The notes below the pieces were generated by a model that had not been told where the DNA came from, ran no database searches, and saw nothing but the letters and a program-made list of their open reading frames with translations. The position numbers were made by a program, and so were the translations under genes. 43,943 nucleotides of DNA from Candidatus Gottesmanbacteria bacterium GW2011_GWC1_43_10 (lineage in GTDB: Bacteria; Patescibacteriota; Microgenomatia; UBA10105), in contig LCEX01000015.1 in assembly GCA_000995415.1 (NCBI GenBank), forward strand, positions 1-43,943, written 5' to 3'. Shown here piece after piece: positions 1 to 43,943 of this stretch (position 1 is its first letter; every line of letters starts with the position of its first letter).

Positions 1-990
1 GGAATTTTAGCAACTAAAGTTTTTTCGAGACCTGTCGGGATCATAGCCGCTTTACTTTACGCTACCACCCCCACGATGGTGATGGCCAACCGCATGTCAT
101 TGACGGAAAACTTGTTGACACCAATCGTACTTGGGACTTTGTGCCTGTTTCTCACCCAATTTAAAAGCCGCGCTGGAGTGACCCTTCAACCGTTTCTCGT
201 AGGCCTAGGAGCTGCCTTGGCCATCCTTACCAAACAAGCCGGCATCAGCCTGGGTTTGACTTTAATACTGCTGTTTATTCTGCGTCGGAACTGGCGCGGG
301 ACGATCATTACTGGCCTTTTCTCAATATTTGCCATTGGAATACACTGGGCCATTGGATATGCATTTAGTTGGCATTTATTTATCACCACTCAACAGGAAT
401 TATTGGCGGCTTTCATCAAAGAAGGCCTACCCCAACTGACACAAACTATTTTTCTTAGTCCTACAATTGCCCGTAAAGAGCACGTATTTTTGGACGGCGC
501 CATGCTTTTAGGATATCTGCTATTATTTTCCGGACCGTTGTGGCTAAAAACGCAGCGTAAATTTTTGGTTGAAGACATTTTGGCTTTTCCCTTAATTTTT
601 GTCCTGTTGCTGGCTTTGGCTGCCAGTGGAGCGGGTTTTTCTTTTTACGGCTGGCATGTCTATCCTGTATTTCCTTTCCTAATGATTCTTTTAGCCTCTG
701 TTTTGGTTAGTCAGTTTCAAGCGCCACAATTTTTGACTCTACTTGTGTTCTATTTGATTTTAGGGTCTTCCACCCTCAGATTTCTTCTCCAATTTTCCAC
801 AAAATACCAACTGTTGTGGCCGCAGATTTTGGCTGGCGGCTTAATTTTCCTATTATCCGCTTTTGTCCTTAAACCCAAAATTCGTCAAGTCATATTTTTA
901 GTTTTTTTTCTCCTAGTAATTGTCGTAAATATTTATACCGTGGTAGACTTAAACCAAATTTATCCGGTCATGGCGCAGCCGCAAATATGA
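1..990 (+). CDS. Glycosyltransferase family 39-like multipass membrane protein (5' truncated by window edge)
   Basis: Frame is open from base 1 (GILATKVFSRPVGIIAALLYATTPTM...) and aligns with the downstream paralog (KKVFRPAIGLLAALFYALTP..SVTENLLTP). Many TM segments. Confidence 0.75.
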   Translation, partial: GILATKVFSRPVGIIAALLYATTPTMVMANRMSLTENLLTPIVLGTLCLFLTQFKSRAGVTLQPFLVGLGAALAILTKQAGISLGLTLILLFILRRNWRGTIITGLFSIFAIGIHWAIGYAFSWHLFITTQQELLAAFIKEGLPQLTQTIFLSPTIARKEHVFLDGAMLLGYLLLFSGPLWLKTQRKFLVEDILAFPLIFVLLLALAASGAGFSFYGWHVYPVFPFLMILLASVLVSQFQAPQFLTLLVFYLILGSSTLRFLLQFSTKYQLLWPQILAGGLIFLLSAFVLKPKIRQVIFLVFFLLVIVVNIYTVVDLNQIYPVMAQPQI

Positions 991-2381
991 ACAAATCAAA
1001 ATATTGGATACTTTTAGTTCTCATTTCCGGACTGGGTTTAGTTTTGCGTCTTAATAACTACGACCAAGTGCCACCGTGGCGCGAAGCAGATGATGAGATC
1101 CATTATGCCTGGGCCGGGTTAACTTGGCTACGAGAAGGTACACCCAAAAGCTGGTCATACTTATCAAGTTACCCGACATTTGAAACATATCTAGCTTGGG
1201 ATACTAAATGGCGTTTGGTGAGTCCGATGCTTGAAAAACCACCAGTCTATATCTTACTTAACGGCGTCTTACTTGTTTTGACCGGGGTCAAAAACCTGGA
1301 CCAAGTGCGACTTTCAGTCATCCGACTGTTGCCGATCATTTTTTCTCTGATCACCATTTATCTTATTGGTTTAGTCGGCAAAAAAGTGTTTCGTCCGGCA
1401 ATCGGACTTTTGGCAGCTTTATTCTATGCTCTGACTCCGATCGTCGTTTTAAGCAACCGTCTGTCTGTGACCGAAAATCTGCTGACACCGATTTTCCTTG
1501 TCGCTACACTTGTCTTTGTTCACGAATCTAAATCAAAACACTCCTCTAGTTATCAACCTTGGCTTTTAGGTATACTTGCCGGACTGGCAGCTTTGACCAA
1601 ACAAAGTGGGATAGCGTTGGCAGTGGCTCTCGGTTGCCTTTTTGCCTACCAGCGAGAGTGGCAGAAATTATGGCGGTTTGGCTTAACCGCTTTCGGACTG
1701 AATTTGATTTATCCCGCAATCGGCTGGTATTATAATTGGCCGCTGTTTAGCTCGCTGGTGGCCGAACAACGCCGGATCGGGCTTCAGGGCGGACTGCCTC
1801 AACTCATACTTACTATTCTTTCCCGGCCGCTCATTGGCAGCGAACACTTGTTTGTAGACGGCACACTCCTCCTGGGCTATCTGCTTTTTTTCACGAGCCC
1901 CTATTGGCTGTTGACTTTGAAAACCAAAACAGAGAATTGGAAGAGAATTGGTTTGTTGACTATTCCCTTTACCTATATCATTTATTTGGCTTTGGCTACC
2001 ACTGGTGCCGAACCCATGGGTTCTGGCCAGGGCTTTTGGGGGTGGTATATGTATCCGTTATTTCCCTATTTAACAGTATTAATCGCTGTAATTCTTTATG
2101 ATATCTGGCAAGCTTTTTCGCTCTTTAAATTCCTGCCGCTATTTTTGCTTCTGGGATCGTCCGCAGTTCGCTTTAGCTTGCTGTTTTTACCCCAATCTCT
2201 CCATTATCGCTGGCAAATGAGTCTGGGATTATTGCTGGTTTTGGTTCTGGCTCTCTGGCAGCTACCCAAATATCGCAAAATTATGTTGACGCTTCTGTTT
2301 CTACTGTTTTTGGCTGTCAATATCTTCACTAGTATACATCTTGACCAAATCTATCCCAGTCTCGCGCAACCAACGCCTTGA
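987..2381 (+). CDS. Glycosyltransferase family 39-like (dolichyl-P-mannose mannosyltransferase-like) membrane protein, tandem paralog
   Basis: 464 aa multipass protein with N-terminal WREADDEIHYAW acidic loop. 4-bp overlap with the upstream gene. Confidence 0.75.
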   Translation: MNKSKYWILLVLISGLGLVLRLNNYDQVPPWREADDEIHYAWAGLTWLREGTPKSWSYLSSYPTFETYLAWDTKWRLVSPMLEKPPVYILLNGVLLVLTGVKNLDQVRLSVIRLLPIIFSLITIYLIGLVGKKVFRPAIGLLAALFYALTPIVVLSNRLSVTENLLTPIFLVATLVFVHESKSKHSSSYQPWLLGILAGLAALTKQSGIALAVALGCLFAYQREWQKLWRFGLTAFGLNLIYPAIGWYYNWPLFSSLVAEQRRIGLQGGLPQLILTILSRPLIGSEHLFVDGTLLLGYLLFFTSPYWLLTLKTKTENWKRIGLLTIPFTYIIYLALATTGAEPMGSGQGFWGWYMYPLFPYLTVLIAVILYDIWQAFSLFKFLPLFLLLGSSAVRFSLLFLPQSLHYRWQMSLGLLLVLVLALWQLPKYRKIMLTLLFLLFLAVNIFTSIHLDQIYPSLAQPTP

Positions 2382-2387
2382 GTTGGC

Positions 2388-3170
2388 TCAACTATCAATC
2401 ATCGCCGCATTCTCCCAGGTAGCGTAAAAGTAGTCACGAAGAGCCTGGGATAAACCCCCGCTGTAAATAACCAGACTGGTTCGCTCAGCAATATTGTCTG
2501 GATTGTTGGCAGCAAGGATAGCATGTTTCTTATCAAAGACAACGAGGTGAAAACCGCTATCCGAAAAATGACGGACTTCAATACCCATCCGCACCCAACT
2601 TCGCAAAAGCTGGGCATTTCCCTCATCATACCGGTGCGGTATAAATTTGATACTGACTCCCCGTTCAAGCGCATCACGGTTGGCAAGTTTCAACTCATCG
2701 GGTACTGACTCACCTACTGAAATGATGAGCACTTCTTCTTTCGTTTGTTTAAGAAAATCAACGTACGCTTTAAACATCGCCCGCCTTCCAGAAATCATAT
2801 CGATCCTGGTTTCCGGTGGACTAGATGTTTTTCTTGCAAATGCTTGAATGGAAAGAGTTTTCACCTCTTCCAACGCTTGCGCTTGCCTTTGGACAAAAGC
2901 ATTTATAGCAACTTGAGGCGGGATGGCTTGGAATGTGACCGGATGAGTATCAAGCACTACCACAAAACCTTTTTGCTTGAGTCTGTCAATTATCCGGTAA
3001 ACCGCGTTGGGGAAGATGTTGACAGCCTGAGCCAGCTCACTAGCTCTAAGCGAACCTCGGTGAACCAGCTCAATATAACAAGCGACCTCGTCGTGGGACA
3101 ACCCAAGTTTAACCAACGGCTGTAATGTCGTGACGGTCTTTTTGGTCTTCATTACGGCATATTTTAACAT
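2388..3170 (-). CDS. TrmB-family transcriptional regulator
   Basis: N-terminal winged HTH (LGLSHDEVACYIELVHRGSLRASELAQAVNIFPNAVYRIIDRLKQKGFV) and TrmB-like C-terminal domain. Confidence 0.8.
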   Translation of the reverse strand: MLKYAVMKTKKTVTTLQPLVKLGLSHDEVACYIELVHRGSLRASELAQAVNIFPNAVYRIIDRLKQKGFVVVLDTHPVTFQAIPPQVAINAFVQRQAQALEEVKTLSIQAFARKTSSPPETRIDMISGRRAMFKAYVDFLKQTKEEVLIISVGESVPDELKLANRDALERGVSIKFIPHRYDEGNAQLLRSWVRMGIEVRHFSDSGFHLVVFDKKHAILAANNPDNIAERTSLVIYSGGLSQALRDYFYATWENAAMIDS

Positions 3171-3211
3171 ATCAAGGTTAATTTTTCATAGGGTTTGTTA
3201 TTCTAACGAGC

Positions 3212-3583
3212 ATGAAAGAACAAAAAAAGCCAGATCCATTTTTCTTTGCTGAACTCTTCGTACCGGAAAACTTATTTTTACTTGAAGACAGTGCATTGTA
3301 TGTATTCGTACGAGGAGGAAATATTGTTGGGTTTGGAAAAGGCATGGATCATACTTATTTGTGGGACAGGCTTTATGAAAGAGGGTTAATAGAAGGCCCT
3401 CCACTAGATGCTGGAAAAATTCAGTATGGAAGATTTACAAACCCTTATGTGTGGGAAGTCCGTTTGTATGGCGATTCTTGGTCATTGAAAGTTGGAGGAG
3501 ATGACAGATCCGAAAGAAGTGTTACAAAAGACTTAATGAAACAAATACTCAAAGACAGTCCCGTAAGATTTCACGAAAAATAA
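3212..3583 (+). CDS. Hypothetical protein
   Basis: 123 aa ORF with plausible composition; no family recognised. Confidence 0.5.
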   Translation: MKEQKKPDPFFFAELFVPENLFLLEDSALYVFVRGGNIVGFGKGMDHTYLWDRLYERGLIEGPPLDAGKIQYGRFTNPYVWEVRLYGDSWSLKVGGDDRSERSVTKDLMKQILKDSPVRFHEK

Positions 3584-3596
3584 ACTTTTTAGGCTT

Positions 3597-4376
3597 TTAA
3601 GTCTTCTCTGCAAAAATAAGCAGTCTCTTAAGGGTCGTTCCCGGTGGCCAACAGGTTTGCAGGATAAGCATTTCTTTATTTTCCGAATTGGTCGAAACTA
3701 AATATGAAGTATCGGTGGGTTCAACTATCTTCTTCTCCGTGACCGTGTAGCGATGCTTGACGCCTCCAAAATAGACCTCTACCCGATCACCACTCACTAA
3801 TTCACTGAGTAAATAAAACACCGCGTTATAGCGGATGGCCTTAAACGGCGTGTCTGTCGAATGGGCAAATAAATAAATATTACCGCCCTCTCCGGGAAAT
3901 CCGCTGCCTTTGGCGTGAGCTACTCCTTCGGCTAAGGCAGTCAAGTATTCAGTTTTGTTTTGCGGATCAATATTTGCCAGTATTTTGCTGCGGGCCGAGA
4001 TTTTGGGAATGACTAGTGAAAAATTGGGATCCGGCGGTGGTAAAGGCGTGACTACTTGCTGATCTAGGATTTGGCCAAACTGACCGGGAGAAGTCGCCGG
4101 AGTTGGGAAAAATTTTTGCCAGTGATATGTGACTTCAGCAGTCACCACCGGGCTATAAAAATAAATGAAACTAGCGCCTAAAAGAAACAGAATTAAAATT
4201 GGGATGAAGATAAGTCGGGGCCAACGCGCGGATCTGGAGTTTAAAGACTTGGAAGGGAATTCGAGCGCCTGCCCTACACCCGAATCCCCATCCAGATCTT
4301 TAAATCCCTGCCGTTTTGATTTTGTTTGCAGACGGGGCGGAGCAAAAATTATTCCCTCCCGTCGCATCATGGCCAC
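3597..4376 (-). CDS. Sortase, membrane anchored
   Basis: N-terminal TM; catalytic His in LFAHSTD, Cys in LILQTCWPPGTTLKR, Arg in LKRL. Confidence 0.85.
   Translation of the reverse strand: MAMMRREGIIFAPPRLQTKSKRQGFKDLDGDSGVGQALEFPSKSLNSRSARWPRLIFIPILILFLLGASFIYFYSPVVTAEVTYHWQKFFPTPATSPGQFGQILDQQVVTPLPPPDPNFSLVIPKISARSKILANIDPQNKTEYLTALAEGVAHAKGSGFPGEGGNIYLFAHSTDTPFKAIRYNAVFYLLSELVSGDRVEVYFGGVKHRYTVTEKKIVEPTDTSYLVSTNSENKEMLILQTCWPPGTTLKRLLIFAEKT
4237..4313. repeat. Imperfect inverted repeat (~30-bp arms) inside the sortase N-terminal region
   Basis: TGGAGTTTAAAGACTTGGAAGGGAATTCGAG versus reverse complement of the right arm GGGATTTAAAGATCTGGATGGGGATTCGGG. Confidence 0.65.
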
Positions 4377-4606
4377 CTATTATAATCCTTCTTGCCAAAT
4401 TTGCAAATTTGGAATGTGTAGCTATTCAATAATTTGTTAGTAATCATAAAAAAACACACCCGGTATCCATACCAACTTTTTCCAAATGGGTGTGAAAAAA
4501 TAACAGTGGATAAATAAATTTAGCTTGATAGATTGGGTAGTTTTGACTTATGAAAAAAAGGCTTTGCAACAAAATTTTTAGGCCTTCTTAGCCTCATTTT
4601 TTTGAC

Positions 4607-4748
4607 TTGACAGTGTAAGACTACTTCTGTTACAAACAAACACAAGGATACCAAAACCCTTACTCTGTCCTAGGGCCATGGTACCACACGTAAAGGGCAT
4701 TACTACTCGTAGCCGCTTCAAACCAGCTAGCGATAGTGATGCTCTTTT
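4607..4748 (+). ncRNA. Candidate small RNA with promoter and intrinsic terminator
   Basis: TTGACA (4607) - 18 nt - TACAAA, then a CCCTTAC...GTAAAGGG stem, then a GCATTACTA...TAGTGATGC hairpin followed by TTTTT at 4744-4748. No ORF. Confidence 0.5.
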
Positions 4749-4825
4749 TAGTTTATTTTACTCTGTCAGAGATTAAGAACGAATTAAGATCCTCCTTTTT
4801 TTTCCACACGTAAAGGGTTTATTTC

Positions 4826-4918
4826 AGTTATCGGTTCTCGGTTTTCAGTTTTCGGATATTGGTTAATCAGTTGTCAGTTTGTCGGTTTAAACAGAGGAAC
4901 AGAAAACTGATAAATGAG
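4826..4918. repeat. Degenerate 7-mer array (GTTNTCG-type) with an inverted arm
   Basis: gttatcg gttctcg gttttca gttttcg gatattg ... ; right arm aacagaaaactgataa is the reverse complement of the same unit type. Confidence 0.7.
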
Positions 4919-4928
4919 ATTCCTCAAC

Positions 4929-5081
4929 TCACAACGTGAACACCGGGATCGATAAACCTTTTTTCTTAAGCTGCAATAGTTGTTGGCGTACTTCCTGACT
5001 CAAATCTGCCCGTTCTTGCTCTTCCGGTGTCAATTCTGGCTTCTGCCAAAATCTGGCTAAAAATTCTTTGAGTTTAATCAT
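4929..5081 (-). CDS. Small hypothetical protein (50 aa, MIKLKEFLARFWQKPELTPEEQERADLSQEVRQQLLQLKKKGLSIPVFTL)
   Basis: ORF below the supplied length cutoff; preceded by AGGTGA SD-like sequence. Confidence 0.5.
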   Translation of the reverse strand: MIKLKEFLARFWQKPELTPEEQERADLSQEVRQQLLQLKKKGLSIPVFTL

Positions 5082-5312
5082 TTTTTTCACCTATTTAGGT
5101 TTTAACATGGTCGTAAAGTCTTTGTCAAGACCTATAGATTTTTTCCTTTTCTAAAACGCTAGACTTATAGTTTTTATATGAAGATTAATGCTGTCATGAC
5201 AACCTATTTTACTTATAAACTTCTCTTGTGGATAACTTGTGCATTACTTTCCTTATCCCCAAACGAACCACAGTATCTCTCATTAATGTTGTAATAAGTT
5301 GTGAAAAAGTAA

Positions 5313-5475
5313 GAGCCTGTTTGGAAAGTCTCTTTTGAGATAGAATTGTCCAGATTCGAGCGAAAACCATGAAGCGTGAGGAGCTGTATCCAAGGTGATA
5401 CAGTGACGAACGGTGAGTGGTTTTGTAGCCGAATGTGGGCAATTATAGCCAAATATGGACTTTTCAAACAGGCTC
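5313..5475. mobile_element. MITE-like element with 18-bp terminal inverted repeats
   Basis: GAGCCTGTTTGGAAAGTC ... GACTTTTCAAACAGGCTC (17/18 TIR match), 163 bp, no transposase. Confidence 0.7.
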
Positions 5476-5565
5476 TAAAATTTGGGTGGGAAAAGAGATG
5501 ATAACAAGGCTGAGTCTAACATCAAGGCTTAGCCCTTAAGCGGATTGCAGTAAACCACGCTATTT

Positions 5566-5838
5566 TCAATAAAAAGCGGTACTTAATTTCATGTAGATCA
5601 CATAGAAAAAAATCAGCGTAACTATGATAAGCGCAATATAAGAAAAAGTACGATGCGTTTGAGAGACAGCTGTTACTTCACTGCCATATATTTTTTTTCC
5701 CAAATAAATGATAGGTATGGATATAAATATCGGAATAATTAAACCAATAAATCCTAAAACAAAGAAGACTTCAATTGCTCCGATTCCCAAAATTGATATT
5801 CCTATACCAATAATCAATAGTCCTACAAATTTTTTCAT
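5566..5838 (-). CDS. Small membrane protein (3 predicted TM)
   Basis: 90 aa, strongly hydrophobic. Confidence 0.55.
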   Translation of the reverse strand: MKKFVGLLIIGIGISILGIGAIEVFFVLGFIGLIIPIFISIPIIYLGKKIYGSEVTAVSQTHRTFSYIALIIVTLIFFYVIYMKLSTAFY

Positions 5839-5897
5839 CTTATTAAATGATACACTGAAAATATTTCTTTTGCTTATTAAAAGTGTACAATACTCAT

Positions 5898-6629
5898 ATG
5901 TCTTTTGATCTCGATAAACATTTGGCTGAGGAACACAATATGAATCCCTTTTCGACGTATCTTAAGGAAATCGTCTACGGCGGAAATGACGGCATTGTGA
6001 CTACCTTTGCCGTCGTTGCCGGATTTGCCGGAGCCCAGGCCCAACTTGGGGGTAGTTTGCCGGTTTTGACAGTCCTTCTTTTTGGCTTTGCCAACCTATT
6101 TGCTGATGGCGTATCCATGTCATTGGGTAATTTCCTGTCAACACGCGCTGAAAAAGATGTTTATCGTAATTTCAAAGCCAAAGAACTCACCGAAATCAAA
6201 CACAATTCAAAATCAGAAAAGGCTGAAAGTGTGGAGATTTTAAAAAGAAAAGGGTTTAATGAGTCCCAAGCCCAAGAACTAGTTAATATTTACGCAACTA
6301 ATGAGAGCTACTGGCTGGAATTTATGATGAATCAGGAGTTGGAACTGCAAAACCCGGAAAAAGATAATCCCTGGTATATGGCGCTTGCGACTTTTATTTC
6401 TTTTGTCGGCTTTGGTTTGATACCTTTAATGCCTTATATATTGGCTCGGGGAAATGGCAACTTATTTATCTATTCGGTGCTATCAACTGTGGTTGCGCTT
6501 ATTTTGCTGGGCACTCTGCGCTGGCGGGTATCCAAACAAGGCCTAACGCGTTCCATTTCCGAAACCCTCATTTTGGGCGGGATAGCAGCACTTGTTGCCT
6601 ATTTTGTTGGCACACTGTTTCGAATTTAA
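5898..6629 (+). CDS. VIT1/CCC1-family transporter
   Basis: EIVYGGNDGIVTTFAVVAGFAGA and FADGVSMSLGNFLSTRAEKDVY motifs. Confidence 0.88.
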   Translation: MSFDLDKHLAEEHNMNPFSTYLKEIVYGGNDGIVTTFAVVAGFAGAQAQLGGSLPVLTVLLFGFANLFADGVSMSLGNFLSTRAEKDVYRNFKAKELTEIKHNSKSEKAESVEILKRKGFNESQAQELVNIYATNESYWLEFMMNQELELQNPEKDNPWYMALATFISFVGFGLIPLMPYILARGNGNLFIYSVLSTVVALILLGTLRWRVSKQGLTRSISETLILGGIAALVAYFVGTLFRI

Positions 6630-6709
6630 CCTTTTAAATTACCGCAAAACCACCTTTTTTCCGTCAAATATCACCGCTTGAAGTAAATAAGGTAAGCATA
6701 ACTGGGTCA

Positions 6710-6726
6710 ATACCTGCGGCAGGTAT
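6710..6726. repeat. 17-bp perfect palindrome ATACCTGC-G-GCAGGTAT
   Basis: Directly read; sits immediately before the VIT remnant. Confidence 0.8.
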
Positions 6727-6756
6727 TTTAAGTCCTCTTTTTGAAAAACTTTCCGT

Positions 6757-6924
6757 GCAAGTACAGCTCTTACCGCCACGCTCTTTGGAGTCGGAGCTTA
6801 TAAAGCCCGCGTCACCGTCGGCCGCTGGTACCGATCAGGCACACAACTCATGCTCATCGGCATCATTTCGGCTCTCGTCAGCTACGGTGTCGGCCTCTTA
6901 TTTAAAGCTCCAGTAGTACCATAA
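6757..6924 (+). pseudogene. C-terminal remnant of a second VIT-family gene
   Basis: Translates as ASTALTATLFGVGAYKARVTVGRWYRSGTQLMLIGIISALVSYGVGLLFKAPVVP*, a VIT C-terminal motif without the N-terminal part. Confidence 0.75.
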
Positions 6925-6936
6925 ATCTAAAAACCA

Positions 6937-8025
6937 TCAGCTGGTTTCTATCTTTGTCTTTTTTGCAAACACGGGATTATAAAGATAAGGGAGATAAAGT
7001 TGGACCAATACTTTTGTGGCCGCCCGTGCGTCTATATTGGGATTATGTAAATTTCTGATATTTGCGCCAACTTCCTGACGCAACAATTGCTTTTGTAAAG
7101 CCAACTTGATGATTGAATACCGGCGTAAGGATTTATGCGGCACAATTCCGCACAATGCATCAATCACTTTTCGTAGTCCAAAATAGAAACCTGGCTCATC
7201 CTCCTCTGTATAAATAATCTCCAACTTACCTGCTTTTGTGTTTTCTATATAAGGCAAAACCACTTCATCACAACACTGTTTTAGATACAAAACGCCGTTT
7301 ACAAAATCTGCATCCCCCAAATATTTTCCGGTTCCATCCTCCATCACTGCCCACGCGGCCAGCAGTAATTCCCTATATTCTCCCATCCGCTCGCCTCTTT
7401 CCGCTCCAGTAAATAATTTTCTCCAGATATGTGGGATATCTTGAACCACAGGACTTGCCCCTCGTTCACTCCGACTATCCATAGCAGAGATCAAGGAACG
7501 AGCTAAAAGAGAAATCTTCTGTTTCCCGACAAGATCCACTAACCAATCTAGTTCTGTTGATTGAAAACGCCTAGCAATAATATCCATTTGTTCTCCCGAA
7601 TCTTGTCTTTCTCGGGCTTTAATCAAAGCTTCGGTAGTTGCCCTATCAGCAATCGCTAGTTTTGCTATTTGATAAGCGGTATCTCCAATTTCATCTACCA
7701 AAGCAAAACTTGAATCTGTTTCTTCTGTCCACATTATGTCAGCAATTCCAGGCAAACCGTGCATATACTCTTTCGGAAAAAGCGCATCTGGAAAAATTCC
7801 AGCCTGCAATAACTCTTTCCGAACTTGGGCAATCCGAAGTGAAGACTCGAGAAAACTACCCGAATCAACAACATACAACTTACTTCTCGGTATAAACGGT
7901 TCTCCCCATGGAGATCCTCGTCTTTCAAGTCTTGCTCTTCTGACAGCCAAAATCTCCCTTGCGAATGGATTATATCGACTTAACCTCATTAGTTTTTCTG
8001 GCATATTCCGGATATTATATATCAA
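6937..8025 (-). CDS. Hypothetical protein, 362 aa
   Basis: Long ORF with coherent composition; no family recognised. Confidence 0.65.
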   Translation of the reverse strand: MIYNIRNMPEKLMRLSRYNPFAREILAVRRARLERRGSPWGEPFIPRSKLYVVDSGSFLESSLRIAQVRKELLQAGIFPDALFPKEYMHGLPGIADIMWTEETDSSFALVDEIGDTAYQIAKLAIADRATTEALIKARERQDSGEQMDIIARRFQSTELDWLVDLVGKQKISLLARSLISAMDSRSERGASPVVQDIPHIWRKLFTGAERGERMGEYRELLLAAWAVMEDGTGKYLGDADFVNGVLYLKQCCDEVVLPYIENTKAGKLEIIYTEEDEPGFYFGLRKVIDALCGIVPHKSLRRYSIIKLALQKQLLRQEVGANIRNLHNPNIDARAATKVLVQLYLPYLYNPVFAKKTKIETS

Positions 8026-8076
8026 ATCGATGGTTTGGGCCTATATGACAATCCAAACACCAAATCATTTCCCTGC

Positions 8077-8106
8077 TTGACAAGTCTGGGGAATCTTCTT
8101 TATAAT
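8077..8106 (+). promoter_or_regulatory. Near-consensus sigma70-type promoter
   Basis: TTGACA (8077-8082) - 18 nt - TATAAT (8101-8106). Confidence 0.75.
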
Positions 8107-8130
8107 TTACGCATATCTATATATAACCTT

Positions 8131-8208
8131 ATGTCACGCGCTACACATCAATATATTATTTGGTCTAACCTCCGATTTACTGCGGAGGTTCGTAGCGTGC
8201 TCGGTTAA
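8131..8208 (+). CDS. Putative leader peptide MSRATHQYIIWSNLRFTAEVRSVLG
   Basis: ATG at 8131, TAA at 8206-8208, between the promoter and an intrinsic terminator. Confidence 0.5.
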   Translation: MSRATHQYIIWSNLRFTAEVRSVLG

Positions 8209-8264
8209 GCCGAAGCAAAAAGTATCAAGCTCGAACCTCCTGAAGAAAACCAGGAGGTTTTTTT
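8167..8264 (+). promoter_or_regulatory. Attenuator: AACCTCC/GGAGGTT arms repeated twice, terminator abutting the next ATG
   Basis: Arms at 8167, 8184, 8234 and 8253; second hairpin followed by T7 (8258-8264); AGGAGG also acts as SD of the ORF at 8265. Confidence 0.7.
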
Positions 8265-8855
8265 ATGTATCACGAAAAAGCAAAAGACATAGTTAGAATA
8301 ATGGAAGCGGCTAGTGCATTAGGTATTCCGTGTACAGCTTCATTGGGTATTGAGGGTAGATTTATCGTACCTAAAGTGCCATTTATTGCTTTTGGTTCAA
8401 GATTTTTCACTACACCTGACGACCTGCTAAGAGAAATTAATCCTTCTGCCATGGGTAAACTGACTGCGGACTGGCAAAGATTGGTTCAAGGTATTACATA
8501 CTTAGCAAATCCATTTACCGGATTAAGACATTTAGATGGAGGTGCGCCGGATGCTGCGGTTAATGCTTTTTCTGGGGGAATAGCCATTGCTGACGGATTA
8601 CCAGGTGCTAAGGTTATTCTCCCTCGATCAGTAGGCATTAACCCTGCAGAATTCGCAGGAAAAGACATCATAAGTGAAGGAAACTTAACATTCAGATATA
8701 ATTCCTGGTCGCCACCTACAGCAGAAGAGTTAATTCCAGTTGAAAATAGAGGCAAAGACGGCAAAATAGCTTTAGGAGTAAATTTTACCCTCACTACAAA
8801 CACTGGCACACGTGATTACACGTTTCCTATGAGAACAGAATTAAGAATGCACTAA
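8265..8855 (+). CDS. Hypothetical protein, 196 aa
   Basis: ORF with SD GGAGG 7 nt upstream; no family recognised. Confidence 0.65.
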   Translation: MYHEKAKDIVRIMEAASALGIPCTASLGIEGRFIVPKVPFIAFGSRFFTTPDDLLREINPSAMGKLTADWQRLVQGITYLANPFTGLRHLDGGAPDAAVNAFSGGIAIADGLPGAKVILPRSVGINPAEFAGKDIISEGNLTFRYNSWSPPTAEELIPVENRGKDGKIALGVNFTLTTNTGTRDYTFPMRTELRMH

Positions 8856-8867
8856 GTAAACTCTACT

Positions 8868-9218
8868 ATGCGATGTGAAAAACTTGACTATGGAGCCTTT
8901 GCACTTTTTGGACTCGAAAATGTCCTCAATCGTCTTGTTCCAAAAGGCCAACCTTTGGCAATTTGCTGTCATAAAGGCATGAGAAGGTCCCAAGCAGCAG
9001 TTCGTTTACTGATGAATATGAGGTGTATCGCGAATGATCCACATTGTTTTCCGTCAATAAATTATGCAGATATTACCAGTTACAATTTCCAAGTAAATGC
9101 GGAAGGTATCAGTATTCCCCAAAAATCATTCTTTCCCTTCCGCCACCTGCTAGTCTTTCATGACGACAGCCATCAAGAACAGGTGCAAATTAAAAATCAA
9201 ATCTATACTAAACGTTGA
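8868..9218 (+). CDS. Small protein with Cys-phosphatase-like CX5R(S) signature
   Basis: ICCHKGMRRSQAAVRLL fits C-x5-R-S of PTP/DSP P-loops; 12 nt after the previous stop. Confidence 0.5.
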   Translation: MRCEKLDYGAFALFGLENVLNRLVPKGQPLAICCHKGMRRSQAAVRLLMNMRCIANDPHCFPSINYADITSYNFQVNAEGISIPQKSFFPFRHLLVFHDDSHQEQVQIKNQIYTKR

Positions 9219-9404
9219 AGCCCGAGGTGTACTTCAACTGCTGCTCTTGGCATACGTTAGAGATGAAGAAAGTTTAATGGGGATCGCATAAATTTACTGT
9301 CCAATAACCAATTTTGCGTTCCCGCAAGTCACACTTTAAATAATGTCCCGATGCATTTTATCTAAACTACTATAGCTGGCTGGAGAAACCACAGTCGTAA
9401 ACCC

Positions 9405-9833
9405 CTAATTTTTTTCAAGCTGCGAAATAGGCAGCGGAGGTGGTGAGAGTTGACTGAGACCCACGTCACCCGTGACAAAACGTTCGCTTCCACCCACTAA
9501 AGCTGTCGCGATCTGGATACTGTCAGGAGTTCTCAAATGTTGATATTTTCGCCGCAGTTTAGCAGCTTCTTGCATCACTTCCCAATTTACCGGCACCAGG
9601 ATTAAATGTGGAGTTTTTTGGAAAAAGTTCTCAAATGCAGCCAAATGCGCGGAGCCTTCAAGTTTCGGAGCTGAAAGTACTTCCAGCGGAGTAATCATCG
9701 ATATAATAGCCTCATCTTCGCCTTTTTCAACCCGCTCAAACAATGTATTTACTTGACTTAAATAACGCTCATCAGCTTCAAAAAGATAGATAAAAAGCAT
9801 GGAATCAAGAGTGATTTTCATGTTTTGTCCCAA
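9405..9833 (-). CDS. PIN-domain toxin (VapC-like)
   Basis: LDSMLFIYLFEADERY, PLEVLSAP, LRTPDSIQIATAL, FVTGDVGL. Confidence 0.85.
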   Translation of the reverse strand: MGQNMKITLDSMLFIYLFEADERYLSQVNTLFERVEKGEDEAIISMITPLEVLSAPKLEGSAHLAAFENFFQKTPHLILVPVNWEVMQEAAKLRRKYQHLRTPDSIQIATALVGGSERFVTGDVGLSQLSPPPLPISQLEKN

Positions 9834-10072
9834 TTCCCACGCTCTTTTTCAATATAGTCTTCCCCAATCCCCCAAATACCTTTGCCTCGTCCTGAAGCGT
9901 ATTTGACCCAACTTTCCGGCTGCGGCTCAAGGATGACACTCGGACTACCCCTTGCTTGTGACACAGACAGAGTCACCTTACTTCCCGATTTGAGTCCCAA
10001 TATTTTCCGTACTTTCACCGGAATCACTACTTGACCTTGAGAAGACACAGTTAAAATGACGTTCATATACAT
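9818..10072 (-). CDS. AbrB/SpoVT-type antitoxin (VapB-like)
   Basis: VSSQGQVVIPVKVRKILGLKSGSKVTL swapped-hairpin motif; overlaps the PIN gene. Confidence 0.85.
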   Translation of the reverse strand: MYMNVILTVSSQGQVVIPVKVRKILGLKSGSKVTLSVSQARGSPSVILEPQPESWVKYASGRGKGIWGIGEDYIEKERGNWDKT

Positions 10073-10074
10073 TT

Positions 10075-10103
10075 AGTATACCTAAAAGTTAAATGTTTGT
10101 CAA
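10075..10103 (-). promoter_or_regulatory. vapBC promoter
   Basis: Minus strand TTGACA-17-TATACT; tandem GCCATTTAAGTT x2 just upstream (10106-10129). Confidence 0.65.
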
Positions 10104-10226
10104 ATGCCATTTAAGTTGCCATTTAAGTTTGCTCTTTGAGAGGTATACTGGATGCGGTTGTTAAAAATGCTTAAACTGCCGTTTTGACCCCATTAATCGC
10201 TAGGTCAATATGGTATACTATAAGAT

Positions 10227-10808
10227 ATGTTTGGACCACTAGAATTCGCTCAAGGACCTACAAAACTTGAACAGTTACAGGCTCAATATAATATCAAACG
10301 AGTCAGAGTTTCTGCGGGCATCAATATATACCACCAAATGGGAGAAATAGGCCGAGTCAGAACATTTTTTGCAGCTTCCGGCAGGCTAGTGAGTGCATCA
10401 CATCATGGTTTTTTCCCCGACTCAGATTTTATCAAATCAGACGTTTTGGACATAGTTCTTTCCCGCGCGTCCAACTTACCTGACAATGGAGTAAATATAA
10501 TATACGGATCAGGATACCAAAGTCCAGATGATGGAACTATCATCACAACCGATGAAGAAGGAAATTGTCTTTATAGAGTTGCGGTAAAAATTTTGCGTAG
10601 GAATATTTCTATGTCAGAATTTGTATTAAAAGAAACACATGAACATGGTTTATTGATTCCAGGCACTAGCGGCTCTCCAGTCCTAGGAAGTGATGGTAAC
10701 GCAATTGGAATACTTCAGGAAATTGATGTAAGTGGAAAAGCTTTCGGTATCACATTTAATTCTCCATCAGTAGCAAACGCATTAAAACGTGCTATAGACA
10801 GATATTAG
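10227..10808 (+). CDS. Trypsin-like serine protease domain protein
   Basis: GTSGSPVLGSDGNAIGIL (GxSGSP), upstream VSASHHGF and LDIVLS consistent with a His/Asp/Ser triad. Confidence 0.65.
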   Translation: MFGPLEFAQGPTKLEQLQAQYNIKRVRVSAGINIYHQMGEIGRVRTFFAASGRLVSASHHGFFPDSDFIKSDVLDIVLSRASNLPDNGVNIIYGSGYQSPDDGTIITTDEEGNCLYRVAVKILRRNISMSEFVLKETHEHGLLIPGTSGSPVLGSDGNAIGILQEIDVSGKAFGITFNSPSVANALKRAIDRY

Positions 10809-12130
10809 GTTGCCCAAAGCGGGTTACAAACTTGTTGCAGATTTTTTTGCTCTGGAGACAATACACTGGTAAACCCCAACCTTTTAGCTTCTTTTGTGCG
10901 TTTGTCTTCCCCTTGAACGCGGCGCAACTCTCCAAGCAATCCTAGTTCACCGAAGCTCGCCAGATCATTTGGCAGGGGTTTATTTTTGAAGGCAGAGATG
11001 AGTGACAAAGCTACCGGCAAATCTGTCGCCGGTTCTTTAAGTTTTAGGCCTCCGGATACATTCACAAACACGTCAAAATTGCCAAAAGGCAGATTTAATC
11101 GCTTTTGTAATATAGCCAAAATCACCTGCAACCGGTTGTAATCAATGCCGTTGACTACGCGCCGCGGCATAGCTAGCTGCGTCGGTACTACGAGTGATTG
11201 GATTTCGACCAGCAATGGTCGTGTTCCCTCAAGAGTCACTCCCACAGTGCTTCCGGAGACATTTTTTACCCTACCTTCAAGAAATATCTTGGATGGATTG
11301 GATATTTCAGTTAGTCCGGAGTCATTCATTTCAAAAATCCCTACTTCATCTGTCGGCCCAAACCGGTTTTTGAGTGTCCGCAAAATCCGGCCCTGATAAT
11401 AGCGCTCGCCTTCAAAGTAACAAACAACGTCCACCATATGCTCGAGCAGTTTGGGTCCGGCTATGGTCCCTTCCTTGGTCACGTGCCCCACGATAAATAT
11501 CGCTACCTGCTGTGATTTGGCTAAATTGAGTAGTAATTGAGTCGACTGGCGGATTTGGCCCACACTTCCGGCGATCCCCTCAAGTGACTCCGAAGTCATG
11601 GTTTGGATTGAGTCAATCACCATAATCTGCGGCTTGACTGAAGCTGTCTCCACTGCAGACAAAATTGACTCAATATTTGTTTCTGGCAAGATATAGAGAT
11701 CATTTTTTGAAATCCCCAACCGCTCCGCTCGCATTTTTACTTGCTCCGCTGATTCCTCACCCGTCACATACCATCCGCCGATTTTCCCGACCAAAGACAG
11801 TAGTAAGGTCGACTTCCCGACTCCCGGATCACCGGCGATCAAAATCACTACTCCCGGTACGATACCTCCTCCTAACACACGGTCAAACTCGACCATTTCC
11901 GTCGAGATCCGTTCACGCCGGACACTTTTGATTTGAGCAAGGGGGAGGGGTTTGACTGAAGAAGTAGTTGATTTGGCGCTAAAAATCGTTTTGCCGGTGA
12001 CGCGAACTGTCTCAACCAATGAATTCCAGGCGCCGCAACTCGGGCATTTACCAAACCAGGCCCCGCTTTCGTTGCCACACTGCTGACAAACAAATGAAGA
12101 CCTTGTCTTCATAATTATCCAATTCTCCAA
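10805..12130 (-). CDS. radA: DNA repair protein RadA
   Basis: CQQCGNESGAWFGKCPSCGAWNS zinc finger; GDPGVGKST Walker A; KNRFGPTDE; Lon-like C-terminal domain. Confidence 0.95.
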   Translation of the reverse strand: MENWIIMKTRSSFVCQQCGNESGAWFGKCPSCGAWNSLVETVRVTGKTIFSAKSTTSSVKPLPLAQIKSVRRERISTEMVEFDRVLGGGIVPGVVILIAGDPGVGKSTLLLSLVGKIGGWYVTGEESAEQVKMRAERLGISKNDLYILPETNIESILSAVETASVKPQIMVIDSIQTMTSESLEGIAGSVGQIRQSTQLLLNLAKSQQVAIFIVGHVTKEGTIAGPKLLEHMVDVVCYFEGERYYQGRILRTLKNRFGPTDEVGIFEMNDSGLTEISNPSKIFLEGRVKNVSGSTVGVTLEGTRPLLVEIQSLVVPTQLAMPRRVVNGIDYNRLQVILAILQKRLNLPFGNFDVFVNVSGGLKLKEPATDLPVALSLISAFKNKPLPNDLASFGELGLLGELRRVQGEDKRTKEAKRLGFTSVLSPEQKNLQQVCNPLWAT

Positions 12131-12160
12131 TCAACAAATAATCCAATTATCCAATAATGG

Positions 12161-12508
12161 TTAGGCCGCATTTTTTATAATTGTGCTGATTATTTTTATC
12201 AGTTCACCATTTTCTTGAAGAAATAACTCGAGTCGAGGTTTTAAGTCAGGATATGATTCAGCAATAATTCTCAACCAATAATGCGCTTCCTTAAGTTCTT
12301 TCCTGACAACTGTATAACAGTGAATAAAGTCTTTTTTAGAGGAAACTCCATCTGCTTCATTATCATTTGCACCAATTGATGTAAGTGCACGAACATATTG
12401 GTCAATTATTATTCTAGCTTCAATAGTTTTTGGAAGATAACGTATAACTTTCAATCCTCTAACAACAAAATTAAATATGCGCTGATGTATATCATATTGT
12501 TTATTCAC
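12161..12508 (-). CDS. Four helix bundle protein (23S rRNA IVS/S23 family)
   Basis: YVRALTSIGANDNEADG..KKDFIHCYTVVRKELKEAHYWLRII matches the IVS four-helix-bundle signature. Confidence 0.85.
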   Translation of the reverse strand: MNKQYDIHQRIFNFVVRGLKVIRYLPKTIEARIIIDQYVRALTSIGANDNEADGVSSKKDFIHCYTVVRKELKEAHYWLRIIAESYPDLKPRLELFLQENGELIKIISTIIKNAA

Positions 12509-12538
12509 ACTCTAATTATACCTTATTGGATAATTTGT

Positions 12539-12567
12539 CTAGCGAAGCTAGATCCTGCTTTGCAGGA
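12539..12567. repeat. Twin mini-hairpin element copy 1
   Basis: CTAGC-GAA-GCTAG-A-TCCTGC-TTT-GCAGGA. Confidence 0.85.
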
Positions 12568-12597
12568 AGAATTGGAAATTGGATTATTGGATAATTA

Positions 12598-13824
12598 TTA
12601 TCTGTATCCGATCGGTTTGGCGTGGGTGACTAGGGAGAGGCTGATTTTGTGCCGATCGGGGTTGATATCCTCAATCATGCATTCGACTTCCTCCCCTGCC
12701 TTGGGTTCAGTTCCCGGAGCCAACTTGGAAATATGGATCAACCCATCGATACCGGGAAGCAGCGACACAAATATACCGTATTGGGAAACCCGGGAGACTT
12801 TACCTTTGACAGTCTGATCGATACTGAAGACCTTGGTCACATCGAGCCACGGATCAGCCAGAAGCTGTTTCAGCGATAACGTCAGTTTACCGATTTTGGG
12901 ATCGGCACCAATAGCTTTGACATCGACTTTTTGCCCGATTTTGAGGTAGGTTTGGGGACTATCCACCTTTTCCCAGGCAATTTCCGAGATGTGGATCAGG
13001 CCCGGGATAGATACTCCGTCGGAGATCTTGACATTGACAAATGCTCCAAATGGCGCTATCCCAGTCACTTCTGCCACATATACATTGCCCAACGTCACGA
13101 GTTTCAGGGCAGCTCGTTGTTTATCGCTGACCCCGGCCGGCCCTTGGGAAAATACCAAGCGGTTGGCATCTTTGTCCACTTCAATGATCTTAACTGAAAT
13201 TCTTCTGCCGGTGGCTTTATCGCCCAATTTAGTCAGTTCCGCATCAACTTGGGACAAAGGGATAAAACCTCTCTGTCCGACATAATCTACCAAAAACCCG
13301 CCGCGAGTGAGTTCGCGAATGACGACTTCGACTACTTCGCCTTTTTTCTTCTTTTCGGCCATGATCTCCCAACGCTGGTTTAAAGCAGTTTTCCGAAGCG
13401 AAACTACGGTTTGTCCCCGGTCATTTTCGGGATTTACCACTTGGACGCTGATTGTGTCACCAACCTTGAGGTTGTGAGTCAAATCCGCGATATAGGGCAA
13501 TTCTTTTTCGTGGACGACGGCTTCTGATTTGCCACCGATATCCAAAAGCAGTTGCCGCGGCGAAACTACCAAAACCACACCTTTGATGATAGTACCCCGC
13601 TGCCAACCTTTGAGTTGGTAACCGGTTTGGGCCAAAAGCTCCTCCATTGAAGTAGGTTCAGGCGATTTTGCAGGTTCCTTTGGAGTTTTGGTTGATGGGG
13701 TTTCTTTGGCAGCTGATTTTGTGTCTCTAGCAGATTTTGGGTTTAGACTTTGACTTTTGTTTAATGAAACCTCTTCCGGCTTTGCAGGAATTTCAGCCTT
13801 TGTCTGAGATTTTTGTTTTATCAT
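12598..13824 (-). CDS. rpsA: S1 RNA-binding domain protein (ribosomal protein S1-like)
   Basis: Multiple S1 repeats, e.g. GTIIKGVVLVVSPRQLLLDIGGKSEAVVH and GKVSRVSQYGIFVSLLPGIDGLIHISKL. Confidence 0.9.
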   Translation of the reverse strand: MIKQKSQTKAEIPAKPEEVSLNKSQSLNPKSARDTKSAAKETPSTKTPKEPAKSPEPTSMEELLAQTGYQLKGWQRGTIIKGVVLVVSPRQLLLDIGGKSEAVVHEKELPYIADLTHNLKVGDTISVQVVNPENDRGQTVVSLRKTALNQRWEIMAEKKKKGEVVEVVIRELTRGGFLVDYVGQRGFIPLSQVDAELTKLGDKATGRRISVKIIEVDKDANRLVFSQGPAGVSDKQRAALKLVTLGNVYVAEVTGIAPFGAFVNVKISDGVSIPGLIHISEIAWEKVDSPQTYLKIGQKVDVKAIGADPKIGKLTLSLKQLLADPWLDVTKVFSIDQTVKGKVSRVSQYGIFVSLLPGIDGLIHISKLAPGTEPKAGEEVECMIEDINPDRHKISLSLVTHAKPIGYR

Positions 13825-13923
13825 TTATTTTCATGTCCACCTTTCTTATAAGAGTCATCGGTCAGCACTAAACCAATCGATAGTTGCTATTCTACCTCAT
13901 TTTTGACTACAATTCAATTACAA

Positions 13924-14008
13924 GAGGCTTCGTAGCGTAGAAACTTCGTGGCTTAGAAAACTAATCCTCTAAGCAACCAAGCAACTAAGCTCTCTAAGCT
14001 TCTAGCTT
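13924..14008. repeat. Degenerate 8-mer array (CTAAGCAA type) with an inverted arm
   Basis: ctaagcaa ccaagcaa ctaagctc tctaagct tctagctt preceded by ggcttag-type arm; ends at the ATG of 14009. Confidence 0.6.
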
Positions 14009-14809
14009 ATGTTCTGTCCAGAATGCAATCATGATCTACATCCGATCCAACTAACTGCCGGGCCGGTTGATGCATCTTTGCCAAAATCGGATAAGCCTAC
14101 TACTCCTATCGTCCTTGATTATTGTACCCGCTGCGGCGGTGTCTGGTCAGATCAGGGTAAAACCAATTTCATCCACTCCCGGGATTTGACACCATTACTT
14201 GAAGTCTTACCCAAAAATCCACCTGCACTTTCTGCCAATTATCAACTTTTAGTTTGTCCCAAAGACAAAAATACCCTCCGCATATTTCAGCGGGAAAGCG
14301 TGCCGACACACTTGACGATACTACGCTGTAGTACCTGCGGCGGGATCTGGTTTCCGCATAATTCGCTAATTGAATTTAAACAAGCTCAAGAAGCCAAAGT
14401 GACTTATTTTAAGACCTGGCGGATTCCACTATCGTCAATTTACGCAGTCCTTTTGCCGACTCTTTTTGTGAGTATCCTGGTAGGAAGTATTTTTGCGACC
14501 CTTTTCGGGGTCAATCAAGGTACGGATCTACGGACCCGGGCCGCAGAGCAAATTTCAGAGCCGCTTACTATCTCCCCCAATTCAGGGGAAATGCTCATCA
14601 GCTTCAATACCAAAGTCAAAAGTATCACTAAAATCAAATATTGGAAAACCGCTGCTGTCGTGACCCAAACCTGGGTTTCGGCGATCCCCAAAACGAATCA
14701 TACATTGTTGCTCCGGGATTTAGAGGTGGGCAAAACTTACTCTTACCAACTACTGGTCCTCGAACCAGTTGTGCTAACATCTCCTGTCTATACCTTTACA
14801 ATCAAATGA
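14009..14809 (+). CDS. TFIIB-type zinc-finger membrane protein
   Basis: CPECNHDL..CTRCGGVWSDQG and CPKD..CSTCGGIWF zinc knuckles, one TM, fibronectin-like tail. Confidence 0.7.
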   Translation: MFCPECNHDLHPIQLTAGPVDASLPKSDKPTTPIVLDYCTRCGGVWSDQGKTNFIHSRDLTPLLEVLPKNPPALSANYQLLVCPKDKNTLRIFQRESVPTHLTILRCSTCGGIWFPHNSLIEFKQAQEAKVTYFKTWRIPLSSIYAVLLPTLFVSILVGSIFATLFGVNQGTDLRTRAAEQISEPLTISPNSGEMLISFNTKVKSITKIKYWKTAAVVTQTWVSAIPKTNHTLLLRDLEVGKTYSYQLLVLEPVVLTSPVYTFTIK

Positions 14810-14821
14810 TTTTGTCCTTAA

Positions 14822-14943
14822 ATCCTCCGGCCTCGACCTATTTTCGCGGTCCCTTGCGGGACAACTATCGTCAGCGCTCATGCGTTTCACCCATCTGTTC
14901 GGAATGGGAAGCGGTGGTACCGCACGGCTCTAGAGACCGAAAG
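14822..14943 (-). rRNA. rrf: 5S ribosomal RNA
   Basis: Reverse complement GGTACCACCGCTTCCCATTCCGAACAGATGGGTGAAACGCATGAGCGCTGACGATAGT; terminal stem pairs. Confidence 0.9.
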
Positions 14944-14978
14944 GTTTAAAGACAAAATATAAATTTTAGTGTTTTTCT

Positions 14979-15007
14979 CTGGCAATGCCAGATCCTGCTT
15001 CGCAGGA
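14979..15007. repeat. Twin mini-hairpin element copy 2 (23S-5S spacer)
   Basis: CTGGC-AAT-GCCAG-A-TCCTGC-TTC-GCAGGA; compensatory A/G to G/C change in the first stem. Confidence 0.85.
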
Positions 15008-15335
15008 CATCTTAAAATGTGATCCAGAAAGACCGAGATCGCATAAAATCTACTCTTAACCGATTAGTACTGGTCAGCTTAAACCCTTACGGGTCTTTCA
15101 CCTCCAGCCTATTAACCTAGTAGTCTACTAGGGGTTTATAAGGATATCTCATCTTGGGGTGGGCTTGGCGCTTGAGATGCTTTCAGCGCTTATCCCGTCC
15201 GAATGTGGCTACCCAGCGATGCCGGAAATTCCGACAACTGGCACACCAGGGATTCGTTCACCCGGGTCCTCTCGTACTACGGGCGACTCCCCTCAAATAT
15301 CCAACGCACACACAGGATAGAGACCGAACTGTCTT

Positions 15336-16086
15336 CGTATTATAGGATATTTATCCTAGCAAAGTTTCTGTTCTTTGCATTCTTCTATTTCTAGAAGTAC
15401 TGACTATATCTTCTTCCTTCACCATGAAGGAGTTGGCGTATGATAGCATCCTAAATTATAGGTCTAGCTATCTCATCCTGAAAAATCAGGAATCAGTCGA
15501 TACGGGGACAGAAGCATTTTGTTGAAAAAATTTTCTTAATGTGTTTGTATCATTAACACGTTTCTTTGAATAGTTAAGCTCTGCAAACTTATCTACTTCT
15601 TTTGCGATCCGAAGAAGAAAACCTGATGTTCTCGTCGTTCCTTCTAATCGCGAAATAATTCGCAAAGCTAATTTTGCTTGTTTTCTTTTAAGAATAAGGT
15701 ATGGTTCTACTTCCTCTAAGGCTTTCTTTACATTTCCTAATCCTACTATCGTGTATTCACACATTCCATCATTTCTGTCGCGGATGTAACCGCTGCGTAG
15801 TTTATGTATCAACCATCTAAGAATTTTTTTCTGTGATTTCTTTTGATAAAATACTAAACTTGCGCGTATTTGAAATCCAAATACATAGTCTTTTCTTCTT
15901 ATTAATTGAAGAAAAATAGACCCATCTCCATCAAGAAAACCAGCAATATATGCTCTTGTTTTTTCAACCACAATACTTCGTCTTCCCACGGTATTACCCT
16001 CTTCCGTTCAGTCAAGAAAGGAGGGTTCCACCGTTATTAGCCAAATTTAACTTCAATGTTACCACTGAAGGTCGCAATAAACAATT
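15336..16086 (-). other. Group I intron I in 23S (between ~E. coli 2596 and 2597, near the I-CreI site)
   Basis: Exon GAACGTCGT / AAGACAGTTCGG split; P7-type GAAGATATAGTC near the 3' end; LAGLIDADG ORF inside. Boundaries approximate. Confidence 0.75.
15486..15989 (-). CDS. LAGLIDADG homing endonuclease (single motif)
   Basis: [20 protein letters not shown]... Confidence 0.9.
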
Positions 16087-16166
16087 ACGACGTTCTGAAC
16101 CCAGCTCGCGTACCCTTTTAACCGGCGAACAGCCGGACCCTTGGGAGCTTCTCCACCCCCAGGATA

Positions 16167-17031
16167 GGATGCAACTTATCTCATGTTTCCATGAGGGTTA
16201 GACTATACCATCATCCCGATTGAATCGGGAGTTTAGCGTGTTATCAAGCAGTTTTCTAAAAAATAGAAAACTAACAAGATCTTTCATTAATCAACTGACT
16301 AATGAAAAGTCGTTACGGGGTCAGAGGAGTTTATAATTTAAATCTGGGAGAACATATGGCTTAATTAAACCATTAAAAGTATTCGCAGAAGCTGAAGGTA
16401 TAAACATTCTTAAATACTCACGTTGATGATGAACCTTCGTAAGTATCATAAAACGTTTAAACAATACTTCTTGTAATACTTTGTGTTCTTCCTGGGTATA
16501 CGATGAGGTGCAAAGATAAAATCCCTTGGAATCTTTCCTTCGAAAACCGTCATCCATATACCAAATCGCAAGTGACAAAGGGGTAATAAGTGCTTCAAGA
16601 TTACGAGGAACTATTTTTATCCTTCCTCTATAAAATAACGCTCGAAACTCATCAAATAGCTGAAGACTTTTGGTTGAGATATGCCATCTAGAATATACTT
16701 TTCCGCTTCTTTTATCCGTCTCGTTAATTGCACGAGGTTTCAAAGAGAAAGGAATCAGTTCTTTTGCTAACCAAAAAACATACTTTTTATGTTTGTTGTA
16801 ATGATCTACGCGCAAACGAGTATGTTTCCCGTTTTTCTCCAAATGACCATCTCCCAATAAAGTTCCAATTATTATTTCCTTTTGTTTACTTGTTAAAACT
16901 CCTCGACTTCCCACGGTATTACCCATACACAGCTATTATAGCAAAGAAGTGCGTATTAAGGGCTCCACCGTTATGAGCTAAATTTACCTCACCTATTACT
17001 AGATAAGGGGCCCACTCTGCACATTGCAGAG
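16167..17031 (-). other. Group I intron II in 23S (~E. coli 2512-2519)
   Basis: Exon GATGTCGGCTC / ATCCTGGGGG split; P7-type GGTATAGTCTAACCC; LAGLIDADG ORF inside. Boundaries approximate. Confidence 0.75.
16321..16926 (-). CDS. LAGLIDADG homing endonuclease (two motifs)
   Basis: IIIGTLLGDGHLEK and LAIWYMDDGFRR. Confidence 0.9.
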   Translation of the reverse strand: MGNTVGSRGVLTSKQKEIIIGTLLGDGHLEKNGKHTRLRVDHYNKHKKYVFWLAKELIPFSLKPRAINETDKRSGKVYSRWHISTKSLQLFDEFRALFYRGRIKIVPRNLEALITPLSLAIWYMDDGFRRKDSKGFYLCTSSYTQEEHKVLQEVLFKRFMILTKVHHQREYLRMFIPSASANTFNGLIKPYVLPDLNYKLL

Positions 17032-17085
17032 AGCCGACATCGAGGTGCCAAACCGCATCGTCGCTGTGGACGCTCGGATGCGATC

Positions 17086-17118
<33 letters not shown>

Positions 17119-17563
17119 AAGCCCGCCGCGCAACCACTGCGCATGCGGGGATCACTAAGACCGTCTTTCGACCCTGCTCGACATGTACGTCTCGCAGTCA
17201 AGCTGGCTTGTGCCTTTGTACGACCCGCGCGATTTCCATCCGCGCTTAGCCAACCTTTGTACGACTCCGTTACAATTTTGGAGTCAACCTCCCCAGTTAA
17301 ACTGCCCACCAGACAGTGTTCCGCAGCCGGATTTTTATGCGGCTATTGCGGTTAGAGTCAACGTTTCCAAAGAGAGGTGTTCCATCGTTGGTCCGACTTG
17401 CGTCGAACCTCCCTCCTACCCTCGACAGTTAAAAACGCATCGTCAGTGTCAAGTTGCAGTAAAGCTCCACGGGGTCTTTTTGTCCATGTGTGTGTAGGCC
17501 GCATCTTCACAGCCAATTCAATTTCGCCGGGTAATGGTTCAAGACAGTTGTTAAGTCGTTCTA

Positions 17564-17598
<35 letters not shown>

Positions 17599-17619
17599 CT
17601 TCGCTACCATAGAACAGTT

Positions 17620-17969
17620 CACATTGTTATAAAGACGATTGGATACGTCTCTCATAATCGCTTATGAGGTCGGACTATATCATCTCTTTTTGTCATCCTT
17701 GCGCATGCGAGGATCTTTTTTTGAATTAGATTCCCGCTTTCGCGGGAATGACATAAGAGTATGGCGTATAGTCTCTGAGGACTTCTCGATAAAATCGAGG
17801 TTGCCTGCTGATTATCCCCACTGAAACATTTTTACTGAATAAATTTTAAATTTTGCATTGTCATTTTGATTTTTGACTTTTGCATTTTGAATTTATCCAG
17901 TAGTTTCAGATACATGGGACGTTCCAGCAAATAGCCATATTTTACAACTACAACTCCTTTCAAAGGATC
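17620..17969 (-). other. Group I intron III in 23S at the I-CeuI-type site (~E. coli 1923-1931), no ORF
   Basis: Exon GTAACTAT / ACTGTTCTATGGTAGCG split; core AATCAGCAGGC..GTCCTCAGAGACTATACGCC and ATGATATAGTCC. Confidence 0.8.
17691..17753. repeat. TGTCAT...ATGACA-bounded hairpin element inside intron III
   Basis: tgtcatcc..gattcccgctttcgcgggaatgaca. Confidence 0.6.
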
Positions 17970-18510
17970 ATAGTTACTGCTGCCATTCACTCGGGCTTGC
18001 GTAAAACCCTTGATATAATCTTAGACTCCACGCTTAACCTACGAGCATTGGGCAGGTGTCACCCCCTATACTTTGCCTTTCGGCTTTGCAGAGAGCTGTG
18101 TTTTAGTTAAACAGTCGCTTAACATCGTTAACTGCGCCCTCGAATAATCGAGGGAAGGCATCTTGCATAGCTTACGCCTAGTTTTTGTTGCCGAGTTCCT
18201 TGAACCACTTTCTCCCGATTGCCTTGGTATACTCTACCAGTCCACCAGTGTCGGTTTGCGGTACGGATTTACATTCACTCACCACGAATTTTTTCTTGAA
18301 AGAAAAATGGATTTCTACTCTCCCTTGATCTCTCGCGGAATCGCATTTGCTGCTCAGTTAAACACTCCGACGGATTTCCCAATCAGAACTGCTTCACAGC
18401 TTAGACCCCAACATTAGTATGAGGCCAGACTCATCTCTCTTTGTTAACCCTTAGTGTTTTGATCGTGAACATAAAGTTGCCGATTATCAACGGCATATAC
18501 ATCGAGCTAC

Positions 18511-18526
18511 TCCGCCAGTTGGCGGA
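18511..18526. repeat. PPxGG-type 16-mer TCCGCCAGTTGGCGGA inside 23S
   Basis: Directly read. Confidence 0.85.
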
Positions 18527-18716
18527 CTCGCCTTAGATCCGACTTACCCGAAGTCGACGAACGTTGCTTCGGAAACCTTGGACATGCGGCATGCAGGATT
18601 CACACCTGCAAACGCTACTCATACCGGCATTCTCACTTCCCATCGCTCCACCTAACCTTACGGTCTGGGCTTCACTGCTATGGGAACGCTCCCCTACCAA
18701 TCTCATCCGCAGGGCG

Positions 18717-18838
18717 AGAATGACAAATGACTAAATCCAAATGACAAATCAATACTTAAATTTCAAAATTCAAAATTATAGTTTTGAACTTTGGATTTGA
18801 TTTGACATTTGATATTTGAGCTTTGACATTCTTGTCCT
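18717..18838. repeat. IVS-like heptamer palindrome in 23S (helix 45 region)
   Basis: gaatgac aaatgac taaatcc aaatgac aaatcaa ... ttgacat ttgatat ttgagct ttgacat. Confidence 0.75.
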
Positions 18839-18931
18839 ACGGACAAGAGTCTTCATCTTCGGCAGATTGTTTGAGCCTCGATCATTTTCGGCGCCCAAAA
18901 CTTCGGCCAGTGAGCTGTTACGCTTTCTTTA

Positions 18932-18962
<31 letters not shown>

Positions 18963-19419
18963 GTGTTTTAAGTTTTGGACTTCCTTAACCACTTAACAAT
19001 CATTTAGAGGCCTTAGATGGAAATCTGGACTGTTTTCCTCTCGAGACACGCGCTTAGCCGTATATCTCTGACATTTTGGGCTTCTTTCCAGTATTCGGAG
19101 TTTGATTGAAGCCGGTTGCTTGCGCAACCAACCCCATCCAGTGCTCTACCCCTGGAAGTTAATACCCAAAAGCTATACCTAAATATATTTCGGGGAGAAC
19201 CAGCTATCTCTGGGTTCGATAGGCATATTACCCCTAACCACAAGTCATCTCACAGATTTGTAACTCTCTAATGGACGTTACACGTCCCGCAGAGCGGGAC
19301 ACGGGCAATTAACCCTCGCTTTCACTGCGCTTTCGCTATTAAAATAGCTTAAGCTAACGCAACGTCAATTAACTCACCGGTTCATTCTTCAATAGGCACA
19401 TCGTCAGGCACAGCCTTCC

Positions 19420-19550
19420 GAATTCAAAATGTAAAATGTAAAAGTCAAAATTGTATAAGGAAAACTTTTAATAGTCGCGTAGCGACTCCTTTTTTCATTT
19501 TGATTTTTGATTTTTGATTTTTAAATTCGAAGGGCTGCGCCCTTCGATTG
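19420..19550. repeat. IVS-like heptamer palindrome in 23S (helix 25 region)
   Basis: aattcaa aatgtaa aatgtaa aagtcaa ... cattttg atttttg atttttg; central AGTCGC-GTA-GCGACT hairpin. Confidence 0.75.
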
Positions 19551-19850
19551 TTTGTTAGCCAACAATTTCAGGTACTATTTCATTCCCCTTCCGGGGTGCT
19601 TTTCACCTTTCCCTCACGGTACTCGTTCACTATCGGTCTTGTTTTGTATTTAGTCTTAGAGAGTGGCCTCCCTAGCTTCCCACGGGCTTTTGCGTATCCC
19701 ATGGTACTTAGGAACAAACTAGAGGTAGAAAAAGTTTTGCGTACGCGACTTTCACGCTCTGTGGTCTGCTATTCCGAGCAGTTCTGCTACCTTTTCTACT
19801 CCCATATCGTCTGCCCTACAACCCCACGACTTGCGCCGTGGTTTAGACTT

Positions 19851-19882
<32 letters not shown>

Positions 19883-19965
19883 TCAAATGATTTATTTTCC
19901 TCGGGTTACTTAGATGTTTCAGTTCACCCACTTACCTACTTGTCGCTATAATGCTCCGCACGAGA

Positions 19966-20080
19966 AGTTAGAAGTTATTAGTTCAAAGTTCATAGTTTAC
20001 AAGGAATTATTTTATAAATATCCTTATGCACTTCGAGCTTCGATCTTTAAACTTCGAACCCCTTGTGCGAAGCACTTTTA
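19966..20080. repeat. Heptamer array insertion near the 23S 5' end
   Basis: aagttag aagttat tagttca aagttca tagttta ... cttcgag cttcgat ctttaaa cttcgaa. Confidence 0.65.
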
Positions 20081-20319
20081 CAACAAGTTTCCCGATAAAA
20101 TCGGGAGGGTTTCCCCATTCGGAAACCGCCGGATCACAGGAGTATGGCTCCTCCCCGACGAGTATCGCCGCCATATGCGTCCTTCTTCGGCAAAACAAGC
20201 CTAGGCATCCATTGTTGGCCTTATGAGTAGTATTTTATATCAATCCCGATTCTCTCGGGATCACATTATAAGATGGAAAAATTACACACTAAAATACTAT
20301 TCTATTGTCAAGGAGCAAA

Positions 20320-20402
20320 ACTCTATTGTTATATTGCTACATTGTTATATTGCTGATTTGGCTTTTTTCTCAACAATAAAGCAATAAAACAATACAACAA
20401 TT
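20320..20402. repeat. Octamer inverted array in the rRNA leader
   Basis: tattgtta tattgcta cattgtta tattgctg ... aacaataa agcaataa aacaatac aacaattg. Confidence 0.75.
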
Positions 20403-20439
20403 GTTTAATCGGTGGACCCGGGCGCCTGCCTGCCTTTCA

Positions 20440-20515
20440 TCCAAAGGATGATAGTCCTTTGGACTAGGTGGAGAGTCGTCAGCCAAAGGCTGATCCGCCT
20501 TTGGCGGAAACCGCC
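20440..20515. repeat. Two tandem twin mini-hairpins
   Basis: CATCC-AAA-GGATG, AGTCC-TTT-GGACT, TCAGCC-AAA-GGCTGA, TCCGCC-TTT-GGCGGA. Confidence 0.8.
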
Positions 20516-20529
20516 TACCTCTTCACTGT

Positions 20530-20558
20530 CTAGCGAAGCTAGCTCCTGCTCCGCAGGA
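20530..20558. repeat. Twin mini-hairpin element copy 3
   Basis: CTAGC-GAA-GCTAG-C-TCCTGC-TCC-GCAGGA. Confidence 0.85.
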
Positions 20559-20586
20559 CAAATGCAGCGTCCACCTATAAATCTTG

Positions 20587-20659
20587 TGGACCTGACCGGA
20601 TTCGAACCGGTGACCTCAGCATTGCAAATGCTGCGCTCTACCAGCTAAGCTACAGGCCC
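20587..20659 (-). tRNA. tRNA-Ala (TGC)
   Basis: GGGCCTG acceptor with G3:U70, loop TTTGCAA giving anticodon TGC, GGTTCGAATCC T-arm; no encoded CCA. Confidence 0.95.
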
Positions 20660-20704
20660 ATCCGGTCTAAATCCAAGCTATTTATCGATTATAAAGTGCT
20701 AAAA

Positions 20705-20734
20705 ACAAAAAAAAGCTGACCCGAGGTCAGCTTC
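20705..20734 (-). terminator. Intrinsic terminator upstream of tRNA-Ala
   Basis: Minus strand AAGCTGACC-TCGG-GTCAGCTTTTTTTTG. Confidence 0.85.
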
Positions 20735-20849
20735 AACTAGCTTCAAAAGACTATTACGCACGCCAAAAACGGCTTTGGTTTAAGTTTAAAGTTATGCGTA
20801 AATTTCTCATGAAGTAAGTGATACGACCTCCGAACAAATCGTAAACAGT

Positions 20850-20878
20850 ATTGTAGCTTGCCTGATTCTGGCTGTCAA
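20850..20878 (-). promoter_or_regulatory. Consensus promoter upstream of the terminator/tRNA-Ala/23S
   Basis: Minus strand TTGACA-17-TACAAT. Confidence 0.75.
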
Positions 20879-20947
20879 GGCCTACTTTCGACTAAAATTT
20901 CAACTAAAATCAGTTCTTTTCAGATCCGAGAATTTAGTTTAAAATGA

Positions 20948-20963
20948 CAATATCGCAATATTG
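20948..20963. promoter_or_regulatory. Candidate ArsR-type operator CAATAT-CGCA-ATATTG
   Basis: Perfect 6-bp arms just upstream of the ArsR ORF. Confidence 0.5.
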
Positions 20964-20987
20964 CAAACAAGTGTTACAATACTAGAC

Positions 20988-21281
20988 ATGCTCAAAATCA
21001 CCTATTGTCAAAACTGTATGCATATCTTGGCCGATAAAACCCGGGCCAAGATTTTGGCTTCTCTGGCTCAAACTTCTCCCCAAACCGCCGGTCAAATCGT
21101 CGCCCAGTTTCATCTTCGTCAACCTACTATTTCCCATCATCTCCAGGTCTTGCGCGATGCAGATTTTATCCGCTCCCAGAAGAAAAGCAATCAAGTCTAT
21201 TATTCAATTAATTTAAACTGCCACAAAAACCCCCAAGCCAAATGCCTTTTGCTCCAACCCTCCACTCAGCTTCCTTTATAA
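20988..21281 (+). CDS. ArsR-family transcriptional regulator
   Basis: ILADKTRAKILASLAQTSPQTAGQIVAQFHLRQPTISHHLQVLRDADFI winged helix. Confidence 0.85.
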   Translation: MLKITYCQNCMHILADKTRAKILASLAQTSPQTAGQIVAQFHLRQPTISHHLQVLRDADFIRSQKKSNQVYYSINLNCHKNPQAKCLLLQPSTQLPL

Positions 21282-21295
21282 TATACAATGAATCT

Positions 21296-21925
21296 ATGAA
21301 CCAACAACCTCTGTCTCAACCGGTTGAATCTCCAATCGATCCCTCTCCATACTCAAATCAACCCAAACCAACTCCCAAACTCCCGCTTTTAATTATTCTT
21401 CCAATTTTAATTGCAACCATTGCCGGCGGTATTGGATTTTTTATTTCTAAACAAGCGGCAACTCCTAAATCACCCTCAGCTCCACTAGTAACCTCCACCC
21501 CAGTTCCAAATGACCCCACCGCCGATTGGAAAACATACGTCAACACAACACTGCATTTTTCTTTTAAATACCCTCCATCCTTGCAATATATTGAAGATCT
21601 TGATAAGGAACTAAAATTTTTTAAGACAAACAAAACAGAATTTCCTACACTGGTAATCAGATATCAAGATCAACAGCAAATTACAGACCCACAAAAATGG
21701 ATTACAGAAACAAGCGATATAGCATCAATACTTAAGTCATCAAAAAACACATTTTTCGTTCTGCAATCGAACGGATGGTATAAATCTAGTGATTTTATTA
21801 GTACCGACAATAGTCGTAGATATGCCTATTTATTTAAACAAGATACTGTTGTTGAGATTAATACGACTGAAGACGAAACACTCGACCAAATCCTCTCCAC
21901 ATTCAAATTCCTTTATAATATATAA
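21296..21925 (+). CDS. TM-anchored protein with PsbP-like C-terminal domain (tandem copy 1)
   Basis: MNQQPLSQPVESPIDPSPYSNQPKPTPKLPLLIILP anchor; ADWKTYVNTTLHFSFKYPPSL. Confidence 0.6.
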   Translation: MNQQPLSQPVESPIDPSPYSNQPKPTPKLPLLIILPILIATIAGGIGFFISKQAATPKSPSAPLVTSTPVPNDPTADWKTYVNTTLHFSFKYPPSLQYIEDLDKELKFFKTNKTEFPTLVIRYQDQQQITDPQKWITETSDIASILKSSKNTFFVLQSNGWYKSSDFISTDNSRRYAYLFKQDTVVEINTTEDETLDQILSTFKFLYNI

Positions 21926-21932
21926 TGAATCT

Positions 21933-22550
21933 ATGAACCAACAGCCTCTGTCTCAACCGGTTGAATCTCCAATCGATCCCTCTCCATACTCAAATCAACC
22001 CAAACCAACTCCCAAACTCCCGCTTTTAATTATTCTTCCAGTTTTGATCGCAACCATTGTGGGTGTAATTGGATATACTATCGCTAAGCAAATGACAACT
22101 CCCAAACCACCCTCAGCTCCACCAACAGTCTCCACCCCAGTTCCGAATGACCCCACCGCCAACTGGAAAACATATACAAATACTCTTGCAGGATATATTC
22201 TGAAATATCCAGATGAGTGGACGCCGATGACAAAATCTGCAGGTTTAGGCTTAGATAATGCTAAAGATGATGCTCAAGAAGTTAGTATTAGTTTGTTGTC
22301 TATTAAAGTATTCGACTATCCTTTACCAAAATATGAATACCTCAACTGGAACAAGGAAAAAGTTAACCTTAATGGGATAGAAAGTACAAAATATCAGAAA
22401 TATGACTCCGCGGATAAAGTGTTAAAAGAATTTTATCTTTTTTATAACCCAAGGACACAGAAGTACATCCAATATTATACTCAAGACCCAAATCAGCAAA
22501 ACAGGAAAAAATATGACCAAATCCTCGAAACATTCCGGTTCACCAATTAA
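21933..22550 (+). CDS. TM-anchored protein with PsbP-like C-terminal domain (tandem copy 2)
   Basis: N-terminal ~45 residues nearly identical to copy 1, C-terminus diverged. Confidence 0.6.
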   Translation: MNQQPLSQPVESPIDPSPYSNQPKPTPKLPLLIILPVLIATIVGVIGYTIAKQMTTPKPPSAPPTVSTPVPNDPTANWKTYTNTLAGYILKYPDEWTPMTKSAGLGLDNAKDDAQEVSISLLSIKVFDYPLPKYEYLNWNKEKVNLNGIESTKYQKYDSADKVLKEFYLFYNPRTQKYIQYYTQDPNQQNRKKYDQILETFRFTN

Positions 22551-23920
22551 CTAACTTTCTTAATTATCTTCTCCAAAGCAAACAAAAAGGCGGCGGTGCG
22601 CATATCGGTTTTGTATTTTTCCCGCGTCTTCCACACACCATCAAAGGCCTTATCCATATATTTTTTAAGTTTTTTATTTACCTGCTCTTTAGACCAGTGT
22701 AAATTTTTGAGGTTTTGATACCACTCAAAATATGAGACAGTGACACCTCCGCTGTTGGCAAGCACATCTGGGATGACCCCAATCCCGCGTTTGAATAAAA
22801 TCGCATCCGCATCTGGAGTAATCGGCCCATTGGCCATTTCCAAAATCAATTTAGCGCCAATTCTGCCTGCATTACGCGCCGTAATTTGGTTTTCCAAAGC
22901 AGCCGGGACTAAAATATCGACCGGCAATTCCAAAAGTTCGGGATTGGAAATGGTTTTGCCTTTTTTGAGGTCACACACCGTTCCCACACAATAGCAACCG
23001 ACCAATCCGCCAGCTGGCGGACCATTCTTCTGTTTACATTGAAGTGTCAACTCCGGATTTAACCCTTCAGGTACATAAATCCCACCCTTGGAATCAGAAA
23101 CGGCAACGACTTTAAAACCTTGTTCATGCAGGAATTTTGCCATGTTAAACCCGACATTACCAAAACCTTGAACTGCAACAGTAAGAGGAGCGTTTAGCGT
23201 ATAGCGTCTAGCGTTTAGGTTTTTATTACTAGACCCTAGACCCTGGCCGCTAGACCCTAATTTTACCAGCGCAGCCAACAAAACAAACAACCCTCCCTTT
23301 CCTGTTGCCTCTTCCCTTCCCTCACTCCCACCTTTATTCAATGGCTTTCCGGTAAATGTAGCTCTTAATTCATTCTCTTTTACCTTAATTCGTAATTCAT
23401 CATTCATAATTCGTAATTCGTCTGTCATCCATTCCATAATAGCCGCATTCGTATTCACATCCGGCGCTGGCACATCTTTGTAAGCTCCAATATTATCGGC
23501 AATTGCCCGCGCATAAGCTCTGGATAATCTTTCCAATTCACGCTCTGACAATTCTTTGGGATCAACAATTACTCCACCTTTACCTCCTCCGTAGGGAATC
23601 TGCGCCACCGCGCATTTGATAGTCATCCAAAAAGCTAGAGCTTTGACTTCGTCAAGTGTCACATCTTGGTGATAACGAATCCCGCCTTTATAGGGACCTA
23701 AATTGTTATTGTATTGCACGCGGAATCCATGGAATATCCGAATTGAACCATCATCCATGGTGACAGGTAGCATCACATCCAAAATGCGGTTGGGGTTTTT
23801 AAGAGTTTCCAACTTTTGGGTAAGTTTTTGTTTTTCTTGAGCATTTTTTGTGTGGGCGAGAAGTATTTTTGCAGCCAGTTCAAGTTGCTTTTGAGCATTG
23901 GCAAAGGCATTTGCACTCAT
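22547..23920 (-). CDS. gdhA: Glutamate dehydrogenase (Glu/Leu/Phe/Val dehydrogenase family)
   Basis: PYGGGKGGVIVDP, FTGKPLNKGGSEGREEATGKGG, VAVQGFGNVG, DILVPAALENQIT. Confidence 0.93.
   Translation of the reverse strand: MSANAFANAQKQLELAAKILLAHTKNAQEKQKLTQKLETLKNPNRILDVMLPVTMDDGSIRIFHGFRVQYNNNLGPYKGGIRYHQDVTLDEVKALAFWMTIKCAVAQIPYGGGKGGVIVDPKELSERELERLSRAYARAIADNIGAYKDVPAPDVNTNAAIMEWMTDELRIMNDELRIKVKENELRATFTGKPLNKGGSEGREEATGKGGLFVLLAALVKLGSSGQGLGSSNKNLNARRYTLNAPLTVAVQGFGNVGFNMAKFLHEQGFKVVAVSDSKGGIYVPEGLNPELTLQCKQKNGPPAGGLVGCYCVGTVCDLKKGKTISNPELLELPVDILVPAALENQITARNAGRIGAKLILEMANGPITPDADAILFKRGIGVIPDVLANSGGVTVSYFEWYQNLKNLHWSKEQVNKKLKKYMDKAFDGVWKTREKYKTDMRTAAFLFALEKIIKKVS
23006..23021. repeat. 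PPxGG-type 16-mer in GDH: TCCGCCAGCTGGCGGA
   Basis: Perfect palindrome; encodes GPPAGG. Confidence 0.85.
23190..23260. repeat. In-frame heptamer palindrome in GDH
   Basis: GCGTTTA GCGTATA GCGTCTA GCGTTTA ... CTAGACC CTAGACC CTGGCCG CTAGACC CTAA. Confidence 0.8.
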
Positions 23921-24028
23921 AATCCATCCTTTCTCAAAATTTTTTAACCGCAACATCATACCACAAAAATATTAAAAAGGGGTTAAGGAGTAGAGAAATG
24001 TAATTGTTCAGATTTCCGATAGAAAATC

Positions 24029-24095
24029 GTCATCGCGAAGGGCCAATGGCCCTGTGGCGATCTCATGAGATTGCTTCGCTACGCTCGCAATGACA
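24029..24095. repeat. GTCATNGCGA-type dispersed palindromic element
   Basis: GTCATCGCGAAG...CTTCGCTACGCTCGCAATGAC. Confidence 0.7.
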
Positions 24096-24124
24096 AAACC
24101 TGTTAAGAACCCGCTGCAATCAGA

Positions 24125-27001
24125 TCAGGGTACCTGTTGGTTCGCAACTACAGTCTTTAAGCTATCATCTGAAATTCCTATATAAAATCCTGTGTGATTG
24201 CGAACCGACTTGACATCGTTGGACGTTGCTCCAGTGGTAGGTAAAGAAGAAAGTGCACCCTTTCCTAATAATCCAACATCTGTATTGCGTGAAGCAAAAG
24301 CCAAATCCCCTGCTCCCACAAAAGTGGTATCTGGATTTGGCAGCGACCCATCAGCAAATGGAGTATTGAGAATTAGTTCACGAAACATTTGCGGTGCGTA
24401 AATATATAAAAAAGGAGAGATCGTAACAATATCTTTCTGACCAGTTGTAGAATCATATCTAAAAATAGGTGAAGGTCCTGCACTATCAGTTCGAAAATCT
24501 GCACCCTCCAATATAGCTCTCGCAACTTGACTGCTTATAAGATTGTTGGGCACGCCAAATTCTCTCTGTCCTGTTCCTGGATTAACTTGGTTGAAAGAAA
24601 ACATTAGATTTACTATGCTACCGGTGTCTGGCACGTTGGGATATTCTGCCATTTTCCAGCTTCCATGATCATCAACAGCCAAGTACAACGCTCCATTTCG
24701 TACTGCTCCGGAAGCGAGCTCTGAACCAACAAACTGGTAAGGCACGATTCTATCAGTTGGTCTAAATGCACCACTTTTGATACTATTTTGGATCCATATC
24801 TCAGCCAACATATGCTCAGGATAATGATTTTGTGCATATGCATCACCCGTTGATACACCATATGCTAATTTTGTAAAACTCGGTTCTTGAGTCATCACAA
24901 ATGGCCCAACTGCAGCCACAGTATTTTGCGGAAAATAGGTAATGGTCGCAACTACTCCTTCAGGCAACGCTTCTCCAAATATCGTCTGACTTTGCTGCCC
25001 AAACAACTCAAGTAAATATTGCGTTCCTTGTTTATTTTTTAATTCATCCGGTAATTGAAACCTTATTACTCGTGTGTCAGTTGCCGAATCTATCATTGGT
25101 TCGATAACTAAGTAATTGAGTGACATATCTTTCACAAACTCTCGAGCTGTTTTTGTACTCTGAACTTGGTCAAATTCTGAAACTAACGCTAGAGGAATTT
25201 GTTGATGGACGAATTCCGCTGTTGCAGTCGGCGTCACAGTGCTTTGTGGTACAATCACGGTAAAATCATTTGAAGTCGGTACAGTATCATCAATAGCAAA
25301 ATCTCCTAAGATAGATTTTCCTGAAGTACCTGTGACGAGATTCCATGCAAGTTTGGTACCTGTTTCAACTTTATCCAATCCATGTTGTTCATCAAATAAG
25401 GCCGCAGCGGCTCTTATATTCGGATCAGAATTATTTAAAATTGCGTCTTTTAGGCTCTGCTTTACATCAGTTGGAACATTTTCAACCCATGCAGTTACAC
25501 CTATAAAGTTACCAGAAAGTGTGGCTTGTAATGGGATTTGATGAGGGGCAAGAATATCTAGCGCAGGTGGACCCTCTGCCAGTTTTTGAAGCACTCCTTG
25601 TCCTGCAGTACCTAAAGTCATAATCGCCTGTACGACGCCAAAAGCCTGGTTGCGTAAACGCGTCTGTTTCTGATCATTTGCTTTCCAGCCTAAAAATCTT
25701 TCGTATGCGCTTGAAAAAAGTCCTGCAGCTTGAGTCACGTGATGTGGTTTTACTCTCCCAGCTACAGTTTTTACCTTTGACTCAAGAGAAGTCAATCCTC
25801 TTAAAACTTTCCCTATAAATCCTTGACGTGCTACCCCTTTCTCCCGCGTCAATATTTTCATTTTTTGCTCATATCTCATCCGTAAATTTTCCGGTAACCA
25901 CTTTTCTTCGAGTAATAGAGTTATACCCTCTAATTCGGTTGCTCCCTTCACTTGATACACTCGAACCAAAGCTGCGGCTAGATCAGACTCTGAGTGTATT
26001 TTTTTCATTTCAGTCAACACAACTTCCTGTACCCTTTCCCCTTCAGCAACCACCTCTTGAAGTGAGACGAGATTTGCTCGAGCTTGAGCATTATCAGTTT
26101 GTTTTTCCAATGAGTGAATCTCACTTTTCATATCACTCTGAATAGTATCTGGAGTTGCTTCAGCAGCGAGGCGTTGTTTCAATTCGTCAATTCTTTTTTG
26201 TTCTAAAAACGCTTCAGTTTCGAGTTTAGCTTTACCGACGGCTGTTTTAATTTGCTGAGCTAATACGCTACCAACCGTTGATTCAGTCTGAGGGACTTCT
26301 CCTCCCAGGGCTACTATAGCCAACTTATTAGCACGCTGCGCCACTTTCACTTTTGGTTTTTCATCTACACCCGTAACCTCGGGCTGAGCTTCAAATTTCG
26401 GTAATCCAGCAGTAAACGTTTGTGCAAGACGATCAAATATCAGATCTTGAATGAGAGGATCAGAAGTAGCTTCTTTGACTTGGTTGTATAATTTACTTGC
26501 AACGGGCGCAACTATTTGCTCAACAAAACTGCGGTGCAACTTCGTATACGGGAGTTGCCTGTGCATCTCATCAACCACCTGATGCCAAGGACTGTTTGAC
26601 ACACGTAAAGCCTCACGCGTGTCAATTTCTTGAGCGTGGCGCATTTGCATTTCGAGAGATCGCGCAGCTAGAGCATGAAATTTCTGCTCTTCTGTTCGCT
26701 TTTTAGACTTGGTGCCTGAATAGTGAGTTTTGAGTTCACCTACTAAATTTTTTGCTGCTTCAATATCTGCATACCCCAACTTATCAACACCAATTCTTTC
26801 ATGTACCAACTCTCGTATGGCGAGTTTCCCCTCTGGCGTCAGGTGAGCAACTCGCCTACGCCCTTCTAAGGCTTCAGGTATGGCAATAAATTTTGAAAAA
26901 TCCTGTACTTTTGCACCAGGAAATAACCCTTCCGCTGTACCTAAAATCCTTTGCGGTTTTGGCATATCTGTTACGAGTGGTGGGGCTTGAGCTTCAACCA
27001 T
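24125..27001 (-). CDS. Hypothetical protein, 958 aa, coiled-coil-rich N-terminal half
   Basis: Uninterrupted ORF; no family recognised. Confidence 0.75.
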   Translation of the reverse strand: MVEAQAPPLVTDMPKPQRILGTAEGLFPGAKVQDFSKFIAIPEALEGRRRVAHLTPEGKLAIRELVHERIGVDKLGYADIEAAKNLVGELKTHYSGTKSKKRTEEQKFHALAARSLEMQMRHAQEIDTREALRVSNSPWHQVVDEMHRQLPYTKLHRSFVEQIVAPVASKLYNQVKEATSDPLIQDLIFDRLAQTFTAGLPKFEAQPEVTGVDEKPKVKVAQRANKLAIVALGGEVPQTESTVGSVLAQQIKTAVGKAKLETEAFLEQKRIDELKQRLAAEATPDTIQSDMKSEIHSLEKQTDNAQARANLVSLQEVVAEGERVQEVVLTEMKKIHSESDLAAALVRVYQVKGATELEGITLLLEEKWLPENLRMRYEQKMKILTREKGVARQGFIGKVLRGLTSLESKVKTVAGRVKPHHVTQAAGLFSSAYERFLGWKANDQKQTRLRNQAFGVVQAIMTLGTAGQGVLQKLAEGPPALDILAPHQIPLQATLSGNFIGVTAWVENVPTDVKQSLKDAILNNSDPNIRAAAALFDEQHGLDKVETGTKLAWNLVTGTSGKSILGDFAIDDTVPTSNDFTVIVPQSTVTPTATAEFVHQQIPLALVSEFDQVQSTKTAREFVKDMSLNYLVIEPMIDSATDTRVIRFQLPDELKNKQGTQYLLELFGQQSQTIFGEALPEGVVATITYFPQNTVAAVGPFVMTQEPSFTKLAYGVSTGDAYAQNHYPEHMLAEIWIQNSIKSGAFRPTDRIVPYQFVGSELASGAVRNGALYLAVDDHGSWKMAEYPNVPDTGSIVNLMFSFNQVNPGTGQREFGVPNNLISSQVARAILEGADFRTDSAGPSPIFRYDSTTGQKDIVTISPFLYIYAPQMFRELILNTPFADGSLPNPDTTFVGAGDLAFASRNTDVGLLGKGALSSLPTTGATSNDVKSVRNHTGFYIGISDDSLKTVVANQQVP

Positions 27002-27006
27002 ATTTT

Positions 27007-27369
27007 TTACTTCTTTGATAGATTTTTCATTGACTGTATCAAAAGATTGTTTACCAAGTGATCTAGTCTTCTATCAATTTTATAGGCTCCATCTGTAACC
27101 ATTCTAAGATACTCAATTATAACACTATAGGTCAAGTTGAGAGCTTCTTTGTCATCGATTGTGGCCAATTCACGCTGAAATTGTTTGAATGTAAACTCCT
27201 CAAGGCTATCTTTCAAAAATATTAGGATTTCGGCAAAACAAGCTTCATAAATATGTTCATACAACTCTTGGTCTTCTTGTTGAGAACGAAATCCTTTAAA
27301 CAGTTGAAATTTCTCCCTAATTCGCTCATCCAGGTAAAACTTTTTCATAAAAACGCTTCCTAGATCCAT
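27007..27369 (-). CDS. Small all-helical hypothetical protein
   Basis: 120 aa, immediately upstream of the 958-aa gene on the same strand. Confidence 0.6.
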   Translation of the reverse strand: MDLGSVFMKKFYLDERIREKFQLFKGFRSQQEDQELYEHIYEACFAEILIFLKDSLEEFTFKQFQRELATIDDKEALNLTYSVIIEYLRMVTDGAYKIDRRLDHLVNNLLIQSMKNLSKK

Positions 27370-27423
27370 AGTAAAGAAAGTTGGAGACTGCTGTCAAAGG
27401 TGAAAAGAAGGAAATGAAGCAAT

Positions 27424-27978
27424 TCAAAAAATCTTTTGCAAAATGGGAGAGATGTTTTGATCAAGCAAGATATGACAAACGGTTTTTAGGGTCACCAGAG
27501 AATGCGGAGTAACCTGAATTTGACCGGCAGAAATTTGTTGTTCAAGCTGCGGCAACGAAAAAAACTGGCCCTCGGAAATCTCCTCCGGATGCAGGCGAAA
27601 GGGACCATTGTGTTGGGTTTTGAAAATCGCGTTGATTTCTGTTTCCTGCGGCGTACGAACCATGTGTTTTTGCACAAAAGTAAGTTTTGACTTGATCCCC
27701 AGTTCTTCCCTCAGTTCTCGCCTGGCGGAAGACAAATAAGTATGTCCACTATTTACATGGCCGGCAGCCGAAACGCTCCATTTACCCGGATCGGTATCTT
27801 TGCTACTACTTCGTCTTTGCATAAATAACTCGCCGTCAGTACTAAAAACCAGTATGCCGATTGCCCGATGAATAAGTTTTGGATTTTTATGTGCATCTCC
27901 GCGTTTAACCCGCCCAATCACTTCATCACTTTCATTAACTAAATCAAATAACTCTTTTTGGTTGTCAGTTGTCAACAT
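27424..27978 (-). CDS. NUDIX hydrolase (isopentenyl-diphosphate isomerase-like/YfcD-type)
   Basis: GHVNSGHTYLSSARRELREELGI Nudix box. Confidence 0.9.
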   Translation of the reverse strand: MLTTDNQKELFDLVNESDEVIGRVKRGDAHKNPKLIHRAIGILVFSTDGELFMQRRSSSKDTDPGKWSVSAAGHVNSGHTYLSSARRELREELGIKSKLTFVQKHMVRTPQETEINAIFKTQHNGPFRLHPEEISEGQFFSLPQLEQQISAGQIQVTPHSLVTLKTVCHILLDQNISPILQKIF

Positions 27979-28000
27979 GTAAATTTTTCAAAGTGATGAA

Positions 28001-28103
28001 GTGGATGAAATTTTCGCTGTTCGCATTCGAGGAGGGACGAGACTTTTATGGAGAAGTAGCGCTCTATCCCGATCGAGTTGCGGAACAAGAAAATTTTGTC
28101 CAC
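28001..28103. repeat. Dispersed ~105-nt structured element, copy 1
   Basis: GTGGATGAAATTTTC...GAAAATTTTGTCCAC arms with conserved core GCATTCGAGGAGGGACGA..CTTTTATGGAGAAGTAGCG..ATCCCGATCGAGTTGCGGA. Confidence 0.75.
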
Positions 28104-28119
28104 GAATCACTATGTACCG

Positions 28120-29154
28120 TTATGACCTCCCGCTTACTTTCACTCCCAATTTGTTGAAAATCACATCATAAATCTTCACTGCATCGTCAAGCGAATGTTG
28201 GGTATTGAGTAGGATAATGATAATTTGTTTACCTCCGTTTTCCGCGTACGATACCAATGTTTCGCCGGCAAAATCAGTCACTCCGGGCTTGACTCCCTTG
28301 ATCCCCGGATAAGACCGTTCCAGTTGCAAGATGTTATACAAGTAAAACGCTTTGTGCTTATCCTCCAGATATGGAATTTCTTTATAATATGTTGCCACGA
28401 CTTGAGCAAACGTCGGATTGGTCAGGGCATAATTGGTCAAACTTAATAAATCCAGCGGGGTGGAAAAAGTCGTCTTATCCCGCGTCTCCCCATCAAGACC
28501 GGTGGGATTGTAAAAAAAAGTATCCAGCATCCCCAAGCATCTGGCGGTTTCATTCATGGATTGGATAAAAGCTGATCTACCCGGACCCAAACCCTCGGCC
28601 AATGTCTCTGCCGCATCATTACCCGATGGCAACATCAAACCGTAAAGTAAATCTTCCACCGCGACTGATTCTCCACTCGTTAGTCCCATTTGGGCTTCAC
28701 CAATGCTAACAGCTGCAGAACTGACTTTTAGTTCTTGGTCAAGTCGGCTTTTTTCCAAAGCCACCAAGGTAGTCATGATTTTGGCTACCGAGGCAATCGG
28801 CAACTCCTGGGTCAGATTTTTGGAAAAAAGCAGTTCTCTACCATGCCTTTCCATCACCGCATAAGCTTGGGCAGACACATCCAAACTTTCACTAAATTTT
28901 GGGGTGAGAGTCTTGGGGAAAAAAGTATTTGGGGGGAAGTTGTCGATAGTCTTGCGGTCGAAGATGATCCGCTTGGCAGTGACCGTCTCTGTATCATCAA
29001 CCAGTGGCGAAACTACCCCCAAAACATTTGGTTGGTAAAATTTGCTAAACAAAATTCCACCAACACCGATTAAACCCAAGCCCAAAAAGATCGCGCCAGT
29101 CTTCATCCAATTCATAGAGTTCCAATATATCAAATTTTGTAGCCAAAAAACCAA
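28120..29154 (-). CDS. D-alanyl-D-alanine carboxypeptidase (peptidase S11)
   Basis: ASVAKIMT (SxxK), PSGNDAAE (SGN), KPGVTDFAGE. Confidence 0.9.
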   Translation of the reverse strand: MVFWLQNLIYWNSMNWMKTGAIFLGLGLIGVGGILFSKFYQPNVLGVVSPLVDDTETVTAKRIIFDRKTIDNFPPNTFFPKTLTPKFSESLDVSAQAYAVMERHGRELLFSKNLTQELPIASVAKIMTTLVALEKSRLDQELKVSSAAVSIGEAQMGLTSGESVAVEDLLYGLMLPSGNDAAETLAEGLGPGRSAFIQSMNETARCLGMLDTFFYNPTGLDGETRDKTTFSTPLDLLSLTNYALTNPTFAQVVATYYKEIPYLEDKHKAFYLYNILQLERSYPGIKGVKPGVTDFAGETLVSYAENGGKQIIIILLNTQHSLDDAVKIYDVIFNKLGVKVSGRS

Positions 29155-29174
29155 TTATCTACTATACTAGATAT

Positions 29175-29891
29175 ATGCTGTCGGAAATCCTGGAGGTCAA
29201 ACCCGAAACACCATCAGTCACATCATTTAAATATACCAAACCAGCCAACTTTTCTTATAGTCCTGGCCAATTCACCAATATAGAACTGGATATTGCCGAC
29301 TGTGATGAGCGCTGCAATAAACGCAATTTTTCGCTTGTTTCTTCTCCCACAGATGATTACTTGATGTTTGCTACTCGCGTAGGCGCAAGCCGCTTTAAAC
29401 AAACTACGGAAACCTTAACCAACGGTAACCAGTTCCATCTCACCGGCCCGTTCGGCAGATTTATTTTAAATGAAGACGAGCGAGTTGGGGCCGTGATGTT
29501 ATCAGGTGGAATTGGCATCACCCCACTCCACTCCATGATCAAGTATGCGACTTATAAACAGCTCCCCAAACCCATTACTCTGATTTATTCCAACTCAACT
29601 GCCGACGATATCCCATTTAAAAAAGATTTAGACGAATACGCAACTCAAAATAAACACTTTCAAGCGCATTACACAGTGACTAACACAGCTGATACTCCGC
29701 CGTCTGGCGGATGGACAGGGCGAAAAGGGAGAATCGACGAGACCATGATTCAAGAACTGATACCCAATTGGCAAATATGCGAATTCTATGTCTGCGGCCC
29801 AGCCCAAATGGTTATTGAAATAAAAAAACTCCTAGTTAATATGGGATTAGACGTAGAAAAACTCAAGTCAGAACTTTTTACAGGGTATTAA
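29175..29891 (+). CDS. FAD-dependent oxidoreductase (ferredoxin-NADP reductase type)
   Basis: RNFSLVSSPTD, GGIGITPLHSMIK, FYVCGPAQMV. Confidence 0.88.
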   Translation: MLSEILEVKPETPSVTSFKYTKPANFSYSPGQFTNIELDIADCDERCNKRNFSLVSSPTDDYLMFATRVGASRFKQTTETLTNGNQFHLTGPFGRFILNEDERVGAVMLSGGIGITPLHSMIKYATYKQLPKPITLIYSNSTADDIPFKKDLDEYATQNKHFQAHYTVTNTADTPPSGGWTGRKGRIDETMIQELIPNWQICEFYVCGPAQMVIEIKKLLVNMGLDVEKLKSELFTGY

Positions 29892-29892
29892 T

Positions 29893-30855
29893 TTAACTTT
29901 GTTCCTCCAACCACTTTTCCGCATCCATTGCAGCCATGCAACCCATGCCGGCGGCAACAACAGCTTGACGATAACGGGGATCCACACAATCACCGGCAGC
30001 AAATATCCCCTCAACGCTTGTTCGCGTTTGTGGCACCAACATATCCGCCTTATCCGTCATATTCGCCTTATATAAGGCTATGTACCCCTTCTCGTCTAAC
30101 TCCACTACTCCTCGTAAAAACTCCGTATTTGGCTGGTGCCCAATTGCCAGAAAAAATCCTTGAGTGGGAAATTCACTCACTTCTCCGGTTTTGGCATCTT
30201 TTAATTTAACACCTGAAACAGATGTTTCTCCCAAAACTTCTTCCACAATTTTATTTGTCAAAAATGTGATCTTAGGATTTTTCTGGGAGCGCTCGAGCAT
30301 GATCTTTGACGCCCGAAACTCGTCTCGGCGATGAATGATGGTCACTTTAGTCGCAAATTTTGTCAAAAAATTGGCTTCTTCCATCGCTGTATCTCCACCA
30401 CCAATCACAACTACTTCTTTACCTTTGAAGAAAAATCCGTCGCAAGTCGCACAAGCTGATACACCTTTGCCCATGAGCCGAGTTTCTGAAGGAAGACCCA
30501 AATATTTCGCCGACGCCCCTGTTGCCACAATTATAGTCTTGGCTTCATATTTATTTTTCTCTAAAGTCTCAACTACAAATCCCTTACTAGACGCTAAACG
30601 CGCTACACTTGATGCTTGTTCCAACTTGATTTCCGTCCCAAATCTCACCACTTGTGCCTTCATTTCTTCCATAAGTTGTGGGCCCAAAATACCTTTCCCA
30701 AACCCTGGATAGTTATCAACTTCAGTAGTGATTGTCAGCTGTCCTCCATCTTGTGGACCAGCCAACATGAGCGTCTTCAAAAACGCCCGTGAAGTATAAA
30801 GCGCCGCCGTATAACCTGCGGGCCCAGTACCTAAAATAATTACGTCGTAAATCAC
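29893..30855 (-). CDS. trxB: Thioredoxin reductase
   Basis: GTGPAGYTAALYTSR, CATCDG, AAGDCVD. Confidence 0.95.
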   Translation of the reverse strand: MIYDVIILGTGPAGYTAALYTSRAFLKTLMLAGPQDGGQLTITTEVDNYPGFGKGILGPQLMEEMKAQVVRFGTEIKLEQASSVARLASSKGFVVETLEKNKYEAKTIIVATGASAKYLGLPSETRLMGKGVSACATCDGFFFKGKEVVVIGGGDTAMEEANFLTKFATKVTIIHRRDEFRASKIMLERSQKNPKITFLTNKIVEEVLGETSVSGVKLKDAKTGEVSEFPTQGFFLAIGHQPNTEFLRGVVELDEKGYIALYKANMTDKADMLVPQTRTSVEGIFAAGDCVDPRYRQAVVAAGMGCMAAMDAEKWLEEQS

Positions 30856-30910
30856 TTTTAATTTGCCATTTGAAGTGTTTATGTAGATTTTCTTACTGAG
30901 TGGTAAAAGT

Positions 30911-30956
30911 GGGGAAACGGTTCTCCACCGCCAGGTGGATGAACCGAGGGTTCCCC
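30911..30956. repeat. Nested hairpin upstream of trxB
   Basis: GGGGAAACGGTTCTCCACC-GCCA-GGTGGATGAACCGAGGGTTCCCC. Confidence 0.75.
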
Positions 30957-31105
30957 CTGATTACCCGAAGTTAGAAAATCAAGTAAACCTTCACTGGCTG
31001 TCCTTCTTTGCTTCATTTCTTGGACAAGCAAGAAATGAAGAGTAAATAAAAAAATTGTAACTTCTCACTCGCTCCGAAGGAGCCCCTTCGGGGTTCGAAG
31101 AATAA

Positions 31106-31426
31106 TCAACTAACTAATTTATCAAATTCTGCTTTCAAAACTTCCTTCGATTGTACTCCAATCCACTGTTTCATTACTTGACCCTTGTGGAAGAGCATTA
31201 GGGTAGGGATCGACATGATCCCGTATTTTCCGGCGGTAGCTGGATTTTCATCTACATTGAGTTTGGCAATGACTCCTTTGTCTCCCAATTCTTTGTCCAG
31301 TTCTTCGAGTATTGGATCCTGCATCCGGCATGGTCCACACCACACCGCCCAAAAATCTACCAGAACCGGTTTGTCCGATTCCATTACTTTAGTTTGAAAC
31401 TCACTATCTGTCACAGTGATATGCAT
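31106..31426 (-). CDS. trxA: Thioredoxin
   Basis: DFWAVWCGPCRMQDPILEEL. Confidence 0.95.
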   Translation of the reverse strand: MHITVTDSEFQTKVMESDKPVLVDFWAVWCGPCRMQDPILEELDKELGDKGVIAKLNVDENPATAGKYGIMSIPTLMLFHKGQVMKQWIGVQSKEVLKAEFDKLVS

Positions 31427-31441
31427 ATTTTATCCTCTCTT

Positions 31442-31487
31442 AGAGACACTTATTTTCTGAATTCATTTGAGAAAATTTAGTGTCTCT
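31442..31487 (-). promoter_or_regulatory. Long hairpin in the trxA 5' UTR
   Basis: AGAGACACT/AGTGTCTCT plus ATTTTCT/AGAAAAT stems just upstream of the SD. Confidence 0.6.
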
Positions 31488-31765
31488 TGGACCCGCCGAA
31501 GTGAAGTTTCGTCTTGTCGGCCAATGGCCGAAGACGAACCTCAAACGTAGGTGGGCTATACTAGTTTATACTATTTTTGCCAAACAGGTATTTTAGGCCG
31601 CATCCGTTAGTAACATGATCTGTATTATATTGAAGGGTGCGGCACAAAGGGCCGTAGTCGTCCCGATTTAATCGGGACGAACGAGCCCTTAGAACTTACT
31701 ACATTTTTCCCTTTTTGACTAGTCCTTGACAAACTTTAGTGCAACAATTAGCCTTTTAGTAGTGC

Positions 31766-32650
31766 ATGAAAAAATCGTCCCGCTCCCATAAACAATCTTC
31801 TCAAGTTTGGTGGCTAGTAGGCTTAGTTATTTTATTGGTACTTGTTATTGCCGGAATGTACAATCGAACTTCTATTTCTTCAAAAGCTATAACTCCAAAA
31901 CTAACCAGTGTTGATTATTGTCTGCAGTTTGACCAATGGTTTTTCAAGAACGATTCAAATTACCGCGCTGACGCCCCTTTTTATACCAGTACCAACGGCC
32001 AACAACTTCAGTTAAAAATGCGTGCCTCTTCTACCAGCATCACGATCTATACGGCCAAAGGTCCGAGCTTGGGAAAAATGAGAGTTTTTATAGATGATAT
32101 AGACAAAGGTGTCGTCGATCTATACCAAGCCACGGAACAATTCCAAGTCCCCCTTACATATCCGCTCCTTACAAATACTCCTCACATGGTGAAAGTGGTG
32201 GCCTTGGATAACAAGAACCCTCTTTCAACCGGGACTGAAATAGTAGTTGATGGCATGTCACCCGATGGCGGTACATTTTGTGATTCTAGTGGTCCCTTGT
32301 ATAGCTACAACTCTTGGATACCTATCTTTGATAGTCGTGCACATGATGGAAGTTACTTTATAAGCAGTTTAGTAGGAGCCGAAATCACTGATTCCCAACT
32401 AAGTACAGTTTCCACTAAAGTTACTTGGATTACAGCCAAAGGTCCCAACGGTGGCAAAGCTGAACTGTATATTGATGGCGCACTCATCCGCACCGTAGAT
32501 TTGTACAACCCTACTACAATTTGGCAACACGCTGAAGTAGTTGATGGATTACCTTTTGCTTCTCATGTACCCAAAATCAAAATCATATCACCCACAAATT
32601 CTCTCACAAAAGACCCGGCTGTCATATTTGATAGTTTTCTCTACGAGTAA
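31766..32650 (+). CDS. TM-anchored surface protein with two tandem beta-sandwich-like repeats
   Basis: ITIYTAKGPSLGKMRVFIDDIDKGVVDLY and VTWITAKGPNGGKAELYIDGALIRTVDLY. Confidence 0.65.
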   Translation: MKKSSRSHKQSSQVWWLVGLVILLVLVIAGMYNRTSISSKAITPKLTSVDYCLQFDQWFFKNDSNYRADAPFYTSTNGQQLQLKMRASSTSITIYTAKGPSLGKMRVFIDDIDKGVVDLYQATEQFQVPLTYPLLTNTPHMVKVVALDNKNPLSTGTEIVVDGMSPDGGTFCDSSGPLYSYNSWIPIFDSRAHDGSYFISSLVGAEITDSQLSTVSTKVTWITAKGPNGGKAELYIDGALIRTVDLYNPTTIWQHAEVVDGLPFASHVPKIKIISPTNSLTKDPAVIFDSFLYE

Positions 32651-32712
32651 AAACCACTCATTTTAAACTTTTTCCCTCTTGACGAACCTGTAGCTTTATA
32701 GTACGATATTTT

Positions 32713-32731
32713 TATCCCCCTAGTGGGGATA
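32713..32731. promoter_or_regulatory. Candidate CsoR operator TATCCCC-CTAGT-GGGGATA
   Basis: Perfect 7-bp arms between a TTGACG..TACGAT promoter and the csoR start. Confidence 0.75.
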
Positions 32732-32743
32732 TAAGGAGAACTT

Positions 32744-33022
32744 ATGCCGAAGGGTGTTCCTAGAGACAAATCCATCGAAAGAACCGTTCTTCATCGCCTC
32801 AAAATCGCCCGGGGTCATTTGGACCGCGTAATTTCCATGGTGGAAAAGGGCGAGTATTGCATTGATGTCATCCATCAGTCTCAAGCCGTTCAAGCCGCCC
32901 TCAAAGGAATAGATCAAGTGGTATTAAAAAACCATATGGAGACGTGTGTGGCTCAAGAAATAAAAAAGGGCAACAGTCAACAAGTGTTGGATGAAGTCAT
33001 GAAAGTCATGGAAAAACAATAA
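32744..33022 (+). CDS. csoR: CsoR-family metal-sensing repressor
   Basis: LHRLKIARGHLDRVISMVEKGEYCIDVIHQSQAVQAALKGIDQVVLKNHMETCV. Confidence 0.92.
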   Translation: MPKGVPRDKSIERTVLHRLKIARGHLDRVISMVEKGEYCIDVIHQSQAVQAALKGIDQVVLKNHMETCVAQEIKKGNSQQVLDEVMKVMEKQ

Positions 33023-33051
33023 AAATATTGTTCAATTTGAGATAAAAATGT

Positions 33052-33408
33052 ATGGATAAAATCATCGTCACACTTTCCGGTTTGTTTGCGATAGTCGGTA
33101 TCTATTGGTTCTTTTTTGGCAAAAAAGAAACCGCGGTTTCCGCAAATGAGGCGCTTACTATCATCGTCGACGGTGGCTATAAACCCAATATTTTAAGAAT
33201 CAAAAAAGACAAGTCAGTCAAACTCACTTTTATCCGCAAAGACCAAAATAGTTGTCTTGAAGACTTAATTTTTCCGGATTATAAAATCAAGGAGTATTTA
33301 CCTATGAACCAACCCGTGACTGTCACCCTTACTCCTCCACATCCGGCTGTCTCTAGTTTCCACTGCGGCATGAACATGTTTCAAGGAAGGATTGAGGCGA
33401 CGACATGA
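33052..33408 (+). CDS. Cupredoxin-domain membrane-anchored protein
   Basis: [39 protein letters not shown]...[12 protein letters not shown]. Confidence 0.82.
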
Positions 33409-35723
33409 AAACATCTTTTCCGCTAGTTGGTATGCACTGCGCTAGCTGCGCCAAACTGATTGAACGCAAACTTAAAAAAACGCCAGGAGTCAATGAGGCG
33501 AGCGTAAATTATGGGAGTGAACAAGCCACGGTTGATTTTGATCCCAAAATCAGTTCTCTGGATACTTTGGCCAAAGCTGTCTCAGATGTAGGATATCAGG
33601 CTATCGTATCCGGCCGGGAAGAATCATCTCCTGAACAACTCAAAGAAGCAGCCAAACGTCAGGAACTAAGCCAACTCAAACAAAAAGTCATCGTCTCGAG
33701 TATTTTAAGTGTCTTGATCATCCTAGGGAGTTTTCCTGAATGGTTTGGTCGATTTTTCGCTTTTTTCTCTGGTTACGAACTACTAACCAATAACTACATA
33801 CTCTTACTTCTTACTACACCAGTACAGTTTTGGGCTGGGTGGGGATTTTATCAGGCGACTTGGTCGGGCCTGAAAAACCGCGCTGCTTCCATGGATACGC
33901 TGATTGCCATTGGCACAAGTGCCGCTTACGGATTTTCCGTCCTGACTACTCTTTTTGGCAAGACCCTCTCCCAATTGGGCTTCCCTTTGAGTCTTTACTT
34001 TGACACTGCAAGCGTGATCATTACTCTGATCCTCCTCGGCCGATATCTTGAAGCCAAAGCCAAAGCCCATACCAGTGACGCTATCAAAAAACTCTTACAT
34101 CTCCAAGCCAAAACCGCTCGGGTGTTACAAATGAAAAACGGTAACAATCTAACAATTCAACAATTAAACAATGGGGTCAACTTTATCGAAAAGGATATCC
34201 CTCTCGATCAAGTGCAGGTTGGTGATCTTATCCGTGTCCGTCCCGGTGAAAAAATTCCAGTTGATGGCAAAATCACCCAAGGCACTTCATCAATTGACGA
34301 ATCGATGGTCACCGGCGAATCAATTCCGGTGGATAAAAGAGAAGGTGATCTGGTTATTGGATCAACCATCAATAAAACCGGCAGCTTCTTGTTTGTGGCA
34401 ACCAAAGTCGGCAATGAAACCATGTTAGCTACGATCGTGAAAATGGTGGCCGAAGCCCAGAGCTCAAGAGCTCCCATTCAACGGTTGGCTGATGTAGTTT
34501 CTTCGTACTTTGTGCCGATTGTTTTGATGCTTTCTGTTGCCACTTTTGTTATCTGGTATGATTTTGGTCCGCCAGTGGGCGGATTTGTCCCAGCTTTTAC
34601 CAATTTGATTGCCGTTTTGATCATCGCCTGTCCGTGTGCCTTAGGCCTAGCCACACCCACAGCCATCATGGTGGGAGTTGGCCGAGGCGCGGAAAAAGGC
34701 ATTTTAATCAAAGATGCCCAAAGCTTGGAAATTGCCCACAAAACCAAGGTGGCAATTTTTGATAAGACTGGCACGCTCACTCGGGGTGAACCTCGCGTCA
34801 CTGATTTTTTGGTAACTGAGTCAAGTGACAGAAAGGCCTTAGAACCACTTATCGCGAGCGTTGAGGCAAATTCTGAACACCCACTCTCCCGGGCGATCGT
34901 TGCCTTTTTTCCAAAATCAGCAGTCCCAAAAGTTGATGATTTTCGCGCGATCGAAGGTTTTGGCGTCACCGGAAAAGTTGGCAGCAAAATGGTTTTGATC
35001 GGTAACCAAAAACTGATGGAACAGGAAAAAGTAGCGCGGGCTGCCGATTTGGAAAAACCAGCAGAACAGTGGATGGATCAAGGCAAAACTCTTGCCTTTG
35101 TTGCCGTCGACGGTAAACACTTAGGTCTCCTGGCTATCGCCGATACGATGAAGACCGAAGCCAAAGAAATGGTAACCCAACTCAAAAAAATCGGCGTCGC
35201 AGTCTGGATGATTACTGGTGATAATGAAAAAACAGCCAAGGCTATCGCCCAACAAGCTGGCATTGAAAATGTTTTAGCTCAAGTTTTACCCCAAGACAAA
35301 GCCAGCAAGGTGAAAGAGTTTAAATCTAAACAATATAGCCATAACACAATAAAGCAATCGTCTATTGTGGCCTTTGCCGGTGACGGTATCAACGATGCGC
35401 CGGCTTTGGCGGCGGCCGATGTGGGAATTGCCATGGGGACAGGCACTGACGTAGCTATTGAATCATCCAGCATCACCCTTCTCAATAAAGATCTACGTAG
35501 TGTCACTTCAGCCATAAATTTGAGCCGCGCCACCCTCTCAGTCATCAAACAAAACCTATTTTGGGCTTTTGGTTACAACGTGATTTTGATCCCAGTGGCT
35601 ATGGGTGCACTTTACCCGTTGACCGGTTGGCTCCTAAATCCGGCGCTGGCTGCCTTTGCCATGGCCGCCAGTTCTATTTCGGTTGTAGGTAATTCATTAC
35701 GTTTGAAAGGAGTAACTATATGA
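33405..35723 (+). CDS. copA: Copper-translocating P1B-type ATPase
   Basis: GMHCASC HMA site, [29 protein letters not shown]. Confidence 0.96.
34141..34175. repeat. In-frame octamer array in copA
   Basis: taacaatc taacaatt caacaatt aaacaatg encodes [11 protein letters not shown]. Confidence 0.7.
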
Positions 35724-36223
35724 ATACAGATACTAAAATTATTCTCGGAGCTATTGTTTTGAGTGTGTTGGTGATTGTCGGCGCCATCTTTTTGATTGGC
35801 AGCGGCGAAAGCAAATCACCCAAACGCGAAACTCTGGGAAGCGCCAGCATGATGCTTGATAAAAACAGTGAAGATTTTGGCAGTATGAAAAGTGATGAGG
35901 AACGGACAGCAACGTTTACCATCACCAATACTTCTGATGCAGTATTAAGAATTTGGAACATTGCCACAAGCTGTGACTGTACTTTTGCATCCATCATTAT
36001 CAACGGCCAAAAGACGGGCGAATTTAATATGGCGATGCATATGAGTTCGACTCTCAAAAACTGGATCGGTGAAATTCCCCCTAAACAAACTGCCCAACTT
36101 GAAGTCACCTACCGGCCCAAAGTCATGCCGGTGACCGGAGCAGTGACTAGACAAGTCAATTTTGCTACCAATGATCCGCAACACGCTGAGGTTGAAGTTA
36201 GTATAAAAGCAAACGTTTTATAA
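35720..36223 (+). CDS. DUF1573 domain protein
   Basis: [33 protein letters not shown]. Confidence 0.85.
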
Positions 36224-36257
36224 GTTCCCTAGGTTACTTAGGTAACTTGAGTCATTT

Positions 36258-37097
36258 ATGAATCTCATAAACAGTATTTCACTTATCACAGCGTTTTTTG
36301 GTGGCATGGTGGCTCTATTTGCCCCATGCTGTATCACTTTTTTGTTACCAAGTTATTTGGCTAATATTTTCCGCGAAAAAAGCCGGGTGGTGTGGGGCAC
36401 ACTAATTTTTGGTCTGGGAATTGCCACTATCTTAGTGCCAACTGCTTTGGGCATTAGAGCCATCGGCCAGATTTTCCAACAATATCATACCCAAATGTAT
36501 ATCGTGGGTGCGGGCTTTATGATCCTTTTGGGCCTGATGGAGTTGACCGGCAAAAAAATCACCCTGCCGATGCTCAACTTAACGATTGATTTAAACAAAC
36601 GCCATGATCCCTGGTCAGTTTATCTTTTGGGAGTCTTCTCCGGTATCACTTCTTCCTGCTGCACACCGGTACTAGCGGGTATTTTGACTTTGAGTTTTTT
36701 AAGTCCCACTTTTTTTTGGGCCGGGCTGGCAGGGCTAGCATATGTAGCCGGTATGGTGTTTCCGCTGGTCGTAATGGCTTTATTCCTGGAAAAAATCAAC
36801 TGGACCAACCTACCTTTACTTCGCGGTAAAACTGTAAAATTGGGGCAAAGACAGGTTTTACTCACTGATTTTGCTGCTGGTCTCTTGTTTATTAGTGTTG
36901 GAGTGATCTTTTTAGTTTTAGCCCTTTCCGGAACTATCGTGATGGGAAGTCAGGAACCAGTTGAACAAACGCTGGGCACCAATGTCATGAATTTGGTGCG
37001 CTTCCTCAAACAACTCCCCTTTAGCGAATACGTCTTTGCTCTAGTTTTACTTATCGGCGTAATTATTTTAATCAAAAAAGGAAGGAAAAATTTATGA
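36258..37097 (+). CDS. Cytochrome c biogenesis protein CcdA-like
   Basis: GGMVALFAPCCITFLLPSYLANI and GVFSGITSSCCTPVLAG. Confidence 0.88.
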   Translation: MNLINSISLITAFFGGMVALFAPCCITFLLPSYLANIFREKSRVVWGTLIFGLGIATILVPTALGIRAIGQIFQQYHTQMYIVGAGFMILLGLMELTGKKITLPMLNLTIDLNKRHDPWSVYLLGVFSGITSSCCTPVLAGILTLSFLSPTFFWAGLAGLAYVAGMVFPLVVMALFLEKINWTNLPLLRGKTVKLGQRQVLLTDFAAGLLFISVGVIFLVLALSGTIVMGSQEPVEQTLGTNVMNLVRFLKQLPFSEYVFALVLLIGVIILIKKGRKNL

Positions 37098-38290
37098 AAA
37101 AATTTACCCGCAAGTCTATTCAACAGGCCCGGATGGTCGTCGTATTAACCGGTTTGGTATTATTTGGCTTTTTCATCGGAGCGCGCCAGGATATGATAAA
37201 AAAAATCCTCTCCCCCGCTTCAGTGGCCGGAGTGAAGTCAGTCGATCCTAAAAAATTAACACAAATGCTCAAACAAAAAAACTTTACTTTGATCAACGTC
37301 CATACACCATATGAAGGTGAAATCGCCAAGACCGATACTTTTATTCCCTATTCAGAAATGGTCGCGAATTCGACCAGTCTTCCCTCAGATAAAAATGCCC
37401 TGGTCGTCTTGTATTGTAAAACTGGTCGGATGAGTGAAGAGGCTGTCCAGGCAGTCGAAAAACTGGGGTATACCAATGTCATGCATTTAGCAGGCGGCAT
37501 GGACGCCTGGCAAAAACAAGGTGGCCAACTCCTGGATCTATCCAAAATTGATGCGGAAGTGCTGCCGGCGGAGGGAGTGGAATTGCCGATAGCCTGGGGT
37601 GATTTGGGACCAAAACTAGTAAATTTGGGGGTCATCGATTTGGCTAAATTTAAAGAAACGGTCAAACCCACTCCGGAACAAGAAAAATTGTTGACCCAAG
37701 GAGGAGATGCCAAAATAGTGATCGATAGGAACAACAGCCAATTTGTCTTGGATGTGTTGTGGGCTTTGGGACTAGCCCAAAAGAGTCTGGCTTATAGCGA
37801 AGGCCCGATGGGTAAAGACTATGCTAAAGATGTGGGCAACTTTGCCTCGACCGGCGGCTGGCCGCTCGCCCGGGGTCAGGCAGTTGATTACCTCAATCGC
37901 TATGAACTGATTCCATTAACACCCCAACAACAAAGCAAAGTGGCAGAAATAGCCAAAAATGTCTACCGGCCATGCTGCGGCAATAGCACTTGGTTTCCGG
38001 ATTGCAACCACGGCATGGCAGCTTTGGCTTTGATCGAACTTCTGGTTTCCGCTGAAGTCGATGATGCGACCATTTACCGCAAGGTCTTAGGAGTAAATAG
38101 TATTTGGTTTAGCCAAAATTATCTGGCGGTCGCCACCTATTTTGCCAGACAAGGCACACCTTGGAACCAGGTAGACGCAAAAATGGTACTGGGAGCTGAT
38201 TATTCCAGTGCCAAAGGCGCAGGCGAAATCATGAAAAAAGTCGGGCCGCTGCCTAACCAGCCGAAAAGTGCCGGCGGTTGCGGAGCTTGA
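37094..38290 (+). CDS. Rhodanese-domain protein with a Cys/His-rich C-terminal domain
   Basis: LYCKTGRMSEEAV; YRPCCGNSTWFPDCNHGMAALALIELL; C-terminal GGCGA. Confidence 0.8.
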   Translation: MKKFTRKSIQQARMVVVLTGLVLFGFFIGARQDMIKKILSPASVAGVKSVDPKKLTQMLKQKNFTLINVHTPYEGEIAKTDTFIPYSEMVANSTSLPSDKNALVVLYCKTGRMSEEAVQAVEKLGYTNVMHLAGGMDAWQKQGGQLLDLSKIDAEVLPAEGVELPIAWGDLGPKLVNLGVIDLAKFKETVKPTPEQEKLLTQGGDAKIVIDRNNSQFVLDVLWALGLAQKSLAYSEGPMGKDYAKDVGNFASTGGWPLARGQAVDYLNRYELIPLTPQQQSKVAEIAKNVYRPCCGNSTWFPDCNHGMAALALIELLVSAEVDDATIYRKVLGVNSIWFSQNYLAVATYFARQGTPWNQVDAKMVLGADYSSAKGAGEIMKKVGPLPNQPKSAGGCGA

Positions 38291-38298
38291 ATAAAATT

Positions 38299-38784
38299 AT
38301 GCTGCCTAAAACATTTATCTTAGGTTTACTCGCTGCTATTTTGCTATTGACGCTATATTTTTCCACCATGACTTTACTTAGTGGTTGGAAAGCAGCAGTC
38401 GAACAATTTCAAAATCTCTGGTGGTTGATGTTACCACTTAGCGCCGGGTTTGGGATTCAAACGGGACTCTATTTATATCTGAAACAGCAAATGGCGGGTG
38501 ACGCGAGACGGGGGGCCCCACAGCCGGGGTCCCCACCGTGGGCGGATGTGGGGCTGACGAGCGGCAGGACCCGCCAGGCTATGGTAACTGGCGGCACTTC
38601 GGCCTCTATCAGTATGTTAGCCTGCTGCATGCATCACGCTACAGATGCCTTACCTTTCATCGGACTATCGGGTTTGAGCATTTTTTTGACTCGATACCAG
38701 ATTCCTATACTATTAATAAGCCTAATTATCAATATTATTGGTATCAAAATGATGTTAAACCATTTGCAGCTTTATAGAGTATGA
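38299..38784 (+). CDS. Membrane protein with CCMHH motif
   Basis: MLACCMHHATDALPFIGLSGLSIFL; 4 TM. Confidence 0.65.
   Translation: MLPKTFILGLLAAILLLTLYFSTMTLLSGWKAAVEQFQNLWWLMLPLSAGFGIQTGLYLYLKQQMAGDARRGAPQPGSPPWADVGLTSGRTRQAMVTGGTSASISMLACCMHHATDALPFIGLSGLSIFLTRYQIPILLISLIINIIGIKMMLNHLQLYRV
38492..38576. repeat. GC-rich 85-bp in-frame element bounded by TGGCGGGT/ACCCGCCA
   Basis: Inner GCCCCACA...TGTGGGGC stem. Confidence 0.65.
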
Positions 38785-39251
38785 ATCTTAAACCAAAAAC
38801 TGTCATTTTGGCCCTGTGTTTAAGTTTAGTATTTATAGTTATCTGGATGAAATTGGTTCCTGAAAATTCTATCAACCTTCAAGCACCTGTTTCTACTCCC
38901 AGTTCCACGAACCTCAACCAAACCCGGGAAAATTCCGGCGGCAATGTCACCGTCTCTATTACTCCAGTGCGCTTAACTCCCGGCACCCAACCCCAGTTTC
39001 AAATCGCCTTTGAGACCCATTCAGTCGAACTGGATTTTGATGTGGCCAAAATCACCACTTTAACTGACCAGCAGGGCCAACAGTTTCCCATACCTATCTG
39101 GGATGGCGCACCACCAGGTGGTCATCATCGCCAAGGCATCCTCACTTTTCCCCAGACTTTAAATACTTCCGTAAAAAGTTTAAACTTAACTTTGACGGAT
39201 ATCGCGGGTATTCCCGAGCGCAAATTTACCTGGGATCTTAATCCTAAATGA
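38781..39251 (+). CDS. Exported/anchored hypothetical protein
   Basis: N-terminal TM, overlaps the upstream gene by 4 bp. Confidence 0.6.
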   Translation: MNLKPKTVILALCLSLVFIVIWMKLVPENSINLQAPVSTPSSTNLNQTRENSGGNVTVSITPVRLTPGTQPQFQIAFETHSVELDFDVAKITTLTDQQGQQFPIPIWDGAPPGGHHRQGILTFPQTLNTSVKSLNLTLTDIAGIPERKFTWDLNPK

Positions 39252-39267
39252 AATGAGGTGAGTAATT

Positions 39268-39585
39268 ATGGCAAATACACCACAGAATCAATTCCAAGTC
39301 TCAAACCTGGCTCTCCTCATCGGAGTGCTTTTGTTGGGCGGAATTGTAGGATACCAACTAGCCCGGACTACCCAAGTCGGCCTAACGCCTGATTATCTAA
39401 GGGATACAGCGAAAATGATGAGTGGTAATTCCAGTTTACTCCAAGAAATGGGCGAAATGATGGAAAATAAAGGCACTAAATACCGCGATAGTGAAATGAT
39501 GGAAAAAGGAAAAATGATGCAAAGTTCTGGTTCGACCATGATGGAACGCACTAACAGCATGATGGGTATGATGGGAAACTGGTAA
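39268..39585 (+). CDS. Methionine-rich TM-anchored protein, possible metal binding
   Basis: MMEKGKMMQSSGSTMMERTNSMMGMMGNW. Confidence 0.65.
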   Translation: MANTPQNQFQVSNLALLIGVLLLGGIVGYQLARTTQVGLTPDYLRDTAKMMSGNSSLLQEMGEMMENKGTKYRDSEMMEKGKMMQSSGSTMMERTNSMMGMMGNW

Positions 39586-39624
39586 ATAAATAATAATTTA
39601 AACTGATAAAAGGAGGTGAGAAAA

Positions 39625-39894
39625 ATGAAACATCATCCTGTGGCTACCGCCAATGCGGCTGCCGTCACGGCCGCGATCGTCTATGTCGTCTGTCTGGGTT
39701 TATTCATTGTGGCTCCGGAATTGGGTATGGGAATTGCTAAATCCTGGGTACATGGATTGGATTTGGCTAAAATTGCGATTGCCCCGAGTCTAAATTTGGT
39801 GTCACTTGTCTGGGGTATAGTGACTGTCAGTGGCGCAACTTGGCTCGTGGGTTATTTGTTTGCAAGTCTATATAACGCATTTTTGCAAAAATGA
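39625..39894 (+). CDS. DUF5676-like two-TM membrane protein
   Basis: MKHHPVATANAAAVTAAIVYVVCLGLFIVAPE, SD AGGAGGTGA. Confidence 0.65.
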   Translation: MKHHPVATANAAAVTAAIVYVVCLGLFIVAPELGMGIAKSWVHGLDLAKIAIAPSLNLVSLVWGIVTVSGATWLVGYLFASLYNAFLQK

Positions 39895-39919
39895 GCATTC
39901 TTTAGGATTTACGTATTAT

Positions 39920-40038
39920 GTCATTACGAGGAGGGATGTACCAGACGGTACGCCCCGACGCGGCAATCTCTTTTTCTCGTCATCCTGAACTTGTTTCAGG
40001 ATCTTATCGAGATTACTTCGCCTTCGGCTCGCAATGAC
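39920..40038. repeat. GTCATTNCGAG...CTCGCAATGAC dispersed element
   Basis: Terminal inverted repeats directly read. Confidence 0.7.
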
Positions 40039-40117
40039 AGATTTATGTCAGAAATGTGACCAGTTACTCGTGTAGTTGTGGCTTGTCCATGACTCAAACT
40101 TAAGTTATAGTAAACTC

Positions 40118-41080
40118 ATGTATGATCTCGTGATTATTGGTGCCGGTCCGGCAGGACTTACTACTTCAATCTATGCTTCCTGTTTCAAATTGAAACATCT
40201 GGTGGTGGCCGAGACCATCGGTGGTCAGTTGCTTCTGGCGCCCGATATATTAAACTATCCGGGTTTTACCAATATCGCCGGAAAAGAACTGGCAGACAAG
40301 ATGTTGACTCAAGCCAAGATGAGGGGCGGCGAATTTCTCGCCGACCGGGTGGTAGCCATCACCAAAAATAGTGACCAAACCGGGTTCTTGGTCAAAGACA
40401 TGAGTGCCAACGTCTACGAAACCCGAGCCGTAGTTCTGGCATCTGGCACTGAAAGACGCAAACTTCAAGTTCCAGGAGAAATGGAATATACAGGTAAAGG
40501 CGTTCACTACTGTGCCACCTGTGAAAAACAGGATTTTGACGATAAAATTTGTGCAGTCGTGGGTGGCGCCAATAGCGCAGTTGGCGCCGCAGTTGAACTG
40601 GCCCAAGCGGCCCAAAAAGTCTATATCCTCTACCGCGGAAGTGAGCTACGGGGTGATCCGGTTTGGCTTGAGCAAATCACCAATCATCCAAAAATTACAG
40701 TCCTATACAATACCGTCATCATAGAAATCACAGGCGACGGAGAACGGTTAACCAGTATTAAACTACTAACCAATGGGGCTAACTCTTCTGAGTTAAAAGT
40801 CGACAAACTGTTTATCGAAATCGGCGGTGTGCCCGGTACAGCACTGGTAACTCAACTAGGAGTGAAAATGGATCCGGGCGGTTATATCCAAGTCAATGAA
40901 AGACTTGAATCAAGTGTCCCGGGTATTTTTGCAGCTGGTGATTTGGTTACTCATGAATACTCAATTGAGCAAATATCCACAGCTGTAGGTTTGGGCGCTA
41001 GGGCTGGAGCCAGTGTCTTTGCATATCTTAAAAAAATCAAAGCCCCAAGTGTCTGGGGAAGTAGTCAAATACCCAGATAA
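40118..41080 (+). CDS. Thioredoxin reductase-like flavoprotein
   Basis: MYDLVIIGAGPAGLTTSIYAS, YCATCEKQDF, GIFAAGDLV. Confidence 0.9.
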   Translation: MYDLVIIGAGPAGLTTSIYASCFKLKHLVVAETIGGQLLLAPDILNYPGFTNIAGKELADKMLTQAKMRGGEFLADRVVAITKNSDQTGFLVKDMSANVYETRAVVLASGTERRKLQVPGEMEYTGKGVHYCATCEKQDFDDKICAVVGGANSAVGAAVELAQAAQKVYILYRGSELRGDPVWLEQITNHPKITVLYNTVIIEITGDGERLTSIKLLTNGANSSELKVDKLFIEIGGVPGTALVTQLGVKMDPGGYIQVNERLESSVPGIFAAGDLVTHEYSIEQISTAVGLGARAGASVFAYLKKIKAPSVWGSSQIPR

Positions 41081-41083
41081 ATT

Positions 41084-41566
41084 ATGAAAAAACTCCGCGT
41101 CGGTTGGTTTACTTTTACCTGCTGTGAGGATTCAACTATTTTGCTAACTGAACTGTTTAACCGCCACTGGCAGGAATGGCTTAAAGAAATTGAATTTGTC
41201 CACGCCAAAGTGCTTCAGTCTCATAATGAAATGAGAGACATGGATGTGGCTTTTGTCGAAGGCGCCATTGCTTCCTATGAACAAGCTGCCAAACTCAAAC
41301 AAATCCGCGCCTTGAGCCAAAAACTAGTCGCGATCGGCGCGTGTGCCTGTATTAGCTTGCCTTCTAGTCAACGAAATACATTTGATGCAGCTGCCAAATC
41401 TGAAATCGCGCCCTTTTTGTTGCAATTTCATCAAAATGAAAAAGTCCAAACCCTCTCCGAAATTGTGACTGTTGATGATACTGTCCAGGGTTGTCCGATG
41501 AACGAACAAGCATTTCTCAACGTGCTTAATAAATATTTGAAAGAGTTCGAAATCAAATCACCATGA
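41084..41566 (+). CDS. [NiFe] hydrogenase small subunit (single-cluster type)
   Basis: FTCCEDS, GACACISLPS, QGCPMNEQAF. Confidence 0.82.
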   Translation: MKKLRVGWFTFTCCEDSTILLTELFNRHWQEWLKEIEFVHAKVLQSHNEMRDMDVAFVEGAIASYEQAAKLKQIRALSQKLVAIGACACISLPSSQRNTFDAAAKSEIAPFLLQFHQNEKVQTLSEIVTVDDTVQGCPMNEQAFLNVLNKYLKEFEIKSP

Positions 41567-41567
41567 A

Positions 41568-41680
41568 GCAAGCAAGGTGAAAATTTCGCAGATCGCATTC
41601 GAGGAGGGACGATGCTTTTATGGAGAAGTAGCGTCTCATCCCGATCGAGTTGCGGATCAAGAAATTTTTGCCTGCTTGCG
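41568..41680. repeat. Dispersed ~105-nt structured element, copy 2
   Basis: GCAAGCAAGGTGAAAATTTC...GAAATTTTTGCCTGCTTGCG arms with the same conserved core as copy 1. Confidence 0.75.
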
Positions 41681-41694
41681 TCATACTAAATAAC

Positions 41695-43020
41695 ATGCAC
41701 ACAACCAACCTAGATTTATCTTTAACTGAAATCACCAAAATTGAGGGCACGGCCACCCTTGATTTAAAAATCCGCGAGGGTACTGTAACCGAGTGCAATT
41801 TTGGCATCACTGAAATGAAGCGCTTCTTCACAACTGCCATTTCCGGCAAACCGATTCTGGCCGTCCCCCAACTCGTCGCTAGAATTTGCGGCACCTGCAG
41901 TAACGCCCACCTCCTTTGCTCAATCAAATCTATCGAAAATGGCCTGGGACTGATTCCCTCACCGCAAACCATGCTACTTCGCAAACTCCTGAATTTCGGC
42001 CTGATCATCCGCGACCATGGTTTGCATCTTTATGTCTTTGTGCTGCCGGATTTATTTAATCGTGATTCAATCCTCGCCTTTGATGAAAATAACCCGGTCG
42101 AACATGAACTCCTCCATGATTGTTTTAACGTCAAGGAAGTGGGTAACAAACTTGGCATAATTACAGGCGGCAGAAGTGTGCACGCGCCTTTTGCCACACT
42201 TGGAGGCTTTATCAAAATTCCCACCAAAGAAGAATTACAGGCGCTCATTCCGGAGCTTAAGACAATCCGCCCGCGTGTTTTGCATCTTATAGATGTTTTT
42301 TGGAAATGCCAGTTTAAACAGGATATAAATGTGAAATTTTTAGCCCTAACTGATAAAAATTATTCTTTTTTGGATGGTGTTGTCAAAACCAGCGATGGCG
42401 AGACTGTATCGCAAGAACAATTTGGTGAGCGCCTCAAGCGAAGAATCATTCCGTATTCACAGGCTACCGGATATTTTTTTGGTGAGGCTTTACATATGGT
42501 TGGGGCTTTGGCTCGCATCAATCTCAACCAAGAGTCTTTGCACCCCAAGACCAAACAAGCGGCAGAAAAAGCTTTAGCAGTTTTTCCTTCGCAAAATATT
42601 TATCATAATAATTTGGCCCAAGCCATCGAAATGTTGCATGCGGTAGACAGCAGCATTGATCTGATCAATGAGTATCAAGCGGAACCGGAAAAACCTCAGG
42701 CTTTAAGACACCCCGGGGGTGGCCAGAATGGACTCCCCCGGGGTGGAGAAAACACCACTGGCATCGGCCTCATCGAAGCTCCTCGGGGCACTTTATTTCA
42801 TAAAATGGAGATAACGAGTGACGGCAAAATAAAGCAAGGAAAAATCATTGTCCCTACTGGCCAAAATCAAATCGGGATCGAACACGCAATTCGTGAGTAT
42901 GTCACGAATAATATTGACCAACCCAAAGAAATTCTCTCTCACGAAATCGAAAAGTTGATCAGAGCCTACGACCCCTGCATGTCGTGTGCCACGCATTTTT
43001 TGAAAGTCAGATGGAAGTAA
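41695..43020 (+). CDS. [NiFe] hydrogenase large subunit
   Basis: ITKIEG, RICGTCSNAHLLC (L1), DPCMSCATH (L2). Confidence 0.93.
   Translation: MHTTNLDLSLTEITKIEGTATLDLKIREGTVTECNFGITEMKRFFTTAISGKPILAVPQLVARICGTCSNAHLLCSIKSIENGLGLIPSPQTMLLRKLLNFGLIIRDHGLHLYVFVLPDLFNRDSILAFDENNPVEHELLHDCFNVKEVGNKLGIITGGRSVHAPFATLGGFIKIPTKEELQALIPELKTIRPRVLHLIDVFWKCQFKQDINVKFLALTDKNYSFLDGVVKTSDGETVSQEQFGERLKRRIIPYSQATGYFFGEALHMVGALARINLNQESLHPKTKQAAEKALAVFPSQNIYHNNLAQAIEMLHAVDSSIDLINEYQAEPEKPQALRHPGGGQNGLPRGGENTTGIGLIEAPRGTLFHKMEITSDGKIKQGKIIVPTGQNQIGIEHAIREYVTNNIDQPKEILSHEIEKLIRAYDPCMSCATHFLKVRWK
42711..42746. repeat. In-frame hairpin in the hydrogenase large-subunit gene
   Basis: CACCCCGGGGG ... CCCCCGGGGTG perfect 11-bp arms. 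Confidence 0.85.
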
Positions 43021-43047
43021 GATACCACTACCCACACCCGGTGTGGG

Positions 43048-43452
43048 TTAGCTAGACACATCCGGATTTCTGGCTGATCGATTGAACAGGCTGTGAAGTA
43101 ATTCCATCACTTTCTTTTTTCCTGACACATCGATACTAATAGGGATTCCCAAAATTGACACTGAAATGATTTTCCCCAATTTTTTAAGCAGTTGCAAATG
43201 CAAGCCTAAATCGTAATCATGAGCTGAAACTGAAGAAAAAGGGACAAATTCATCAAGATCGGTAAATAACCTCACGTGGTCAATCCCAACTACGGTATCT
43301 ATGATGATTGAATCATTCTCAGGAATAAAATTTTCTGTTGGATCCGCCTCTTCAAATCTAACCTCCGGAAATTCTTTTCTTAATTTCGGCAATAATTTGA
43401 AAGGCAAACTATCGACTTTCACTAATGGATTTCCAACTATATAAACTTTCAT
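43048..43452 (-). CDS. Hydrogenase maturation protease (HycI-like)
   Basis: VYIVGNPLVKVDSLPFKLLP, IIIDTVVG, SAHDYDLGLHLQLLKKLG. Confidence 0.8.
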   Translation of the reverse strand: MKVYIVGNPLVKVDSLPFKLLPKLRKEFPEVRFEEADPTENFIPENDSIIIDTVVGIDHVRLFTDLDEFVPFSSVSAHDYDLGLHLQLLKKLGKIISVSILGIPISIDVSGKKKVMELLHSLFNRSARNPDVSS

Positions 43453-43517
43453 TAACTAACTCCTCCTCACCTCCTCTTACCAAGAGGAGGAAATTCCCCC
43501 TTAGTAAAGAGCGAGGG

Positions 43518-43928
43518 TTAGGGGGCGTTATAACGATTAGCCAACATTATGGATAACTTCGTATAATACTCCAAATTCCCGAGTTGCCTTGCACTTAGCA
43601 CCTCGCACACACATCCCCAATGCACACTCACCCACTCCCCAATTTTGGGCTCCAAACCAATGCTTTTGACTGATTTAATAATTTTTTTTCCAAGTTCTAA
43701 AACACCTTGCCTATACACCAGGGGTTTAACTTCAACGAAATATTCATTATTTTTACTGCCAACCGCCCACTGTCCACTGCCAACTATTCTTCCCCAGCTT
43801 ATTCTGCAACTATCCATTGTCAAAAGCGTATGTGCTATCGGCAGATGTCCGGTTCTACGAAAAATATTTAAAACATGAAACGTGTGGTGCGCAACTGCCT
43901 CATCCAGTTTTGACAAAGTTGTAGCCAA
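43518..43928 (-). CDS. DUF6390-like hydrogenase-associated protein
   Basis: AVAHHTFHVLNIFRRTGHLPIAHTLLTMDSCRISWGRI..GEWVSVHWGCVCEVLSARQLGNLEYYT, from memory of the family. Confidence 0.5.
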   Translation of the reverse strand: MATTLSKLDEAVAHHTFHVLNIFRRTGHLPIAHTLLTMDSCRISWGRIVGSGQWAVGSKNNEYFVEVKPLVYRQGVLELGKKIIKSVKSIGLEPKIGEWVSVHWGCVCEVLSARQLGNLEYYTKLSIMLANRYNAP

Positions 43929-43943
43929 CTGACGAGGCGTTAA

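Follow-up and report, generated by a model that had tools for sequence, protein, structure and literature searches.

The window analysed here is a 43,943-nt stretch of contig LCEX01000015.1 from Candidatus Gottesmanbacteria bacterium GW2011_GWC1_43_10. On its forward strand, a promoter and a short leader ORF are followed by an intrinsic terminator and two orphan reading frames, and four arms allow the leader RNA to pair in alternative ways (Table 1). The promoter, the 25-codon ORF and the arms starting at 8167, 8184, 8234 and 8253 were all found as the original prediction had described them. Perfect TTGACA-(16-18)-TATAAT promoters occur at just 6 sites in 2.69 Mb of strand of the same genome, and transcription would be expected to start at about 8113. 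Given this start, the leader ATG has a 5' UTR of ~18 nt; inspection of the sequence revealed no Shine-Dalgarno (SD) motif ahead of it. A comparable leader ORF arises in 6.4% of shuffles, and the ORF taken alone is therefore weak evidence. We infer all three of its translation, real stalling on it and the signal sensed.

Table 1. Coordinates of the leader element, its downstream genes and leaders of similar build at other loci.
Feature	Position or locus	Strand	Sequence	Remarks
Sigma-70-type promoter	8077..8106	+	TTGACA-18-TATAAT	12/12 consensus match
Leader peptide ORF	8131..8208	+	MSRATHQYIIWSNLRFTAEVRSVLG	25 codons; TAA 8206-8208; spans arms 1 and 2
Anti-antiterminator fold (1:2)	8137..8199	+		-24.3 kcal/mol; z -5.35; 0/200 shuffles
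1:2 inner hairpin	8167-8174 with 8183-8190	+	arm 1 AACCTCCG; arm 2 CGGAGGTT	
1:2 outer stem	8137-8144 with 8192-8199	+		8 bp; extends inner hairpin
Antiterminator fold (2:3)	8184..8240	+		-25.2 kcal/mol; z -5.4; 0/200 shuffles
2:3 main stem	8184-8192 with 8232-8240	+	arm 2 GGAGGTTCG; arm 3 CGAACCTCC	9 bp
Intrinsic terminator (3:4)	8233..8264	+	arm 3 AACCTCCTG; arm 4 CAGGAGGTT	arm 3 8234-8242 with arm 4 8251-8259; U-tract to 8264
SD of downstream gene	8252..8257	+	AGGAGG	inside arm 4; 7 nt before ATG 8265
Controlled gene 1	8265..8855	+		196-aa orphan protein; codon score within real-gene range
Possible controlled gene 2	8868..9218	+	CHKGMRRS (CX5R) motif	116-aa orphan ORF
gatC leader, same genome	L107; leader ATG 11308; gatC 11172-10870	-	MYIAFWQPNQQQNSAFAEGQAG, then stop	Gln-rich (...QPNQQQNS...)
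thrS leader	L061		MFAFPAIFTTTTTG	Thr run TTTTT; pattern 2
pheA leader	L063		MQKPVGRINWFFFTFA (...NWFFFTFA)	FFFTF; pattern 2
trpS leader	L059		MKDFVQKKIFVWCDVFHMEVCD	one Trp; pattern 2
pheS leader	L023, L024 (two genomes)		MTSFIYTSFCFRI and close relative	F..F.F; pattern 1

The genes between 8265 and 9218 had been described as lacking known relatives, with one carrying a CX5R phosphatase-like loop. The lack of relatives and the motif both held. The 196-aa protein matched nothing in Pfam, NCBIfam, PADLOC or the PDB and gave only a chance-level match in PHROGs, and the 116-aa ORF had no match in the family libraries or the PDB. Convincing homologues of the two proteins were absent from phages, viral contigs, GTDB scans and 138 relatives; across 380 genomes of the phylum, the five matches obtained (~15-16 bits, E 0.002-0.008) were at chance level. 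Single-sequence AlphaFold models were uninformative, with mean pLDDT of 35 and 37. The codon score of the 116-aa ORF falls under the 5% point of real genes, a weak coding signal that makes its coding status uncertain. We would not assign a phosphatase to an ORF that has the CX5R motif but no relatives and a low codon score.

The terminator sits between the leader ORF and the first gene. The 3:4 hairpin alone has an energy of -15.2 kcal/mol and, together with its U-tract, passes the terminator scan. The SD of the next gene lies within arm 4, as had been noted. The run of seven T reported to follow the stem is present (8258-8264), but its first two residues belong to arm 4, and the free U-tract is 5 nt long with the ATG at 8265 directly next. 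Among the stretches scanned, this locus is the only case in which terminator, SD and ATG overlap. An SD wholly within arm 4 and a stem trailed by 5 unpaired U residues could also fit an ermC-type control of translation only, in which 3:4 hides the SD, the U-tract terminates poorly and 2:3 frees the SD. We give this reading very little credence. The hairpin and its U-tract meet the terminator scan, and the terminators at related loci of the phylum described below, for example trpS (L059) and thrS (L061), lie 35-40 nt from the start codon, so that termination is the part these loci share.

Folding with alternative structures recovered both competing folds, with z about -5.4 each, and their nearly equal energies confirm that 2:3 is as good an alternative as 1:2. 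For the whole leader (8112-8270), the folding energy is -50.1 kcal/mol (z -5.8). The arms do share the 7-mers originally reported, but the 2:3 pairing is longer than these: GGAGGUUCG (8184-8192) pairs with CGAACCUCC (8232-8240) over 9 bp and gains 3 bp over a 1-nt bulge (AGC 8194-8196 with GCU 8229-8231), with a further hairpin (8198-8217) nested inside. Pairings 1:2, 2:3 and 3:4 are mutually exclusive, as in a leader-peptide transcription attenuator, and formation of 1:2 leaves the 3:4 terminator free to form. When the upstream sequence was shuffled 3000 times, arm 3 found a partner as strong as in 2:3 in 3 cases; with 20000 random upstream genome contexts, it did so in 29. Furthermore, the element ties for the top pairing score when it is compared with the terminator-like hairpins of ~1.35 Mb of the genome (153 in all).

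The perfect promoter and terminator and the 150-nt structured product between them are also what a constitutive small RNA gene would have, with the next gene reusing the terminator GGAGG as its SD and being expressed by read-through. Such a gene would not account for a 2:3 alternative of 9+3 bp in balance with 1:2, and the only promoter-like sites of at least 9/12 close upstream of 8265 are within the leader itself. We regard the small RNA as quite improbable.

The effect of ribosome position was computed by folding the nascent transcript to 8243 while keeping the bases under the ribosome unpaired (footprint -15/+13 about the A-site codon). With a ribosome at codons 8-14 and arm 4 not yet transcribed, 2:3 formed with a probability of ~1.0. 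With the ribosome at the stop codon or absent, the probability of 2:3 was 0.00-0.02 and that of the terminator 0.98-0.99. The model thus predicts the opposite effects of a stalled and a completed ribosome that had been proposed, with arm 2 left free by a ribosome stalled on the ORF and masked by one that reaches its end. The outcome of the stall was unchanged at 15-50 C, with other transcription starts and with other polymerase positions. When the footprint was small (-10/+10), 2:3 stood at 0.61 and not 0 with the ribosome at the stop; the off-state there needs an upstream footprint of at least ~13-15 nt and is footprint-dependent.

None of 800 dinucleotide shuffles yielded an ORF that combined a stop below 0.15 with 8 or more stall codons above 0.95; in the real leader, 13 codons exceed that value. 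On a looser mask score, 8/153 real and 12/306 shuffled terminators exceeded the cut-off. The stall-mask score was dropped as a sole discriminator and was used only with pairing strength, because this looser score fails to separate real from shuffled leaders. Fold strength therefore carries much of the weight.

From the promoter, ORF, arms and terminator-SD overlap seen in the sequence, and from the computed folds and ribosome dependence, we consider the element probably to be a ribosome-mediated attenuator of the leader-peptide kind, acting on transcription and gating translation as well. Polymerase would start near 8113 and a ribosome would enter the 25-codon leader. A ribosome running freely to the stop at 8206 would cover arm 2, and if none were loaded, arm 1 would hold arm 2; with arm 2 unavailable, 3:4 would pair and transcription would terminate at the U-tract. 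Any read-through RNA in this off-state would keep the SD of the gene at 8265 locked within arm 4. A stall at about codons 8-14 (Y I I W S N L) would instead cover arm 1 and let 2:3 form, which would block the terminator, free arm 4 and its SD, and allow the orphan gene to be transcribed and translated. The alternative folds and a terminator that carries the SD are consistent with the suggestion that both transcription and translation are gated.

A DNA search of 380 genomes of the phylum with the leader returned short terminator-like fragments only and no homologous leader. No relative of the leader or of its genes was present in the searched data, and the attenuator reading therefore draws no support from covariation or codon conservation. 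In Rfam 15, no family reached its gathering threshold across 7950-8350. The best sub-threshold alignment was to RF01859 Phe_leader (17.3 bits, where the gathering score is 55; E 2.4), a score that rules out membership. A T-box was likewise rejected, as no T-box family of Rfam matches in the window.

The arrangement of the arms was searched for in other genomes of the phylum. The order arm 3, arm 4, U-tract and ATG (pattern 1) was found at 23 places across 380 genomes, and real ORFs follow at roughly half of these. The order arm 2, arm 3, arm 4 and U-tract (pattern 2) was found at 16 loci in 362 genomes, and the reversed pattern at 0. The bare terminator occurred 37 times in 59 genomes; from this count and the base composition, we estimate that ~1 of the 16 pattern-2 loci would arise by chance. 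Nearly all pattern-2 loci have a short ORF that reaches or enters arm 2. Where the downstream gene could be recognised, leaders with cognate codons stand before thrS, pheA, trpS and pheS. The gene just upstream of the two pheS leaders looks like rplT. In E. coli, pheM likewise sits behind rplT.

In the mask calculation, the thrS (T), pheA (F) and pheS (F) leaders, together with a gatC leader (Q) from the same genome as the window, switch at their cognate codons, and the trpS leader switches more weakly. Cognate codons before cognate genes provide independent support for the prediction that leaders of such build are read by ribosomes and act by ribosome-mediated attenuation. None of the thrS, pheA, trpS and pheS leaders scanned reaches an Rfam gathering score. 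Some other loci have no codon run and stand ahead of greA, rpsB or orphan genes.

At five of these loci (L062, L064, L067, L070 and L071), the leaders end in Gly-Gly-x-x-x-stop, with both Gly encoded by the GGAGGT arm and the stop always 18 nt past the start of this arm; their targets are greA or orphans, and they contain no codon run. Several of these leaders have a consensus promoter and an ATG ~7 nt after the -10 box and are leaderless. At another locus (L056), a leader with an Arg cluster (MKEMFSNNTIKNVNLNIRRRRNRLRRRCL, then stop) precedes a 192-aa gene whose first 90 residues had no NCBIfam match.

We tentatively raise the possibility, still a doubtful one, that the phylum has its own, widespread style of leader-peptide attenuation. 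It would use SD/anti-SD arms (GGAGGT/ACCTCC/GGAGGT-U), gate transcription and translation together, and often employ leaderless leader ORFs. Its targets would include, besides amino-acid genes, greA, rpsB and orphan genes whose leaders have no codon run. The window element would then respond to the overall state of translation or to one specific nascent-chain arrest, and not to a single amino acid.

The gatC leader in the same genome has arms ACCAGC, GGCTGGT, ACCAGCC and GGCTGGTTTTT, in the same order as the window element. The computed probability of its antiterminator rose from 0.00 with no ribosome to 0.9 with one on the Gln codons, and was 0.1 for a ribosome that had reached the stop. The other relatives inspected have no such leader ahead of gatC, and its conservation failed as lineage-level support. 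Its absence there suggests that such leaders turn over quickly, so that the lack of the window leader elsewhere is not strong counter-evidence. The genome's own trpS, valS and other homologues inspected had no such leader.

Terminator hairpins lying immediately, or almost immediately, ahead of start codons were also observed in this genome at L041 (minus strand, 15324 and 1997) and L045 (plus strand, 17107). The genes concerned look like carA, purF and purA; the hairpin arms contain no SD, and these may be nucleotide-linked attenuators. Other observations were a 23S rRNA gene (16918-20229, minus strand) interrupted by a group I intron (17651-18014), nearby ORFs at 15486-15989 and 16321-16926 that by eye resemble LAGLIDADG homing endonucleases, and a toxin-antitoxin-like pair (9405-10072, minus strand) of a MazE/AbrB-type antitoxin and a PIN-domain toxin-like ORF. 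The intron in the 23S rRNA gene, along with the small genome size and the gene content, points to Patescibacteria/CPR.

The same-arm loci bear on whether the window element senses a ribosome at all. A bistable attenuator might respond to another cue, such as a small molecule (as an orphan riboswitch), a protein or a tRNA, the ORF being incidental. A ligand switch could make use of the outer stem (8137-8199) and of two folds as stable as these, and the ORF has neither SD nor codon run and is matched in shuffles at the rate given above. Against this, no Rfam family matches, loci in the phylum with the same arms have cognate codons, and the leader stop sits where a terminating ribosome masks arm 2. 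We judge such a cue unlikely.

For a ribosome-mediated attenuator, the next question is what the stalled ribosome would report. The stall site YIIWSNL (codons 8-14) contains one Trp and no single-residue run, unlike the thrS, pheA, pheS and gatC leaders with their runs or clusters, and the target is an orphan. In leaders whose control codons are clear, these precede the predicted loss of response by 0-3 codons. In the window leader, the response is lost between L14 and R15, which makes W11, S12, N13 or L14 the candidates; of these, arm 1 dictates N13 and L14. By position, Trp at codon 11 is the best single guess, though a weak one. The trpS leader likewise has a lone, similarly placed Trp, but a single Trp among 25 residues carries no significance. 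General translation stress and nascent-chain arrest are alternatives as the signal.

The element resembles the attenuators of the trp, his, thr and phe operons and of E. coli pheST in its promoter, a short ORF over arms 1 and 2, the 1:2/2:3/3:4 alternatives, the intrinsic terminator and the computed dependence on ribosome position. It differs from them in having no codon run, a leader with no SD, an orphan target, and a terminator arm that is itself the SD and ends at the ATG. The layout is also similar to that of RF01859 Phe_leader. With ermC-type translational attenuators, described as sensing a general slowdown (PMC2965389), it shares a target SD that is freed when the leader stalls, whereas here the hairpin is additionally an intrinsic terminator. 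A related proposal is that of the bifunctional attenuators of Naville and Gautheret (2010), in which a terminator hairpin containing the RBS exerts joint control; termination combined with RBS sequestration was put forward there in general terms and was undemonstrated as of 2010 (PMC2965389). In contrast to that general proposal, the window provides a concrete candidate with a leader peptide.

In 2010, leader-peptide attenuation was stated to be known only from Proteobacteria and Actinobacteria, to which a Firmicutes case was then added (PMC2965389), and the open-licence literature searched contains no description of such attenuators in Patescibacteria/CPR. Leader-peptide attenuation is itself a known kind of control, and a phylum-wide class is more interesting than a single locus. 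The leaders with cognate codons before thrS, trpS, pheA and pheS would mean that this way of sensing charged tRNA persists in reduced, host-dependent bacteria. To these, the window element contributes a candidate for an orphan gene switched by translation, and its terminator, doubling as an SD, would represent the joint control listed as undemonstrated in PMC2965389.
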